Assembly: GCF_020886775.1 (NCBI RefSeq)
Contig: NZ_AP024525.1
Span: 2,914,001-2,978,000, forward strand
DNA length: 64,000 nucleotides
Direction of reading: 5' to 3'
Source of the DNA: Sinomonas cyclohexanicum
GTDB lineage: Bacteria; Actinomycetota; Actinomycetes; Actinomycetales; Micrococcaceae
Below, in pieces: positions 1-64,000 of this stretch (positions are counted from its first letter, which is position 1; each line of letters begins with the position of its first letter). Under the pieces are notes generated by a model. The model was not told the DNA's origin. It did not search any database and saw only the letters and a list, made by a program, of their open reading frames with translations. The position numbers and the translations under genes are program-made.

Positions 1-54
1 CTACGGGGTAACCCGTGATCCTGCACAATGCTCAGCCGCCTAGACTCCTGAACT

Positions 55-1437
55 ATGGTGGCTGAGATGGAAGAACGCACGAGCGAAGGCTGGGGCGAAG
101 GCCAGAACGCCGGCCCAGATGGCTCCTCCGGCGAGCGCCCGGCCTCGACGCTGCCGGAGCGCGCCGCGGACACCACGCCGGAGAACCCGTGGCCGCTGCA
201 CGTGCTCTCCCGCAAGCTCAAGGAGCACATTGAGCGCTCGCCGCAGGTGTGGATCGAGGGCCAGGTCATCGAGATGAACCGCCGGGGCCAGACGGCATAC
301 CTGACGCTGCGGGACGTCGACGCCGAGATCTCACTGCCCGCCTCGGCGTGGGGCACCGTGATGGCACGCCTGCGGGAGCCGGTCCAACGGGGCTCCCGCG
401 TGGTGGCCCTCGTGAAGCCCGAGATGTGGCTCAAGACGGGGCGCCTCAACATGGCGGTGCGGGACATGCGCCCGGTGGGCCTCGGCGACCTCCTGGCCCG
501 CATCGAGAACCTCCGACAGGCCCTCGGCGGGGAGGGCCTCTTCTCCGAGTCGCGCAAGAAGCCGCTGCCCCTGCTCCCCCACCGGATCGGCCTCATCACG
601 GGGCGCGACTCCGACGCCAAGAAGGACGTGCTCCGCAACGCGGCCCTGCGTTGGCCGGCCGTGGCCTTCGAGATCCGCGAGGTCGCCGTCCAGGGGGTCA
701 ACGCCGTCTCCGAGGTCATGGCCGCCCTCCGGGAGCTCGACTCCCACCAAGACGTGGACGTGATCGTGATCGCCCGCGGCGGCGGCTCGCTCGAGGACCT
801 GCTCCCGTTCAGCAACGAGGCGCTCGTCCGTGCCGTCTCCGACGCCCGGACCCCGGTGGTGAGCGCGATTGGCCACGAGGCCGACCGCCCCATCCTCGAC
901 GACGTGGCTGACCTGCGTGCCTCGACCCCCACGGACGCGGCCAAGCGGATCGTCCCCGACGTGGCCGAGGAGCTCCTGAGGGTGAGGCAGTGCAGGGACC
1001 GGATCGACCGGCAGGTCCGGCTCTTCGTGGAGCGCGAGTCCGAGCGGCTCGCCTCGATCCGCAGCCGACCGGTACTCGCGGCCCCGCAGACCATGGTGCA
1101 GGGACGCCACGAGGAACTCGAGAGGCTCCGGGTGAGGTCGCACGCGGCGGTGAGCGGCGCCGTCGTGCGCGCTGCCGACGCCGTGGCTCACCTGCGGGCA
1201 CAAGTCCGCGCCCTCTCCCCGCAGCAGACGCTCGACCGCGGCTACTCCGTGGTGCAGATCCTCGACGGGCCCGCCGCCGCCGTGGTGCGCTCGCCCGGAG
1301 ACGCCCCGGCCGGGACCGCGCTGCGCGTCCGGCTCGCACGCGGCACCATCGCCGCGCACAGCGACGGCGAGCTCCCAGACATCACGCACCGCGGGGACCA
1401 GACCGCACCAGCCCAGAAAGGACCATCCCATGAGTGA
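55..1437 (+). CDS. xseA: Exodeoxyribonuclease VII large subunit
   Basis: Large subunit of exonuclease VII, the cytoplasmic enzyme that cuts single-stranded DNA from either end into acid-soluble oligonucleotides. The 460-residue protein has a low-complexity N-terminus, an OB-fold nucleic-acid-binding domain at about residues 45-140 ([21 protein letters not shown]) and the XseA catalytic core from about residue 165. Hallmarks in order are [31 protein letters not shown] and [20 protein letters not shown]. The length is normal for the family. Its end overlaps xseB by 8 bp, so the two subunits are translationally coupled. An in-frame ATG at 67 could also be the start. Confidence 0.97.
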
Positions 1438-1651
1438 GAAGACCCCGGAGACGTTCGAGGAGCTCAGCTACGAGGACGCCCGCGAACAGCTGGTGGCGGT
1501 GGTATCCCGCCTTGAGGCGGGCGGCGTGAGCCTCGAGGAGTCACTCGCGCTGTGGGAGCGGGGCGAGGCCCTCGCGGCACGGTGCGAGGAGTGGCTCGAG
1601 GGGGCACGACGAAGGCTGGACGCCGCCCGCCGCCCCAACGACGACGCCTGA
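1430..1651 (+). CDS. xseB: Exodeoxyribonuclease VII small subunit
   Basis: Small subunit of exonuclease VII; several copies bind the C-terminal coiled coil of each XseA. The 73-residue helical protein carries the family pattern [13 protein letters not shown], then [24 protein letters not shown] and [15 protein letters not shown]. The ATG lies inside the last codons of xseA, with GGACCATCCC upstream. It ends 24 bp from the convergently transcribed membrane protein gene. Confidence 0.97.
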
Positions 1652-1675
1652 GCGCCCGGGGTCACGCCCTGGCGC

Positions 1676-3373
1676 TCAGTCTTCGAGGCTGACGACCTCG
1701 ATCCGCTCTGCTGGCCCGACGAGAACCAGGACACGCTTGGCCACTATCCCCGAGAGGGCGCGGGCGACGTCCTCGGGCGCGGGGGCCGGTACCGCGACGT
1801 GTTCCCCGTCCCCGGCCGGAGGCAGGGTTGCCCGCACGGAAGCCGGCGCGGCGCCGGCGGGAGCCTCTGCCCGCCGCCAGACCTTGACGGTGGCGCCTGT
1901 GGCGTCCTCGATCGCCCGCGCGAACGGCGCAGGGTCCAGGGACGTGACCAGGAAGACGCGCCCGCCCGTGCGCCGGGGGCCCTGCACGGCGGAGAGCGCC
2001 GCCCTGTCGTGCCGCCACACGGCAAAGTGGTAGCCGGCCGCGAGTGCCGTCGCTACGAGGATCCCGAGCGGGGCCCGGACCCTCCCCACCAGGGAGACGC
2101 CACCGCCGGCGGACAGCGCGAACTGGAACACCTGGTATCCGATGACCAGAAGGGTCACGAGGGCCGCCACGGCGCTCACTCCGAAGATGACGACGAGGTA
2201 GACGCGCCGTCCCGCCGGACGGACCGACACTGGCTCCGAGAGCGCACGTGTGGGCTTCCAGACGAGCCACCAGACGGTTCCGCCCACGGCGAGCGATGCT
2301 ATGCCTCCGAGCAGGAGCGTCAGCGCGTTTGTGCCGGCGAGGGTCGGCGTCGCCAATGACAGCACCGCGTTGACAATGACGCCGATGCCTGAGGCCGCTC
2401 CGACCACGGCCACGCCGGCGGTGACGAGCCGTGCCGCCTGTCGCGCGGCCGCACCGCGCACGGCAACGAGCGGCCAGTGGTAGGCCCACACCAGGCCTCC
2501 GGCGGCGGCCGCCGCGAGGGCAGGCGGGAGCGGTTCGAGCAAGAGGGCGAGCGGCTCCGGGCCGCGGTCGAAGAGGAGCCGCAGCACCACGAAGAGCGCC
2601 GTCCCGGCCCCGCCCAGCGTCGCCGCGCCGGCCCCGAAGATGCCGACCAGGACGAGGGCGACGTCGCTGAGCCCCGTCCGCAGGCGGCGGCCGCCCTCCC
2701 CGTACCAGTGCCAGATCCATACCAGGGCTCCACCGGCTGCCCAGATGACCGAGGCGAGCACGGACCGCCACCAGGGCACACCCTCCAGAGTGCCCGCGAT
2801 CGTTGAGGCGCCGGTCACCGTGCCGACGGCCTGCTCGAGGAGCCCACCCAGCGCCGCGGCTGCCATCGACGCACCGAGCACGAGGCCATAGGCTGCGCCG
2901 AGGATGGCAGGGACGTCCGGGAGGCGGAGCGGCCCCTTGCCCGGGTGCCGCCACATCCACCGGTGCCAGAGCCACACGGCAAGCCAGACGAGGCCGATCG
3001 CGAGGAACCCGTTCCAGCCCTGTGTCCTGCCCTCCGTCAGCGAGGCGAGCAGCGCCAGCAGCTCCGAGGCGGCAGTGACGAGGGCCGCTGTGTAGAGCCC
3101 TGCGATGTAGAGGCCCCATGACAGGGCGCTCCGCTCCGCTTGGTCTCCGAGCCGCCTGAACAGGAACCACCAGAGGACCGCGGCGAGGGGTCCGCCGATC
3201 ACCGTGAAGGCGAGGGACAGCGCGAGTCCCCCGGCAGTCGACCCCACGAGCACCGGGCTCATGTCCAGTGCACGTGTCAGGAGCCCGCTGAGCCCGATCG
3301 CGGCGATCACGACGAGGGCGAAGAGCAGGAGGTAGACGATCAGCCGCCGGACCGTCTGCTGAGCCGCACTCAA
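1676..3373 (-). CDS. Large polytopic membrane protein, DUF5671-like repeats
   Basis: Integral membrane protein of unknown function, 565 residues if it starts at the TTG at 3373, which overlaps the stop of the upstream gene (TATTGA). Translation opens MSAAQQTVRRLIVYLLLFAL, a typical start for DUF5671-type membrane units, and similar blocks recur (RLRTGLSDVALVLVGIF, RRVYLVVIFGVSAVAALVTL), suggesting a tandem repeat of a roughly four-helix unit with about a dozen or more transmembrane helices. The last ~95 residues are soluble (RVFLVTSLDPAPFARAIEDA onward). The same frame stays open far upstream, antisense to nothing but overlapping two other genes, so that extension is unlikely to be translated. 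Membership of DUF5671 is by eye; function is unknown. Confidence 0.75.
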   Translation of the reverse strand: MSAAQQTVRRLIVYLLLFALVVIAAIGLSGLLTRALDMSPVLVGSTAGGLALSLAFTVIGGPLAAVLWWFLFRRLGDQAERSALSWGLYIAGLYTAALVTAASELLALLASLTEGRTQGWNGFLAIGLVWLAVWLWHRWMWRHPGKGPLRLPDVPAILGAAYGLVLGASMAAAALGGLLEQAVGTVTGASTIAGTLEGVPWWRSVLASVIWAAGGALVWIWHWYGEGGRRLRTGLSDVALVLVGIFGAGAATLGGAGTALFVVLRLLFDRGPEPLALLLEPLPPALAAAAAGGLVWAYHWPLVAVRGAAARQAARLVTAGVAVVGAASGIGVIVNAVLSLATPTLAGTNALTLLLGGIASLAVGGTVWWLVWKPTRALSEPVSVRPAGRRVYLVVIFGVSAVAALVTLLVIGYQVFQFALSAGGGVSLVGRVRAPLGILVATALAAGYHFAVWRHDRAALSAVQGPRRTGGRVFLVTSLDPAPFARAIEDATGATVKVWRRAEAPAGAAPASVRATLPPAGDGEHVAVPAPAPEDVARALSGIVAKRVLVLVGPAERIEVVSLED

Positions 3374-3843
3374 TACGTCACGCCCTTGGGCACGCAGGCA
3401 AGGAGACTGTAAGGCGCCGAGTCGATGTACCACGTGCCGTCGGCCTTGACGAGCTGGAAGACGCCATCTTCCGTGTACTCGCCGGAGCCCAACGGGCCGG
3501 CGCCGCCGGATCGCGTGATCCCCACGACCACCGTCGCGGTGGAGTCGCGGACCGTCTCGGACCCGAGCGTGATCCGGAGATCGTTCGAGGCACCGATCGC
3601 ACCGGAGTAGCCCCCGGCGCAGTTGGCCAGCGCTCTCTGCGACAGGTACTGCTGGGCCTCCGCCTGATCGCTGTCGACGACGGCCGCCGCGTAGCGCTGC
3701 ACGACACCGGCGGGAGACTTGGGGTCGAGCTGCTGCGGCTGCCCCCTCAGCAGGACGATCGCGAGCGACCCGACGACGAGCACCGCGATGACGGCGAGGA
3801 CCGTGATCAGAACACGGTCTGGGCCCTTCCGCTCTCCAGCCAT
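3370..3843 (-). CDS. Single-pass membrane-anchored protein of unknown function
   Basis: A 157-residue protein beginning MAGERKGPDRVLITVLAVIA. One transmembrane helix (about residues 11-33) is followed by an extracytoplasmic domain of ~120 residues with a PAGVVQRYAAAVVDSDQAEA segment. This resembles small NTF2-like or DUF4878-like lipoprotein folds that begin with a helix and end in curled strands, but the resemblance is weak. Two Cys residues (ALANCAGGY and LLACVPKG) could form a disulphide outside the cell. It shares four bases with the downstream membrane-protein gene, so the two probably act together. An ATG at 3861 would add six residues. Confidence 0.75.
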   Translation of the reverse strand: MAGERKGPDRVLITVLAVIAVLVVGSLAIVLLRGQPQQLDPKSPAGVVQRYAAAVVDSDQAEAQQYLSQRALANCAGGYSGAIGASNDLRITLGSETVRDSTATVVVGITRSGGAGPLGSGEYTEDGVFQLVKADGTWYIDSAPYSLLACVPKGVTY

Positions 3844-3908
3844 GGCCACAGCGTGCCGCACCGGCGAAGCGCCGCACAGTGCCGAAGGTCACGCGCACAG
3901 GGAGCCGT

Positions 3909-4772
3909 TCAGCTCTCGGCCAGAAGCCTCTTCTGCTCCTCGATGTCGTAACCGGGCCCGGGCCACTGCGGGTCCATCCTCTCGAGCGCCGCGACCAGCA
4001 GCTCCTGGACCACGAGTCGTGCGTACCACTTGTTGTCGGCAGGGACCACGTACCAGGGCGCGTATGGGGTGCTCGTCCGCTCGATCGCGATCTGGTACGC
4101 CTCCATGTAGGAGTCCCAGAGCCGGCGCTCGGCGATGTCGCCGGGGTTGAACTTCCAGTACTTGGTCGGGTCGTCGAGCCGTGCGGCGAGCCTCCGCCCC
4201 TGTTCCGCCTTGCTGATGTGGAGCATGACCTTGATGATCTCGGTGCCGGAGGCATGGAGATGCGCCTCGAAGTCCTGGATCGCGGAGTAGCGGCGCTCCA
4301 GCTCGGTCTCGTCGGCCCAACCGTGCACGCGGTGGATCAGGACGTCCTCGTAGTGGGAGCGGTCGAAGCACCCGAGCATGCCGGGCTTGGGGAGCTGCCG
4401 CTCGATGCGCCACAGGAAGTCGTGCTGCTTCTCCTCGTCCGTGGGCGTCTTGAAGGCGGCCAACTGGACTCCCTGGACGTCGACCGCACCGACCACGTGG
4501 CTGATCATCCCGCCTTTCCCTGCCGTGTCCATGGCCTGGAGGATCAGCAGAAGTGAGCGGACCCCGCCGCCCATGCCCTCGGCGAAGAGCCGCTCCTGCA
4601 GGTCGGCGAGGTGGGGGTCCCTCTGGGTGAGGACGGCCTCCCCCTCGGCCTTGCCCCCCTTGAATCCCGGCGTCGCGGAGGTGTCGATGCCCGCGAGTCT
4701 GAAGCCCGGGCCGACCACGAGGAAGTCCTCGGGTGCCTCACCGAAGCCGTGGCCCGCCCTGCGCTTGCTCAT
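3909..4772 (-). CDS. PPK2-family polyphosphate kinase
   Basis: Transfers phosphate between polyphosphate and nucleotides in the cytoplasm (nucleotide phosphorylation from polyP). The 287-residue protein is one PPK2 domain. The P-loop appears as LQAMDTAGKGGMISHV (about residues 80-95), followed by the family blocks DEEKQHDFLWRIERQLP, CFDRSHYEDVLIHRVHG (usually FNRSWYEDVL) and KWYARLVVQELL near the C-terminus. Whether it prefers AMP, ADP or NDPs cannot be read safely. It is monocistronic in appearance, with 40 bp between it and the aminotransferase stop on the same strand. Confidence 0.93.
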   Translation of the reverse strand: MSKRRAGHGFGEAPEDFLVVGPGFRLAGIDTSATPGFKGGKAEGEAVLTQRDPHLADLQERLFAEGMGGGVRSLLLILQAMDTAGKGGMISHVVGAVDVQGVQLAAFKTPTDEEKQHDFLWRIERQLPKPGMLGCFDRSHYEDVLIHRVHGWADETELERRYSAIQDFEAHLHASGTEIIKVMLHISKAEQGRRLAARLDDPTKYWKFNPGDIAERRLWDSYMEAYQIAIERTSTPYAPWYVVPADNKWYARLVVQELLVAALERMDPQWPGPGYDIEEQKRLLAES

Positions 4773-4812
4773 GCCGCCCCCTCGCTGCGCGCGACCCGGG
4801 CGAGAGCCCGGA

Positions 4813-6033
4813 TCAGTTCCCCTGGTACCTGCTGAGGAAGTCTGCCATACGGCCCATGGCCTCTTCGATGTCCGCCACGGCGGGGAGGGTCACCATGCGG
4901 AAGTGGTCCGGCGCGTGCCAGTTGAACGCCCGTCCGTGGGAGAGCAGGATCTTCTGATCCCGCAGCAGGTCGAGGACGAACTTCTCATCGTCCCGGATCC
5001 GGTAGACCTCCGGATCAAGCTTCGGGAAGAGGTACAGCGCCCCCTTGGCCTGCTTCGTCGAGACGCCCGGGATCGCGTTGAGCATCTCGTACGCCTTGTT
5101 GCGCTGCTCGAGGAGCCGGCCCCCCGGGAGGATGAGGTCGTTGATGCTCTGGTAGCCGCCGAGCGCGGTCTGGATCGCGTGCTGGGCGGGCACGTTCGCG
5201 CACAGGCGCATGTTGGCCAGCAGGTTGATGCCCTCGAGGTAGTCGGCAGCGTCCTTCTTTGGCCCGGAGATGGCCATCCAACCGGCGCGGTAGCCGCACA
5301 CCCGGTACGCCTTGGACAGGCCGGAGAACGTCAGGCACAGTACGTCCTCGCCCGTGAACGCGGCCAGGTTGGTGTGAGTTGCGTCCTCGTAGAGGATCTT
5401 CTCGTAGATCTCGTCGGCGAAGATGATGAGCCCGTGCTTCTCGGCGAGCTCGACGATGCGCCGCAGCGTCGTGTCCGAGTACAAGGCCCCGGTCGGGTTG
5501 TTGGGGTTGATCACCACAATGCCCTTGGTCCGGGGCGTGATCTTCGACTCGAGGTCCTCCAGGTCGGGCTCCCATTCGAGGTCCTCGTCGCACAGGTAAT
5601 GGACCGCGCGGCCTCCGGCGAGGGACACCGAGGCGGTCCACAGCGGGTAGTCCGGCATGGGGACGAGGATCTCGTCGCCCTGCTCGAGGAGCGCCATGAG
5701 GGACATCGTGATGAGCTCGGAGACCCCGTTGCCGAGGTAGATGTCGTCCACATGGATGTTCTGGATTCCGCGGGTCTGGTAGTACTGCGAGACGGCTGTG
5801 CGAGCGGAGAAGATGCCGCGGGAGTCGCTATAGCCCTGCGCGTGGGGCAGGTGGCGGATCATGTCCACGAGGATCGCGTCCGGCGCCTCGAAGCCGAACG
5901 GCGCCGGGTTGCCGATGTTGAGCTTGAGGATGCGGTGTCCCTCGGCCTCCATCTGCTGGGCAGCCTCCAGGATCGGGCCCCTGATGTCGTACAGGACGTT
6001 GTGGAGCTTGGAGGACTGCGTGAACTGGGCCAT
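4813..6033 (-). CDS. Pyridoxal-phosphate aminotransferase, AlaT/AlaA-like
   Basis: Class I/II aminotransferase of 406 residues, probably a glutamate-pyruvate (alanine) aminotransferase by its similarity to AlaA/AlaT. The start is ATG with protein MAQFTQSSKLHNVLYDIRGP. The substrate-binding NPAPFGF block is near residue 45, and NPNNPTGALYS and DEIYEKILYED form the PLP site. The Schiff-base lysine is K241 in TFSGLSKAYRVCGYRAGW, and a substrate-binding arginine lies in FRMVTLPA near the end. It is separated from the upstream ABC operon by a strong hairpin, so it has its own promoter. Confidence 0.93.
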   Translation of the reverse strand: MAQFTQSSKLHNVLYDIRGPILEAAQQMEAEGHRILKLNIGNPAPFGFEAPDAILVDMIRHLPHAQGYSDSRGIFSARTAVSQYYQTRGIQNIHVDDIYLGNGVSELITMSLMALLEQGDEILVPMPDYPLWTASVSLAGGRAVHYLCDEDLEWEPDLEDLESKITPRTKGIVVINPNNPTGALYSDTTLRRIVELAEKHGLIIFADEIYEKILYEDATHTNLAAFTGEDVLCLTFSGLSKAYRVCGYRAGWMAISGPKKDAADYLEGINLLANMRLCANVPAQHAIQTALGGYQSINDLILPGGRLLEQRNKAYEMLNAIPGVSTKQAKGALYLFPKLDPEVYRIRDDEKFVLDLLRDQKILLSHGRAFNWHAPDHFRMVTLPAVADIEEAMGRMADFLSRYQGN

Positions 6034-6043
6034 CTGACAAGAA

Positions 6044-6093
6044 TGCCACAGGGTGTGGGCAGCATCCTGCGATGCTGATCACACCCTGTGGCA
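6044..6093 (-). terminator. Hairpin terminator of the betaine transporter operon
   Basis: Perfect 14-bp outer arms, TGCCACAGGGTGTG at 6044-6057 and its complement at 6080-6093, enclose a second 6-bp stem AGCATC/GATGCT with a CTGC loop. It lies just after the binding-protein stop and just before the aminotransferase start, so it should stop transcription of the four-gene ABC operon. Confidence 0.85.
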
Positions 6094-6104
6094 CGCGGGC
6101 AGGG

Positions 6105-7058
6105 TCAGGAGGCGAGGCCCTTCTCCTTGAGCCATGCCTTGGCCGCGTCCGCGGGCGACTGCTTCTGGCTGCCGCTCACCGCCCGGTTGAGGTTCACCAG
6201 GTCATCGGTCGTGAGCTGCTTCGAGACCGCGTTGAGGGCGGCCTTCGCCTTGTCCGAGACGGTGTCCGTCCTCACGAGCGGCACCACCTGCTGCGCGATG
6301 AAGTTGTTCTTGGGGTCGTCCAGGACCACGAGTCCGTTGTCCGCGATGGATGGGGTGGTGGTGAAGATGTCGGCCACCTGGATGTCGTTGTCAATGAGCG
6401 CCTTGAGCGTGACCGGGCCGCCGCCGTCGCTCATGGGCGAGAACTGCTTCGGCACGCAGTTGTACTTGTCCTTGAGCCCCGGGAGGCCGTAGGCGCGCTT
6501 CTCGAACGTGGCGGGAGCGCCGATGACGAGATCGCTGCAGACCTTGGCCATGTCCTCGATGCTCTTGAGGCTGTATTTGGCCGCGGTGGCCTTGGTGACA
6601 ACCATCGCGTCCTTGTCCTCGGCCTTGGCGGGGTCGAGGATCCCGAGCCCCTGCGGCAGCTTGCCCGGCAGCGCGCCGGCGATGTCCGAGGCCGAGACCT
6701 GCGTGGCCTTCGGATCCACATACAGGAGGAGATTCCCGGTGTAGTCGGGAACCACGTCGATCGAGCCGTCCTGGAGTGCCTTGTAGTAGACCTCACGGGC
6801 GCCGATGTTCGGCTTCGTGCTGGCCTGGACCCCCGCCGCGTTGAGGGCGCCGGCGTACAGTTCGGCGATGATCTGGCTCTCGGTGAAGTCCGCCGAGCCG
6901 ATGACGAGCGCCTTGCCGGAGCCGCCGGACGCCGCCGCGCTTCCGGAGCTCAGCGGGTTCGAGGACCCCCCGCACGCGCTCAGGGCGAGGCTGAGGCCGA
7001 GCCCCGCCGTCACGGCGGTGAGCGCCGTGCGGCGGGTGACGGGCATCTGCTGGATCAT
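6105..7058 (-). CDS. Glycine betaine/choline ABC transporter, substrate-binding lipoprotein
   Basis: Binding protein of an osmoprotectant importer (OpuAC/ProX/OsmX superfamily), 317 residues. A twin-Arg-flanked signal peptide ends in a lipobox LSAC, with the lipidated Cys at residue 29, so the mature protein is tethered outside the membrane. The mature part starts KALVIGSADFTESQIIAELY, the QAT/OpuAC pattern for quaternary-ammonium binding, and contains DVVPDYTGNLL. ATG at 7058 overlaps the permease stop by four bases (ATGA). It is the last gene of the operon. The exact ligand (betaine, choline, carnitine) is not determined. Confidence 0.93.
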   Translation of the reverse strand: MIQQMPVTRRTALTAVTAGLGLSLALSACGGSSNPLSSGSAAASGGSGKALVIGSADFTESQIIAELYAGALNAAGVQASTKPNIGAREVYYKALQDGSIDVVPDYTGNLLLYVDPKATQVSASDIAGALPGKLPQGLGILDPAKAEDKDAMVVTKATAAKYSLKSIEDMAKVCSDLVIGAPATFEKRAYGLPGLKDKYNCVPKQFSPMSDGGGPVTLKALIDNDIQVADIFTTTPSIADNGLVVLDDPKNNFIAQQVVPLVRTDTVSDKAKAALNAVSKQLTTDDLVNLNRAVSGSQKQSPADAAKAWLKEKGLAS

Positions 7059-7762
7059 GAGATTCCTTCCTGTACGGCCGCCGCGGGAGCCTCGGGCTTC
7101 GCGGCGGAGGACGAGCGTGGGCCCAGGACGCGCAGGAGCGCGCCGAGAACGAGGTCGGTGACGACGGCGAGCGCGGCCACGAGCACGGAGCCACCGAGCA
7201 TCTGGGGGTAGTCCGAGAGCGCGAGGCCGTCGAAGATGTACCGGCCGAGCCCGCCGAGGTTGGTGTACGCGACCACGGTGGCGGTCGCGATCACCTGCAG
7301 CACGGCAGCACGGAGCCCGCCGAAGATCACCGGGAGTGCGTTGGGGAGCTCGACCCCGAGCAGCACCTGATCTTCCCGCATGCCCTGCGCACGGGCAGCG
7401 TCCACCACCACGGGGTCCACTGCCGCGATGCCGGAGTACGTGCCCGCGAGGAGCGGCGGGACGCTCAGGATGACCAGCGCCCAGATGGGCGGCATGAGCC
7501 CGATTCCGGCCAGCAGCACGAACAGGACGAGGAGCCCGAGGGTCGGGACGGCGCGCAGCGCACCGGCGAGCCCGACCACGACGACGCGCCCGCGCCCCGT
7601 GTGCCCCACGTATGCCCCGATGGGGAGGGCGATCACGGCCGCAATGGCCACGGTCAGGATCGTGTAGAAGGCGTGCTCGCCGAGCCGGGCGGGAATGCCG
7701 GCGTACCCGCTCCAGTTCATCGGGTCGGTGAGCCACGCCCAGGTCTGCTCGAGGAGGCTCAT
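7055..7762 (-). CDS. Glycine betaine/choline ABC transporter, permease
   Basis: Membrane subunit of the importer, 235 residues, OpuCB/OsmW type. It begins MSLLEQTWAWLTDPMNWSGY, then has about five or six transmembrane helices. The ATPase-coupling loop is visible as DAARAQGMREDQVLLGVELPNALP (EAA-type). It overlaps both neighbours by four bases. The frame is also open across the upstream permease gene, but the ATG at 7762 is the only start that fits the family length. Confidence 0.92.
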   Translation of the reverse strand: MSLLEQTWAWLTDPMNWSGYAGIPARLGEHAFYTILTVAIAAVIALPIGAYVGHTGRGRVVVVGLAGALRAVPTLGLLVLFVLLAGIGLMPPIWALVILSVPPLLAGTYSGIAAVDPVVVDAARAQGMREDQVLLGVELPNALPVIFGGLRAAVLQVIATATVVAYTNLGGLGRYIFDGLALSDYPQMLGGSVLVAALAVVTDLVLGALLRVLGPRSSSAAKPEAPAAAVQEGIS

Positions 7763-8427
7763 GCGCGGGCCGCCTTCCTCCGTCCCACGCCGTCCGTGTG
7801 CCGCGCCCAGGGCGCGAGGCCCCGGCCGGCGAGGACGAGCGCGAGGTCCATGAGGAGCGCGAGGACGAGGATTCCCACGAGCCCGACGACGATCTCGGTG
7901 ATGAATCCGCGCTGGAGGCCTTCCGTGAACAGGATCCCGAGGTTCGGCATCCCCACAAGCGCCGCCACGGAGACGAGCGAGATGTTGCTGACGGACACCG
8001 CCCGGAGGCCGGCGATGAGCACGGGCATCGAGAGGGGCAGGTCCACGAGGAAGTACCGGGTCGTGGCGGTGTGTCCGATGGCCGTCGCCGCGAGGCTCAG
8101 CTCCCCGTCGACCGAGTCGAGGGCATCCAGCGCGGACCGCACGAGCAGGGCGACGGCGTACACGGTGAGGGCCACGACGACGTTGACGGGATCGAGGATC
8201 CGCGTACCCAGGACCACCGGCAGGATGATGAAGAGCGCGAGCGAGGGCACGGTGTAGAGCACTGAGCTGAGGGTCAGGAGGACCGCCCGCCAGCCGCGCC
8301 GGTGCCGCACGGCCTGCGCGAGCGGGAGGCTGATCACCAGGCCCAGCAGAAGCGGAAGGACGGCGAGGAGGAGGTGCTGCCCCGCGAGCCCGAGGATTCG
8401 CCCGGAGTTGGCGACCGCCCACTCCAT
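7759..8427 (-). CDS. Glycine betaine/choline ABC transporter, second permease
   Basis: Second membrane subunit, 222 residues, starting MEWAVANSGRILGLAGQHLL. Hydrophobic segments at about residues 20-40, 50-75, 85-110, 140-165 and 185-205 surround the coupling loop ALAATAIGHTATTRYFLVDLP. Two distinct permeases together with one ATPase and one binding protein is the OpuC/OsmU arrangement. Its ATG shares one base with the stop of the ATPase gene (TGATG) and its stop overlaps the next ATG by four. Confidence 0.92.
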   Translation of the reverse strand: MEWAVANSGRILGLAGQHLLLAVLPLLLGLVISLPLAQAVRHRRGWRAVLLTLSSVLYTVPSLALFIILPVVLGTRILDPVNVVVALTVYAVALLVRSALDALDSVDGELSLAATAIGHTATTRYFLVDLPLSMPVLIAGLRAVSVSNISLVSVAALVGMPNLGILFTEGLQRGFITEIVVGLVGILVLALLMDLALVLAGRGLAPWARHTDGVGRRKAARA

Positions 8428-9566
8428 CAGGCGTTCCCCGTGCCGTCGGAAGTTCCCGCCGATGCCACCACCGCGCCGCGCTCGCGCTGGGACTGGGTGC
8501 GCCGCCGGTCCGCGTGGGCGATCACCTCGGCTGCGCCGACCGTGCCGAGGAGGCGGCCGGCGTCGTCCACCACCACGCCGCGGCCGGACGGCGATGACAG
8601 CGCGGCATCGAGCGCGGACCGGAGCGTGCTGCCGGCGCGGTGGAGCGATCCCCCGCTCACGAGCGACCCGGGGAACGACGGGCCGGCCCAGCCGACCGGC
8701 CGACCGGCTCCGTCCACGGCCACCGCCCAGTCTGGGACGCGCGCCGTCGCGACGTCCGCGGCCGGCACCGTCTCGGCGCGTCCGACCGCGAGGCCCGCGT
8801 CGTCGTAGAAGCCGAGGTGCCGGAAGCCCCGGTCCCGGCCCACGAATCCGGAGACGAACTCGTCCGCGGGGGCCCGCAGGAGCTCCTCCGGGCCGGCGAC
8901 CTGCGCGAGCCGCCCGCCCACGGCGAAGACGGCGATCGTGTCCCCGAGCAGCACGGCCTCGTCGATGTCATGCGTGACGAAGATGATCGTCTTGCCGAGG
9001 TCGCGTTGGAGGCGGAGCAGTTCCTGCTGCAGCTCGTGCCGCACCACTGGGTCCACGGCGCTGAACGGCTCGTCCATGAGGAGCACGGGCGGGTCCGCTG
9101 CGAGAGCGCGCGCCACGCCGACCCTCTGCTGCTGGCCGCCGGAGAGCTGGGCCGGGTACCTTCCGCCGAGGTTCTCCGGAAGGCCGACGACGGCGAGCAG
9201 CTCCCGCGCGCGGTCGCGGGCAGACGCTCGGGAGACGCCGTTCAGACGCGGGACCGTGGCGATGTTGTCCAGGACGCTGCGGTGCGGCATGAGGCCGGCG
9301 GACTGCATGACGTACCCCATCGAGCGGCGCAGGAGCGGCGCGGGCTGGGCGGTGGCGTCGCGGCCGTCCACCGTGATGGTCCCCGAGGTCGGCTCGACCA
9401 TCCGGTTGACCATGCGCAGCGACGTGGTCTTCCCGCAGCCGGACGGCCCGACGAAGACCGTGATCTGGCCGCGGGGCACACCCAGGCTCAGCCGGTCGAC
9501 GGCCGTCAGGCCGCCGTACACCTTGCTCACCTCACGGAACTCGATCATGGGCTCGGACACATGCAC
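8427..9566 (-). CDS. Glycine betaine/choline ABC transporter, ATP-binding protein
   Basis: ATPase of the importer, 379 residues, first gene of the operon. Walker A is GPSGCGKTTSLRM, the signature is QLSGGQQQRVGVARAL and Walker B is PVLLMDEPFSAVDP, followed by the switch histidine in VTHDIDEA. After about residue 240 a C-terminal region resembles the CBS-type regulatory pair of ProV/OpuCA, which sense ionic strength in relatives; the motifs are degenerate here. The start is GTG at 9566 or ATG at 9548 (MIEFREVSKVYGG). TGCGGAGGA upstream is a plausible ribosome-binding site. Confidence 0.94.
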   Translation of the reverse strand: MHVSEPMIEFREVSKVYGGLTAVDRLSLGVPRGQITVFVGPSGCGKTTSLRMVNRMVEPTSGTITVDGRDATAQPAPLLRRSMGYVMQSAGLMPHRSVLDNIATVPRLNGVSRASARDRARELLAVVGLPENLGGRYPAQLSGGQQQRVGVARALAADPPVLLMDEPFSAVDPVVRHELQQELLRLQRDLGKTIIFVTHDIDEAVLLGDTIAVFAVGGRLAQVAGPEELLRAPADEFVSGFVGRDRGFRHLGFYDDAGLAVGRAETVPAADVATARVPDWAVAVDGAGRPVGWAGPSFPGSLVSGGSLHRAGSTLRSALDAALSSPSGRGVVVDDAGRLLGTVGAAEVIAHADRRRTQSQRERGAVVASAGTSDGTGNA

Positions 9567-9614
9567 CTCAGTGGTTGCGGAGGAATCTGTCTGTCTGGGC
9601 GTGCTGGTGCGAGC

Positions 9615-10706
9615 CTACCAGCGTGATCCCTCGGCTCGGCGCCGGTAGGCATCCCGTTCACTGCGGTCGTTCATGCGGCGCTGCATGGCCCTGGAGTACT
9701 CCTTCCTTGCGAGGACGTCCTGGCTGCGGTGCAGGCGGGCGAGCTCGCGCTGCATCTTGGTATAGCTGTCCCAGCGGCGCCGCTCGAGCGAGCCGGTCTC
9801 GAGCGCGCCGCGCACGGCACAGCCGGGCTCGCTGCCGTGGGCGCAGTCCGAGAAACGGCACCTGCGCGCCAGCTGCTCGATGTCCGCGAACGTCTCGGCC
9901 AGTCCGGCGTCCGCGTTCCAGAGGCCGAACCCCCTCACGCCGGGCGTGTCGAGCAGCACGCCGCCGCCGGGGATCGGCACGAGCTCGCGGGCGGTCGTGG
10001 TGTGCCGGCCGCGCCCGTCCGCGACCCGCACGAGCCCGGTGCTCTGGACCTCTCGGCCCACGAGCGCGTTGACAAGGGTGGACTTGCCGGCCCCTGAGGG
10101 GCCGAGGAGCGCCATCGTCGTGCCGTGCGGGACGTGGGCCGCGAGCTCGTCCAGACCGTCACCGGTCGAGGCGGCGGTGGTGACCACGGCGGCGCCGCCG
10201 GAGTCGAGCGCGAGGCGGGCGACGACGTCGTCCGCCATCCCGACAATGTCCGCCTTGGTGACGACGACGAGCGGGACCGCACCGGAGTCCCAGATGGCCA
10301 CGAGCGTGCGCTCGAGCCGGTTCTCGCTGAGGGGACGGTCCACGGGCACGACGGCTGCGACCACGTCCGCGTTCGCCGCGAGGAGCTGCTCGCGGTCCGT
10401 GCCGTCGTGGGCGTCCTTGCGGCGCAGCAGGCTCGTGCGGGGCAGGATCCCGACGGCGCGCGGGCCGTCCGCCGTCAGTTCGAGGCGGAGCCAGTCGCCG
10501 GTGACGATCGGTCCGTCGGGAAGGGAACCGGGGAGGGCGATGCCCTCGAGGCCGTGCTCTGTGGCGACGAGCACGCGGTTGCGGTCCACACGCACGGCGC
10601 GGGCCGGCCGGGTCGGCTGATCTGGTGGGAAGTACTGGGCGACGGCGGGCGTGTACCCGTAGTCGTGGAGGCAGGCCAGCGCTCCGGCCCGGGTCTGGGA
10701 TGTCAC
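9615..10706 (-). CDS. rsgA: Ribosome small-subunit GTPase RsgA (YjeQ)
   Basis: Circularly permuted GTPase that checks the decoding centre during 30S subunit maturation. The 363-residue protein shows the OB-fold N-terminal half, then permuted G motifs: VVTKADIV (G4), then GPSGAGKSTLVNALVG (G1) and LLDTPGVRGFGLWN (G3). The C-terminal zinc finger is CRFSDCAHGSEPGCAV. The start is GTG, with GAGGACTCACC in front. It follows a tiny ORF with a strong ribosome-binding site, 39 bp upstream on the same strand. Confidence 0.95.
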   Translation of the reverse strand: MTSQTRAGALACLHDYGYTPAVAQYFPPDQPTRPARAVRVDRNRVLVATEHGLEGIALPGSLPDGPIVTGDWLRLELTADGPRAVGILPRTSLLRRKDAHDGTDREQLLAANADVVAAVVPVDRPLSENRLERTLVAIWDSGAVPLVVVTKADIVGMADDVVARLALDSGGAAVVTTAASTGDGLDELAAHVPHGTTMALLGPSGAGKSTLVNALVGREVQSTGLVRVADGRGRHTTTARELVPIPGGGVLLDTPGVRGFGLWNADAGLAETFADIEQLARRCRFSDCAHGSEPGCAVRGALETGSLERRRWDSYTKMQRELARLHRSQDVLARKEYSRAMQRRMNDRSERDAYRRRAEGSRW

Positions 10707-10745
10707 GGTGAGTCCTCGGGAAAGGGCCCGGGACGTGGCGTCGTC

Positions 10746-10820
10746 TCAGATGGCGCGCGGCCTCCGGGCGGTGGAAGGGATCTGTGTGAGCTGGGCGTGC
10801 TCGATGGCGGTAACACTCAT
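10746..10820 (-). CDS. Possible 24-residue leader peptide or small protein
   Basis: ATG to TGA encodes MSVTAIEHAQLTQIPSTARR followed by PRAI. What supports translation is the upstream AGGAGG at 10835-10830 on the minus strand, inside GGGAGGAGG with 9-nt spacing, among the best Shine-Dalgarno sequences in the window. It sits between the kinase gene and rsgA on the rsgA strand. No membrane segment or attenuator codon run is seen. It could be a regulatory uORF or a chance ORF. Confidence 0.4.
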   Translation of the reverse strand: MSVTAIEHAQLTQIPSTARRPRAI

Positions 10821-10886
10821 CTCGATCCACCTCCTCCCGCGAATTCGAACGTGCGGGGCCGCCGCGCGGCCGCGCGGCACCGTGCC

Positions 10887-11840
10887 TCAGGCTACTCCGG
10901 CCGATCCCCCGCCGCCAGACTCCGCGGCGAGCTCGATCGTGCCGAAGATCGGGTCGCGGTCCAGGATCCGCACGTCGGTGATGCCCTGCTCCGCGAGTCC
11001 AGTGCGGAACCCGTCCTGGATCCGGCGCACGTGCATCCCGAGGCCGCTGCCGAGGATCACGGGCCCCTCGAGTTCGAGCTGGCGGGCCACCTGGGCGGCC
11101 ATGCGCGCGAGGTCGTGGGCGGCCTGGTCCACCATGAAGCGCGCGCCGACGTGGCCGGCGTCGGCCGCCTCCGTCACGATCCGGGACTGCTGGGCCCAGT
11201 ACCGCCGGCCGGTCTCGGGGGCGTGGAAGTGGGCGATGAGCTCGTTGGGCTCGTTCAGGCCAGTGCTGTCGAGGAGCGCATCGGTGAGGAGGTCCGCCTC
11301 GAGGCCGAGGTTCATGCGGTGCAGGCTGTAGCGGACGGCCTCCCGCCCCAGCCAGTAGCCGCTGCCCTCGTCTCCGAGCAGGTATCCCCAGCCGCCTGCG
11401 CGGGCCTCGACGCCGTCGCCGTTGACGCCCCACGCGGCGGACCCGGTCCCCGCAATCACCGCGACGCCGGTCCGAGCCCCGCCCGCGGCGAGGAGGAGTC
11501 GCGAGTCGTGGACCACGCTCACGTGCGCCCCGGGGGCGTTGGGGCGGATCAGCGCGGCCAGGGCCTCGGCGTCCGCCTCCGTGTCGATCCCGCCCGCGCC
11601 GGCGAAGACCCGCGGGACGTCGGCGGCGTCGAGCCTGGCGAACAGCTCGGCGAGGTTCGCGGCCGCCGTCTCGCGGCTCACGTTCTGGACATTCGCGCTG
11701 CCCACCTCGAGGTCGGCGACGACCTCGCCGTCGACGACCTTGATGCCGCGAGTCTTGGTGCCCCCGATGTCGAGGCCGATCATGGTGACGGTTTCGGTCG
11801 CGTCGGGGCGGCCCTGGGCGCTGTTCGTGCTCACCCTCAC
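10887..11840 (-). CDS. BadF/BadG/BcrA-type ATPase, N-acetylglucosamine kinase-like
   Basis: ASKHA-fold sugar kinase of up to 317 residues. The phosphate-1 motif is LDIGGTKTRGIKVV, the adenosine-side glycine motif is VIAGTGSAAWGVNGDG, and WGYLLGDEGSGYWLGREAV is the block typical of N-acetylglucosamine kinases of the BadF family. The likely reaction is phosphorylation of GlcNAc or a related amino sugar from cell-wall recycling. The start is uncertain: GTG at 11840, or ATG at 11783, which puts the phosphate-1 motif at the very N-terminus and leaves more promoter space. It is divergent from the nitronate monooxygenase gene. Confidence 0.88.
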   Translation of the reverse strand: MRVSTNSAQGRPDATETVTMIGLDIGGTKTRGIKVVDGEVVADLEVGSANVQNVSRETAAANLAELFARLDAADVPRVFAGAGGIDTEADAEALAALIRPNAPGAHVSVVHDSRLLLAAGGARTGVAVIAGTGSAAWGVNGDGVEARAGGWGYLLGDEGSGYWLGREAVRYSLHRMNLGLEADLLTDALLDSTGLNEPNELIAHFHAPETGRRYWAQQSRIVTEAADAGHVGARFMVDQAAHDLARMAAQVARQLELEGPVILGSGLGMHVRRIQDGFRTGLAEQGITDVRILDRDPIFGTIELAAESGGGGSAGVA

Positions 11841-11864
11841 AGCCTAATGACTAGGGTGAGGGAT

Positions 11865-12887
11865 ATGGACGCGCCCTCGAAACTGCCCGGTGACCTGTTC
11901 GGCAACGGCGTCGTCGCCGCACCGATGGCGGGAGGCCCGAGCCGACCCGAGCTCGCGCAGGCCGTGGGCCGCGCGGGCGGGCTCGGATTCCTGGGAGGCG
12001 GGCTCAAGACGGCGGCGGCCCTCGCGGCCGAACTCGACATCATGGAGGCCGCGGGCCTGCCCTTCGGAGTCAACCTGTTCGTGCCGAGCACGGAGGAGGT
12101 CGACCGGGACGCCGTCCTCGCCTACCGCGAGCGCCTGCGCCCCGAGGCCGAGGCGGTCGGCGCTGACGTGCCGGAGGCGCACTGGGCGGACGACGACGCG
12201 TACCCGGCGAAGCTCGACCTCCTCCTGACGCGCGCACCCGCCGTCGTCTCCTTCACGTTCGGCACACCCCGCTGGGACGCCGTCGAGGCGCTGAAGACGG
12301 CCGGCTCGTTCGTGCTGCAGACCGTCACGGGCCCCGAGGAGGCCGCCCTCGCCGCGGAGCTCGGGGCGGACGCGCTGGTCGTGCAGCACCCGGATGCCGG
12401 CGGCCACTCGGGGGCCTTCCTCGGCTTGGCGCCGTTCGCCGGGACCCTCGCCGAGCTCGTCGCCCAGGTGCGCGGCGCCGTCGCGCTTCCCCTCGTCGCG
12501 GCGGGCGGGATCGGGACGCCCGACGACGCCGCTGCCGCCCGCCCCGCGGGTGCGGACGCCGTCCAGCTCGGCACGGCGTTCCTGCGAACTCCCGAGGCCG
12601 GGACGAACCCGGTGCACCGGGCCGCGCTGGCCTCGGGCGAGTTCACCCGCACCGCTCCGACGCGGGCCTTCTCGGGAAAGTTCGCGCGCGGGCTCGAGAA
12701 CGGGTTCATGCGACGGCTCGCCGACGCGCCCGCCGCGTATCCGGTGGTGCACCATCTCACGGCGCCGCTCCGCGCAGCGTCGGTGAAGGCCGGCAGCCCG
12801 GACCGCACGAGCCTGTGGGCGGGCACGGCGTGGCGCGACGCGCGCGAGGAGCCCGCAGCCGACGTCGTGGCGCGCTTCGCCCCCTGA
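11865..12887 (+). CDS. Nitronate monooxygenase-like flavoprotein
   Basis: FMN-dependent TIM-barrel enzyme of the NMO/2-nitropropane dioxygenase family, 340 residues, which oxidises alkyl nitronates or propionate-3-nitronate in characterised members. Family blocks are AAPMAGGPSRPELAQAVGRA, GGLGFLGGGLKT, VVQHPDAGGHSG (flavin/catalytic His loop) and LVAAGGIGTPDDAAAA with AVQLGTAFL. The ATG at 11865 has GGTGAGG upstream; an in-frame ATG at 11847 would add six residues. It is divergent from the sugar kinase. The true substrate is unknown. Confidence 0.9.
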   Translation: MDAPSKLPGDLFGNGVVAAPMAGGPSRPELAQAVGRAGGLGFLGGGLKTAAALAAELDIMEAAGLPFGVNLFVPSTEEVDRDAVLAYRERLRPEAEAVGADVPEAHWADDDAYPAKLDLLLTRAPAVVSFTFGTPRWDAVEALKTAGSFVLQTVTGPEEAALAAELGADALVVQHPDAGGHSGAFLGLAPFAGTLAELVAQVRGAVALPLVAAGGIGTPDDAAAARPAGADAVQLGTAFLRTPEAGTNPVHRAALASGEFTRTAPTRAFSGKFARGLENGFMRRLADAPAAYPVVHHLTAPLRAASVKAGSPDRTSLWAGTAWRDAREEPAADVVARFAP

Positions 12888-12954
12888 CCCACGTGGGGCC
12901 ACCTTGCTGCGACACGGGGTCCCTTCCTGCGACACGGGCCATAGGCTGGGGGCC

Positions 12955-13785
12955 ATGGCAACCGCACCGATGATCCAGCTCGCATCCGGATACTCCATCC
13001 CGCAGATCGGCCTCGGAACGTGGCCGCTCGACGACGCCCAGGTGGCCGACACGGTCGTGACGGCCCTCGAGCTCGGGTACAGGCACGTCGACACGGCGGA
13101 GAACTACGGCAACGAGGCCGGCGTCGGCGAGGGCCTGCGCCGGTCGGGGCTGCCTCGGGAGGAACTGTTCATCACGAGCAAGTTCAACCGGGAATGGCAC
13201 AGCGTGGACGGCGTCAGGACGGCGTGGGAGAACGCCGTGCGGAGGATCGGCGTCGACTACCTCGACCTGTACCTCATCCATTGGCCGAACCCCGACCAGG
13301 ACACGTACGTCCAGGCGTGGGAGGGGCTCATCGCGCTCCGCGAGGGAGGCAAGGTCCGCTCGATCGGCCTGTCCAACTTCTTCCCGGACCACGTGCGGCG
13401 CGTCGTCGCGGCGACGGGTGTGGCGCCGGACGTGGACCAGCTCCAGATCAGCCCCTACTGGACCAAGCAAGACATGCGCGCGTTCAACGCGGGAAACGGC
13501 ACGGTCACCGAGTCATATACGCCGATCGGGCGCGGCAAGGAGCTCCTCTCCGAACCGGCGGTGGTCGCCGCCGCCGAGGCGCACGGCGTGACGCCCGCGC
13601 AGGCGGTGCTGCGGTGGCACACGCAGCAGGGCCTCGTCGCGATCCCGAAGTCCTCCCACCGCGAGCGCCTGGCCCAGAACCTCGACGTCTTCGGATTCGA
13701 CCTGACGCCGGCCGAGCTCGAGGCGTTCGACGCCCTCGACGGACGCGGGCCCGAGGCTACGGACCCCGAACGCTTCGGCCACTGA
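12955..13785 (+). CDS. Aldo/keto reductase
   Basis: NADPH-dependent oxidoreductase of 276 residues with the AKR (alpha/beta)8 barrel. The catalytic tetrad can be placed: D and Y in GYRHVDTAENYGNE, K in LFITSKFNR and H in LYLIHWPNP. The NADP-binding end is IPKSSHRERLAQNLDVF. It resembles the AKR5 group (2,5-diketo-D-gluconate reductase-like), but substrate cannot be assigned. The start is the ATG in GCCATGGCAACC. The 67 bp before it contain two copies of TGCGACACGGG. Confidence 0.93.
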   Translation: MATAPMIQLASGYSIPQIGLGTWPLDDAQVADTVVTALELGYRHVDTAENYGNEAGVGEGLRRSGLPREELFITSKFNREWHSVDGVRTAWENAVRRIGVDYLDLYLIHWPNPDQDTYVQAWEGLIALREGGKVRSIGLSNFFPDHVRRVVAATGVAPDVDQLQISPYWTKQDMRAFNAGNGTVTESYTPIGRGKELLSEPAVVAAAEAHGVTPAQAVLRWHTQQGLVAIPKSSHRERLAQNLDVFGFDLTPAELEAFDALDGRGPEATDPERFGH

Positions 13786-13844
13786 CCCCTCACCGCAGGG
13801 ACATGACCCCTCAACGCGCTGCCAGAGACCCCGCAATCTGGGGC

Positions 13845-14852
13845 CTAACGGCCGAAGGCGTCCGCGAGCGTGTCCGCATCGAGCGCGAGGACGTGCTCGC
13901 GGAACATGCGCACCTGCGGCGGTTCCCCGACGATCCGCGGCCACACGAGCCCGATCTCGCGGTACGCGCCGGGATCCGCGAGGGCTAGTTCGGCCCACCC
14001 GAGCCCACTGCCGTGGCGGGTCGACCCGTAGACGGCACCGTGTCCGGCGGTGGACGGCGGCACGAGCGCCACGCCGAGGCCCGCGGACACGAGCCCGAGG
14101 AGCGTGCGCGAGTCCTGGCCCGAGAAGGCGATGTCCGGCGTGAAGCCCGCGTCCCTGCCCAGCCGGTCGAGGATGCTGCGCATCCCGAAGCCGCGCTCGA
14201 GCGCCACGAACGGCTCACCCGCCACCTCCGCCAGCCGCACCGAGGGACGCCCCGCGAGCCGGTGGCCGGCCGGAACGGCGAGGCGCACCGGCTGGACGTG
14301 GAGCGTCGCGCTGTCGACCTCGCGGGTGGGCCCGGGCCGCGGCGAGACGATGGCGAGGTCGACCCGCCCCTCTCCGAGAGCGTCAAGGCAGCTCTGCCGC
14401 GAGCCCTGGATCAGCTCGAAGCGGACGTTGGGGTGATGCGCACGGAACCCGCTCACGAACACGGGCACCGCGGACTCCCCGAACGTCATCTGGAAGCTCA
14501 GCCGCACCACGCCCCGGGCCTCGTGCTGCCGCTCGTGCAGCGCATCGAGGCCGCGCTGCAGCTCGGTCAAGGCGGTGCGGACGGAGGGCAGCAGCTGCTC
14601 CGCCGCGGGGGTCAGCCGGATCCCGCGCCCTTCCTTCCGCACGAGCTCGGCGCCCACGACGGCGGCCGCCCGCGCGAGCGCCCGGCTCACCGTGGGCTGG
14701 GGCACGCCCAGGAGCTCCGCGGCGGCGGTGACGTGGCGGGTCTGCCCGACGGCGTCGAGCACGGGCAGGAGCGGCAGGAGGCGGGCCAGCTCTCCGTGGA
14801 GCGGCTCGGGCGGGCGGACGGCAGGCATCTCTAACCTATGCATTCTCGACAT
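13845..14852 (-). CDS. LysR-family transcriptional regulator
   Basis: Regulator of up to 335 residues. The winged helix is at about residues 30-80 (VTAAAELLGVPQPTVSRALA), followed by a substrate-sensing domain with GVVRLSFQMTFGESAVPVFV and a long periplasmic-binding-type fold to the C-terminus. It is divergent from an MFS transporter gene whose start lies 56 bp away, the usual LysR/target layout, so it probably controls that exporter. ATGs at 14852, 14843 and 14828 are in frame; the last has a weak AGGTTAGAG ahead of it. Confidence 0.92.
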   Translation of the reverse strand: MSRMHRLEMPAVRPPEPLHGELARLLPLLPVLDAVGQTRHVTAAAELLGVPQPTVSRALARAAAVVGAELVRKEGRGIRLTPAAEQLLPSVRTALTELQRGLDALHERQHEARGVVRLSFQMTFGESAVPVFVSGFRAHHPNVRFELIQGSRQSCLDALGEGRVDLAIVSPRPGPTREVDSATLHVQPVRLAVPAGHRLAGRPSVRLAEVAGEPFVALERGFGMRSILDRLGRDAGFTPDIAFSGQDSRTLLGLVSAGLGVALVPPSTAGHGAVYGSTRHGSGLGWAELALADPGAYREIGLVWPRIVGEPPQVRMFREHVLALDADTLADAFGR

Positions 14853-14908
14853 ACATTGACGTGATCAGTGTATTGGACGCATGGATGGCGCGTTCCTAGG
14901 CTGGACGC

Positions 14909-16153
14909 ATGAGCGCAGCCCCGGACACAGCCCCCGCCGCCCAGGCCCGCTGGGAGGGCCATCCCAAGGGGAGCCGCGGCTACCGCAGGCTCATCGCGGC
15001 CCTCGCCTTCGCGGGCGTGGCGACGTTCGCCCAGCTGTACTCGCCCCAGGCGCTTCTCCCCCGGCTCGCCTCCGAGCTCGGCATCGATCCGGCCCGCGCG
15101 GCGCTCACCGTCTCCCTCGCGACGATCGGCCTCGCCGTCGCCGTGCTGCCGTGGTCCTTCGTCGCGGATCGGATCGGGCGCATCGGGACCATGCGGGCGG
15201 GCATCGTCGCAGCCACGGTCCTGGGCCTCCTCGGCCCCCTCGCTCCCACGTTCGAGCTGCTGCTCGTGCTGCGCTTCCTCGAAGGTGCCGCGCTGGGTTC
15301 GGTCCCGGCGATCGCGATCGCCTACCTGAGCGAGGAGGTCAGCCGGACGCACGCGGCCGTCGCGGCGGGAACGTACATCGCCGGCACCACGGTGGGCGGC
15401 CTCGCGGGGCGCCTCGTCGCCGGCCCGCTCGCGGACGCGTTGGGCTGGCGACTCGCCGTCATGGCCGTCTCGGTCCTCGGCGCCGCAGCGGCCGTCGCGT
15501 TCATCGCCCTCGCGCCCAAGGCCCGCGGCTTCTCCCCCGCTCCCCATACTGCGGGCGGGGTGCGGGCCGCCGCACGTGCGGCGGTCCGCCAGCTCGGCAG
15601 GCAGCTGCGCAGCCCCCGGCTGCTCGCCCTCTACGCCCAGGCGTTCCTGCTCATGGGCTCATTCGTGGCGGTCTACAACTACCTCGGCTTCCGGCTCGAG
15701 GCCGGGCCGTTCTGGCTGCCAGCGAGCCTCTCGAGCCTCCTGTTCCTCGCCTACCTCTCGGGCACGTTCAGCTCCGGCTTCGCGGCCCGCCTCACCACCC
15801 GGTACGGGCGGCGCCCCGTGATGGTGGCCAGCACGCTGGCGATGGCGGCCGGTGCGATCGCCCTCGTCGCGGAGTCGCTCGCGGTGGTCCTCGCAGGGCT
15901 GCTCGTGTTCACCGCCGGGTTCTTCGCGGCGCACGGCATCGCGTCCGGGTGGACCGGGGCGATCGCCGCCTCGGGACGCGCGCAGGCCGCATCGCTGTAC
16001 AACCTCGGCTACTACGGCGGCTCGAGCCTGCTGGGGTGGGCCGGCGGGCTCGTGCTCTACTCATGGGGCTGGAACGCGCTCGTGCTCGGAGTCGCGGGGA
16101 TCGCGCTCACGACGGCCGCTGCCTCCTGGGCCGTACACCGGGCCGACCGCTGA
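14909..16153 (+). CDS. MFS transporter, YnfM-like
   Basis: Twelve-helix major facilitator of 414 residues. The cytoplasmic loop 2-3 signature reads FVADRIGRIGTMRAG, and the loop 8-9 equivalent reads RLTTRYGRRPVMVA. The order of helices and the TFAQLYSPQALLPRLASELG start resemble the YnfM/arabinose-efflux group. Substrate is unknown. It is divergent from the LysR gene, and expression is probably LysR-dependent. Confidence 0.92.
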   Translation: MSAAPDTAPAAQARWEGHPKGSRGYRRLIAALAFAGVATFAQLYSPQALLPRLASELGIDPARAALTVSLATIGLAVAVLPWSFVADRIGRIGTMRAGIVAATVLGLLGPLAPTFELLLVLRFLEGAALGSVPAIAIAYLSEEVSRTHAAVAAGTYIAGTTVGGLAGRLVAGPLADALGWRLAVMAVSVLGAAAAVAFIALAPKARGFSPAPHTAGGVRAAARAAVRQLGRQLRSPRLLALYAQAFLLMGSFVAVYNYLGFRLEAGPFWLPASLSSLLFLAYLSGTFSSGFAARLTTRYGRRPVMVASTLAMAAGAIALVAESLAVVLAGLLVFTAGFFAAHGIASGWTGAIAASGRAQAASLYNLGYYGGSSLLGWAGGLVLYSWGWNALVLGVAGIALTTAAASWAVHRADR

Positions 16154-16325
16154 ACGGCGCTCCGGCACGGGCGGCAGCTGGCGGGCACCGCCGTATGGCC
16201 GGGCCGGCGGCGCCCGGCGACCACGCGCCGTCGTGCGTCATGTCGGGGCGCCCGGCGGCTAGAGTGGGGCACGTGTGAGGCGGCTCGCATATCATGGGGT
16301 CGGCCCCGACCAAGGAGAACCCCCT

Positions 16326-16844
16326 GTGACCACGCCGAGCTCCGGCCGACCGCAGAACGCCGCGGGACATCATCCCCCGGGCGGCGAGCCGCTCGACGAG
16401 GTGGACCGCAGGATCCTCGCGGCCCTCGCCGAGGACGCCCGCATCACGAACAAGCAGCTCGCGGAACTCGTGGGGATCGCCCCCTCGACGGCGCTCATGC
16501 GCACGCGCGCCCTGTCGGAGCGGGGCATCATCACGGGCTTCGAGGCGAAGGTGGACCTTGCTGCGGTTGGCCGGAGCGTCCAGGCCCTCATCTCAGTGCG
16601 CCTGAGGGCCCACGACCGCGACCAGATCGACGCCTTCACCGCCCGCGTGCCGCAGCTGCCAGGGGTCCTCGCGACGTTCCACACGTCGGGCGCGGTGGAC
16701 TACCTGCTGCACATCGCGGTGGGGAGTACCGAGGAGCTGCGCGACTGGGTCCTGGACAACCTCGCGACCGACCCGGTGGTGGGACACACGGAGACCACGC
16801 TCGTGTTCGAGCGGATCCCAGGGCCGGGTCCGCTGCCGGCCTGA
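16326..16844 (+). CDS. Lrp/AsnC-family transcriptional regulator
   Basis: 172-residue regulator: a disordered N-terminus of ~25 residues, an Lrp helix-turn-helix at about 30-75 (LDEVDRRILAALAEDARITN, then KQLAELVGIAPSTALMRTRA), and a RAM ligand-binding domain (VQALISVRLRAHDRDQID onward) that forms octamers in relatives. The GTG start is chosen because AAGGAG lies 8 nt upstream; the frame is open 17 codons further without a better signal. No obvious target gene is adjacent except the M20 amidohydrolase 147 bp downstream. Confidence 0.92.
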   Translation: MTTPSSGRPQNAAGHHPPGGEPLDEVDRRILAALAEDARITNKQLAELVGIAPSTALMRTRALSERGIITGFEAKVDLAAVGRSVQALISVRLRAHDRDQIDAFTARVPQLPGVLATFHTSGAVDYLLHIAVGSTEELRDWVLDNLATDPVVGHTETTLVFERIPGPGPLPA

Positions 16845-16991
16845 GGCCACGCGCCGGCCCCGGCCCGACTGATGGGGCCCATCCCGTTCGATGTGGGCTG
16901 GGGCCCTGGTCCCTTGCCACGGCCGCCCTTCATGGACGTCCTGCATGTTCAGGCCTGCCATAAGCGCGCGGCCGCAGGCTAGGCTCCAGCC

Positions 16992-18206
16992 ATGGACGCG
17001 AGCCTGAAGGCGCGGTTGAGGTCGGTCTACGAGGATCTGCACACACACCCGGAACTGTCCGAGCAGGAGCACCGGACGGCCGGGATCGCGGCCGGGTGGC
17101 TGCGGGAGCACGGCTATGAGGTGCACGAGAGCATCGGTGGCCACGGTGTGGTGGGGGTACTGCGCCGGGGTGAAGGACCCGTCGTGCTGCTGCGCGCTGA
17201 CATGGACGCGCTCCCGGTCACCGAGGACACGGGGCTCCCCTATTCGAGCACGGTGGCGGGGGTGATGCACGCCTGCGGGCATGACGTTCATGTGGCCTGC
17301 CTGATGGGTGCGGCCATGGTGCTCGCGACGCACCCCCAGCCATGGCTCGGAACCGTGGTCGCGCTGTTCCAGCCTGCGGAGGAACTGGGCGCCGGGGCCC
17401 GGAGCATGCTCGATGACGGGCTGTACGAGAAGGTGCCGCGCCCCGACGTCGTGCTCGGCCAGCACGTCGCCCCGATCCCCGCCGGCACGCTCGGGCTCCG
17501 GCCCGGCCCCTCGTTCGCGGCGAGCGACGAACTCAGGGTGACCCTCTTCGGGCGGGGAGGGCACGGCTCCCGCCCCGAGGCGACGGTGGACCCGGTCCTG
17601 ATGGCCGCGGCGACCGTCCAGCGGCTCCAGGGCGTGGTGTCCCGGGAGGTCGCCGGAACGGACATGGCCGTGCTCACGGTGGGCGCGCTGAATGCGGGCA
17701 CGAAGGCAAACATCATCCCCGACCGGGCCGAGCTCCTGATCAATGTGCGCACCTACCTCGACGACGTGCGCACGAGGGTGCTCGCCGGCATCGATCGGAT
17801 CGTCGCCGCCGAGGCCCAGGCGAGCGGCGCGACCACGCCGCCCACGGTGGAACGGCTCGGCGGCACGCCCGCCGTCGTCAACAGCCCCGATGCCGTGGGC
17901 CGGACCAGGGGCGTACTCGAATCGGTTGTCGGACCGGGGCGGGTCATCGACCCAGGACCGGTCACCGGAAGCGAAGACGTCGGCAAGCTGGCCACCGCGG
18001 CGGGCGCACCGCTCGTCTACTGGCTGCTCGGAGGCGCCGACCCAGCACCCTTCGCGGGCGCGGAGACGGTCGAGCAGATCGCAGCCGTCGTCGCTGGCCT
18101 GCCGTCCAACCACTCCCCCCATTTCCACCCCGTGCCCAGCCCCACGATCGAGATCGGCGTGGGCGCGCTCGTCGCGGCGGCCCGGAGCTGGCTCGGCACG
18201 CCCTGA
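16992..18206 (+). CDS. M20-family amidohydrolase
   Basis: Zinc-dependent amidohydrolase of 404 residues, related to hippurate/IAA-amino-acid hydrolases and N-acetyl amino acid deacylases. Metal ligands are visible in LLRADMDALPV, HACGHDVHV (Asp/His pair) and FQPAEELGAGA. The dimerisation/lid domain (RVTLFGRGGHGSRPEATVDP) is in the middle and the last metal-binding histidine is in SNHSPHFHPVP. Substrate is unknown. Confidence 0.93.
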   Translation: MDASLKARLRSVYEDLHTHPELSEQEHRTAGIAAGWLREHGYEVHESIGGHGVVGVLRRGEGPVVLLRADMDALPVTEDTGLPYSSTVAGVMHACGHDVHVACLMGAAMVLATHPQPWLGTVVALFQPAEELGAGARSMLDDGLYEKVPRPDVVLGQHVAPIPAGTLGLRPGPSFAASDELRVTLFGRGGHGSRPEATVDPVLMAAATVQRLQGVVSREVAGTDMAVLTVGALNAGTKANIIPDRAELLINVRTYLDDVRTRVLAGIDRIVAAEAQASGATTPPTVERLGGTPAVVNSPDAVGRTRGVLESVVGPGRVIDPGPVTGSEDVGKLATAAGAPLVYWLLGGADPAPFAGAETVEQIAAVVAGLPSNHSPHFHPVPSPTIEIGVGALVAAARSWLGTP

Positions 18207-18231
18207 CAGCGTCAGTCCGCGGGCCAGTCGC

Positions 18232-18432
18232 TCAGCGGATCCAATGGTGCAGGCCGAGCGGCTCGGCGAACCGGGCATCGGCGCGGCGGGCCTCGACCTG
18301 GGCGAGGCGCTCGACGTCGATCTCGTGTGTCTTGGGGCGGTCCGCCCACTCGACGAGGGCCTGGCCCACACGGTGGGCGAGCAGGTCGACGAGCCTGTGG
18401 GACTGCGGGCGGGCGATCGCGGTGGTGCTCAT
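18232..18432 (-). CDS. Small protein coupled to the ArsR-type regulator
   Basis: 66-residue protein beginning MSTTAIARPQSHRLVDLLAH and rich in charged residues, with no membrane segment or Cys. Its ATG overlaps the stop of the regulator gene by four bases (ATGA), which is the main evidence that it is translated. A similar layout, MFS then ArsR-type regulator then small protein, suggests a partner or modulator of the regulator, but I do not recognise it. Confidence 0.6.
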   Translation of the reverse strand: MSTTAIARPQSHRLVDLLAHRVGQALVEWADRPKTHEIDVERLAQVEARRADARFAEPLGLHHWIR

Positions 18433-19061
18433 GGCTTCTCCTGATGGCGTGAGTGGCCTTCGGGCCGCTGGGGGGCGAGCGGGAACGCGTTGATGTGGAT
18501 CTGGACGGGGCGGGCGCCGTCCGGCGCGGTGCGCTCCTTGAACTGGGCGATGAGGGAGCCCGCGAACTCCTCGAGCCTCGCGGACACCATGGCCAGCTCG
18601 GCGGCCGTGAGACGGACGTTGGTGGTGCTGGCGAGCGCAACGTCCGCCCACTCGGCCGGCTCCTCGAGCCAGCCGTGCTCCATGAAGTCGGCGAGTGCAG
18701 CGGCCCGGTGGTGCTCGAACTCGCGGCTCACGAGGTGGGCAGCCTGGGCGGTCGCGGGGTCGTCGGCGAGCTCGCGGGTGACGACCTGCAGGCTCCCCTT
18801 GGGCCGGTCCCACCACCGCTCGCGCCCCGTGCCCCGCCCCTCGACCTCGCGCAGGAAGTCGTGCTTGGCGAGCTGGCGCAGGTGGTAGCTGGTGGACCCG
18901 GTGGACTCGCCGAGGATCTCGGCCAGCGTGCCGGAGGTCTGCGGACCGAGCCGGGAGATGGTCTCGAGGATCTGCACCCGCAGGGGGTGGGCGAGGGCCT
19001 TGAGCGAGGCGACGTCTACGGTGCGCTTCGGCTCTGATGCGTTCCGGGCTGCCTCATCCAT
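18429..19061 (-). CDS. ArsR-type winged-helix transcriptional regulator
   Basis: 210-residue regulator with an HTH_20/ArsR-like winged helix at about residues 17-90 (VASLKALAHPLRVQILETIS, LAEILGESTGSTSYHLRQLA) and a C-terminal helical domain of ~110 residues (AAELAMVSARLEEFAGSLIA). It lacks the metal-binding ELCVCDL motif, so it is probably not a metal sensor. It lies downstream of an MFS exporter gene on the same strand, with a phased array of TTTGCA sites in the 108-bp gap, most simply its own operator. It overlaps a small downstream gene by four bases. Confidence 0.9.
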   Translation of the reverse strand: MDEAARNASEPKRTVDVASLKALAHPLRVQILETISRLGPQTSGTLAEILGESTGSTSYHLRQLAKHDFLREVEGRGTGRERWWDRPKGSLQVVTRELADDPATAQAAHLVSREFEHHRAAALADFMEHGWLEEPAEWADVALASTTNVRLTAAELAMVSARLEEFAGSLIAQFKERTAPDGARPVQIHINAFPLAPQRPEGHSRHQEKP

Positions 19062-19077
19062 GCCTCAAGGATAGGCC

Positions 19078-19151
19078 TGCAAAGGGATCTTTGCAATGTC
19101 CTCTTTGCAGACTTTCATTTGCAGTTACTTGTTTGCAGTGATCGCTTTGCA
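19078..19151 (-). promoter_or_regulatory. Phased array of TTTGCA sites upstream of the ArsR-type regulator
   Basis: On the plus strand TTTGCA begins at 19090, 19104, 19118, 19132 and 19146, an exact 14-bp period. A sixth copy is inverted (TGCAAA at 19078), forming with the first the perfect dyad TGCAAAGGGATCTTTGCA. A degenerate TTTGTC follows at 19160, in phase. The eight bases between sites vary. This is in the regulator's upstream region and looks like an operator array for a cooperative DNA-binding protein. Confidence 0.75.
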
Positions 19152-19169
19152 GCGAAGCCTTTGTCCGCG

Positions 19170-20465
19170 CTAACGGCGGGCAGCCTGCAGCGCGGCGAGG
19201 ACGCCGGCCGCCACGGCACAGGCGCCGAGGAACAGGACCGCGGCGGCACCGATGCCCATCGCGGCAGCAAGGGCCCCGAGGCCCAGCACCGGGACGGCGC
19301 TGCCGAGATAGGTCATGACGTACAGCAGGCTCACGGCCCGCGCGTGCCGCTCGGCCGGCACGGAGGCGGCAACGGCGTCGAACCCGGCACGGAAGGCGAT
19401 CCCCTGGCCGACGCCGGCCACGGCGCTGGCGGCCACGAGGGCGGAGGCGCTGCCTACCGCGGTGCCCCATGCGAGCGCCCCGAGCGAGCACGCGAGTACC
19501 GCCAGCCCGATCACCGCGTCGGCGCGCGCACGACGGCGCGTGCCCGGCACGAGCAACTGGCTCGCCGCGGATGCGGCGAGGGACAGCCCAGCGAGGGCGC
19601 CAAGGGCAACCAATGAGCCCGGCGCTGCCGCCGAGAGGCCGAGGGCGCGGCCGAACACGGCCGGGGAGAGCGCGAGCTGGTAGCCGAACAGGGCGAAGCT
19701 GAGGAAGCCGGTGGCGGCGGCGAGCCAGAACGTGCGGCGGCCCGACCCGGTGGGCACGGCACCGCGCAGGCTCCGCGGGGCAAGCAGCCGGGAAGGGCGC
19801 TCGGCCGCCCTGCAGGATTCCCCCGGCAGGAGCGGCGCGGGACGGGCACGGACCGCCACGAGTGGGACGAGCAATGCGGCGAGGGCAGCCAGATGCACGG
19901 CGAACGGGACCACGGGTCCCCCGGGGAGCAGGGCGAGCGCCCCGCCCAGCACAGGCCCGAGGGCGACGCCGCCGGACGAGGCCAGCAGGGTGAATCGGGA
20001 GGCCCACTCGGGCCGCTGCGGCAGGAGCTCCCTGAGGGCGGCAGCACACGCACCGGTGGCCAGGCCCACGGCCATGCCAGCCAGGACGCGCCCGGCGCAC
20101 AGCTGGGCGAGGGAGCCGGCGGACGCGAACACCACGCTGCCGGCCATGCCGATGAGCACTGCGAGCACCATGGCCGCCCTGCGGCCCACGTGGTCAGACC
20201 AGTGCCCGGCGGTCACGAGGACGCCCACGAGTGCGAGGACGTAGCTCGCGAACGCGATCGTCGTGCCGAGGCTCCCATACCCGAGGTGCGCCTGAAGCCC
20301 CGCGTACAGGGGCGTGGCGAGGTTCGCCCCGACGAGCAGGAGGAACAGCACGGCCCCCGAGAGGACCAGGCGCATGGTGCGGGAGGCGTCCCACCCGGAA
20401 CGGGCCGCGGGCGCGTTCATGCGCAGCTCGGCGAAGACGGTCATGTCCCAACTTTCGGGCAGCAC
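19170..20465 (-). CDS. MFS transporter (drug-efflux type)
   Basis: Twelve-helix major facilitator of up to 431 residues. Loop 2-3 reads GHWSDHVGRRAAMVLAVLIG and helix 5 GVALGPVLGGALALLPGG, features of drug/proton antiporters (DHA1-like). It is divergent from an Lrp-family gene, with a 15-bp palindrome between them, and is followed by an ArsR-type regulator on its own strand, so it may be under two regulators. Starts at 20465, 20444 (MTVFAEL) and 20420 (MNAPAAR) are all in frame; none has a strong ribosome-binding site. Confidence 0.9.
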   Translation of the reverse strand: MLPESWDMTVFAELRMNAPAARSGWDASRTMRLVLSGAVLFLLLVGANLATPLYAGLQAHLGYGSLGTTIAFASYVLALVGVLVTAGHWSDHVGRRAAMVLAVLIGMAGSVVFASAGSLAQLCAGRVLAGMAVGLATGACAAALRELLPQRPEWASRFTLLASSGGVALGPVLGGALALLPGGPVVPFAVHLAALAALLVPLVAVRARPAPLLPGESCRAAERPSRLLAPRSLRGAVPTGSGRRTFWLAAATGFLSFALFGYQLALSPAVFGRALGLSAAAPGSLVALGALAGLSLAASAASQLLVPGTRRRARADAVIGLAVLACSLGALAWGTAVGSASALVAASAVAGVGQGIAFRAGFDAVAASVPAERHARAVSLLYVMTYLGSAVPVLGLGALAAAMGIGAAAVLFLGACAVAAGVLAALQAARR

Positions 20466-20497
20466 GAAGTCTGAAGATCAATGTCTCACCAGCAAAT

Positions 20498-20512
20498 TGA
20501 TCATAATGATCA
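20498..20512. promoter_or_regulatory. Palindromic operator between MFS and Lrp genes
   Basis: TGATCAT-A-ATGATCA is a perfect 15-bp inverted repeat in an AT-rich stretch between divergent genes. Another TGATCA lies at 20540-20545 directly before the Lrp ATG and GATCA at 20476-20480, about one or two helical turns to either side. The layout suits Lrp-type cooperative binding. Confidence 0.65.
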
Positions 20513-20545
20513 GAGAAGACCCGACGAGTGACCTTGGAGTGATCA

Positions 20546-21049
20546 ATGAGCACCCTCGACGCCACCGACCTGAAGCTCCTCGTCGCCCTGGTCGAGGATC
20601 CCCGCGCGCAGATCGCCGAGCTGTCCGCCCGCGTGGGAGTGGCCAGGAACACCGTGCAGAGCCGCCTGAAGCGCCTCGAGCGAGCCGGGGTGCTGCGCGG
20701 GACCGGGCGCGACGTGGACCTTGCCGCCCTCGGCTACGACGTGGTCGCCTTCATCACCCTCGAGGTAGTGCACCGCGAGCTCGACGCCGTCATCGCCGGG
20801 CTCCGCCGGATCCCCACCGTGCTCGAGGCCTACGAGATCTCGGGCCGCGGCGACCTGTGGTGCCGGCTTGTGGCCGCCGACACCCACGAGCTGCAGGCCT
20901 CCCTCCGTCAGGTCCTGCGGATCCGGGGCGTCATCCGCTCCGAGACGGTCCTCGCGCTGCACGCCCACGTCGAGTACCGCGCCGACGCGCTGCTGCGGCG
21001 CGCCGCGGAGGTGGCGGCAGCCGCGGCGTCGGCCGCCTCCCCGCGATAG
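20546..21049 (+). CDS. Lrp/AsnC-family transcriptional regulator
   Basis: 167-residue regulator with HTH at about residues 5-55 (TDLKLLVALVEDPRAQIAEL, VGVARNTVQSRLKRLERAGV) and a RAM domain (DVVAFITLEVVHRELDAVIA onward). It ends in an Ala-rich tail. Divergent from an MFS transporter with a palindrome between them, it probably regulates that exporter and itself. The start ATG follows GGAGTGATCA. Confidence 0.93.
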   Translation: MSTLDATDLKLLVALVEDPRAQIAELSARVGVARNTVQSRLKRLERAGVLRGTGRDVDLAALGYDVVAFITLEVVHRELDAVIAGLRRIPTVLEAYEISGRGDLWCRLVAADTHELQASLRQVLRIRGVIRSETVLALHAHVEYRADALLRRAAEVAAAAASAASPR

Positions 21050-21059
21050 ATTGAGGGCC

Positions 21060-22055
21060 GTGATCATCGACAACGCCGTCTACCTCGACGGACACCGGGC
21101 CGCCCACCCCGAGACCCTCGAGCAGACGTTCGAGACCCTCGACGCGGTGGGCGGGAGCATGGCATGGATCGGCCTCTACCGCCCCACCATCGAGGAGATG
21201 GCCGAGGTCGCGCAGGAGTTCCACCTCCACGACCTGGCGGTCGAGGACGCCATCAACGCTCACCAGCGCCCCAAGATGGAACGCTACGACCAGATGCTCT
21301 TCACCGTGCTCCGCCCGGCCCGCTATGTCGACGAGACCGAGACCGTGGAGTTCGGCGAGCTGCACATCTTCACCGGGCCCAACTACGTGGTCACCGTCCG
21401 GCACGCCGAGACAGCCGGCGTCGGACTCGTGCGGAAGCGGCTCGAGACGAACCCGGACCTGCTCCGGCTGGGCCCGGAGGCCGTGCTCTACGCGCTTCTG
21501 GACCGGGTCGTCGACGACTACCGGCCGGTCGTGGCGGGCCTCGAGAATGACATCGACGAGATCGAGGACCAGCTCTTCGCCAACGATCCGAGCGTGTCCC
21601 GGCGCATCTACGAGCTGACGCGGGAGGTCCTGCAGTTCCAGCGCGCCGTCCACCCGCTCAAGCGGCTCATCGAGGGACTCGAGTCGGGGTTCACGAAGCA
21701 CGGCACCGATATCGAGCTCCAACGCAGCCTGCGGGACGTGCATGACCACCTCGAGCACATCGTCTCGCGCGCCGACGAGTTCCGCGACGTCCTCCAGAAC
21801 GCCCTCGTCCTGGACGGCACCCTGACGTCCAACCGGCAGAATGAGACGAGTCTCGCGCAGAACGAGCAGGTCAAGCGCATCTCCTCGTGGGCCGCCATCT
21901 TCTTCGCGCCTGCCCTCGTCACCGGCATCTACGGCATGAACTTCAAGGCGATGCCCGAGCTCGAGTGGGACCTCGGCTACCCGTACGCGCTCGTGCTCAT
22001 GGTCGTGGCGGGCTTCGTCCTGTGGCTGATCTTCAAGTGGAAGCAGTGGCTGTAA
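21060..22055 (+). CDS. corA: CorA-type magnesium/cobalt transporter
   Basis: Pentameric Mg2+/Co2+ channel, 331 residues from the GTG at 21060. The cytoplasmic funnel occupies residues 1-265. Two C-terminal transmembrane helices carry the selectivity motif GMN at residues 292-294 (TGIYGMNFKAMPEL) with the periplasmic loop ELEWDLGYPYAL. The C-terminus is basic (FKWKQWL). The gene starts 10 bp after the Lrp gene stops, so it may be co-transcribed, although the functions seem unrelated. Confidence 0.94.
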   Translation: MIIDNAVYLDGHRAAHPETLEQTFETLDAVGGSMAWIGLYRPTIEEMAEVAQEFHLHDLAVEDAINAHQRPKMERYDQMLFTVLRPARYVDETETVEFGELHIFTGPNYVVTVRHAETAGVGLVRKRLETNPDLLRLGPEAVLYALLDRVVDDYRPVVAGLENDIDEIEDQLFANDPSVSRRIYELTREVLQFQRAVHPLKRLIEGLESGFTKHGTDIELQRSLRDVHDHLEHIVSRADEFRDVLQNALVLDGTLTSNRQNETSLAQNEQVKRISSWAAIFFAPALVTGIYGMNFKAMPELEWDLGYPYALVLMVVAGFVLWLIFKWKQWL

Positions 22056-22117
22056 GAGGCGCGGCCTGCCCGGACCTGCCGGGGCCAAAGCTGCCGAGGC
22101 CCGGCGAGGGCAGCTAG

Positions 22118-23116
<999 letters not shown>

Positions 23117-23195
23117 ACCACACCGAGGGGCACTTCGGAGCATCGGGCCTTCGGACCCTTCCCGGGCGGGCGCAGGCGTTCCTAGCATGGTTGCC

Positions 23196-23708
23196 ATGAC
23201 CAGCCAGCAGCCCCCGTATGCGGCGAAGGGCCCGGTTCCGCCGCTTGACCTGCCCTATTACGGCGCCCCGCCCGTCGAGGCGTTCACGCGCGTCTTCAAG
23301 AAGTACGCGGTCTTCACCGGCCGCGCGAGCCGTAGCGAGTTCTGGTGGTGGGCCCTGGCCTCGGCCATCATCTCGGCGGTCCTCAACTCCATCGGCCAGA
23401 CGATCGTCAACGGCCAGCCCACAGGGACGAGCCCCCTGGGCGGGGCCTGGGCCCTGGCGACCGTGGTCCCCGGGCTCGCCGTCGCCGCCCGGCGCCTGCA
23501 CGATGTGAACCTGAGCGCGTGGCTCCTGCTGCTCGCCCTCATCCCCGTGCTCGGCTGGATTGCCCTGATCGTCATGCTCGCCCAGCGCGAGAACCCTCTG
23601 GGGCAGAGGTACGACCGCAGGCCGGGCATGCAGTACGGCCCGCCCACGTATCCCCCGCCGCCCTACCCACCGGCTTCTCCGCCGCCGGCACCCGGGCCGC
23701 AGCCCTGA
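23196..23708 (+). CDS. DUF805 membrane protein
   Basis: 170-residue membrane protein with the DUF805 pattern: a soluble N-terminus, then FTGRASRSEFWWWALASAII, LAVAARRLHDVNLSAWLLLL and a fourth hydrophobic stretch, about four helices in all. The C-terminus is a Pro/Tyr-rich cytoplasmic tail (GPPTYPPPPYPPASPP). DUF805 proteins have no firm function. ATG at 23196 is preferred; an ATG at 23187 adds three residues. Confidence 0.9.
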   Translation: MTSQQPPYAAKGPVPPLDLPYYGAPPVEAFTRVFKKYAVFTGRASRSEFWWWALASAIISAVLNSIGQTIVNGQPTGTSPLGGAWALATVVPGLAVAARRLHDVNLSAWLLLLALIPVLGWIALIVMLAQRENPLGQRYDRRPGMQYGPPTYPPPPYPPASPPPAPGPQP

Positions 23709-23759
23709 GGCGCGGCGTACGCGCGGTGCCGGGTACGACAGAGCACGCGGCGCCGGATA

Positions 23760-23803
23760 CGACAGAAGGGGTCCCAGCCATCAGGCTGGGACCCTTTCTG
23801 TCG
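23760..23803. terminator. Strong bidirectional hairpin terminator
   Basis: A 20-bp stem (23760-23779 with 23784-23803, one G-T pair) with loop ATCA, stem centre GGGTCCCAGCC/GGCTGGGACCC. The outer AGAA/TTCT pairs give short T-runs in both directions. It lies between the DUF805 gene on the plus strand and tRNA-Ala on the minus strand, so it can serve both. Confidence 0.85.
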
Positions 23804-23822
23804 CCTCTGACGAGGGCATGCG

Positions 23823-23895
23823 TGGAGCCTAGGGGATTTGAACCCCTGACCTCTTCGATGCGAACGAAGCGCTCTACCAACTGAGCTAAGACCCC
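23823..23895 (-). tRNA. tRNA-Ala, anticodon CGC
   Basis: 73-nt cloverleaf on the minus strand. Acceptor GGGGTCT pairs with AGGCTCC plus discriminator A; D arm GCTC-AGTTGGTA-GAGC; anticodon stem CTTCG/CGAAG with loop TTCGCAT, giving anticodon CGC (codon GCG, alanine); T arm AGGGG-TTCAAAT-CCCCT. CCA is not encoded. Codon GCG is used heavily in the surrounding genes. Confidence 0.95.
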
Positions 23896-24017
23896 TCGGT
23901 GCGGGTTCTACGTTACTGGGGCGGGGCCCAAAAGCCAAATCGAACGGAGACGGTTCACGGGCGTGCAACGCCAGGTTCCGGCTGTGGGCCATGGGCAGAC
24001 GTGCTGGCCCGACGAGG

Positions 24018-24935
24018 CTACGCCCGGCGGCGGTTGAGCACCTCGTCGAGGTTGCCGAGCGCGCCCGCACGGGCCGCAGGACGCGGAGCGATCGCCGGCA
24101 CGCCGGGGACGGTGCCGGGCTCCGGCGAGTCGGGCTTCGGCTTGAGTGTGGGGCGGCCTTCAGGCTTGGGGTCGGCCGGGGCCTCGAGCGGGGCCGGGTC
24201 TGGGCGCTCGGCCTTGGCTGCCTCGACGTAGCCGGGTTTGGGGACCTCCACGGGCTCCCATTCCTCTGGTGCGCCCGTGGCCTTGGCCTCTGCGGTCGCG
24301 GCGGCCTGGGATGCCTTCGCGACCTCGAGCGCGAACGCCCTCAGTTCGCCGTGGGTCATGGCGCGCGGAGCGGGCTCCGGATCAGTGCCTGCGTCGAAGA
24401 CCTCACTCGGGACACGCGGAGGCGAGGGGCGGAGCGGCTCGGCGTCGGTGGCGCGCATCGCTGAACGGAACGCCGCATCGACGCGCCTCTTCCTGTCGCG
24501 CATGGCGAGCGCGCGCAGGGTCGCCACGGCGGCCGCCGCGCCGGCGGCGCACACCGCGGGCACCCATCCCGGGAGGCCCACCACGAGGAGCACGAGGGTC
24601 ACCGGGACGGCAAGGGCGGAAACGAGCCCGACGAGCGCGACGGACATGCGGCCCCACCGGATCCGGAGCGGCGCCGTGGAGCCCTCCCGTGCGGGGCCCG
24701 CCCCCGGGGAGGCAATCCCCTCCACTGCGGGTGCGGGTGCGGACGACGGCGGCCCGGCGGCTGCCGCGCGGACGGTCGCCTCGGCGGCGGCCTCGCCGCC
24801 GGACTCCATGAGGAGGGCAGCCTCGCCCGCCGGCCGCTCCGCCCGGCGCCGGCGGGTCAGGTACGGCGCGACCCACAGAAGCCACACGAGCACGGCTGCG
24901 CCGAGCACCGTCGAGCTGCTGAGGGCGAGATCCAT
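24018..24935 (-). CDS. Membrane protein resembling the Glp receptor (GlpR/Rv0996 type)
   Basis: 305-residue protein. A first transmembrane helix near the N-terminus is followed by an Arg cluster (LLWVAPYLTRRRRAERPAGE), then an acidic/Ala-rich linker, a hydrophobic pair at about residues 110-160 (VALVGLVSALAVPVTLVLLV) and a long charged, Pro-rich cytoplasmic tail. The layout and position after galU-rimJ match the actinobacterial protein Rv0996/GLPR, the membrane partner of the gephyrin-like Glp in corynebacterial cell division. Homology here is inferred from context and topology, not from a search. No moeA/glp gene is beside it, unlike in mycobacteria. Confidence 0.6.
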   Translation of the reverse strand: MDLALSSSTVLGAAVLVWLLWVAPYLTRRRRAERPAGEAALLMESGGEAAAEATVRAAAAGPPSSAPAPAVEGIASPGAGPAREGSTAPLRIRWGRMSVALVGLVSALAVPVTLVLLVVGLPGWVPAVCAAGAAAAVATLRALAMRDRKRRVDAAFRSAMRATDAEPLRPSPPRVPSEVFDAGTDPEPAPRAMTHGELRAFALEVAKASQAAATAEAKATGAPEEWEPVEVPKPGYVEAAKAERPDPAPLEAPADPKPEGRPTLKPKPDSPEPGTVPGVPAIAPRPAARAGALGNLDEVLNRRRA

Positions 24936-25079
24936 AGCTAAAACCGTAGGAGGAACGCCGGGACGCGACACGGATTAGCGTCGGTGTGTCGCGAGAACCC
25001 CAGCAACGGGTGAGGAACACCACAGGGGCGCCGCTCCGCCGTCGTGCGCCGCTGGCGGGAACCGCGCCTGCGCCCGAGC

Positions 25080-25697
25080 TCAGCGAGAGGCGAGCCACCG
25101 TCCCAGAAGGCCCTCCTCCGGCACCTCCTCGGCGGTCAGCGCGAACGAATCGTGGTCGGCCCAGGCCCCGTTGATGTGCAGGTAGCGCGGCCGCAGCCCC
25201 TCGGGGCGGAAGCGGAGCTTCTCGACAACCCGCAGGCTCGGCTTGTTCTCGGGCCGGATGTTGATCTCCATCCGGTGCAGCCCGAGCTCGCGGAAGCAGT
25301 GGTCGGTGGCGAGGGCCACGGCCGTCGGGGCGATCCCCCGGCCGGCGTGCTCGCGGTCCACCCAGTAGCCGAGCGTCGCCATGAGCGCCGAGCCCCACAC
25401 GATCGAGGAGACCGTGAGCTGCCCGACGATGGGCGCGCGGCGGTCGCGCGGGTCATCGAGGGTGATGACGAACGGAAGGGCCGAGCCCTCGCGCGCCTGA
25501 TGTGTGAGGGAGCGGACCATGTCACGGAACGTCGGCAGGGTCCCGCCCGGCTGGGGGTTCGAGGCCTCCCAGGGGGCAAGCCATTCCCGGTTCCGGGCCC
25601 TCACCGACATCCATTCGGCGCGGTCGGACATGCGCAGCGGCCGCAGGACGAGGTCACCCGAGCGCAGGGTCACGGGCCACAGGCCCGAGGACCACAT
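25080..25697 (-). CDS. GNAT acetyltransferase, RimJ-like
   Basis: 205-residue GNAT enzyme of the RimJ/RimL group, which acetylates ribosomal-protein N-termini in E. coli. The fold is seen as LVLRPLRMSDRAEWMSVRAR, then the acetyl-CoA block LGYWVDREHAGRGIAPTAVA and EINIRPENKPSLRVVEKLRF. The start is ATG at 25697, 7 bp after galU; an ATG at 25727 would overlap galU. It lies between galU and the GlpR-like gene, the same place as Rv0995 in mycobacteria. Confidence 0.88.
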   Translation of the reverse strand: MWSSGLWPVTLRSGDLVLRPLRMSDRAEWMSVRARNREWLAPWEASNPQPGGTLPTFRDMVRSLTHQAREGSALPFVITLDDPRDRRAPIVGQLTVSSIVWGSALMATLGYWVDREHAGRGIAPTAVALATDHCFRELGLHRMEINIRPENKPSLRVVEKLRFRPEGLRPRYLHINGAWADHDSFALTAEEVPEEGLLGRWLASR

Positions 25698-25704
25698 GCG
25701 CGGT

Positions 25705-26622
25705 TCAGGCGCGCGCCGACGGGGCATCCGCCCCGCTGGCCACGAAGTCCGCGAGCCACGTGCGCAGGTCCGAGCCGAACTCGTCGCGGGCGCACGCCAG
25801 CGTCACGACAGCCTTGAGGTAGGAGAGCTTGTCCCCAGTGTCGTAGCGGCGTCCGCGGAACACGACGCCGTACACGCCGCCGCCCTCGCCCTCGCGCCTG
25901 GCCAGGGTCTGGAGCGCGTCGGTGAGCTGGATCTCCCCGCCGCGGCCGGGCTCGGTGTGGTGGAGCACCTCGAACACGGCAGGGTGCAGGACGTAGCGGC
26001 CGATGATCGCGAGGTTGCTCGGCGCGTCCTCGGGCGCGGGCTTCTCCACGAGCCCATGGACCTGCACGTAGTTCTCGCCCTCGACCGGGGTCACGTCCGC
26101 GCAGCCGTACGCGGAGATCGACTCGCGCGGCACCTCCATGAGCGCCACGACTGAGCCGCCGGTGGCCTGCTGGACCCGGATCATCTCCGCGAGCAGCTCG
26201 TCCCGCTCGTCGATGAGGTCGTCGCCGAGGAGCACAGCGAACGGCTCGCTGCCCACGTGCCGCTCCGCGCACAGGACGGCGTGGCCGAGGCCCTTGGGGT
26301 CGCCCTGGCGGACGTAGTGGATGTCGCCGAGGTTGTTGGACTCCTGGATCGCGGCGAGCTTCTTGCTGTCGCCCTTGGCCTCGAGCGTGGCCTCGAGCGA
26401 GGGGACGCGGTCGAAGTGGTCCTCGAGCGCGCGCTTGTTGCGGCCCGTGATCATCAGGATGTCGTCGATGCCGACCGACACAGCCTCCTCGACCACGTAC
26501 TGGATCGCGGGCTTGTCGACGACCGGCAGCATCTCCTTCGGCATCGCCTTGGTCACCGGCAGGAAGCGGGTGCCGAGGCCTGCGACGGGGATGACTGCTT
26601 TCCTCACAGCTGCGGTAGACAC
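25705..26622 (-). CDS. galU: UTP-glucose-1-phosphate uridylyltransferase
   Basis: Makes UDP-glucose for cell-envelope sugars and trehalose; 305 residues. The nucleotide-binding start is AVIPVAGLGTRFLPVTKAMP, then PKEMLPVVDKPAIQYVVEEA, QGDPKGLGHAVLCAER and the metal site LGDDLI. GLVEKP and GRYDTGDK-type (RRYDTGDKLSYL) blocks complete the family pattern. GTG at 26622 follows GAGTGAGGCTC. It is divergent from the 5-FTHF cyclo-ligase gene with 48 bp between starts. Confidence 0.95.
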   Translation of the reverse strand: MSTAAVRKAVIPVAGLGTRFLPVTKAMPKEMLPVVDKPAIQYVVEEAVSVGIDDILMITGRNKRALEDHFDRVPSLEATLEAKGDSKKLAAIQESNNLGDIHYVRQGDPKGLGHAVLCAERHVGSEPFAVLLGDDLIDERDELLAEMIRVQQATGGSVVALMEVPRESISAYGCADVTPVEGENYVQVHGLVEKPAPEDAPSNLAIIGRYVLHPAVFEVLHHTEPGRGGEIQLTDALQTLARREGEGGGVYGVVFRGRRYDTGDKLSYLKAVVTLACARDEFGSDLRTWLADFVASGADAPSARA

Positions 26623-26670
26623 GAGCCTCACTCTATACGAGTGCTGCGCGGGCGCGGATAGAGTCGGGGG

Positions 26671-27339
26671 ATGGACATCGCCGAGCAGAAGTCCGCGCTG
26701 CGTGCCCGGATCTGGTCCGCCCGCCGCTCGCTCGGGGCAGCGCAGGTCGACGCGGCTGCGCCCGGGATCGCGGAGCACGGCCTCGCGTGGGCGCGCGCAG
26801 CCCTCCCCCAGCGGGCCGTGCTGACGGCCTACCTCGGGGTCGGGGCCGAGCCGCCCACCGGACCCTTGATCGAGGCGCTGCACGCGGAAGGGTTCCGCGT
26901 CCTGCTGCCCATTTGCCTCCCGGAGCGCCAGCTCGGCTGGGTGGAGTGGCATCCGGGCATCGAGTTCGCGCGCAGCCGCTACGCGCCGGTGCAGGAGCCG
27001 GTGGGACCACTCATCCCGGGGAACGAGGCGATCGCGGGCGACGGCGTCAGGCCGGCCCTCGCGGGCATCCTCCTTCCGGCCACGGCGCTGGATGCCCAGG
27101 GCCGCCGCGTCGGGCAGGGCGGCGGCTACTACGACCGCTTCCTGGCGCGTGTGGACGCCGCCGGGGCGCGGGTACCGACCGCCGCGGTGGTGTACGACGG
27201 CGAGGTGCTCGCCCCGGGCTTGGTCCCGGCCGATGCGCTCGATCGCCTCGTCGAGGCAGCGGTCACTCCCGGCGGTCTCCGCCCGCTGGGGGCGGTGTCC
27301 CCGGGGGCGGCCGGGTCACCGGTCGGAATAGAGCCCTGA
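26671..27339 (+). CDS. 5-formyltetrahydrofolate cyclo-ligase
   Basis: ATP-dependent conversion of 5-formyl-THF to 5,10-methenyl-THF, a salvage step of one-carbon metabolism; 222 residues. Family motifs are KSALRARIWSARRSL at the N-terminus, the substrate loop LPICLPERQLGWVEW, and the C-terminal ATP-binding block ILLPATALDAQGRRVGQGGG followed by YYDRFL. It precedes the ruc homologue, as Rv0992c and Rv0991c do in M. tuberculosis. Confidence 0.94.
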   Translation: MDIAEQKSALRARIWSARRSLGAAQVDAAAPGIAEHGLAWARAALPQRAVLTAYLGVGAEPPTGPLIEALHAEGFRVLLPICLPERQLGWVEWHPGIEFARSRYAPVQEPVGPLIPGNEAIAGDGVRPALAGILLPATALDAQGRRVGQGGGYYDRFLARVDAAGARVPTAAVVYDGEVLAPGLVPADALDRLVEAAVTPGGLRPLGAVSPGAAGSPVGIEP

Positions 27340-27354
27340 CCCGGACTGTTAGAA

Positions 27355-27381
27355 TTGGCACTCGGGGTTCGCGACTGCCAA
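27355..27381 (+). promoter_or_regulatory. CIRCE-like HrcA operator before the ruc homologue
   Basis: TTGGCACTC-N9-GACTGCCAA. This is the inverted repeat of the second groES CIRCE (TTGGCACTC-N9-GAGTGCCAA) with one changed base and the same 9-bp spacer. TAGAAT at 27350-27355, a good -10 hexamer, touches its left edge, so bound HrcA would block the start site. Confidence 0.8.
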
Positions 27382-27412
27382 CCGGGCCCCGCCTGTCCAT
27401 CAAGGAGTTCTC

Positions 27413-27700
27413 GTGCCCACCTACGCCTACGCCTGCAAAGACTGCCACCACGCATTCGACATCGTGCAGTCGTTCAGTGATTCCTCGCTGACGGTCTGCC
27501 CCGAGTGCGGTGGCACGCTCCGGAAGAAGTTCAACAGCGTGGGCGTGGTCTTCAAGGGCGGCGGCTTCTACCGCACCGACTCCCGCAGTGGCGGCAGCAG
27601 TGTTCCCGCAGCGTCCGGCTCGAAGGACTCGGGAGCCACCGCTTCGAAGGACTCCGCGACTACGGCGTCCGCCCCGGCAGCGGCTGCCGCGTCGAACTGA
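27413..27700 (+). CDS. FmdB-type zinc-ribbon protein, homologue of chaperone Ruc (Rv0991c)
   Basis: 95-residue protein. The N-terminal zinc ribbon has CxxC pairs in YACKDCHHAF and VCPECGGTLRKKFNSVGVVF, then KGGGFYRTDSRSG and a disordered Ser/Ala tail. The sequence and its place next to 5-FTHF cyclo-ligase match M. tuberculosis Rv0991c (Ruc), reported as a redox-switched chaperone whose cysteines release zinc on oxidation and whose gene is under HrcA. A CIRCE-like box directly upstream supports the same control here. The start is GTG with AAGGAG 5 nt upstream. Confidence 0.9.
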   Translation: MPTYAYACKDCHHAFDIVQSFSDSSLTVCPECGGTLRKKFNSVGVVFKGGGFYRTDSRSGGSSVPAASGSKDSGATASKDSATTASAPAAAAASN

Positions 27701-27808
27701 CAGCGTCGGCCTGACCCAGTTGTCCTCCACAGGCGGCGCCCTCGGCGCGTCGTCCACATAGCCGCCCCCTGCCGAGCCGGAGCACCGTCCGCTGGCTAGC
27801 GTGGCGGC

Positions 27809-28546
27809 ATGAGTCGCCCCTCGCCCCGGTCCCCGGCGCGGCGCCCACCCGGCCCGCGCCGCGCCCCGTCCATGCGCCCATGGGCGCCCGTCAGGCGGAG
27901 CCGCCTGAGGCGCTTCGTCGACCGTCGTCGTCGGACCGTCGCGGCGGCGCTGCTGTGCCTCGGAGCCGGCATCGCCGTCTACCAGCTCACCCCGCCCTCG
28001 GCCGCAATGGTCTCCGTCGCCGTGGCCGCCCGCGATCTCGCTGGCGGCGCCGCCCTGTCCCCCGGCGACCTACGCACCGCGCGGCTCCCCGCGGACGCCG
28101 TTCCCCAGCGCGCGGAACTCGATCCCCCGCGCCTCGTCGGGCAAAGGCTCGCTGGGCCGCTGCGCAGCGGCGAGGTCCTCACGGACGCCGCCGTCGTCGG
28201 ACCCGGCCTCCTGGCCGGCACGGCCCCGGGAACGGCGGCTGTGCCGGTGCGGATGGCGGACCCCGCGTCACTCGAGCTCCTCAGCCCCGGCCAGCTCGTG
28301 GACCTCGTTCTCAGCGCCGACGCGGGCGGCGGGGGCTCGGCGGGCACGGCGCTCGCCTCCCGCGTCCCCGTGCTGTGGACCGGGAAGGCGTCGGGCGGTG
28401 GGGCCGGCGGAGCGTGGATCGGCTCGACTCAGGACTCGGACGGACTCCTCGTGGTGGGGGCGTCGCCCGAGCAGGCCCTGCGGATCGCGGGGGCGTCGAC
28501 GCGCGGCAAGGTGTTCTTCATGCTCGTCGAGACGGGGCCCCGATGA
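27809..28546 (+). CDS. SAF-domain membrane-anchored protein (CpaB/RcpC-like)
   Basis: 245-residue protein: a basic proline-rich N-terminus, one transmembrane helix at about 47-65 (TVAAALLCLGAGIAVYQL), then a SAF domain (VSVAVAARDLAGGAALSPGD, VLTDAAVVGPGLL) and an RcpC-like region ending in VLWTGKASGGG and LLVVGASPEQALRIAGAS. SAF proteins of this kind belong to Flp pilus assembly, but no other pilus gene is visible here, so its job may be different. The start is the ATG at 27809. Confidence 0.85.
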   Translation: MSRPSPRSPARRPPGPRRAPSMRPWAPVRRSRLRRFVDRRRRTVAAALLCLGAGIAVYQLTPPSAAMVSVAVAARDLAGGAALSPGDLRTARLPADAVPQRAELDPPRLVGQRLAGPLRSGEVLTDAAVVGPGLLAGTAPGTAAVPVRMADPASLELLSPGQLVDLVLSADAGGGGSAGTALASRVPVLWTGKASGGGAGGAWIGSTQDSDGLLVVGASPEQALRIAGASTRGKVFFMLVETGPR

Positions 28547-28557
28547 GGCGGTACCCA

Positions 28558-31500
28558 CTAGCCCCAGTGCGGCGGCTTCTGCTCCTTGAGCCAGCGGTCG
28601 CGCTCCCGTTCCCCCGCATTCGTCGGTCCGGGCTCCTCGGTGGGCGCCGGCACCGGAGCCTCGGGCCCGTCGGCGGAGGCCGGCCCCGTGCCGGGCACGG
28701 TCACGCGGCGTCCTCCGCGCGGGCGGCGGAGTTCCGCAGCGGCGTGGGAGCCGTGGTCGGGTGCGTCCATTCTGGGTGCGTGGCCCGGGTCGTCCGGCTC
28801 GCGCGCTGCCGCCTCGCCTTCCCGCACGTCCTGATCGCTTCCCTCGGAGCCCTGCTGCCCGCCGTGTGCGGTCGGACCCGTGGCAGGCCGGGCTCCCTGG
28901 GCCGGCTCGTCACTGCCCTGCTCGGTGGCCATGGCCCCGCCCTCCTTCTTCGTGCCGATCGTGCCGCCGGCAGGGGCGTCCGCCCTCGGGGCCGTGCGCA
29001 TCGCGGGACCGAGCGACCCGCCCGCGTGCCTGCCGCCGTCCGCGCGGGCCCCGGCGCGCTCGCCGGTCGCGGGCGGCACGGGCCCTCCCGTGAGGAAACC
29101 CGCCGATCCGTGCTCGTCGGCGTGCGTGTCGAGGCCCAGTTCCGTCGCGATCATCTCGGCGCAGCTGCTTGGATCCGTGAAGACCTCGATCGTCCACAGC
29201 GTGAAGTGCTTCCAGCCAAGGCGTTGGAGTCGCTCCGGGTGCTGCCGCGTGCGCTCGCGAACGCTGAGGCGGCGGTAGCGCTCGGTGCCGTCCGACTCGA
29301 CCGCGACGGGCGCGCTCGTCTCGTGCTCCTCGAGGCCGATCGTCAGCAGGGGGTCGATGGCCGCGGCCATGTCCACCGCGCCGTCGTAGTGATGCCAGAC
29401 GCGGGCGCCCCGGGAGGCAAGGCGGTCCCCGAGGTCGGTGACGAGCGGGTCGGCGCCCAGCGCCTCGGCACTCGCGGCGGCGCGCGTCGCCGGCGTGCCC
29501 AGGTGCGTGTTGCCGTCCAGCTCCCGGTCGAGCAGCTCGTAGAAGTCCGAGGCGCCCTCGCTCAAGCGCGTGACATCCAGCTCGGAGGGCCTGAAGCAGC
29601 TCAGCACGTGCATGCTGTGGCGTGCGCGGCTCATCGCCAGCGCAAACCTCCGCCGCCCGCCGGGCTCACTGAGCGGCCCGAAGTGGTGCATCGCGCGGCC
29701 GTGGGGGGTGCGGCCGAATCCGAGCGAGAAGATCACGTGATCGCGGACCAGGCCGCCGGCCCTGTCGATGTGGACCACCCGGAACGGTTCCTCGCCCCCG
29801 CTGAAGAAGTCGACGATGTCCGGGTGGTTGGCCATCTGCAGGCGGATGGCCTCGCCGACCCGGGCCGCGTGGTGCGCGCTGGCGGTGATCACCGCGAGGG
29901 ACACGGCCGGGCGGTGCCGCGCGTGATCGAACACGAGGTCGACCACGCGGTTCACTTCCGCAGCCACAGACTCGACGCCGCCGTCCTCTCCACTCGGCAG
30001 GCCCATTCCCTCGGCGAGGTACTCGAGGAGGAACGGCCTGTCGAGGCCCGTGACGCTCGGACCGTCCGGCAGCCGCCGCAGGCTCCCGGAGTAGAAGCGG
30101 CGGCTCAGCTGGAGGTCGAGGTCCTCGTCCACCGACCGGTACACAGTGCGAAGCCGAACCGACGGCAGGACGCGGGAGAGTGCAGTGAGGGCGCTCTCGA
30201 CCGTGGGAACAAGCGGCTGGCCGGGCTGCTGCTCGACGCTCACCGAGAAGGGCCTCGGGTTGGCGACCTGGGGATCGCCCAGGGCGATGACCCTCTCGGC
30301 ACGCGCGATCGCCGGGAGAGCGGCGCGCAGCGGCATGGAGTCCGCGTCGAGGAGGATCACGGCGTCGAACCTGTGGCCCGGCGTCAGGGCGGGATTGAGG
30401 GCGTATGGGCTGCAAGTCCAGACGGGCACGAGCGGCCGAATGAGGCGCGGGGACTGCCGCTCGAGGGCGGCGAGGCTGATCCGGCCGTCCTTGAGCAGGG
30501 CGCGGAGTGCCTCCGCCTCCCGGGAGTGCCGCACGATCGCGTCGGACCATTCACGCGCCAGCCGCCACCTCAGCCGCGCTGCGCCGCTGGCGATGTGGGC
30601 GCGGTCTGCCCGGGCGAACTCGGACTCGGCGCGGCGCAGCTGGTCGCCGTCGGACATCGCGAGGTAGTCGTCCCCGCTGATCATCGCTTCCAGGACCGAC
30701 TGCCACCACGCGAGCTCGAGCTCGGACGCGACGACGCCGGCCGGTGCTTCGCGCTCGGTGAGGTCGCTCAGGAGGTCTCCCAGCCCGTGCTCGCGGAGCT
30801 CGTCCTCAAGCAGCGTCCGCTCTGGCAGCGAGCGGAGCAGGGGCGAGTCCTCCGCGAGGGCGGCAAGCCGTGCCGCAAGGCTGTCCACCTTGGCCTCGAG
30901 GAGCTTCCCGCCCTGCGCGGTGGGTGCGAGGATCGCGCCGAGGCGCATCAGGCCCCGTTCGGCGGCGAGATACGCCTCCCTGAGTTCCGCGAGCCCCGAG
31001 GGGACCGAGGGGTGCCGTTGGGACGTCGCGCACAGGGCCCAGGCCTCGCGCTGCGACTGGACGAGGGACAGGGAGCTGTGGAGGTCGGACAGGTGAACCC
31101 CGGGCCGCACGTATTCCTTGGCCACCCTGCGGAGCCGCGAACGCTGCAGCGCCGTCACCTCGATGCCGCGTTCCCTGCGCCACGCGGCGGGGGCAGTGGC
31201 CGCGATCAGGTCCGTGACGGGCCGGTCGAAGATGTCCGGGGTGAACTTGTCCAGGCTCTCGCGCACCGAGACGAGGAGCTCGAGCTGTCGCCCCCATCCC
31301 GCCACCGTCGGCTCGAGCCGGATCGCGGCGTGCTCGGCCACGGCGGCCATGCGTTCCTTGAGCGCGGGAACCTCGGTCGAAAGGCGTGCGGCGAGCTCGC
31401 GCGCATCGTCCGTCTCTCGGCGCGTCACGAGGCGCGCGCCGTGCCACGGGCTCTCCGCGACGGCACGGCTGAAGCTCCCGAGATCGGCCGCCCGTCGAAG

Positions 31501-32883
31501 CCGCTCGCTGAGGCCGGCGCGGTCCTTGATGCTGTCCAGGACGCTCCGCTTGAGCCGCACCGTGGTTGCGGGGGCCGGGTGCAGCGACGTGAGGGCCGCG
31601 AGGGACTGCATCGCCTCGTACGGCGAGCATCCCCAGCGTTCGCGGACGTTGTGCAGCGAGGCGACGTGGTCCATGAGCTGGTGGCGGCGGTCCCGCAGGA
31701 CCCGGTAGACACCTTCGAGCTGGGGCTCGTGAGACTTCTCATTGCGCACGATCGCGCGGACGATCTGCGAGCGCAGCTGGCCCGGACCAACGGTTGCCCC
31801 GAGCTGCAGGACGAGCGAGCCCAGGCCGAGGGCGTCGCACTCGCGGTGAAGCTCAGCAAGGCTTGCCCGGCGCTCCGCGACGACGAGCACGGAGCGCCCC
31901 GACTCGACGAGGGCCGCGAGGGCGTTCACCGCCGTCTGGGTCTGCCCGGTGCCGGGGGGCGCCTCGACCACGAGCGAGTCCCCCGCCCGGACCGCGTCAA
32001 TGACGAGCTGCTGGTCGGCGTCGGCATCGAGGACGAGGAACTCGTCCTCGGGGTCGCGCTCATCGAGGGCGGGGAAGCGAGACTCGTCCAGTGGCTCGGG
32101 GGCGGGGTGGACCGAGCCGGATGTCGAGGCCATCGCCGCGAGGATCGGGTGCGCGGCGGTGATCGCAGGGTCCTCGAGCGACTCCTCGAGGTCCGCGAAG
32201 GTGGAGACGGTCAGGCGGGACTCGACCTGGGCCCCGGCGATGGGCGCCACGAGGGCCCTGACTCTTTCCAGCACCGGGTGCGGGTCGAGCCGCGCGGTGC
32301 TGTACGCCATCCGCTCGATCGCCGCGGCATCGATGTCGATCCGGTGCACGGCGCGCAGATGCCGCACGAGGGCGGGGTTGATCCTGGCCTGCTCGGTGAG
32401 CTTGAGCTCGAAGTCGTCCTGCTCCGGGCGGACGGTGAGCTCGACCGCGGCGAGCAGAACGGGCGCGCTCACGCGGCGCGGCCTGCCGCCCACGGCAGAC
32501 GTCCAGGTCGCGAGCCCGGCAGCGAGGTGGCCGGCGTCGACCCCGCGCTCGTTCGCGAGTTCATGCGACTTGGCGCGGAGGTTCCGGGCGGCGCGGGCCG
32601 CACGGGTGTAGTCATGGCGGTCACGCAGGAGGGTCGAGAGCCGTGTCCGGCGGCCGGCGAGCAGCTGGGCGAGGCCGGAGGCATGCGCATGGGTGAGGTC
32701 GATACTGCCGTCAGGTCCGGGGAAGAACGCGAGCATCGTGTCCGGTCCCGTCACCCCGGGCAGGGCCGAGAGCCACGCCTCAAGGCGGGCCTCCTCCTCG
32801 GGGGTCGTCGTCTCGGGCACGTCGTCGCTCTCCTGAAGAGCTGCAAGTGCGCTGGCTTGTTTGCCTGTGGACCATCTCGGCAT
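28558..32883 (-). CDS. Superfamily-1 helicase-like protein with C-terminal Vsr-like nuclease domain, degenerate ATPase
   Basis: 1441 residues. An N-terminal unknown region (1-290) precedes a DNA2/NAM7-like helicase core. Walker A reads APPGTGQTQTAV with Gln at 314 where Lys is invariant in active enzymes. Walker B reads VILLDADSMP, with Ala847 in place of the usual Glu after Asp846. Later motifs are RTVYRSVDEDLD, FGRTPHGRAMHHFG and FALAMSRARHSMHVLS (motif VI). At about 1150-1260 lies a PD-(D/E)xK/Vsr-like domain of the REase_MTES_1575 kind: GAVDMAAAID (D1171), PVAVESDGTERY (E1196, D1198) and LQRLGWKHFTLWTIEVF. The last ~190 residues are disordered, ending in WLKEQKPPHWG. ATP hydrolysis is predicted lost or altered while the nuclease core looks kept. 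Upstream of guaA stop by 153 bp, same strand. Confidence 0.8.
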   Translation of the reverse strand: MPRWSTGKQASALAALQESDDVPETTTPEEEARLEAWLSALPGVTGPDTMLAFFPGPDGSIDLTHAHASGLAQLLAGRRTRLSTLLRDRHDYTRAARAARNLRAKSHELANERGVDAGHLAAGLATWTSAVGGRPRRVSAPVLLAAVELTVRPEQDDFELKLTEQARINPALVRHLRAVHRIDIDAAAIERMAYSTARLDPHPVLERVRALVAPIAGAQVESRLTVSTFADLEESLEDPAITAAHPILAAMASTSGSVHPAPEPLDESRFPALDERDPEDEFLVLDADADQQLVIDAVRAGDSLVVEAPPGTGQTQTAVNALAALVESGRSVLVVAERRASLAELHRECDALGLGSLVLQLGATVGPGQLRSQIVRAIVRNEKSHEPQLEGVYRVLRDRRHQLMDHVASLHNVRERWGCSPYEAMQSLAALTSLHPAPATTVRLKRSVLDSIKDRAGLSERLRRAADLGSFSRAVAESPWHGARLVTRRETDDARELAARLSTEVPALKERMAAVAEHAAIRLEPTVAGWGRQLELLVSVRESLDKFTPDIFDRPVTDLIAATAPAAWRRERGIEVTALQRSRLRRVAKEYVRPGVHLSDLHSSLSLVQSQREAWALCATSQRHPSVPSGLAELREAYLAAERGLMRLGAILAPTAQGGKLLEAKVDSLAARLAALAEDSPLLRSLPERTLLEDELREHGLGDLLSDLTEREAPAGVVASELELAWWQSVLEAMISGDDYLAMSDGDQLRRAESEFARADRAHIASGAARLRWRLAREWSDAIVRHSREAEALRALLKDGRISLAALERQSPRLIRPLVPVWTCSPYALNPALTPGHRFDAVILLDADSMPLRAALPAIARAERVIALGDPQVANPRPFSVSVEQQPGQPLVPTVESALTALSRVLPSVRLRTVYRSVDEDLDLQLSRRFYSGSLRRLPDGPSVTGLDRPFLLEYLAEGMGLPSGEDGGVESVAAEVNRVVDLVFDHARHRPAVSLAVITASAHHAARVGEAIRLQMANHPDIVDFFSGGEEPFRVVHIDRAGGLVRDHVIFSLGFGRTPHGRAMHHFGPLSEPGGRRRFALAMSRARHSMHVLSCFRPSELDVTRLSEGASDFYELLDRELDGNTHLGTPATRAAASAEALGADPLVTDLGDRLASRGARVWHHYDGAVDMAAAIDPLLTIGLEEHETSAPVAVESDGTERYRRLSVRERTRQHPERLQRLGWKHFTLWTIEVFTDPSSCAEMIATELGLDTHADEHGSAGFLTGGPVPPATGERAGARADGGRHAGGSLGPAMRTAPRADAPAGGTIGTKKEGGAMATEQGSDEPAQGARPATGPTAHGGQQGSEGSDQDVREGEAAAREPDDPGHAPRMDAPDHGSHAAAELRRPRGGRRVTVPGTGPASADGPEAPVPAPTEEPGPTNAGERERDRWLKEQKPPHWG

Positions 32884-32979
32884 AGCTCCGAGGTTAGCCT
32901 GTCATGTCGCATTCCCCGGGCGTGCAACGCTGCGGGCGGCGAAATCAGCGACGCCAGGGTAGCCGACGGCCCGAACGGC

Positions 32980-33013
32980 GACGGCCGGCGTCCCGCAGGG
33001 GGCGCCGGCCGTC
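32980..33013 (-). terminator. Hairpin downstream of guaA
   Basis: Perfect 11-bp arms GACGGCCGGCG (32980-32990) and CGCCGGCCGTC (33003-33013) with a 12-nt loop, 24 bp after the guaA stop. There is no T-tract, common in high-GC terminators. Confidence 0.65.
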
Positions 33014-33036
33014 TCACGTCAAGGGCAGCCCGATGG

Positions 33037-34647
33037 CTACTCCCACTCGATGGTTCCCGGCGGCTTGCTCGTGACGTCGAGGACCACGCGGTTCACACCG
33101 TCAACCTCGTTGGTGATCCGGTTGGAGATCTTCGCGAGGAGGTCGAACGGGAGGCGGGACCAGTCGGCGGTCATGGCGTCCTCGCTCGAGACGGGGCGCA
33201 GCACGATCGGGTGACCGTACGTGCGGCCGTCGCCCTGGACGCCCACGCTGCGGACGTCGGCGAGGAGCACCACGGGCATCTGCCACACCTCGTTGTCGAG
33301 GCCCGCGGCGGTGAGCTCGGCGCGGCCGATCGCGTCAGCCTTGCGGAGCAGCTCGAGCCGTTCCGCCGTGACCTCGCCGATGATCCGGATGCCGAGGCCC
33401 GGACCGGGGAACGGCTGGCGGGCGACGATGACCTCAGGGAGCCCCAGCTGCCGACCGACGGCGCGCACCTCGTCCTTGAAGAGTGCCCGGAGCGGTTCGA
33501 CGAGCTCGAACCGGAGGTCCTCGGGGAGGCCTCCAACGTTGTGGTGGCTCTTGATGTTGGCCGCGCCTTCGCCGCCGCCGGACTCGACCACGTCCGGGTA
33601 CAGGGTGCCCTGGACGAGGAACTTGATCTGCTCCCCGGCGGCATTGGCCTCATCGACGATGGCACGCTCGGCCTCCTCGAACGCGCGGATGAACTCGCGC
33701 CCGATGATCTTGCGCTTCTCCTCCGGGTCCGTGACTCCCGCGAGCGCGCCGAGGAAGCGCTCCTGCTCGTTGGCCACATGGAGCTTGACGCCGGTCGCCG
33801 CGACGAAGTCGCGCTCGACCTGCTCGGCCTCGCCTTCTCGCAGGAGGCCGTGGTCGACGAAGACGCACGTGAGCTGGTCGCCGACCGCGCGCTGGACGAG
33901 TGCCGCGGCGACGGCGGAGTCGACGCCGCCCGAGAGCCCGCAGATCACGCGGGCGTCTCCGACCTGGGCACGGATCCGCTCGACCTGCTCCTCGACGATG
34001 TTGCCCGTGGTCCAGTTGGGCTCGAGCCCGGCGACCTCGAACAGGAAGTTCTCGAGCACCCTCTGGCCGAAGTCGGAGTGCTTGACCTCGGGGTGCCACT
34101 GGACCCCGCCGAGGGCCTTGGCCTCGTTGACGAACGCCGCGACGGGCGCACCCGCCGTGGTCGCGAGCACCTCGAACCCGGCCGGCGCCGTCTGCACGGA
34201 GTCGCCGTGGCTCATCCACGTGCTCTGGGCGGCCGGGATCCCGGCGAGCAGGGAATGCGGCTCGCCGACGGCGGTCGCAACCGTGGCACCGTACTCGCGC
34301 AGCCCCGTGCGCGCCACCGTGCCGCCGAGTGCGTTGGCCATCGCCTGGAAGCCGTAGCAGATGCCGAACACGGGCACGCCGGCCTCGAACAGGTCGGGCC
34401 CAACGCTCGGCGCGCCCTCGGCGTACACGCTCGAGGGCCCTCCGGAGAGGATGATGGCGGCGGGGCTCTTGGCGAGGATCTGCTCGGTGGTCAGGGTGTG
34501 CGGGACGATCTCCGAGTACACGTTGGCCTCGCGCACGCGGCGTGCGATGAGCTGCGCATACTGGGCGCCGTAGTCCACCACGAGCACCGGCCGCTGGGCA
34601 GTCTGCACTGTGGGCGACTGGGCCGAGTCTTGGGAAGCTGTAGTCAC
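33037..34647 (-). CDS. guaA: GMP synthase (glutamine-hydrolysing)
   Basis: Last step of GMP synthesis, XMP + glutamine + ATP to GMP; 536 residues. The class I glutamine amidotransferase half has the nucleophile in [17 protein letters not shown] and the His/Glu pair in GVQWHPEV. The ATP-pyrophosphatase half has the P-loop [16 protein letters not shown], followed by the GuaA dimerisation domain ending in [20 protein letters not shown] and IEWE. The start is GTG at 34647; the frame stays open upstream over the DUF3817 gene. Two further guanine genes, guaB and guaB3, are 4-7 kb away on the same strand. Confidence 0.96.
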
Positions 34648-34669
34648 TCCATCAAGGGTACCGGACCAG

Positions 34670-35155
34670 TCAGTACCGCTGGCCTGCCTCGGGGTGAGAC
34701 TCGAGTTCGCGCTCCGCCTCGGCATGCATCCGGCGCTCGACGAAGAAGCTCAGGAACGGCACGACGCCACCCAGCGCCATGAGGATGAACCGCATGAAGG
34801 GCCAGCGCATGAGCGACCACACGCGGAAGTTGGAGATGAGGTAGATCACGTACATCCAGCCGTGGACGATGAGGATCGTGATGGAGACGTTCACCCCGCC
34901 GACGACGCCCGCAGGCTCCGCGTCCGCCAGGCCGAACCCGAAGGGCCTGCCGGTGAACGCGTCGCTGCCGCCGGCGAACAGGAACTGGCCGAACGCGTAC
35001 CGGGCGATCATCTCGGCGCACAGCAGCAGGAGCATCGTGCCCGTCACGTAGGCCGCGACGCGGTAGAACTTCAGCGCGGAGCGGATCTGGGCGACGGTGC
35101 CGCCGAAGCGGCGCTGGCCGGTGGTTCGGCCCACGGCGGGCTTGGGGTCGATCAC
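34670..35155 (-). CDS. DUF3817 membrane protein
   Basis: 161-residue integral membrane protein with three or four helices and the DUF3817 pattern ([60 protein letters not shown]). This family is widespread next to guaA and SURF1 in Micrococcales; function is unknown. Its ATG overlaps the SURF1 stop by four bases, and the guaA GTG lies 23 bp after its stop, so the three are likely one operon. Confidence 0.92.
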
Positions 35156-36018
35156 GGTGTTCCTCCGGTTTCGCTGGGCGCTGTGTGGGCGTCCGTGGTG
35201 GTTTGGTCCGATGGCTCGTTGGCGGCGTGGTCAGCGGCCTCGGCGGCCGCCGCGTCAGCAATCGCGTCCTGGGTGCGCTCATAGTCGTCGCGGACAAGAC
35301 GCCACCACAGGAAGATCGCGAAACCGGCGAACACGACCCATTCGACGGCGTAGAAGATGTTCAGCCAATTGACCGGCTGCTCGAGCGGCTGCGGTGCGAC
35401 GCTCAGGGGCTCGAGCCCGGCGGAAGCCGGCACGGGCGTGCCAGAGGCGGTGGTCGCGGCCGTCGCGCTCACGAACCCCGGGTAGCTCGGCACATCCCAG
35501 ACGTTGATGAGCTGGGCGACGGAGAGCGTCGCGACCTGGCCGGCCGCGAGGTCCTGCTTCGCCTGCGGCGCTTCCGACGGCAGGAGCCGGCCGGTGAGGG
35601 TGATCACGCCCGAAGGCGGCGGGCCGGCCTGCCCGGGCGAGGCGATCCATCCGCGGGCCACTGGGACCACGGTGCCGCGTTCGCCGCCCACTGCGGGCGC
35701 GCCGTCGACCGTGAATGCGGTGACCACCCACCAGCCGGTGCGGCCGTCCTGCAGGCGGTCCGCCACGAGCACCTGCCGCTTCGGGTCGTAGCTGCCGGTG
35801 AAGGTGACCATCTGGTCCGCGGCGGTACCGGGGAAGGCCTCGCCGGGGCGCACGACGTCGGTGAGCGGCTTGACCTGCTCGGTCGTCCTGACGGGAGGCG
35901 TCGCCTCGGAGACGGAGCGGGAGAACTGCCACTGGCTCAGAAGCACGAACACCCAGGACACGACGAGCGCTCCCACGAGCGCCGCGATCCACTGGGGCTT
36001 CAGGGCAGTTCGGAGCAC
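35152..36018 (-). CDS. SURF1-family cytochrome oxidase assembly protein
   Basis: 288-residue membrane protein with the SURF1 layout: N-terminal helix (PQWIAALVGALVVSWVFVLL followed by SQWQFSR), a periplasmic domain containing the GSYDPKRQVLVADRLQDGRT block, and a C-terminal helix (WLNIFYAVEWVVFAGFAIFL). SURF1 helps insert haem a in aa3-type cytochrome oxidase. The C-terminal ~35 residues are acidic and Thr/Ala-rich. It heads the SURF1-DUF3817-guaA run. Confidence 0.93.
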   Translation of the reverse strand: MLRTALKPQWIAALVGALVVSWVFVLLSQWQFSRSVSEATPPVRTTEQVKPLTDVVRPGEAFPGTAADQMVTFTGSYDPKRQVLVADRLQDGRTGWWVVTAFTVDGAPAVGGERGTVVPVARGWIASPGQAGPPPSGVITLTGRLLPSEAPQAKQDLAAGQVATLSVAQLINVWDVPSYPGFVSATAATTASGTPVPASAGLEPLSVAPQPLEQPVNWLNIFYAVEWVVFAGFAIFLWWRLVRDDYERTQDAIADAAAAEAADHAANEPSDQTTTDAHTAPSETGGTP

Positions 36019-36113
36019 CCGTTAACGGTACTCCGACAAGCTGTAGAAAACGTAAACGGCCCAGAACAGGCAACCAGGCAGCAACAAGGCAGCCCCAGGC
36101 CGGGCCAGGGGCG

Positions 36114-36605
36114 TCAGTCGGAGAACAGGAGCGTGGAGTTGACGAGTTCGGAGATGATGTCCGGATCATTCGCACGCCGGAGCGAGTTGCGGAAGCCCTC
36201 CTTCGAGAGCGAGCGGGCCATAGTGGCGAGCACCTCCAGATGCTCGGAGAAGGACGCCGCGGGCGTCGCGATCAGCAGCACCACGTGGGCGGGGCCGTCG
36301 GCGGCCCCGAAGTCGAGCGCGTGGCCGTACTTGGCCACCCCCACCGCGATCGATGCCTCGAGGACGTGCTCGCTGCGGGCGTGGGGCAGCCCGATCCCGC
36401 CGGGCAGGCCGGTGGCCATCTGGTGCTCCCGCGCTGCGACGTCCGCGAGGAAGGCGTCGAGGTCGTCGATCCGATCCTCGGCCTTGAGCCTGGCAGCGAG
36501 CTGGCGTGTGGCGTCGGCGCGGTCCTCGGCCACCATCTCGAGGATCACGAGCCCTGGGGTCGTCAGCTGGGCATCGTAGCGGTCGAAGGGGCCGGTCTGG
36601 GGCAT
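36114..36605 (-). CDS. Orphan PTS EIIA component, fructose/mannitol type
   Basis: 163-residue PTS_EIIA type-2 domain. The phosphorylated histidine is H75 in GGIGLPHARSEHV, with the usual later block PAHVVLLIATPAASFSEHLE and a final DIISELVNSTLLFSD. No IIB or IIC gene is in the window, so it may be a regulatory EIIA or serve a permease elsewhere. It starts 4 bp after the glpD stop, so it is co-transcribed with glycerol-3-phosphate dehydrogenase, which hints at a regulatory link between PTS state and glycerol metabolism. Confidence 0.92.
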   Translation of the reverse strand: MPQTGPFDRYDAQLTTPGLVILEMVAEDRADATRQLAARLKAEDRIDDLDAFLADVAAREHQMATGLPGGIGLPHARSEHVLEASIAVGVAKYGHALDFGAADGPAHVVLLIATPAASFSEHLEVLATMARSLSKEGFRNSLRRANDPDIISELVNSTLLFSD

Positions 36606-36609
36606 GCGC

Positions 36610-38331
36610 CTACTTTACCGGGACGATATCCGCCACGCCCATCCGCGCGGCCCCTGCCGACTCGTCATCGGGCTGCTGCTGGCTGAGCCGCTCGGCCTCG
36701 ACGCGGGCGAGGTAGTGCGCGACCTCGTTGTCGCGCTGGGTCTGGCTCCAGCCGAGCAGCGGCGCCATCAGGTCGGCGACCACCGGCGCGGCGGTGACGC
36801 CGCGGTCCCATGCCTCGATCGAGATGCGCGTGCGGCGGGTCAGGACGTCCTCGATGTGGCGGGCGCCCTCGTGGGTCGTCGCGTAGACCGCCTCAGCGCG
36901 CAGGTAGTCGTCGGCACCCGGGAGCGGCTCCGCGAGCTCAGGGTGGGCCGCGAGCAGGTCGAGCACCTCGTTGGCCACCGAGCCGAAGCGGTTCAGGAGG
37001 TGCTCCACGCGGGCCACGTGCACCCCGGCCCGGTCCGCGAGACGGTGCCGGCGGTTCCAGACGGCGCGGAAGCCGTCGGCGCCGATGAGCGGCACCCGGT
37101 CCGTGCACGAGGCGGGGACCCTCTCGTCCATGGCACGCGTGGCCTCGTCGACAGCGTCCTTGGCCATGACGCGGTACGTGGTGAACTTGCCCCCGGCGAC
37201 CATGACGAGCCCCGGGACGGGATGCGCGACGACGTGTTCCCGGCTGAGCTTTGCGGTCGAGTCATTCTCCCCTGCGAGGAGGGGCCGCAGTCCCGCGTAG
37301 ACGCCCTCGACGTCCTCCCGGGTCAAGGGCCGCTTGAGCACCCTGTTGACGTGCTCGAGCAGGTAGTCGATGTCCGTGCTCGACGCGGCCGGGTGCGCCT
37401 TGTCCAGATTCCAGTCCGTGTCGGTGGTGCCGATGATCCAGTGCCGGCCCCACGGGATCACGAACAGGACCGACTTCTCAGTGCGGAGGATGAGGCCCAC
37501 GGTCGACTGGAAGCGGTCGCGCGGGACCACGAGGTGGATGCCCTTCGAGGCGCGGACGTGGAGCTGGCCGCGCTCGGTGACCATGTCCTGGGTCTCGTCG
37601 GTCCACACCCCGGTGGCATTGATGACCTGCTTGGCGCGCACCTCGAACTCGGTGCCGGTCTCCTGGTCCTTCATGCGCGCCCCCACCACGCGCTCGCCCT
37701 CGCGGAGGAAGTCGACGACGGCGACCCGGTTGGCCGCGTGGGCCCCGTACTGCGCCGCGGTGCGCACCACGGTGGCGACCATGCGGGCGTCGTCGATCTG
37801 GGCGTCGTAGTAGCGGATCGAGCCGATCATGGCGTCCTCGCGCAGGCTCGGGGCAGCACGCAGGGTCCCCCGCCGGAAGAGGTGCTTGTGGATGGGGACC
37901 CCGTTGCTGTGCCCGCTCGTGAGCCCGAGCGTGTCGTACAGGATGAGGCCCATGCCCACGTAGACCCGCTCCCAGAAGCGGTGCTGCAGCGGGTAGAGGA
38001 ACGGCACCGGCCGCGCGAGGTGCGGGGCGATGCGCTGGAGCAGGAGGCCCCGCTCCTGCAGGGCCTCCTGGACGAGCCGGAAGTCGAGCATCTCGAGGTA
38101 CCGCAGGCCGCCGTGCAGGAGCTTCGACGAGCGCGACGACGTGCCCGAGGCCCAGTCCCTCGCCTCGACGATGCCGACCTCGAGCCCGCGGGTGACCGCG
38201 TCGAGTGCCGAGCCGGCGCCCACGATCCCTCCGCCGACGATCAGGACATCGAGCTCGCGTCCGGCCTGCGACGTCTCCTTGAACCGCGTCAGGGAGGCCT
38301 CGCGGTACTCCGGGCTGAGCTGTGCTGTCAT
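36610..38331 (-). CDS. glpD: Glycerol-3-phosphate dehydrogenase, FAD-dependent
   Basis: Membrane-associated flavoprotein oxidising glycerol-3-phosphate to dihydroxyacetone phosphate and passing electrons to quinone; 573 residues. The FAD-binding N-terminus is DVLIVGGGIVGAGSALDAVT followed by RGLEVGIVEA. ASGTSSRSSKLLHGGLRYLE is the GlpD signature, WIIGTTDTDWN and AGGKFTTYRVMAKDAVDEA follow, and the C-terminal DAO_C domain ends at the ALC-like repeats. The ATG at 38331 follows CGGAGCC; an ATG at 38358 is also in frame. First gene of a glpD-EIIA operon. Confidence 0.95.
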   Translation of the reverse strand: MTAQLSPEYREASLTRFKETSQAGRELDVLIVGGGIVGAGSALDAVTRGLEVGIVEARDWASGTSSRSSKLLHGGLRYLEMLDFRLVQEALQERGLLLQRIAPHLARPVPFLYPLQHRFWERVYVGMGLILYDTLGLTSGHSNGVPIHKHLFRRGTLRAAPSLREDAMIGSIRYYDAQIDDARMVATVVRTAAQYGAHAANRVAVVDFLREGERVVGARMKDQETGTEFEVRAKQVINATGVWTDETQDMVTERGQLHVRASKGIHLVVPRDRFQSTVGLILRTEKSVLFVIPWGRHWIIGTTDTDWNLDKAHPAASSTDIDYLLEHVNRVLKRPLTREDVEGVYAGLRPLLAGENDSTAKLSREHVVAHPVPGLVMVAGGKFTTYRVMAKDAVDEATRAMDERVPASCTDRVPLIGADGFRAVWNRRHRLADRAGVHVARVEHLLNRFGSVANEVLDLLAAHPELAEPLPGADDYLRAEAVYATTHEGARHIEDVLTRRTRISIEAWDRGVTAAPVVADLMAPLLGWSQTQRDNEVAHYLARVEAERLSQQQPDDESAGAARMGVADIVPVK

Positions 38332-38388
38332 GGCTCCGAGTCTAGGCGGGGCGGTCAAGCACGGGAGTCTGTTCGGGCGAGGTGCGCC

Positions 38389-39522
38389 TCACCTCTGGTA
38401 GGGCGAGACGACCACGTCGACCCGCTGGAACTCCTTGAGGTCCGAGTAGCCGGAGGTCGCCATGGACCGGCGGAGCATCCCGATGAGGTTGCTCGTGCCG
38501 TCCGCGTGGTGGCCGGGGCCGAAGAGGACCTCCTCCATGGGCCCCACGGTCCCGACGTTGACGCGTTCCCCGCGGGGCGTGTCGCCGTGGTGCGCCTCGG
38601 CGCCCCAGTGCCAGCCGCGTCCCGGGGCCTCCTCGGCGCGGGCAAGGGCGGATCCAAGCATGACCGCGTCGGCGCCCATCGCGATGGCCTTGACGATGTC
38701 CCCCGAGGTGCCCATCCCGCCGTCGGCGATGACGTGCACGTACCGGCCGCCGGACTCGTCCATGTAATCGCGGCGGGCGGCGGCCACGTCGCTGATCGCC
38801 GAGGCGAGCGGCGAGTGGATGCCCAGCGCGCGGCGGGTGGTCGTCGTCGCTCCACCGCCGAAGCCCACGAGCACGCCGGCGGCCCCCGTGCGCATGAGGT
38901 GCAGCGCGGGCGTGTACCCGGCGGCACCGCCGACGATGACGGGGACGTCGAGCTCGTAGATGAACTTCTTGAGGTTCAGGGGCTCCTGGTTCTTCGAGAC
39001 GTGCTCGGCCGAGACCGTGGTCCCGCGGATCACGAACAGGTCCACGCCGGCCGCGAGCACCGTCTTGTAGTGCGTCAGGGTGCCCGAGGGCGTGAGCGCC
39101 CCGGCAACGGTGACGCCGGAGGCCCTGATCTCGGCGAGGCGCGCGGAGATGAGCTCGGGCTCCACGGGCGCGGCGTAGAGCTCCTGCAGGCGGCGGGTGA
39201 CGGCACTGCTGGTGGGCTCCCCCGCGAGGGCGGCGATCTCCTCCAGGACGGGCTCGGGGTCCTCGTAGCGCGTCCAGAGGCCCTCGAGGTCCAGGACGCC
39301 AAGGCCGCCGAGCCTGCCGAGCGTGATGGCCGCGGACGGGGACATGACCGAGTCCATCGGGGCGGCAATGACCGGCATATCGAAGCGGTAGGCGTCGATC
39401 TGCCACGAGACCGAGACGTCCTCGGGATCACGCGTGCGGCGGATCGGCACGATCGCGATGTCGTCGAGGGAGTATGCGCGGCGGCCGCGCTTGCCGCGGC
39501 CGATTTCGATCTCGTAAGTCAC
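38389..39522 (-). CDS. guaB3: GuaB3-family IMP dehydrogenase-related protein
   Basis: 377-residue TIM-barrel protein of the GuaB3 group, without the CBS pair that GuaB carries. Blocks are VIAAPMDSVMSPSAAITLGR, VIVGGAAGYTPALHLMRTGA, RDYMDESGGRYVHVIADGGM and GSALARAEEAPGRGWHWGAE. At the position of the catalytic Cys loop it has GGGATTTTRRALG, without Cys, which is usual in actinobacterial GuaB3; its reaction is therefore uncertain. The GTG start follows TAGGAG. It is separated from guaB by a strong hairpin, so it can be expressed independently. Confidence 0.92.
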   Translation of the reverse strand: MTYEIEIGRGKRGRRAYSLDDIAIVPIRRTRDPEDVSVSWQIDAYRFDMPVIAAPMDSVMSPSAAITLGRLGGLGVLDLEGLWTRYEDPEPVLEEIAALAGEPTSSAVTRRLQELYAAPVEPELISARLAEIRASGVTVAGALTPSGTLTHYKTVLAAGVDLFVIRGTTVSAEHVSKNQEPLNLKKFIYELDVPVIVGGAAGYTPALHLMRTGAAGVLVGFGGGATTTTRRALGIHSPLASAISDVAAARRDYMDESGGRYVHVIADGGMGTSGDIVKAIAMGADAVMLGSALARAEEAPGRGWHWGAEAHHGDTPRGERVNVGTVGPMEEVLFGPGHHADGTSNLIGMLRRSMATSGYSDLKEFQRVDVVVSPYQR

Positions 39523-39548
39523 GGCTCCTAGCTTACGGGAGCCCCAGC

Positions 39549-39596
39549 GCACGACGGCGCCCGCTCACCACGGGAGGTGAGCGGGCGCCGTCGTGC
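39549..39596 (-). terminator. Perfect 21-bp hairpin between guaB and guaB3
   Basis: Arms 39549-39569 and 39576-39596 are perfectly complementary (21 bp) around a 6-nt loop. The outer part is GCACGACGGCGCC/GGCGCCGTCGTGC, the dispersed palindrome of this window. It lies just after the guaB stop, so it probably ends guaB transcripts. Confidence 0.85.
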
Positions 39597-39616
39597 GTGC
39601 CGGGGGCGGAGGCGTG

Positions 39617-41383
<1,767 letters not shown>

Positions 41384-41443
41384 TCATGGCGGGGGCCTCC
41401 TCGGGCTGGGCGAAATGACCAGTCTAGTCGACCGCCTGACCCC

Positions 41444-43534
41444 TCACGTCAGCAGGCCGGTGGCCGCGATCCGCTCCCCGAGGGCCGCGGACATCGACGC
41501 CGCATACGTGCGGGTCAGATGGTTGTCGTCGAGGAAGACGAACGTGTTGCCGATGACGCCGCGGCACACCCCGTCCGGGCACAGGAGGTCGGTCATGTCG
41601 ATCTGGGCGAAGTGCGTGCCATAGTGCGCTTGGTGCTGCGTCGCGAAGGCCTCGAGCGGGTCCTCTGCGGCGAGCACTGAGGACTGTGCAGGACTGCACT
41701 GCGACGCGGCGGCTCCGTTGCGCGCCACGCAGTCGGCCATGTTGAACGTGAACCGCGGGTTGTCGCGGACCGCGACGACGTTGGTCCCCTTCGCGGTCAG
41801 CGAGTCCACCGTCGCCTCGAGGCCCGGCGTGAGCGTCTCGGCGGACGACGACGGGACCGCCACCGTGCCGACCATGAACACTGTGCCCGGCGGGTTCGCC
41901 GCAAGGTAGGCGGCCGTCGCCCTGTTGAACGCGTCGCAGGTCGCGTTGCCCGACGAGACGGTGGGCGCGTACACGCAGCCGCCGACCAGGAGCGAGACCA
42001 CGCGGTAGCCCTTGGCGCTGGCCACCGGCTCGAGGGCGGACATCCACTGCTCGGCGTGGGAATCGCCCACCACGACGATCGTCTTGGACGCGTCCGCGGA
42101 GACCGTGTTCATGGCGCAGATCGACGTCAGCGACGCAGGGACCTTGAGGTCCGCCGAGCACTTGCCCGGCAGGGCGTACCAGTCGTTGGGCACATTCTGG
42201 GCCACGGGCAGGAGGCTCGCCGTGGGCGAGGCCTGGCCCGCGTAGCCGGGGTCGAGCGCCTCGGCCCCGGGATTGTCGATCCCGGCCCGCGCCTCGGCCT
42301 GGGTGGCCTTCGTGGTGACGGCCCCCTGGACCGCGGCGATCGGCACGAGGCCCACGAGGACGCACGCGGCGACTCCGGCGAAACCGTTCCGAAGCCGCAG
42401 CTCGGGCCACCGCCACGCCCGCCAGGGCGCGTCGACGAGCCTCGTGGTCGCCCACGCCAGCGCGAGCGCCACCACGATCACCGCGGTGCCGAGGAGCCAG
42501 CCGGCCTGGTCGCGGTTGCGCCACGTGAGGGCGATGACCAGCACCGGCCAGTGCCACAGGTAGAGCCCGTAGGAGATGTCGCCCAGCTTGCGCAGCGGTG
42601 TCGACGCGAGGAGGCGGTGCACGCCGAACCGGCCGCCGTGCTGGGCGGCGAGGATCACGGCGGCGGCCGCGAGCGTGGGCCACAGCGCGATCGCGCCCGG
42701 GAAGACGCCCTCGACATTGAGCAGGAGCCCGCACGCGACGATCGCCGCGATGCCGCCCCACCCGAGGAGCAGCGCGGCGCGCTCTCCGACCCGGACCCGA
42801 TCGACCACGAGGGCGAGGAGGCTGCCGAGCGCGAACTCCCAGATGCGGGCCGGCAGCGAGAAGTAGGCCTGTTCCTGGTCCACGGCCGTGTACCAGACCG
42901 AGAACGCGAACGAGGCGGCGAACACCACGCCGAAGCCCACGGCGAGGATGGCCCCGTACTCGAGCGGGCGGCCGCGCCGCCGTGCGAGCGCCCCGAGCGC
43001 CACGAACAGCACCGGGAACAGGATGAAGATCTGCCCCTGGATCGAAAGGGACCAGAAGTGCTCGAACGGGCTCGCGGCCGAGTGGTCCGAGGCGTAGTAG
43101 TCCACGGCGTCGCGCTGCAGGATCCAGTTCTCGGCGTACGCCAGGGAGGCGGCGCCCTGCTCGAGGACCGTGGCCCAGCGGGTGGCCGGAAGGAACACGA
43201 CAGCGGCGACCACGGTCCCCGCGACCGTCACCGCCGCGGCCGGCAGGAGCCGGCGGAACACGTGCAGCCAGTGCCTGACGAGGTAGGTCGGCTCTCCACG
43301 GCGGTGCCGGGCCACGAACTGCCCGGTCATGAGGAACGCGGACACCATGAGGAACACGTCCACGCCGCCCGAGACCCGCCCGAGCCACACGTGGTACAGC
43401 ACCACGAGCGCCACGGCGACCGCCCTGAGCCCCTGGATCTCCGGCCGGAAGACGCGGCCCCCCGCCATTGTCCTGTGCCCCAAGGCCACCACGCGCCCAC
43501 TCTCCCTCACTCCGCTGCCTGTTCCGCCCTCCAT
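41444..43534 (-). CDS. Acyltransferase-3 (OafA/YrhL type) with C-terminal SGNH domain
   Basis: 696-residue membrane protein. An acyltransferase-3 domain of about ten helices (FRPEIQGLRAVAVALVVLYH, FFLMVSAF-like VDVFLMVSAFLMTGQF, SLSIQGQIFILFPVLF) occupies residues 30-410. An extracytoplasmic SGNH hydrolase-like domain follows, with GDS in VVVGDSHAEQWMSALEP and the DxxH pair in FLDDNHLTRTYAA. This fusion O-acylates envelope polysaccharides or peptidoglycan in relatives; the acceptor here is unknown. Start candidates are ATG 43534 and ATG 43468 (MAGGRVFRPEIQG), both with poor ribosome-binding sites. Catalytic His is expected in VVLYHVWLG. Confidence 0.88.
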   Translation of the reverse strand: MEGGTGSGVRESGRVVALGHRTMAGGRVFRPEIQGLRAVAVALVVLYHVWLGRVSGGVDVFLMVSAFLMTGQFVARHRRGEPTYLVRHWLHVFRRLLPAAAVTVAGTVVAAVVFLPATRWATVLEQGAASLAYAENWILQRDAVDYYASDHSAASPFEHFWSLSIQGQIFILFPVLFVALGALARRRGRPLEYGAILAVGFGVVFAASFAFSVWYTAVDQEQAYFSLPARIWEFALGSLLALVVDRVRVGERAALLLGWGGIAAIVACGLLLNVEGVFPGAIALWPTLAAAAVILAAQHGGRFGVHRLLASTPLRKLGDISYGLYLWHWPVLVIALTWRNRDQAGWLLGTAVIVVALALAWATTRLVDAPWRAWRWPELRLRNGFAGVAACVLVGLVPIAAVQGAVTTKATQAEARAGIDNPGAEALDPGYAGQASPTASLLPVAQNVPNDWYALPGKCSADLKVPASLTSICAMNTVSADASKTIVVVGDSHAEQWMSALEPVASAKGYRVVSLLVGGCVYAPTVSSGNATCDAFNRATAAYLAANPPGTVFMVGTVAVPSSSAETLTPGLEATVDSLTAKGTNVVAVRDNPRFTFNMADCVARNGAAASQCSPAQSSVLAAEDPLEAFATQHQAHYGTHFAQIDMTDLLCPDGVCRGVIGNTFVFLDDNHLTRTYAASMSAALGERIAATGLLT

Positions 43535-43620
43535 TCCCCCGCGGCAGTCTGTGCGGATCTTGTGAGGGACGTTGCCCCGTGATGTGAAAGAGCGCGCCGC
43601 GCACCCGCGCGCTCGGACGC

Positions 43621-43670
43621 ACGACGGCGGCCGCCCACCTCTCGTGCGTGAGGTGGGCGGCCGCCGTCGT
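43621..43670 (-). terminator. Perfect 20-bp hairpin downstream of groEL
   Basis: Arms 43621-43640 and 43651-43670 pair perfectly over 20 bp with a 10-nt loop; the outer ten bases are ACGACGGCGG/CCGCCGTCGT. It is 55 bp past the groEL stop on the minus strand and before the acyltransferase gene, so it should end the groES-groEL operon. Confidence 0.85.
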
Positions 43671-43725
43671 ACTCTTCTCTGCCTGCCGGCTCTGTGCCGT
43701 GCTGGTTCTGTGCCTGCCGGTGAGC

Positions 43726-45342
<1,617 letters not shown>

Positions 45343-45369
45343 CTACTCCTAGGGGTGAATCACGCACAA

Positions 45370-45399
45370 CACCCCGGCCGCGGATGGGCGGCCGGGGTG
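45370..45399 (-). terminator. Intercistronic hairpin between groES and groEL
   Basis: Arms CACCCCGGCCG (45370-45380) and CGGCCGGGGTG (45389-45399), perfect over 11 bp with an 8-nt loop. Between co-transcribed genes it may attenuate or stabilise the message and help set the GroES:GroEL ratio; a partial terminator is the alternative. Confidence 0.6.
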
Positions 45400-45411
45400 C
45401 GGTGCACGGCG

Positions 45412-45708
45412 TTACTTGACGACGATCGCGAGGACGTCGCGGGCCGAGAGCACGAGGTACTCGGCGCCGCCGGTCTTGACCTCGGTGCCACCGTACTTGG
45501 AGTAGAGGACCACGTCGCCGACGGTGACGTCGATCGGCACGCGGTTGCCGTTGTCATCGACGCGGCCGGGGCCCACGGCCACGACCTCGCCCTCCTGCGG
45601 CTTCTCCTTCGCGGTGTCCGGGATCACGAGGCCGGACGCGGTGGTCTGCTCGGCCTCGAGCGGCTTGACGACAATGCGATCCTCGAGGGGCTTGATGGAG
45701 ACCGACAC
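45412..45708 (-). CDS. groES: Co-chaperonin GroES
   Basis: 98-residue Hsp10, cap of the GroEL ring. It begins [20 protein letters not shown] and contains the mobile loop [20 protein letters not shown] and the roof [20 protein letters not shown]. The ribosome-binding site AAAAGGAGAG precedes the ATG. Two CIRCE operators lie in the upstream 186 bp. Confidence 0.97.
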
Positions 45709-45792
45709 GGATCTCTCCTTTTCATGAACGGGTCACGGGTGGGGAGCCGGGCAAGCAACCGTCGTCGCGGGTGCCGGGAGCGTGCCTGACAG

Positions 45793-45819
45793 TTAGCACT
45801 CAGCGCTGCCGAGTGCTAC
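45793..45819 (-). promoter_or_regulatory. CIRCE operator 1 of groES-groEL
   Basis: TTAGCACTC-N9-GAGTGCTAC, eight of nine pairs of the CIRCE consensus with the correct 9-bp spacer. Binding site of the HrcA repressor (established for this element); 84 bp upstream of the groES ATG. Confidence 0.92.
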
Positions 45820-45839
45820 TGGTGACTCTAGTGAGCCCG

Positions 45840-45866
45840 TTGGCACTCGGTCAAGGCGAGTGCCAA
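45840..45866 (-). promoter_or_regulatory. CIRCE operator 2 of groES-groEL
   Basis: TTGGCACTC-N9-GAGTGCCAA, a perfect 9-bp inverted repeat with a 9-bp spacer, centred 47 bp from the first site. Tandem CIRCE elements upstream of groES would give tighter HrcA repression. Confidence 0.88.
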
Positions 45867-45894
45867 CACGGTGGCGGCAGCGCGCCGTCGTGCG

Positions 45895-46281
45895 CTACTC
45901 CCCGGCGAGTTCGTCGTAGCCGAGGTCGTCGCCGTCCTGCTCCGCCACGAGGCCCCGGGTCACGTACAGGGCAGCGGTCGAGGCCACGATGGCCACCCCG
46001 CCCACGATCAGGCCGACGAGGCCCGTGACCTTGGCCACCAGGAACTGGTCCCTCAAGGACTGGGCCTCGGCCGTGGCGTCGCCGACGCTCTTGCCGTCCA
46101 CGGAGTAGACCGTCGCGTTGAACGCGTCCAGGCCCATCACCACGAGCAGCAGCACGACGCCGACCACCACCAGGACAATCCCCCCGATGAGGACGGGGCG
46201 GGCGTACTGGCGCAGGCGGGCACCCCCGCCGGCCGGCTCCTTGCGTGCAGGGACAGGGTCGACGCTGGGGCTTGTCTCCAT
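45895..46281 (-). CDS. Small two-helix membrane protein of unknown function
   Basis: 128-residue protein from the ATG at 46281. Two hydrophobic segments (RPVLIGGIVLVVVGVVLLLV and VAKVTGLVGLIVGGVAIVAS) flank an extracytoplasmic loop of ~45 residues with FNATVYSVDGKSVGD. The C-terminus is acidic (DGDDLGYDELAGE). I do not recognise the family. It lies between the groES promoter region and a divergent methyltransferase gene. Confidence 0.72.
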   Translation of the reverse strand: METSPSVDPVPARKEPAGGGARLRQYARPVLIGGIVLVVVGVVLLLVVMGLDAFNATVYSVDGKSVGDATAEAQSLRDQFLVAKVTGLVGLIVGGVAIVASTAALYVTRGLVAEQDGDDLGYDELAGE

Positions 46282-46346
46282 GCGCTCCACCCTAGCGAAT
46301 CCGGCACCGCATGGGGCGGACCGCCCGGGACACTACGCTGGATGGC

Positions 46347-47570
46347 ATGGCCCATGACAACCACGCCCCTGAGCAGCTGGCGCCGCTGCTGACGCCGGAG
46401 GGCTGGGCCCTCGTGAACTCGCTGGGACCGTACCGCGAGGAGGACGCCCTCGCCCTGAGCACGCGGATGCGCAAGGCCGGGCACTCCCCCGAGCTCGTGG
46501 CCGCCGTCCTCTCCCAGGCCCGCCTGCGCGTCCGCGCCGAGGCGAAATTCGGCGAGTTCGCCTCGCGCATGCTGTTCACCCGCGCGGGCCTCGAACAGGC
46601 CACCCGGCTCTCGATCGCCGCACGCCACGCGCGGCGCTTCGTCGACGCGGGTGTCCGCCACGTGGCGGACCTCGGCTGCGGGCTCGGCGCCGACGCGATG
46701 GCCATGTCCTCCCTCGACCTCGAGGTGACCGCCGTGGAGCTCGACGAGACGACGGCTGCCTGCGCGACGATGAACCTCATGCCGTTCCCGCACGCGCGGG
46801 TCGTCCACGCGGACGCCGAGTCCGTGGCGCTCGACGGCGTGGACGGCGTCTGGCTCGACCCGGCCCGCCGCGAGACCTCGACCTCGGGCACCACTAGGCT
46901 GTGGGACCCCGAAGAATTCTCGCCGCCCCTGAGCTTCGTCGAGGAGCTCGCGGCCCGGGGCCTGCCCGTCGGCGTCAAGCTCGGGCCCGGCATGCCGCAC
47001 GCCTCCATTCCCGCCGGCTGCGAGGCGCAGTGGGTGTCCGTGAACGGGGACGTCGCCGAGGTCGCCCTGTACTTCAACGCCCTCCGCCGGCCCAGCGTGC
47101 GGCGCGCGGCACTCCTCCTCGGGCAGGACGGCGCCGCCGAGCTCGTCGCCGAGACTGACTTCGGCGAGGGCGCGCAGCCCCAGATCGGCCCGCTCGAGGG
47201 GTTCCTGTACGAGCCCGACGGCGCCGTGATCCGCGCGGGGCTCGTCGCCGAGCTCGCGGACCGTCTGGGCGGTCACCTCGTGGACCCGCACATCGCGTAC
47301 ATCTGCTCCGCCGAGCCCGTGGACACGCCGTTCGCGAAGGCCTACCGGGTGCTCGAGGTGCGGCCGTACAACGTCAAGGCGCTGCGGGCGTGGGTCCGGG
47401 AGGAGGGCATCGGGGTGCTGGACATCAAGAAGCGCGGCGCCGCCGTCACCCCGGAGGAGCTGCGCAGGCTCCTGCTCTCCGGGCAGCGCAAGGGCGCCAC
47501 CAAGCGCGCCACCCTCGTGCTCACCCGGATCGGCGACGACCGAGTGGCCGCCGTCGTCGAGCCCCTCTGA
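46347..47570 (+). CDS. Class I SAM-dependent methyltransferase with THUMP-like domain
   Basis: 407-residue methyltransferase: a helical N-terminal ~95 residues, a Rossmann fold with motif I VADLGCGLGADAMAMSSLDL, acidic motif II AVELDETTAACATM, catalytic DPARR (WLDPARRETS, residues ~155-165) and a C-terminal THUMP-like domain of the SSO0622 type (EYRVLEVRPYNVKALRAWVR-like AYRVLEVRPYNVKALRAW). DPARR with THUMP suggests RNA methylation; substrate unknown. It lies next to groES and tsaD, as in many Micrococcales. ATG at 46347 is in frame with a longer ORF start at 46311. Confidence 0.85.
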   Translation: MAHDNHAPEQLAPLLTPEGWALVNSLGPYREEDALALSTRMRKAGHSPELVAAVLSQARLRVRAEAKFGEFASRMLFTRAGLEQATRLSIAARHARRFVDAGVRHVADLGCGLGADAMAMSSLDLEVTAVELDETTAACATMNLMPFPHARVVHADAESVALDGVDGVWLDPARRETSTSGTTRLWDPEEFSPPLSFVEELAARGLPVGVKLGPGMPHASIPAGCEAQWVSVNGDVAEVALYFNALRRPSVRRAALLLGQDGAAELVAETDFGEGAQPQIGPLEGFLYEPDGAVIRAGLVAELADRLGGHLVDPHIAYICSAEPVDTPFAKAYRVLEVRPYNVKALRAWVREEGIGVLDIKKRGAAVTPEELRRLLLSGQRKGATKRATLVLTRIGDDRVAAVVEPL

Positions 47571-47657
47571 GGTTGCGGGGTCCCTGGCGCCCCGTTGCGG
47601 GGTCCACGTCCTCGCGTTGGCCCGTGGGACATCAGCGCAGGGAAATGACCCCCCAAC

Positions 47658-48497
47658 TCACTGGGCGCGCATGAACTCCTCCGCGGCGCGCACCTGCTCG
47701 TCGCTCGGACGCATGCCCGTGTAGAGGACGAACTGCTCGAGCGCCTGGATCGTCATGACCTCCGCCCCCGAGATGACGGGCTTCCCGGCGGCCCTCGCGG
47801 CCCTGATGAGCGGCGTCTCCGCCGGAAGGGCCACGACGTCGAACACCAGCCGCGCGGCGTCGACCGCCGCCTGCGGGAACGAGAGGGAGTCTGCGTCCGG
47901 CCCACCGGCCATCCCGATCGGGGTCACGTTGACCAGGACATCGGCGGTGTCGTCGCCGAGCTCGGCCTGCCACGCGAACCCGTACAGGTCTGCGAGGGCG
48001 CGGCCCGCGGCCTCGTTGCGGGCCACGATCGTCACGTTGCGGAAGCCGGCATCGCGGAAGGCCGCGGCAGTCGCCTTCGCCATGCCGCCCGATCCGCGGA
48101 GGAGGACGGACCACTCGGGCGAGAGGGCGCCGTCGTGCCCGCCCTGCCGTGCGCGGGTGATGAGCTGTGCGATCGCGGTGTAGTCCGTGTTGTAGGCGGT
48201 GAGCACGCCGGAGTCATTGACGATCGTGTTGACCGAGTCGATCGCGGCCGCTGAGCCGTCCATGCGGTCCACGAGGGCGATCACCTCCTCCTTGTACGGC
48301 ATCGACACGGCAGCGCCGCGGATGCCGAGGCCCCGCACCCCCGCGATCGCCTGGGCGAGGTCCGTGGGCGCGAAGGCCTTGTAGATCCAGTTCAGGCCGA
48401 GGGCCTCGTACAGGTAGTTGTGGAAGCGCGTCCCGTTGTTGCTCGGCCGGGCCGAGAGGGAGATGCACAGGGTCATGTCTTTGTTGAGGATCGGCAC
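47658..48497 (-). CDS. Shikimate 5-dehydrogenase-like protein (HI0607/SdhL type)
   Basis: 279-residue AroE-superfamily protein. The substrate-binding block is LSARPSNNGTRFHNYLYEAL rather than the SxSPxxHN of true AroE, as in the HI0607-like group. SMPYKEEVIALVDRMDG carries the catalytic Lys and TAYNTDYTAI the Asp. The NADP part has LLRGSGGMAKATAAAF and ARNEAA. It may act on shikimate poorly or on another substrate. The start is GTG at 48497, or ATG at 48476 (MTLCISLSARP). Confidence 0.88.
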   Translation of the reverse strand: MPILNKDMTLCISLSARPSNNGTRFHNYLYEALGLNWIYKAFAPTDLAQAIAGVRGLGIRGAAVSMPYKEEVIALVDRMDGSAAAIDSVNTIVNDSGVLTAYNTDYTAIAQLITRARQGGHDGALSPEWSVLLRGSGGMAKATAAAFRDAGFRNVTIVARNEAAGRALADLYGFAWQAELGDDTADVLVNVTPIGMAGGPDADSLSFPQAAVDAARLVFDVVALPAETPLIRAARAAGKPVISGAEVMTIQALEQFVLYTGMRPSDEQVRAAEEFMRAQ

Positions 48498-48550
48498 GGC
48501 ACCAAGGCTAGTGCCGCGCCGGTCCCCACGCCGACCCTGTGGCCTCCGGG

Positions 48551-48673
48551 TCAGCCCTGACGCGCCTTCATACGGGGGTTCTTCTTGTTGATGACGAACG
48601 TCCTGCCGCGGCGGCGGACGATCTGTGCCCCCGGCGCGTTCTTGAGCGCACGCAGGGAATTGCGGACCTTCAT
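48551..48673 (-). CDS. Ribosomal protein L36, cysteine-free (YkgO type) paralogue
   Basis: 40-residue basic protein, too short for most gene callers: [20 protein letters not shown] then [20 protein letters not shown]. It lacks the CxxC...C...H zinc site of normal L36, so it is the zinc-independent C-minus form that replaces the zinc-bearing protein when zinc is scarce. Ribosome-binding site AAAGGAG is 4 nt before the ATG. A Zur-like box lies 22 bp upstream of the start. Confidence 0.93.
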
Positions 48674-48695
48674 GGTGCTCCTTTCCTCGATTCGA

Positions 48696-48710
48696 TGAGA
48701 ACCATTTTCG
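48696..48710 (-). promoter_or_regulatory. Zur-like operator of the L36 paralogue
   Basis: TGAGAACCATTTTCG matches 12 of 15 positions of the actinobacterial Zur dyad TGAAAATCATTTTCA and is an imperfect palindrome about CAT. It overlaps the expected start region of the L36 gene, so zinc-loaded Zur would repress it. Confidence 0.75.
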
Positions 48711-48757
48711 ATAACAAGGGGTAGCCGCGTCTCATTCCCGCGGTGTCCAATGGGATC

Positions 48758-50392
48758 ATGCTGAACCAGGCTCCCCCACGAGTGGACGTCGACGAGTTCT
48801 CCACGAACGCCGCCCTCATCGACGGGATCCGGCGCCACGGCGCCAGCTGGGCCTCGGGCGAGCTTGCCGCGGTCGGCCGCCTCGTCGGCTCGGCCGAGTT
48901 CGCCGCCAACGCGCGCCTGGCCAACGAGCACCCGCCCGCGCTCCACGTCCTCGACCGCTACGGCGAGCGGCTCGACGAGGTCGAGTACCACCCGGCCTAC
49001 CACCACGTCGTCGCGGACGCGGTGGCGCACGGGGCCCACACGTCGGCGTGGGCGGACCCCCGCCCGGGCGCGCACGTCGCGAGGGCGGCCGCGTTCATGC
49101 TGTTCGCGCAGGTCGAGCCCGGGCACGCGTGTCCGGTCTCGATGACCCACGCCGCGGTGCCCGCCCTGTCGCGGCAGCCCGACGTCGCCCGCGTCTGGCT
49201 CCCCCGCCTCTACGGCGACGGGTACGAGCCGCGGCTCGTACCCGCGGGCCGCAAGCCCGGCGCCCTGGTGGGGATGGCGATGACCGAGCGGCAGGGCGGC
49301 TCCGACGTCCGGGCCAACACGACGGCAGCACGGGACCTCGGCGACGGGACCGCCCTGATCACGGGCGCCAAGTGGTTCTGCTCGGCGCCCATGAGCGACG
49401 CGTTCCTGGTCCTTGCCCGGGAGCCCGAAGGGCTCTCGTGCTTCCTGGTCCCGCGCGTTCTGGAGGACGGGACGAGGAACCAGTTCCGGCTCGTGCGGCT
49501 CAAGTCGAAGCTCGGGAACCGGGCCAACGCCTCGGCCGAGGTCGAGTTCGAGGACACGCTCGGGTGGCGGCTCGGCGACGCCGGACGCGGCGTCCGCACC
49601 ATCATCGAGATGGTCCACGAGACCCGCCTCGACTGCATCCTCGGCACGGCGGCCGGCATGCGCCAGGCCGTCGCGGAGGCCGTCTGGCACGCGCGGCACC
49701 GGCGCGCGTTCGGGCGCCTGCTCGTGGACCAGCCCGCGATGGCCGCCGTCCTGGCGGACCTCGCGCTCGAGTACGAGGCGGCGGCGGCGCTCGGGCTGCG
49801 GCTCGCGGCCGCGGACGACGCCGTCTGGCTGGCGGGCGTGGTCCGCGCACCCGATGCCTCGCGCGAGCAGGCGTTCGCGCGGATCGCCACGGCCGTGGGC
49901 AAGTACTGGGTGTGCAAGCGAGGACCCGGGCACGCCGCGGAGGCGCTCGAGTGCCTCGGCGGCAACGGCTACACCGAGGACTTCCCGCTGGCCATGCGCT
50001 ACCGCGAGCAGCCCGTCATGGCGATCTGGGAGGGCTCGGGCAACGTGGTGGCGCTCGACGTCCTGCGTGCACTGACCCGCGAGCCCGAGGCCACCGAGGC
50101 GCTCGGCGAGGAGCTCGAGCGGCACCGCGGCGCCGACGCCGCGCTCGACGCGCACCTCGAGCAGGCCCTCGCGCTCATGGCCGACGCCGCACGCGAGCCC
50201 GACGAGGCGCAGGCGTGGGCGCGGCGGCTCGCCGAGACCCTCGCGCTCGCGCTCCAGGCCACACTCCTGCTAGACGGGGAGCCGGCCGTCGCGGAGGCGT
50301 TCATCGCCGCCCGGCTCGGCCCGGGCCGCAGCCTGGGCTACGGATGCCTGCCGGACTCGGCGCGGATCGGCGCCATCCTCAACAGGGCGTGA
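48758..50392 (+). CDS. Acyl-CoA dehydrogenase, AidB-like
   Basis: 544-residue flavoprotein, longer than ordinary acyl-CoA dehydrogenases and matching the AidB family. Blocks are [20 protein letters not shown] (FAD/substrate), [40 protein letters not shown] and [20 protein letters not shown] with [20 protein letters not shown]. coli AidB is linked to alkylation damage, but many AidB homologues metabolise branched acyl-CoAs. The ATG at 48758 is preferred; GTG at 48743 would add five residues. It is divergent from the L36 gene. Confidence 0.9.
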
Positions 50393-50474
50393 CCCGGCGC
50401 GTTGTGCTCCCGGCGCCGCGTGAGCCTTCTCTCGGCGCAACACCGGGTGCCGCGGGGACGGCTGGCCGTAAACT

Positions 50475-51683
50475 GTGAGCGCTCGTGCACGCAGCCGGCC
50501 ACGGCCGGCCCGATCCGGGGGTCACACACTGGAGATCGACTTCGCACCATCCCAGCAGTCCACCATCGGGCTCGAATGGGAGCTGGCCCTCGTGGACAAG
50601 CACGGCGGCGAGCTCGTCTCGCTCGCGCCGCAAGTGCTCGAGCGCCTCGGCGCCGAGCACCCCGAGCTGTTCGGCGAGACGCCCCGGATCCATCAGGAGC
50701 TCCTCCTGAACACCGTGGAGCTCGTGAGCGGGGTGCACAACACGGTGGGCGGCGCCACGGCGGACCTTGCCGAGTCGCTGGCAGCCGTCCGGACGGTCAC
50801 AGACCGGATTGGCGTGGAGCTGTTCTGCGCCGGAAGCCACCCATTCAGCCAGCCGCGCCTCCAGCCCGTCACGGACAAGGAGAGGTACGCGAAGCTGATC
50901 GACCGCACCCAGTGGTGGGGGCGGCAGATGGTGATCTACGGCGTGCACGTGCACATCGGGCTCGACCGGCGGGACAAGGCCATGCCGGTGCTCGACGCCC
51001 TCGTGAACTACTTCCCGCACTTCCAGGCGCTCTCGGCGTCCAGCCCGTTCTGGAGCGGCGAGGACACGGGCTACGCGTCCCAGCGCGCGCTCATGTTCCA
51101 GCAGCTGCCCACGGCCGGGCTGCCGTTCCAGTTCGAGGACTGGGCGGGGTTCGAGCACTACGTCGATGACATGCTCAAGACCGGCGTGATCGACCTCATC
51201 AACGAGATCCGCTGGGACATCCGGCCCGTGCCGCGACTCGGGACCATCGAGATGCGCGTGTGCGACGGCCTCTCCACCCTCGAGGAGATCGGCGCGATCG
51301 GCGCCCTCACCCAATGCCTCGTCGAGGAGGCGTCCCGGGCCCTCGACGCCGGCGAGAAGATCCCCACCATGCCGCCGTGGCACGTGCAGGAGAACAAGTG
51401 GCGCTCCGCGCGGTACGGGCTCGACGCCATCATCATCCTCGACGCCGAGGGCAACGAGAAGCTCGTCACCGAGCACCTCGCGGAGACCCTGGACCGGCTG
51501 GCACCGATCGCCGCGGACCTCGGCTGCTCGTCGGAGCTGCGTGACATCGAGGGCATCATGCGGCGCGGCGCCGGGTACCAGCGCCAGCGACGGGTGGCCG
51601 AGGCCAACGGCGGCGACCTGCGCGCGGTCGTGCTCGAGGAGGCGCGGCTCATGCGCGAGGGCTACGCCGCGCTCGGGCGGTGA
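50475..51683 (+). CDS. YbdK-type carboxylate-amine ligase (glutamate-cysteine ligase 2 fold)
   Basis: Protein of the GCS2 superfamily, 402 residues from GTG 50475 or 385 from CTG 50529. The conserved region starts EIDFAPSQQSTIGLEWELAL, with ATP/substrate residues in ETPRIHQELLLNTVELVSG, MVIYGVHVHIGLDRRDKAMP and RPVPRLGTIEMRVCDGLSTL. The product is probably a gamma-glutamyl-type amide; related enzymes make EgtA-like or teichuronate-type amides. The first 18 residues after GTG are Arg-rich and unlike the family. TAAACT directly before the GTG looks like a -10, arguing for the CTG; see findings. Confidence 0.88.
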   Translation: MSARARSRPRPARSGGHTLEIDFAPSQQSTIGLEWELALVDKHGGELVSLAPQVLERLGAEHPELFGETPRIHQELLLNTVELVSGVHNTVGGATADLAESLAAVRTVTDRIGVELFCAGSHPFSQPRLQPVTDKERYAKLIDRTQWWGRQMVIYGVHVHIGLDRRDKAMPVLDALVNYFPHFQALSASSPFWSGEDTGYASQRALMFQQLPTAGLPFQFEDWAGFEHYVDDMLKTGVIDLINEIRWDIRPVPRLGTIEMRVCDGLSTLEEIGAIGALTQCLVEEASRALDAGEKIPTMPPWHVQENKWRSARYGLDAIIILDAEGNEKLVTEHLAETLDRLAPIAADLGCSSELRDIEGIMRRGAGYQRQRRVAEANGGDLRAVVLEEARLMREGYAALGR

Positions 51684-51868
51684 CTGTGCCCGAGCGTCAG
51701 GACGCCCGGCGCACGCGGCGCTCCCCCGCGCGGATCATCCTCGTCCTGGTGATCGTCGCCGTGGTCCTCGCCGTGACCCACCATGGGCAGGCGGCCCTGT
51801 GGGTCGGTGCCGCCGCGGCGGTCTACGCGGGGGTCGAGTGGTTCCTCACCTGGCGCGCACGACGGTAA
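51680..51868 (+). CDS. Small membrane protein coupled to the YbdK gene
   Basis: 62-residue protein, MTVPERQDARRTRRSPARII followed by one hydrophobic helix (LVLVIVAVVLAVTHHGQAAL) and a second (WVGAAAAVYAGVEWFLTW). GTG at 51680 overlaps the upstream stop (GTGA), the usual sign of translational coupling. No named family. Confidence 0.65.
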   Translation: MTVPERQDARRTRRSPARIILVLVIVAVVLAVTHHGQAALWVGAAAAVYAGVEWFLTWRARR

Positions 51869-51878
51869 TCGCCATAAC

Positions 51879-51954
51879 GTCCCGCCAGGCACAATTCACG
51901 CGCTCAGGGGCAGGGATGCCTGCCGCTTCAGGCCCGAGTTGCGCCTGGCGGGAC
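51879..51954. repeat. Inverted-repeat pair left of the AbiEi-like gene
   Basis: GTCCCGCCAGGCACAATTC at 51879-51897 and its complement form GAGTTGCGCCTGGCGGGAC at 51936-51954 (17 of 19 match). The right arm is within the last codons of the AbiEi-like gene and the left arm spans its stop. They can form a stem with a 38-nt loop. Confidence 0.8.
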
Positions 51955-52876
51955 CGCGATCCACGTCCGCGACAACCTCGCTGATCCACCGTCTCTCGTA
52001 CATCACGTGTTCCCAGCTGAATCGGAGCACGATGCAGTCGGATCGCACGAGTTCGTTGTAGCGCGTGCAGTCCCGGTGGAGGGCGTCGCGGCCCCCGTGC
52101 CACTCGAAGCTGTCCGCCTCGGTGATCAGATACCTCATCCCCTGCATGGTGGGGATGGTTTTCGCGAGGTCCACCCGATGATCCCCGCCCGAGGTGCGGA
52201 TCACGACCTGCGGCTCCATGAACACCCCGCCTTCGATGCAGGCGGCCCGGAGTCCCGATTCAAAGGCATTCGCGGCACGCCCATCCATGTGCTGGAGCAC
52301 TCGCTGCTGGGCTCGCCGGTTGCGGCCCACCCAAGCGTTCGCCGCGACGTGCAGCTCGTTGCGGGTCACCAGCCTGCTCCGCAGCGCCGAGTCTGCAATC
52401 GCGAGCCCCTCTGCGAACGGCAGTGCAGCCGCACAGTCCAGAACGGTGCGGACCACCGACGTTGCCCGCATCTCGCCCTGATGAACCAGGTCCTCGGGCG
52501 GGAGGAGCCGTCGGACCGCCACAACGCCGGCCACCTTCGGCGTTCGGCGCTCGCGGGCAATCGCGAGTTCGACCGCAGGCGGACGGTGAAGGACGCCAAG
52601 GCCATGCGCCTGCGCAGCCGATCGCAGATAGAGCACGGCACTCAGCTCGAGCGCTCTGCGCTCCGCGCCGTCATGCCCAGGAAGGGCGTACACGCCGCGG
52701 ACAGACCGCACGATGTCACCGCTGGCCACTGCCTGTGAGAGTTCGCGCTTGGTGAAGTGTTGGCGCAGCTTGTGCGTGCGCGCGCTTCCGCCGACGGCGG
52801 CAACGAAATCTGCAACGAGGCCCATGATGGCATGGTTCCCCAGATCGGTCCGTCGCCGGGGCGGTCTCGGGGTCAT
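51896..52876 (-). CDS. AbiEi-like winged helix fused to Vsr/DUF559-like nuclease domain
   Basis: 326-residue protein. The N-terminus has an AbiEi-antitoxin-type winged helix (HKLRQHFTKRELSQAVASGD, IVRSVRGVYALPGHD), then a middle domain typical of type IV toxin-antitoxin antitoxins. The C-terminus holds a nuclease-like core: GGDHRVDLAKT (Asp), LITEADSFEWHGGRDALH (Glu-x-Asp) and CIVLRFSWEHVMYERRW. No AbiEii toxin gene is adjacent. Codon use is visibly less GC-rich than its neighbours, which fits recent acquisition. It is bracketed by two inverted-repeat pairs. The start is ATG 52876 or ATG 52825. Confidence 0.85.
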   Translation of the reverse strand: MTPRPPRRRTDLGNHAIMGLVADFVAAVGGSARTHKLRQHFTKRELSQAVASGDIVRSVRGVYALPGHDGAERRALELSAVLYLRSAAQAHGLGVLHRPPAVELAIARERRTPKVAGVVAVRRLLPPEDLVHQGEMRATSVVRTVLDCAAALPFAEGLAIADSALRSRLVTRNELHVAANAWVGRNRRAQQRVLQHMDGRAANAFESGLRAACIEGGVFMEPQVVIRTSGGDHRVDLAKTIPTMQGMRYLITEADSFEWHGGRDALHRDCTRYNELVRSDCIVLRFSWEHVMYERRWISEVVADVDRGPARRNSGLKRQASLPLSA

Positions 52877-52912
52877 GTGGATAACTCTCGGCCTCGGAAT
52901 CCGGCGCAGGCC

Positions 52913-52988
52913 GTCCCGTCAGGCACAACCCGCGCCGGCTACTCCAGCATGGAGCGCCCCACGGCTGCCGAATTGTGTCTGGCGGGCC
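52913..52988. repeat. Inverted-repeat pair right of the AbiEi-like gene
   Basis: GTCCCGTCAGGCACAACCC at 52913-52931 and GAATTGTGTCTGGCGGGCC at 52970-52988, in inverted orientation, the same sequence family as the pair at the other end of the gene. The right arm touches the tsaD stop codon. Confidence 0.78.
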
Positions 52989-54068
52989 CTACACGCTCAC
53001 CGTGGTCACGGGGAGCGAGGACTCGGGGGCGAACTCGAGGCCGCTCGGCTCGCGCCCGTCCATGATCACCCGGGCCGCGAGCGCGGCCACCATGGCACCG
53101 TTGTCCGTGCACAGCGAGAACTCCGGCACCTCAAGGGAGATCCCTGCCGCGTCGCACCGCTGCCGGGTCAGCTCGCGCAGGCGCGAATTGGCCGCCACCC
53201 CGCCTCCGAGGAGGAGGTTCCTGATCCCCTGCTCCCGGCACGCGAGGACCGCCTTGGACGTGATGACGTCCACGACGGCCTCTTGGAACGAGGCCGCGAT
53301 ATCGGCCACGGGCACGGGCTCGCCGGCCGCTTCGAACTGCTCGACGCACCGCGCCACTGCCGTCTTGAGGCCCGAGAAGGACCAGTCATACCGGTGTGGG
53401 CCCGGATCCTCGGGTGTGCCCATGTACTTTGGCTGCGTGAGGCCCCGCGGGAAGCGGACCGCCTTCGGGTTCCCCTCGCGCGCGAGCCGGTCGATGGCGG
53501 GCCCGCCCGGGTACCCGAGCCCGAGCAGCCGGGCCACCTTGTCGTAGGCCTCGCCGGCGGCGTCGTCGATCGTCGAACCGAGGAGCTCCACGTCGCCGGC
53601 GATGTTGCGCACGCGCAGGATCTCGGTGTGGCCGCCCGAGACCAGCAGGGCGCCCAGATCAGGCGGCAGGTCGCCGTCATACGCGCCGCCGCCCAGCAGC
53701 CCGACGCCCACGTGGGCCACAAGGTGGTTGATGGCGTAGAGCGGCTTCCCGGTCGCGACGGCCAGCGCCTTCGCCCCGCACACGCCGACCATGAGGGCGC
53801 CCGCGAGCCCCGGCCCGGAGGTCACGGCGAGCGCGTCGATCTCGTCGAGCGTCACGCCGGCGGTGTCGAGGGCTTCGCGGAGGGTCGGCACGAGCGCGTC
53901 GAGGTGCGCGCGGGAGGCGATCTCGGGGATCACCCCGCCGAACCGCACGTGCTCGTCCATCGAGGAGGAGACGGTGTTGGCCAGCAGGATCGTGCCGCGC
54001 ACGATACCCACACCGGTCTCGTCGCACGAGGACTCGATCCCGAGGACCAGCGGCTCCTGGCGGTTCAC
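52989..54068 (-). CDS. tsaD: tRNA N6-adenosine threonylcarbamoyltransferase
   Basis: Catalytic subunit that transfers threonylcarbamoyl to A37 of ANN-decoding tRNAs; 359 residues. [17 protein letters not shown] begins the ASKHA fold. The metal-binding His pair is in [12 protein letters not shown], with [12 protein letters not shown] and [17 protein letters not shown] later. The GTG start follows GGGGAGG and overlaps the rimI stop (GTGA). Last gene of the alr-tsaE-tsaB-rimI-tsaD chain. Its stop abuts the repeat pair of the AbiEi-like cassette. Confidence 0.96.
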
Positions 54069-54616
54069 TGTGCCTCCCCTTCCGCTCCGGCGGCCGCGAG
54101 CGGCAGCTGCATGATGAGCGCGTCGACGCCGTCGCGGTAGTAGCGGCGACGCGTGTGGATGTGGGTGAAGCCGAACCGCCGGTACAGCTCCTGGGCTCGC
54201 GGATTGTCCGCGCGGACCTCGAGCAGCACGTCGGCCGCGCGGCGCCGGCGCGCCTCGGCGATGAGCTCCGTCAGCACCGCCGAGCCGATGCCGCGCCCCT
54301 CGCGCTCTGGCACGACCGCGATCGTCTGCACGTCCGCGATGGGCTCGACGCACATGAGCCCCGCGTACGCGATGATCCGGCGCCCCTGCGGCCCAGCCTC
54401 CTCCGCGACGTAGTAGCGGCGCGTCTCGGGCTGGGAGAGCTCGTCGCGGAACATCTGCTCGGGCCACGCGTCGATCGGGAACAGCGCCCGCTCGAGCGCG
54501 TGCACGGCGGGTACGTCCGCCTCTGTCATGTCGCGAAGCACGACGCCGGGCGGCAGCGCACGCCGCGGTCCTCCGGAGGCCGGGGTCTCGGCGGGCTCGC
54601 CCGCTCGGCTGCTCAC
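54065..54616 (-). CDS. rimI: Ribosomal protein S18-alanine acetyltransferase
   Basis: 183-residue GNAT acetyltransferase that modifies the N-terminal Ala of S18 in E. coli. The core begins [20 protein letters not shown], the acetyl-CoA loop is [20 protein letters not shown], and the C-terminal [20 protein letters not shown] followed by RYY is the RimI pattern. The N-terminal 25 residues are extra and Ala/Pro-rich. GTG overlaps the tsaB stop by four bases. Confidence 0.94.
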
Positions 54617-55308
54617 AGGGCCCGCTTCCGCGGGCCGGGAACCTGGGCGTCCGACTCGCGCAGGTAGAGCGGAGTGGTGTCCAGCAGCGGGCCGCCGGCG
54701 GCGAGTCGTGCCGCGGCGGAGAGCCCGAGCGAGGAGGCGGTCGGCTGGGCGGCCTCGAAGCCCTCGGCGACGGTGGCGCCGGCGTCGTCGAGCTGCGCCG
54801 GGTACAGGCCGGCCCCGGCACCATAGACGCGCAGGTCGGGGAGCTCGTCCGGGGCCGTGACGTGGGGACCGTCGAGGAGCGTGCCGTCGGCGGCGTACCG
54901 GGCCCAGTAGAGCTCCCTGCGGCGGGCGTCGATCGCGGCGACAAACTCCGAGCCCGGCTGCGCGTCCGAGACGACGTCCCACGCGAGCGCGTCGAGGCTC
55001 ATGACGCCGTCGAGCGGAACGTTCCACGCGAAGGCCAGGGCCCGGGCGGTCGCGATGCCGGACCGCAGGCCCGTGAACGGTCCGGGCCCCACGCCCACGA
55101 GGATCCGCGCGATCTCCCGGCCCGCGATCCCCTGCTCGGCGAGGAGCGTCTGGATCCCGGGGGCGAGCACCTCGGCGTGAGAGCGGGTGTCCTCGGTGGC
55201 GAAGGACGCCAGCACCGCTGCCCCGCCGGCGCCGGAACCGGAAGACTCGTGGAAGCGGATGAGCGCGGCGGAGGCGATGGCCGAGGTATCGATGGCGAGC
55301 AGGATCAC
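54613..55308 (-). CDS. tsaB: tRNA threonylcarbamoyladenosine biosynthesis protein TsaB
   Basis: 231-residue TsaD paralogue that forms the TsaBDE complex in t6A synthesis. It starts [20 protein letters not shown] and contains [20 protein letters not shown], the TsaB signature, and [13 protein letters not shown]. It lacks the metal-binding His pair of TsaD. GTG at 55308 overlaps the tsaE stop by four bases. Confidence 0.95.
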
Positions 55309-55940
55309 TCGGCCACCCCCTCGTCTGACGACCCGACCTCGGCGGGGTCGACCCGCTCGACGGCCGGCCACTGGACGCTGGGCCGCCCGGCCCAGCGCGG
55401 GCCGAAGGCACGGATCAGCACGACGCGGGGCTCGTCGTCGTCCTCGGTGTCGAAGTCCAGCGTGAGGCCCACGGTCGCCGGGGGCGCCGCGGGGCGGCGC
55501 AGCTCGATGTCGAGCCGGCTGTCGGAGAGCTCCTCGATGAGCCCGCGGCCCCACTCCACGACGGTCACGGCCGTGTCGGCCCAGTTCTCGAGGTCGAGGT
55601 CGGCGATCTCGCCGTGGCCGCTGAGCCGGTAGGCGTCGACGTGGACGAGGTCTGGGCCGCCGGGACGCGGCCCGTGGACGAGGTTGGGGTGGATCCTCAC
55701 GAGCACGAACGTGGGCGAGATGATGCCCGGCCGCACGCCGAGCCCCTCGCCGAGGCCCTGCGTGAAGGTGGTCTTGCCGGCCCCGAGCTCGCCCGTGAGC
55801 ACCACGAGGTCACCCGCGTCGAGCTCGCGGCCGAGGGCGGCGCCGATCGACTGGGTCTCTTCGGCCGTGGCGGGAGCGAACGCGATCTCCCACTCACGCG
55901 CGGGCGCGGGCGCGGCGCCCGGGCCGTCGGACGGGCTCAC
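55305..55940 (-). CDS. tsaE: tRNA threonylcarbamoyladenosine biosynthesis ATPase TsaE
   Basis: 211-residue P-loop ATPase driving the TsaB-TsaD cycle. Walker A is LTGELGAGKTTFTQGLGEGL, followed by ISPTFVLVRIHPN, the DAYRL motif in VHVDAYRLSGHGE and VVEWGRGL. The C-terminus carries ~55 extra residues, acidic then VQWPAVERVDP, beyond the E. coli length. GTG overlaps the alr stop by four. Confidence 0.95.
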   Translation of the reverse strand: MSPSDGPGAAPAPAREWEIAFAPATAEETQSIGAALGRELDAGDLVVLTGELGAGKTTFTQGLGEGLGVRPGIISPTFVLVRIHPNLVHGPRPGGPDLVHVDAYRLSGHGEIADLDLENWADTAVTVVEWGRGLIEELSDSRLDIELRRPAAPPATVGLTLDFDTEDDDEPRVVLIRAFGPRWAGRPSVQWPAVERVDPAEVGSSDEGVAE

Positions 55941-57115
55941 TCGCCGTCCCCCAGGTACACGCGGGGGACGCGGCCGCTGATGCGCGTGACGATCTCGTAG
56001 TTGATCGTCCCGGTGGCGCGGGCCCAGTCGTCGGCCGTGGGGCCGCCCTCGTCGCCGGCGCCGAAGAGCACGGCCTCGGCGCCCAGGAACGAGTCGGTGT
56101 CTGCGTCGGGGCCGAGGTCCACCACGATCTGGTCCATCGCGACCCGGCCCGCGACCGTGTAGGTGCGCCCTGCGATCCGCACCGGACCCCGCTCGGAGGT
56201 CCTGGGCACGCCGTCGGCGTATCCGAGGGGCACGAGCCCGAGCGCACCGGCCGAGGGCGTCCGGTACGTGAGCCCGTAGCTCACGCCCTGGTCCGCGGGC
56301 ACGCGCTTGGCCTGGGAGAGCGTGGCCCGGAGCGTCATCGCGGGGCGCAGCCCCAGGTCCGCGGAGGCCTGGTCCGCGAACGGGGAGAGGCCGTAGATCG
56401 CGATGCCCGCGCGGACCAGGTCGAAGTGTGCGTCCGGGCGGGAGAAGATCGCCGGCGAATTGGCGATGTGGCGCACCGCGAGGTCGCAGCCGGCGTCCTC
56501 GGCGAGCGCGATCGCCTCGCGGAACGCGTCGAGCTGGGCGTCGGTCTCGGGGCGCGTCGGCTCGTCCGCGACGGCCAGGTGGCTGAACACGCCGACCACG
56601 CGCAGGAGCCCCTCGTCCTGGTACTCGACCGCCTCGCCCACCACGGACTCCCAGCGGTCCGCGGTGACGCCGTTGCGGCCGAGCCCCGTGTCGATCTTGA
56701 GGTGGATCCTGGCCGGCCGCTCCTGCTCGCGCGCCGCCGCGACGATCGCCTCGAGCTCCCAGCCCGAGCAGCCCAGGTCGATGCCGGCCGCCACCGCCGC
56801 GGAGAAGTTCGAGTCAGGGGTGTGGAGCCATGCGAGGATCGGCGCGTCGATGCCGGCCGCGCGCAGCGCGAGCGCCTCGCTGATGTGCGCCACCCCGAGC
56901 CAGGACGCGCCCGCCTCGAGCGCGGCCCTAGCCACTTGGGTGGCGCCGTGGCCGTAGCCGTCGGCCTTCACCACGGCCATCACCCGGGCGGGCGCGGCAA
57001 CCCTGCGGACCAGCTCCACGTTGTGCCGGATCGCGTCCAGGTCCACCACGGCGGCACGCTCGGGAAGACGGGTGGTGGGCATGCTGGAAGCGTCAAGGGT
57101 CGGCTCGGAAGTCAC
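55937..57115 (-). CDS. alr: Alanine racemase
   Basis: PLP enzyme that makes D-alanine for peptidoglycan; 392 residues. The PLP lysine is K50 in VMAVVKADGYGHGATQVA, and the second catalytic Tyr lies in QGVSYGLTYRTPSAG. VGVFSHLAVADEPTRPETDA and GRVAMDQIVVDLGPDADT complete the pattern. The start is GTG at 57115 or ATG at 57082. First gene of the chain with the t6A genes, all overlapping by four bases. It is divergent from mshA. Confidence 0.96.
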   Translation of the reverse strand: MTSEPTLDASSMPTTRLPERAAVVDLDAIRHNVELVRRVAAPARVMAVVKADGYGHGATQVARAALEAGASWLGVAHISEALALRAAGIDAPILAWLHTPDSNFSAAVAAGIDLGCSGWELEAIVAAAREQERPARIHLKIDTGLGRNGVTADRWESVVGEAVEYQDEGLLRVVGVFSHLAVADEPTRPETDAQLDAFREAIALAEDAGCDLAVRHIANSPAIFSRPDAHFDLVRAGIAIYGLSPFADQASADLGLRPAMTLRATLSQAKRVPADQGVSYGLTYRTPSAGALGLVPLGYADGVPRTSERGPVRIAGRTYTVAGRVAMDQIVVDLGPDADTDSFLGAEAVLFGAGDEGGPTADDWARATGTINYEIVTRISGRVPRVYLGDGE

Positions 57116-57148
57116 GCACCGAGTCTACTCGTGGCGCACCGCACCCTT

Positions 57149-57210
57149 GCGGCGCACGACGCCGCCGCCTCGCCTCGAGTGCGCCGGCGGCCCCCGCCGT
57201 CGTGCGCCGC
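57149..57210. repeat. Dispersed palindrome in the alr-mshA divergent region
   Basis: Arms GCGGCGCACGACG (57149-57161) and CGTCGTGCGCCGC (57198-57210) are perfect over 13 bp with a 36-nt GC-rich interior that pairs poorly. This copy lies between divergent genes, so it cannot be a simple terminator for either. Confidence 0.75.
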
Positions 57211-57268
57211 TGCAGCCGACGCGGAACGGATGGGCGCGCGGGCGGGGCGGGCACGTAGCCTAGGGAGC

Positions 57269-58519
57269 GTGCAGCACCGTGACCGCGTGGCGATGATCTC
57301 CCTCCACACGTCCCCGCTTGAGCAGCCGGGCGCGGGGGACGCGGGCGGGATGAACGTCTACGTGTCCCAGCTGGGGCGGGCGCTCGCGGCCGGCGGGCTG
57401 GGGGTCGACATCTACACTCGGGCGACCTCGCCGGACCAGCCGGACACGGTCACGCTCGCGGACGGCGTGCTCGTGCACCATGTGGAGGCGGGCCCGCGGC
57501 GGCGGCTCGCGAAGGAGCAGATGCCCCCGCTGGTCGCGGAGTTCGCGGCCCGCGTGCTCGCCCGCATCGACGACGGAGAGTCGTGCGCGGTTCCCCGCGT
57601 TGTCCACAGCCACTACTGGGTGTCCGGCCTGGCGGGGCTCGAGGTGGCGCGCGAGCTGGGCGTCCCGCTCGTGCACACGATGCACACGATGGCGCGCGTC
57701 AAGAACCTCCACCTGGCCGCCGGCGACGTCCCGGAGCCGTCCAACCGCGAGCGCGGCGAGCAGCGCCTCGCCGAGGAGGCCACCCGATTCACGGCGAACA
57801 CGCCGGCCGAGCGGGACGAGCTCGTGCGGCACTACGGCGTGGACGACGACCGCATCGACGTGGTCTCCCCCGGCGTGGACCTCGGCGTGTTCCGGCCCGC
57901 GTTCCGTGCGCGGTCACGCGCGGGCCAGGGCGTGAGGCCGGGCGAGTTCCACGTCCTGTTCGCCGGCCGGATCCAGCGGCTCAAGGGCCCGCAGGTGCTC
58001 GTGGCCGCGGCGGGCGAGCTGCGTCGGCGCCGTCCCGACATCCCGCTGCGGGTGACGATCGTGGGGGCGCCGAGCGGCTCGGCCGGGCTCGATCTGGACC
58101 TGCTCACGCAGGCGGAGGGGCTCGACGGCGTGGTGCGCCGCCTGCCGCCCGTCCCCGCCGCGGGGCTCGCCGAGTGGTACCGGTCTGCGGACGTGGTGGC
58201 GATGCCGAGCTTCTCGGAGTCGTTCGGGCTCGTGGCGCTCGAGGCCCAGGCGTGCGGGACGCCGGTGGTGGCCGCTCGGGTGGGCGGGCTGACGCGGGCC
58301 GTGTGCGACGGCCGCACCGGCTTCCTCGTGGACGGGCACGAGCCGGCCGTGTGGGCCGCGGTCCTCGAGCAGTTGCACGACGACCCCGAGACGCGGCACG
58401 ACCTCGGCCGTGCCGCGTCGATCTACGCCGAGCGGTTCGGCTGGGAGCAGACCGCCGAGGGCACCCGCGCGGCCTATCGGACGGCCATCCGCGAGCAGGC
58501 CCCGGCGACCCTGGGCTGA
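57269..58519 (+). CDS. mshA: D-inositol-3-phosphate glycosyltransferase (mycothiol synthesis)
   Basis: First step of mycothiol synthesis, joining GlcNAc from UDP-GlcNAc to inositol-3-phosphate; 416 residues, GT-B fold. The N-terminus VAMISLHTSPLEQPGAGDAG with GGMNVYVSQLGRAL is the MshA signature. HSHYWVSGLAGLEVARELGV, MHTMARVKNLHLA and PGVDLGVF follow, and the nucleotide end has FSESFGLVALEAQACGTPVV. The start is GTG 57269 by homology; GGGAG is too close, so GTG 57287 is possible. Mycothiol is confined to actinobacteria. Confidence 0.95.
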   Translation: MQHRDRVAMISLHTSPLEQPGAGDAGGMNVYVSQLGRALAAGGLGVDIYTRATSPDQPDTVTLADGVLVHHVEAGPRRRLAKEQMPPLVAEFAARVLARIDDGESCAVPRVVHSHYWVSGLAGLEVARELGVPLVHTMHTMARVKNLHLAAGDVPEPSNRERGEQRLAEEATRFTANTPAERDELVRHYGVDDDRIDVVSPGVDLGVFRPAFRARSRAGQGVRPGEFHVLFAGRIQRLKGPQVLVAAAGELRRRRPDIPLRVTIVGAPSGSAGLDLDLLTQAEGLDGVVRRLPPVPAAGLAEWYRSADVVAMPSFSESFGLVALEAQACGTPVVAARVGGLTRAVCDGRTGFLVDGHEPAVWAAVLEQLHDDPETRHDLGRAASIYAERFGWEQTAEGTRAAYRTAIREQAPATLG

Positions 58520-58526
58520 CCTCCCC

Positions 58527-58579
58527 CCGAGATCGGGTCCCGACGCCGACCTCGGCGGCACCCGGCCGCCCGATCTCGG
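58527..58579 (+). terminator. Inverted repeat after mshA
   Basis: CCGAGATCGGG at 58527-58537 and CCCGATCTCGG at 58569-58579, perfect over 11 bp with a 31-nt interior. It lies just past the mshA stop and before fhs, a likely terminator though the loop is long. Confidence 0.5.
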
Positions 58580-58618
58580 CGACGTCCGCGCGCCGCAGGG
58601 TAGGGGTAGGGTGGCGCC

Positions 58619-60343
58619 ATGACCGCCTCGGCATCGACGCCCAGCGCACCGCGTCCGGGCACGCCCCTGCCCAATGACCTCGAGATCGCCCGCGCGGCGA
58701 CCCTGCGCCCCATCGTGCAGATCGCCGAGGAGGCGGGCATCCCGGAGGAGGCGCTCGAGCTGTACGGGCGGTACAAGGCGAAGATCGACGTGGGCCGCCT
58801 GTCTGAGGCCGGGAATGACAGCAGGCGCGGCCACGTCGTGCTCGTCACGGCCATCTCGCCCACCCCGGCCGGCGAGGGCAAGTCCACGCTCACCGTCGGC
58901 CTCGCCGACGCCCTCGCGCGCGCAGGCAAGCGCACCATGATCGCGATCCGCGAGCCCAGCCTCGGCCCGATCCTGGGCATGAAGGGCGGCGCGACGGGCG
59001 GCGGCCAGTCCCAGGTGCTGCCGATGGAGGACATCAACCTCCACTTCACCGGCGACTTCCACGCCATCACGAGTGCGAACAACGCCCTGTGCGCGCTGAT
59101 CGACAACCACATCTTCCAGGGCAATGCCCTGGCCATCGACCCGCGCCGCGTCACGTTCAAGCGGGTCATGGACATGAACGACCGCTCCCTCCGCCAGATC
59201 GTGATCGGCCTCGGCGGGCCCGCCCAGGGCGTCCCGCGGGAGGCGGGCTTCGACATTACCGTCGCGTCCGAGGTCATGGCGGTCTTCTGCCTCGCGTCCT
59301 CGGTCGCCGACCTCAAGGAGCGTCTGGGCCGCATCACGTTCGGCTACACCTACGACCGCAAGCCCCTCACGGTCTCGGACCTGGGGGCGGCCGGCGTGAT
59401 GGCGATGCTCCTCAAGGACGCGATCAAGCCGAACCTCGTCCAGACGATCGCCGGCACCCCCGCCCTCGTCCACGGCGGCCCGTTCGCGAACATCGCCCAC
59501 GGGTGCAACTCCGCCCTCGCGACGACGACGGCGCGCCGCCTCGCCGACGTCGTGGTCACCGAGGCCGGCTTCGGGGCGGACCTCGGAGCCGAGAAGTTCA
59601 TCGACATCAAGTCACGCGCGGCGGACGTTGCGCCCTCGGCGGTGGTGATCGTCGCGACGGTGCGCGCGCTGAAGATGCACGGCGGCGTCCCGAAGGACGA
59701 GCTCAAGGTCCCGGATGCGGACGCGGTCGTGCGTGGGTTCGCCAACCTCGCCCGGCACGTGGAGAACGTGCGGAAGTTCGGGCTCGAGCCAGTTGTGGCG
59801 GTCAACGAGTTTGTGAGCGACACGCCCGAGGAGCTCGACGCCGTCGTGCGCCTGTGCCGCGAGGCGGGCGTCCGCGTCGCCGTCGCGGACGTGTGGGGCC
59901 GCGGCGGCGGGGGCGACGGCGGCGATGAACTCGCGCGCGAGGTGCTCGCCGCGCTCGAGGAGCCCGGAACAGCCCGCCAGCTGTATCCGCTCGAGATGAG
60001 CATCGAGGACAAGATCGCCACGGTCGTCCGGGAGGTCTACCGGGGCGCGGGGGTCGAGTTCTCCGACGCGGCGAAGAAGACGCTCAGGCAGATCCACGAG
60101 AACGGCTGGGACGGCCTGCCGGTGTGCATGGCCAAGACGCAGTACTCGTTCTCCGACGATGCCTCGCTTCTCGGTGCGCCTGAGGGCTTCACGGTGCACG
60201 TGCGGGAGCTGTGGCCGCGCACCGGGGCGGGGTTCGTGGTCGCGGTCACGGGCTCGCTCATGACCATGCCGGGGCTACCCAAGGAGCCCGCGGCGATGCG
60301 CATGGACCTGGACGACGACGGCCGGGTCGAGGGCCTTTTCTGA
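58619..60343 (+). CDS. fhs: Formate-tetrahydrofolate ligase
   Basis: ATP-dependent formation of 10-formyl-THF from formate, 574 residues. The P-loop is [20 protein letters not shown] at about residues 82-101, and [20 protein letters not shown] is the family signature. [33 protein letters not shown] and [20 protein letters not shown] follow. A monocistronic gene after an inverted repeat. In this genome it complements the 5-FTHF cyclo-ligase in the folate one-carbon pool. Confidence 0.96.
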
Positions 60344-60529
60344 CGGACTCGGCCGAGGGGCCGGCCGCTTCTTGACCGGCGGCGATCGGCGCTGCCGAGG
60401 GTCCGCCCCCCATGATTCACGCAACGCACCCTCAGTCGGCGCCCGCCACCGCCCACAGTAGTGGAGCGGTCCACGTGCAGCCAAGCCCGGCCCCTTCACC
60501 GCGCGTGAGCACAGCCCCCCAAGAACCAC

Positions 60530-60589
60530 TGGACACTGTGACAGCCGTCTCATAGAATTGTCTCGAGATCGTAGAAAAATTCAACGATC
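60530..60589 (+). promoter_or_regulatory. Promoter and operator of the MHS-family transporter
   Basis: -35 TGGACA (60530-60535), 17-bp spacer and -10 TAGAAT (60553-60558) make the best promoter in the window. An inverted repeat GATCGTAGAA-AAA-TTCAACGATC (60567-60589, 9 of 10 pairs) sits just past the -10, where a repressor would block it. The rest of the 336-bp gap from fhs to the transporter, 60344-60529, holds GC-rich sequence with no ORF I can support. Confidence 0.75.
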
Positions 60590-60679
60590 GAAATAATCAA
60601 CTAACGCCGCGGTGCTTCCTGGCGAGGATCGCCCCCACCCCCACCCACCCCGTTCCATCCGAGTGACATGGAGGTCACC

Positions 60680-62011
60680 GTGACGAGTTCCACCACAGCC
60701 GGGCTCAAGGGCCTGAGCGTCGAGTCCGCCCGGCGCGAATCACGCCGGGTGATCGCGTCGAGCTACCTCGGCAGCACCATCGAGTTCTACGACTTCCTCC
60801 TCTACGCGACGGCGTCCGCGCTCGTCTTCCCGAAGGTCTTTTTCACCGGTCTCGACCCGCTCTCGGCCACCATCGCGGCCTACGGGACGTTCGCGGCCGG
60901 GTACGTGGCCAGGCCCCTCGGCGGCGCGATCTTCGGGCACTTCGGCGACCGGCTCGGGCGCAAGAAGGTCCTCATCCTCTCGATGCTGATCATGGGCCTG
61001 GCCTCGACCCTGATCGGCCTCGTGCCCTCCGCATCCGTCATCGGCTCGTGGGGGGCGATCCTCCTCGTCACCCTGAGGTTCCTGCAGGGCATCGCGATCG
61101 GCGGCGAATGGGGCGGCGCGGCGCTCATGGCGCTTGAGCACTCCGACCCCAAGCGGCGCGGCTTCGCGGCCTCGTTCGTCAACGCGGGCGGCCCGAGCGG
61201 CGCCGCGCTGGGCACGTTCGTGATGGGCCTCTTCGCGGCCCTGCCGCAGGAGGCCTTCCTCTCATGGGGCTGGCGCGTTCCGTTCCTGCTCTCCGCCGCG
61301 CTGCTCGTGGTGGGCCTCGTGATCCGCACGAGGATCTCCGAGAGCCCGATCTTCAAGGCCGCAATCGAGCAGGACCGCCTCACCGAGGCCCAGCCCAAGG
61401 TGCCGCTGCTGAGCGTGCTGCGCCGGCCGAAGAACCTCATCCTCGTCACCCTCGGCGGTGCGGCAGGCTTCGCGCTCCAGGTGGTGCTCGCCTCGTTCGC
61501 CGTGACCTACGCGGTGGACCACGGCGCGCCGCGCCAGCCCGTTCTCTACGCGTTCGCCGTGGCGTCCGTGCTGACCATGACGATGGTCCTGTTCATGGGC
61601 AGGCTCTCGGACCGGGTCGGCCGCCGCCCGCTGCTCGTGGCCGGGATGGTGCTCTTCATGGCGTTCCTGTACCCGATGTTCGGCTGGTTCTCCTCCGGCA
61701 ACGTGCTGCTGGTGTTCCTCGGATTCGTGGTGGGCCTCGCGTGCCACGGCCTCATCTACGGCCCGCTGGCCGCGTTCGTCTCCGAGCAGTTCGGCACGCG
61801 CGCCCGGTACACGGGGGCCTCGCTCGGCTACCAGCTGGCCACGCTGATCGGCGCGGGCTTCACCCCCGGGATCGTCGCGGGCCTGTACGGCGCCGGCCCG
61901 GACATCGCGCCCGTGGTCATCTTCCTCGGCGTGCTCACGGCCGTGAGCGTCGTCGCGGTCCTGCTCACGCGCGAGTCAAAGGATCTCGACCTCGCCACCG
62001 TGGAGCACTGA
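60680..62011 (+). CDS. MFS transporter, MHS (metabolite:H+ symporter) family
   Basis: 443-residue symporter of the ProP/ShiA/KgtP kind. The opening GSTIEFYDFLLYATASALVF is typical of MHS carriers, with loop 2-3 GHFGDRLGRKKVLILSMLIM and helix 4-5 RFLQGIAIGGEWGGAALMAL. GRLSDRVGRRPLLVAGMVLF is the loop 8-9 repeat. Substrates of relatives are organic acids, shikimate or betaine; not decided here. GTG at 60680 is chosen because GGAGG is 5 nt upstream; an ATG at 60668 would overlap that site. It has its own promoter and operator. Confidence 0.92.
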   Translation: MTSSTTAGLKGLSVESARRESRRVIASSYLGSTIEFYDFLLYATASALVFPKVFFTGLDPLSATIAAYGTFAAGYVARPLGGAIFGHFGDRLGRKKVLILSMLIMGLASTLIGLVPSASVIGSWGAILLVTLRFLQGIAIGGEWGGAALMALEHSDPKRRGFAASFVNAGGPSGAALGTFVMGLFAALPQEAFLSWGWRVPFLLSAALLVVGLVIRTRISESPIFKAAIEQDRLTEAQPKVPLLSVLRRPKNLILVTLGGAAGFALQVVLASFAVTYAVDHGAPRQPVLYAFAVASVLTMTMVLFMGRLSDRVGRRPLLVAGMVLFMAFLYPMFGWFSSGNVLLVFLGFVVGLACHGLIYGPLAAFVSEQFGTRARYTGASLGYQLATLIGAGFTPGIVAGLYGAGPDIAPVVIFLGVLTAVSVVAVLLTRESKDLDLATVEH

Positions 62012-62026
62012 GCCGGCCCCACCCGC

Positions 62027-62074
62027 AAGCGAGCGCACGACGGCGGGCCCCCACCCGCCGTCGTGCGCTCGCTT
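62027..62074. terminator. Perfect 21-bp hairpin between convergent genes
   Basis: Arms 62027-62047 and 62054-62074 are complementary over 21 bp with a 6-nt loop; the inner part is GCACGACGGCGGG/CCCGCCGTCGTGC. It ends the MHS transporter on one side and the MerR gene on the other, and A/T pairs at the base give short T-runs each way. Confidence 0.85.
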
Positions 62075-62098
62075 CTGCGCTCCCGCGGCGGACCGGGC

Positions 62099-62404
62099 CT
62101 ACCCGGCGCGGCTGCGTTCAGCGCGAAGGTCCGCGAGTTCCCGTCGCAGCCGGGCATTCTCGTCTTCGAGCTCGAGGACGATCCGGATGCCCTCGATCGT
62201 GAGGCCGGCCTCGACGAGCACGGCGATGCGCGCGAGCCGCTCGACGTCGTCCTCGCTGTAGCGCCTCGTGCCCCCGTCGGTGCGTGAGGGCGTGAGGAGT
62301 CCCTTGCGCTCGTAGAGCCGAAGGCTCGAGAGGGCCATCCCGGAGAGCTCGGCAGCGACCGAGATCGCGTACACCCCCTCCGAGGAGCGCCGCCGCTGCG
62401 CCAT
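62099..62404 (-). CDS. MerR-family regulator, HspR-like
   Basis: 101-residue regulator with a MerR helix-turn-helix (VYAISVAAELSGMALSSLRL followed by YERKGLLTPSRTDGGTRRYS) and a short C-terminal coiled coil (LELEDENARLRRELADLRAE). Strongly like HspR, the repressor of dnaK in actinobacteria, but it stands alone with no dnaK operon and no HAIR inverted repeat nearby. A 20-bp dyad lies in its divergent promoter region. AAGGAGG is 5 nt before the ATG. Confidence 0.85.
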   Translation of the reverse strand: MAQRRRSSEGVYAISVAAELSGMALSSLRLYERKGLLTPSRTDGGTRRYSEDDVERLARIAVLVEAGLTIEGIRIVLELEDENARLRRELADLRAERSRAG

Positions 62405-62453
62405 CCGGCCTCCTTCCACAAAGGTCTTGATCTGTTTCACCAAATCTACTATA

Positions 62454-62473
62454 TCTATGCGTGCAGACGTAGA
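62454..62473. promoter_or_regulatory. Imperfect dyad in the MerR divergent promoter
   Basis: TCTATGCGTGCAGACGTAGA is a 20-bp imperfect palindrome (seven of ten pairs) in the 128 bp between the MerR gene and the small gene at 62533. TATAGT on the minus strand at 62453-62448 could be a -10 for the MerR gene. Confidence 0.45.
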
Positions 62474-62532
62474 TCCGAGAGGTGGACCCCAGCGCAGGTT
62501 CGCAGACTCCACGTCGATGAGGAGGAGGCTCC

Positions 62533-62934
62533 ATGAGCCCGGAGCGAAGCGGCTGGCGCCGCTACGACACCACGCTGTTCCCGGTGTTCCATGAGCGGTT
62601 CGAGGAGAAATGGGGCGAGGGCACGGCGCCGTTCCTGGATCCCAGCGTCTTCGAGCGCGACCAGCCCCGGCCGCGGGCACAGTGGATCAACGTCGACACG
62701 GGCGCGGCGGTCGCCGTCGTGCCCGTGTGGGAGGACGATCCGACGGCCCGCTCGTTTGCCGTGTTCTACCTTCCGCCGGCCGGCGGGATCTGGGTGCTGC
62801 GGCCGCCGGGGCTCTCGACCTACGTCGAGGCGGTCGTCAACGGGTCCGCCGCGAGCTCTGACTCGGCGGCCCTCCGCAACGACTCGTTCCGCAAGGCGGT
62901 GGAGCACGCCGAGGCCTTCATCTACGGCACCTAG
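62533..62934 (+). CDS. Small protein of unknown function divergent from MerR
   Basis: 133-residue soluble protein beginning MSPERSGWRRYDTTLFPVFH, with one aromatic/acidic stretch FERDQPRPRAQWINVDTGAA and a central beta-rich region (FAVFYLPPAGGIWVLRPPGL). No signal, membrane segment or Cys. GGAGGAGG 7 nt before the ATG supports translation. Its position opposite the MerR gene with a shared dyad makes it a likely target; function unknown. Confidence 0.75.
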   Translation: MSPERSGWRRYDTTLFPVFHERFEEKWGEGTAPFLDPSVFERDQPRPRAQWINVDTGAAVAVVPVWEDDPTARSFAVFYLPPAGGIWVLRPPGLSTYVEAVVNGSAASSDSAALRNDSFRKAVEHAEAFIYGT

Positions 62935-62954
62935 CTGCCGGCGGAGGACCCGAA

Positions 62955-62988
62955 CGCACGACGGCGGGCGCGCACCCGCCGTCGTGCG
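62955..62988. terminator. Palindrome between the small gene and the flavin oxidase
   Basis: Arms CGCACGACGGCGGG (62955-62968) and CCCGCCGTCGTGCG (62975-62988), perfect over 14 bp with a 6-nt loop, between convergent genes. Another copy of the dispersed palindrome. Confidence 0.8.
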
Positions 62989-62994
62989 CTCGCG

Positions 62995-64000
62995 TCAGGC
63001 GGGCGTGGCCTCCGGCTCCACCGCGGCGGCACCCTCCGCCGCGCGCACGGGCCTGATGTTCTGGTTCACGTGGAAGAAGTTGTCCGGGTCGTACTGGGCC
63101 TTGACCTCGGCGAGGCGCGCATAGTTCGCGCCATAGTTGGCCTCGATCCGTGGCTGGTCGTCGGCGTCCTGGAAGTTGATGTACCCGCCGGGTTCGGTGA
63201 ACTCGTGCAGGGCACGCCAGTAGCTGCGCACCCACGCGATGTTCGCCTCGTTGTCCGCGGGGCTCTCCCACTGGCCGGCGATGACGGGCGCGAAGTTCGC
63301 CGAGCGGTTCGGGAAGGCCGTCGCGTCCGCCGCGACGCGATGGACCGCCCCGTCGATCGGGTAGAAGTGGTTGGCGGTGGGCAGGCTGGGAACCGTCGAG
63401 CCGTACTCCTGCGCCACGCGGAGGATGTCGTCGGAGAGCCCGCGGGCGAAGTCCGCCTTCCAGTACCCCTGGAGCCCGGGAGGGTTGCCCTCGTCGAAGG
63501 CGCCGTTGAGGAACGGGTACGGCATGGGCGCGACGAGCGAGCCCACCACCGGGGCCGCCGAGAGCACCGGCTGCCAGCGCGACTCGCCCTCTGACGGATC
63601 ACCCGTCCACATGCCCACGATCAGGCACACCTGGCGCGTGTGCCACTCCTCGGGGATGAACGGCACGGGCGGCGCCTGATGGTAGGCGAAGAACGCGCCC
63701 ATCTCCTCGGGCTGGCCGGCGATCCAGTCGCGGTAGAACTGGCCCACGGCCACGCCCTCGGCGGCGGGGAACGCCACGATCCCCACGTGCACCATGTCGA
63801 TGTCGTGCAGCTCGAACTCGAAGGACGTCACGACGCCGAAGTTGCCGCCGCCTCCGCGCAGGGCCCACAGGAGGTCGGGATTCTGCTCGGCGCTGGCCCG
63901 GGCGAACGTGCCGTCCGCGAGGACCACGTCGGCGGAGACGAGGTTGTCGCACGCGAGCCCGTGCTTGCGTGCGAGGTATCCGATGCCGCCGCCGAGGGTC
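62995..64000 (-). CDS. FAD-binding oxidoreductase with BBE domain, 5' end cut by the window
   Basis: C-terminal 334 residues of a PCMH-type flavin oxidase (berberine-bridge-enzyme/6-hydroxynicotine-oxidase-like). The part present starts TLGGGIGYLARKHGLACDNL, the FAD-binding VxLADG block and LRGGGGNFGVVTSFEFELHD, and ends with the BBE strand YDPDNFFHVNQNIRPV. The His/Cys that attach FAD in bicovalent members would be upstream, outside the window, so the cofactor link cannot be judged. Substrate unknown. Confidence 0.9.
   Translation of the reverse strand, partial: TLGGGIGYLARKHGLACDNLVSADVVLADGTFARASAEQNPDLLWALRGGGGNFGVVTSFEFELHDIDMVHVGIVAFPAAEGVAVGQFYRDWIAGQPEEMGAFFAYHQAPPVPFIPEEWHTRQVCLIVGMWTGDPSEGESRWQPVLSAAPVVGSLVAPMPYPFLNGAFDEGNPPGLQGYWKADFARGLSDDILRVAQEYGSTVPSLPTANHFYPIDGAVHRVAADATAFPNRSANFAPVIAGQWESPADNEANIAWVRSYWRALHEFTEPGGYINFQDADDQPRIEANYGANYARLAEVKAQYDPDNFFHVNQNIRPVRAAEGAAAVEPEATPA

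Follow-up and report, generated by a model that had tools for sequence, protein, structure and literature searches.

A probably ATPase-dead helicase-nuclease gene with a PPHW tail at a fixed chromosomal position in Sinomonas and related genera

Why is a full-length helicase-nuclease gene kept when the catalytic residues of its motor are gone, and does it act as a defence protein, as a switch or as something else? We examined such a gene in the window, a stretch of 64,000 nucleotides from Sinomonas cyclohexanicum. The open reading frame of 1441 residues at 28558..32883 described in the earlier note was borne out, and it lies on the minus strand, as do all parts of the gene given below (ORF call; Pfam; profile alignment with intact relatives, E 6e-174). 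Its product consists of a DUF4011 N-terminus, a degenerate superfamily 1 (SF1; Upf1/IGHMBP2-like) motor, a Vsr-like nuclease domain, a linker and a PPHW tail, in this order. The DUF4011 match (PF13195; residues 89-176, 32356..32619) passed the Pfam gathering score (33.9 bits, cut-off 22.2), and the linker (residues 1253-1390, 28714..29127) is fast-evolving (dN/dS 0.40-0.85, computable for 9 of 11 pairs).

An ATP-driven SF1 (Upf1-like) helicase has a Walker A lysine and a Walker B Asp-Glu pair, and at these three sites the window protein carries Gln314, Leu845 and Asp846. Walker A (motif I, residues 309-317, 31933..31959) reads PPGTGQTQT within the P-loop APPGTGQTQT and is aligned to GPPGTGKSQT of intact relatives. 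The replacement of its Lys by Gln314 (codon 31942-31944), as the earlier note had it, is common to all 80 nearest relatives, so that a sequencing error or a lone deviant gene can be ruled out. A true P-loop elsewhere in the protein was also rejected, as residues 289-373 account for all four Pfam AAA/DEAD matches and hhalign pairs the site with GPPGTGKSQT. For Walker B (motif II, 30346..30351), Ala847 had been taken for the lost glutamate, a register off by one: in the profile alignment VI-L845-D846-A847-D848-S849 pairs with VI-F-D-E-A-S-Q of intact relatives, which puts the losses at Leu845 (for Asp) and Asp846 (for Glu) and makes Ala847 the ordinary Ala of DEAS. In a second check of the register, motif II of the intact relatives was paired with the DE of IGHMBP2. 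Two further motifs, unlisted before, are degenerate. Motif III (residues 869-876, 30256..30279) reads GDPQVANP for GDERQLPP; its Gln is kept in none of 11 Q-type rows, and the Gln of the window sits one place earlier. Motif V (residues 1036-1048, 29740..29778) reads VVHIDRAGGLVRD for VKNLERVQGDERD, its Glu being replaced by Val1046 in 80/80 nearest relatives and its Gln by Gly1043 in the window, while 63 of the 80 relatives still have Gln there. Motif VI (LAMSRAR, residues 1082-1088, 29620..29640) is retained, with MSRAR at 1084-1088 as claimed and R1086 and R1088 in 80/80. Judged from these motifs, the window protein is almost certainly unable to hydrolyse ATP, and its motor would no longer translocate. 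Loss of the Walker A Lys alone is compatible with ATP binding.

The gene had a match in all 149 genomes searched from the window's family (148 of them at E <= 1e-250), and the motor motifs are degraded in 40/40 sampled members. Position 314 is never Lys in these 40 loci, which represent 29 of 32 genera (Q in 26, A in 4, E, R and G in 2 each, and L, V, D and H in 1 each); given this variation, Lys was presumably lost first and the site varied afterwards. The Walker B Asp site is Leu in 39 of the 40 loci (29 genera) and Ile in the remaining one, and both Walker B acids are kept in none of 67 non-K rows. Motifs I, II, III and V are intact in all five relatives of the K-type, which come from other families, and four of the five retain the last Arg of motif VI. 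Furthermore, motifs I, II and III are intact in 12/12 long paralogues and in 4/4 plasmid relatives, three of which also have the motif V Glu. The neighbourhood seen in the window (genes described below) recurs around four of the five K-types: SAF, FmdB and a PPHW tail are present at L157, L159 and L161, and FmdB, the cyclo-ligase (FCL), galU, GNAT and a PPHW ORF at L169. For the fifth (L209, stretch L237), neither window-type neighbours nor a PPHW ORF were found in the stretch.

The tree, computed with residues 300-322, 838-854 and 866-882 masked, contained a clade of 64 rows (SH-aLRT 100). Parsimony counted three changes for the losses of Lys, and a single loss is still compatible with the data (p-AU 0.192). 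Proteins were obtained from 67 of the 68 loci L083-L150 (L150 absent). Twelve rows were left out of the alignment: the window itself (L085), L215 (same genome as L122), five fragments or partial sequences (L107, L116, L120 and L132, which are non-K, and L106, without a readable P-loop), three K-bearing paralogue pieces (L223-L225) and two pieces without P-loop (L226 and L227). Nine near-duplicates were left out of the tree (L003, L084, L099, L105, L135, L217, L219, L220 and L221). The family-wide loss of the motor, together with intact relatives in the same neighbourhood, suggests that an anti-phage-type helicase-nuclease became fixed in the chromosome and then lost its ATPase.

In comparisons with 11 Sinomonas loci, dN/dS was 0.04-0.25 in the five folded regions, the motor being about as low as the nuclease. 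By these ratios, purifying selection is still acting on the ATPase-dead gene, and a pseudogene could be ruled out. Because the loss of motor motifs is clade-wide and the gene is constrained, drift in a single gene does not account for it. The earlier note had argued for selection of a non-hydrolysing form; clade-wide motor loss under constraint agrees with this, but a special role for Gln does not hold, position 314 being Q in only 26/40 family loci. We consider it very likely that the gene has a core, non-mobile and selected function. With its core position, its lost engine and its continued retention, it makes an ATP-free role of a helicase-nuclease testable, and this in numerous soil bacteria that are harmless.

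Structure models were built with 34 (first model) and 33 (C-terminal model) of 81 available rows, close relatives only, and their mean pLDDT was weak (61.6 and 54.1, respectively). In a Foldseek search, the C-terminal model of the window protein matched Aquarius (4pj3, 2.3e-5, prob 1.00), Senataxin (2.0e-4), HelD (2.5e-4) and Ighmbp2 (4.0e-4), and the first model, which includes the first lobe, had no PDB match at E <= 0.001. By sequence, no PDB match was obtained with the window protein, and the best E with A1 was 0.0046, for a chain named sc-apCC-6-SLLA. The likeness to Upf1-like SF1B helicases (IGHMBP2, Dna2, Upf1, Aquarius and Senataxin) lies in the modelled fold of the C-terminal motor part, and for the intact relatives also in sequence (IGHMBP2 2.5e-19, Dna2 3.9e-10); unlike these helicases, the window protein lacks catalytic motifs I, II and III. 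The two RecA-like lobes with their large helical insert may serve as a clamp or scaffold that binds nucleic acid.

The Vsr-like (REase_MTES_1575) nuclease domain spans residues 1126-1252 (29128..29508). Its PF18741 match (residues 1183-1248) is below the gathering score (27.3 vs 38.2 bits), which was reached by all seven relatives scanned (49.2-121.8 bits). D1171 (29371-29373), E1196 and D1198 (29290-29298) are present in the window as the earlier note stated. Among 80 near relatives, 13 have Asn in place of D1171, so the nuclease may be weakened already. Only 11 of 40 family loci still have E1196, and 12/12 long paralogues lack it despite their intact motors, so that D1171 and D1198 look like the better nuclease markers. 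Many other families have lost the nuclease residues. The chance that the nuclease of the window is still active seems to us slightly below even; in this lineage the domain may still cleave or nick DNA that the protein has bound, independently of ATP, and in other families the activity has seemingly been lost too. The relatives thereby form a natural series, from an intact motor through a dead motor with nuclease residues kept to the degradation of both, in which the roles of motor, nuclease and scaffold can be separated.

These data bear on the nucleotide-sensing switch proposed in the earlier note, in which ATP or ADP would bind by way of the P-loop glycines still present, go unhydrolysed and gate the Vsr-like nuclease. 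The retained nuclease residues of the window, a P-loop frame PPG(T/S)GQ(T/S)QT preserved in the 80 nearest relatives and a strand-loop-helix at the P-loop in the model (the loop itself at low confidence) would suit such a switch. However, the Walker B Asp, which is the Mg2+ ligand, has been replaced throughout the sampled family, the P-loop has broken down in several family genera and across the order, and residues 300-345 of the window protein hold no compensating Lys. The decay of the nuclease in other families further argues against nuclease gating as the common function, and we regard the switch as quite unlikely.

The top-scoring models for the window protein were those of anti-phage ProA (NCBIfam NF058533; 370.4 bits, E 1.9e-110; equivalog cut-off 1500), anti-phage Hhe (NF042953; 160.7 bits, E 3.3e-47; equivalog cut-off 2000) and PADLOC PDC-S37 (E 6.8e-112, the better of two stretches covering 694-1338 of 1550; no cut-off is stated for this model). 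All three share with it a DUF4011-type SF1 helicase and a C-terminal Vsr-like nuclease. In contrast to them, the window protein is shorter, far under the NCBIfam cut-offs and dead in its ATPase motifs, and its gene has a fixed chromosomal neighbourhood and a fused PPHW tail. The five K-types were also under the ProA cut-off (657-832 bits, taken from the first Met, some without N-terminal residues). No literature match was found for PDC-S37. Another likeness is to the MTES_1575 type, namesake of Pfam REase_MTES_1575, which as far as described in the accessible part of PMC3710099 comprises giant HEPN-transglutaminase-SF1 helicase-Vsr-wHTH proteins that are longer and carry wHTH/DUF3320. The paralogues of about 2000 residues are similar to this type in both their length and their motifs; the 12 long paralogues differ from the window gene in that their motor motifs are kept and they lie elsewhere in their genomes. 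A description of the short family was not found in the literature searched, which leaves most subscription journals outside its scope and takes in the accessible parts of PMC3710099, PMC10250203 and PMC7448276.

The gene lies among housekeeping genes. Upstream lies guaA (GMP synthase; Pfam; 33037..34725, minus strand), 76-367 bases away on the same strand in 80/80 nearest relatives. The linkage to guaA that had been proposed as a check therefore stands for these relatives but was rejected as a general feature, since the order sample shows it at 4 of its 57 loci. No promoter or terminator was found by a scan of the gap between guaA and the helicase gene. On the other side, a convergent SAF/CpaB-like gene (Pfam; 27809..28546, plus strand; on the opposite strand in 80/80) is followed by an FmdB/Ruc-like zinc-ribbon gene (Zn_ribbon_8; 27413..27700, plus strand), presumably FmdB, a 5-formyltetrahydrofolate cyclo-ligase gene (26671..27339, plus strand), a nucleotidyl transferase gene that we take to be galU (25705-26652, minus strand) and a GNAT acetyltransferase gene (25080-25727, minus strand), all identified by Pfam and syntenic. 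At order level the synteny is patchy (FmdB at 38/57 loci, SAF at 23/57).

Defence genes are usually patchy in their distribution, and defence helicases and restriction enzymes usually come and go. A stripped ProA/PDC-S37-like protein, fixed in the chromosome and working as an ATP-independent anti-phage nuclease, would be in line with the homologies above and with the nuclease residues preserved near the window. It is, however, an unlikely explanation, as the scores are far under the cut-offs, the gene is matched in every family genome searched, the neighbours are housekeeping genes with PADLOC matches in 0/8, and many other families lack the nuclease residues. Because of these housekeeping neighbours, present-day defence is unsupported, and the reading as a defence system at work was not upheld. 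A pattern scan of viral contigs gave 21 pattern matches and no relative, which is weak evidence since the patterns came from close relatives. One weak tblastn relative (H21, 23.6% identity) was seen in a phage collection. Sub-threshold ProA, Hhe or PDC-S37 matches in actinobacteria should be read with caution, as they may be housekeeping pseudohelicases and not defence genes.

The 3' end of the gene holds a putative nested, in-frame small ORF of 124 residues (28558..28932, ATG at 28932) that ends in PPHWG and is a separate small ORF in many relatives. An RBS-like AAGGAGG (28941..28947) was found by sequence scan 8 nt before the internal ATG, and the conserved C-terminal motif is ERDRWLKEQKPPHWG (28561..28605). 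The window element matched the PPHW model at 4.8e-10, the single match in its genome (G000); it is C-terminal, single-copy and beside SAF/FmdB, the marks by which we define the family, and it is fused, not separate. Of 148 class genomes, 113 had a PPHW match (E <= 0.01), a single one in 108 of these 113; PPHW had no named family in Pfam or NCBIfam and no literature match in actinobacteria, so that it represents a conserved but nameless small protein. No match was obtained in 19 of 59 order genomes, and in 9 of 40 family stretches, several of them short, the element was not found. Among the 80 nearest loci it is fused to the helicase in 64 and separate in 16. A strict internal RBS with an in-frame start occurs in 33 of 65 fused genes (codon-shuffle mean 2.7, maximum 8, in 300 shuffles), and tethered and free PPHW forms may both be made from one gene with an internal start.

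At the locus, PPHW is more widespread than the helicase: L203 and others have a window-type neighbourhood with PPHW in which no helicase was found, and of 24 PPHW-positive, helicase-negative class and order stretches, 8 are without any window-type neighbour. The wider spread of PPHW, and its retention at loci such as L203, would fit a helicase part in slow decay, a relic retained solely for the PPHW protein translated from its 3' end. This is very improbable in view of the low dN/dS over the whole folded part, with similar values for motor and nuclease, the strong match in nearly all family genomes, and the 16 near relatives with a separate PPHW ORF that still retain the long gene.

Taken from sequence comparison, the more probable reading is that the gene descends from a DUF4011/ProA-type SF1 helicase with a Vsr-like nuclease and has become domesticated and ATPase-dead, its product now being a nucleic-acid-binding scaffold with a PPHW partner. 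The partner would be the small PPHW-tailed protein encoded directly after the helicase or fused in frame at its end. Adjacency and fusion suggest this partnership but leave it unproven, because neighbours can fuse through stop loss; the chances of a scaffold that has PPHW for its partner appear about even. More tentatively, and somewhat less probably, a former anti-phage-type helicase-nuclease was taken over by the class-wide single-copy PPHW protein for a structural partner and had its motor dismantled afterwards; the gene for the small protein would now lie, in many Micrococcaceae, in frame within the dead helicase gene with its own RBS, giving a tethered and a free form. A similar case is Utp25, in the part of PMC9539457 available a helicase-similar eukaryotic pseudohelicase within a larger machine, the SSU processome, although it is of unrelated family and role.

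The helicase-nuclease gene of the window (32883 to 28558, minus strand) is a single open frame of 1441 codons, which confirmed it as the full-length gene reported in the earlier note. The host genome is one contig of 4.41 Mb, the family is taken by us to be Micrococcaceae, and among named relatives 11 Sinomonas loci come closest (65-88% identity over the best segment). Another open frame of 2300 codons (27880-34782, plus strand), antisense to the helicase gene and guaA, is regarded as having arisen by chance in GC-rich sequence. Pfam searches revealed DUF4011 (residues 89-176, exceeding the cut-off), REase_MTES_1575 (residues 1183-1248, under the cut-off) and weak AAA/DEAD matches only (residues 289-373). 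The closest NCBIfam and PADLOC models are those of the anti-phage proteins ProA, Hhe and PDC-S37, and the protein scores far under the cut-offs of its closest NCBIfam models.

The motor motifs of the protein have been lost. A profile of 18 rows (the window protein and 17 relatives) was aligned with a profile of five intact relatives over 1160 columns (E 6e-174), and the window P-loop, APPGTGQTQT, was found opposite GPPGTGKSQT, which bears out the proposed replacement of the Walker A lysine by Gln314 and speaks against a true P-loop elsewhere in the protein. VILLDADS pairs with VIFDEASQ without gaps, so the Walker B aspartate corresponds to Leu845 and the glutamate to Asp846; both acids are changed, but Ala847, which had been read as the lost glutamate, is the normal alanine. 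The printed profile alignment stops at Walker B, and motifs III (GDPQVANP vs GDERQLPP in intact relatives), V (GGLVRD vs QGDERD) and VI rest on MAFFT alignments. Motif VI is kept as claimed, with R1086 and R1088 each present in all 80 nearest loci. The intact profile matches IGHMBP2 (PDB 4b3f, E 2.5e-19), and the two line up in the expected way at DE and at motifs III, V and VI. In the 80 nearest loci, Q314, D846 and V1046 are invariant, A847 is found in 78, and residue 845 is L in 70, I in 9 and V in 1; since these loci are close relatives (402 of 1193 columns invariant in 81 rows), the invariance of Q314 alone means little.

AlphaFold2 models of residues 60-1252 (mean pLDDT 61.6) and 831-1252 (mean pLDDT 54.1) were poor to fair, and the nuclease domain was not resolved in them. 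In the former, a strand and a helix flank the P-loop, the arrangement of a RecA fold, with the loop itself at pLDDT < 50, and Foldseek obtained no match at E <= 0.001 (Dna2 0.026, Upf1 0.034). The latter, confident at about residues 971-1120, matched a spliceosome chain best (1.6e-5), together with Aquarius (4pj3, 2.3e-5), Senataxin (2.0e-4), the HelD C-terminal domain (2.5e-4) and Ighmbp2 (4.0e-4); the matched part, for which aligned ranges were not printed, is presumably the second RecA lobe.

The gene is conserved and under selection. In comparisons with the 11 Sinomonas loci, the N-terminus, motor, helical insert and nuclease gave dN/dS values (NG86, own script) of 0.04-0.25, the linker 0.40-0.85 (9 computable pairs) and the final 51 residues 0.26-0.80, these ratios being rough because some dS values exceed 1. 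A pseudogene is ruled out by the low values in the folded regions. The window protein very probably lacks ATP hydrolysis, and its dead motor may act as a nucleic-acid-binding scaffold. A nucleotide switch is a less likely reading and would require ATP binding without the lysine and without the Walker B aspartate, a residue with a role in Mg2+ binding.

Order, class and phylum are used here as ranked by the search tool. All 149 family genomes had a match; for 148 of them it reached E <= 1e-250, for G265 only 7e-9. In G228 the gene is divided into two open frames. Among 40 family loci from 29 of 32 genera, each genus represented by one to three loci, position 314 is Q in 26, A in 4, E, R and G in 2 each, and L, V, D and H in 1 each, and Q was also found in the remaining three genera. 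Glutamine is therefore not fixed in the family, and lysine occurs at this position in none of the 40 loci; with Q314 in all 80 nearest loci, the gene is not a lone exception caused by drift. Residue 845 is L in 39 and I in 1 of these 40 loci, and residue 846 is D in 36 and E in 4. Helicase matches were obtained from 57 of 59 order genomes and 74 of 148 class genomes, many of the latter being generic P-loop matches only. In an 88-row set, K, D, E and the motif III Q are retained by five short-family members (L090, L092, L094, L102 and L209), all 12 long paralogues (about 1850-2680 codons) and all four plasmid relatives. None of the 67 rows without the lysine keeps both Walker B acids, and their residue 314 varies (R 13, A 12, Q 11, V 10, G 9, S 3, T 3, P 2, L 2, I 1, H 1). 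The short family forms one clade (64 rows, SH-aLRT 100) with lysine-bearing rows near its base, in a quick tree with some long branches and an outgroup not on one side of a branch. By parsimony, at least three state changes occurred at this position, and a single loss of the lysine was not rejected (p-AU 0.192).

The locus is conserved near the window. Upstream of the helicase gene, on the same strand and with its end 76-367 bases away, stands guaA in each of the 80 nearest loci; in all of them SAF lies on the opposite strand within 1.2 kb of the nuclease-domain end; the fetched stretches also hold DUF3817 (80), SURF1 (79), FmdB, 5-formyltetrahydrofolate cyclo-ligase (FCL) and galU (77 each) and GNAT (75). 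In an order sample of 57 loci, which includes the window and Actinomyces oris and has some short contigs, FmdB was found in 38, FCL in 30, GNAT in 26, SAF in 23, galU in 16 and guaA in just 4, so the guaA linkage holds for the nearest loci but not for the order. Pfam assigned the neighbours to GNAT, nucleotidyl transferase (which we take to be galU), FCL, zinc ribbon (presumably FmdB), SAF/RcpC, GMP synthase, DUF3817 and SURF1. Defence genes are usually patchy in distribution, and none of eight neighbour genes matched PADLOC. The zinc-ribbon protein is similar to the family that includes the redox-regulated chaperone Ruc (PMC7448276).

Four of five short-family relatives with an intact Walker A lysine lie in a window-type neighbourhood, three (L157, L159 and L161) with SAF, FmdB and the conserved PPHW tail and one (L169) with FmdB, FCL, galU, GNAT and a PPHW ORF; the fifth (L237) has none of the window's neighbours in its stretch. 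Dead and live forms thus sit at one chromosomal place, and it is mainly this that indicates death of the motor in situ. The core locus (dead helicase, small ORF ending VPPHWG, mscL, SAF, FCL, Glp and GNAT) is also present in a 415-kb record of Actinomyces oris (L113:1-19288), which is labelled a plasmid and could be a chromid or part of a chromosome. Two records with the titles 'Acidobacteria bacterium' (L067) and 'Sporosarcina beigongshangi' (L082) hold copies of Arthrobacter type in the guaA neighbourhood; probably the titles are wrong or the assemblies contaminated.

The window gene ends in DRWLKEQKPPHWG, which is well conserved among relatives, and in other genomes a similar element (consensus approximately LPxxxxDDxDxGWGD...DxxLxxERPPHW) closes a small separate ORF directly after the helicase gene; in the 80 nearest loci it is fused in 64 and separate in 16. 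The PPHW protein could be a partner of the helicase scaffold. A 25-row PPHW profile matched 40 of 59 order genomes. Of the 148 class genomes it matched 113 at E <= 0.01 and 99 at E <= 0.001, with one match per genome in 108 of the 113. In the phylum it matched 14 of 149 genomes, 10 of which belong to the window's class; the other four matches are weak and stop short of the model's end. Among 24 stretches with PPHW and no helicase match, 16 carry SAF and/or FmdB (in two of these, L293 and L294, the profile-found ORF was not re-found by text pattern) and 8 carry none of the queries. At L203 (genome G010), a small PPHW ORF (9600-9749) lies beside SAF, FmdB, FCL and GNAT, and the search there did not find a helicase gene. 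Neither Pfam nor NCBIfam gave a family for the five pieces submitted, which were the last 180 residues of the window protein and four ends of 50 aa; the sole NCBIfam match was at chance level (E 3.3). Family f31 (L232, L233, L234 and L281) has a small protein ending in PPHH, with none of the window's neighbours in the fetched stretch.

The linker of fused genes often retains a ribosome-binding site ahead of an in-frame start; in the window, AAGGAGG stands 8 nt ahead of an ATG at 28932 (minus strand). A strict pattern (AAGGAG/AGGAGG ahead of ATG or GTG), chosen after first inspection with a looser one, was found in 33 of 65 fused genes (34/359 starts) vs 7/3663 starts in the remainder of the genes; codon shuffling gave a mean of 2.7 genes and a maximum of 8 in 300; as the fused genes are related, this is an enrichment and not 33 events. 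With ATG only, 16 of 65 were found (shuffle mean 1.2, maximum 7).

The nuclease core D1171/E1196/D1198 is kept in the window protein, in agreement with the earlier note. E1196 and D1198 are present in all 80 nearest loci and D1171 in 67 (N in 13); in the 40 family loci the counts are 38 for D1171, 11 for E1196 and 40 for D1198. D1171 is kept in 8 of 56 other rows without the Walker A lysine, where the alignment is gappy. Judged from these residues, the nuclease is perhaps active in the window protein, which keeps all three, and probably dead in families without D1171. The 12 long paralogues (L134, L135 and L140-L149), with intact motor motifs, all lack the nuclease glutamate and keep both aspartates, which suggests that this glutamate is dispensable or that their nuclease is different.
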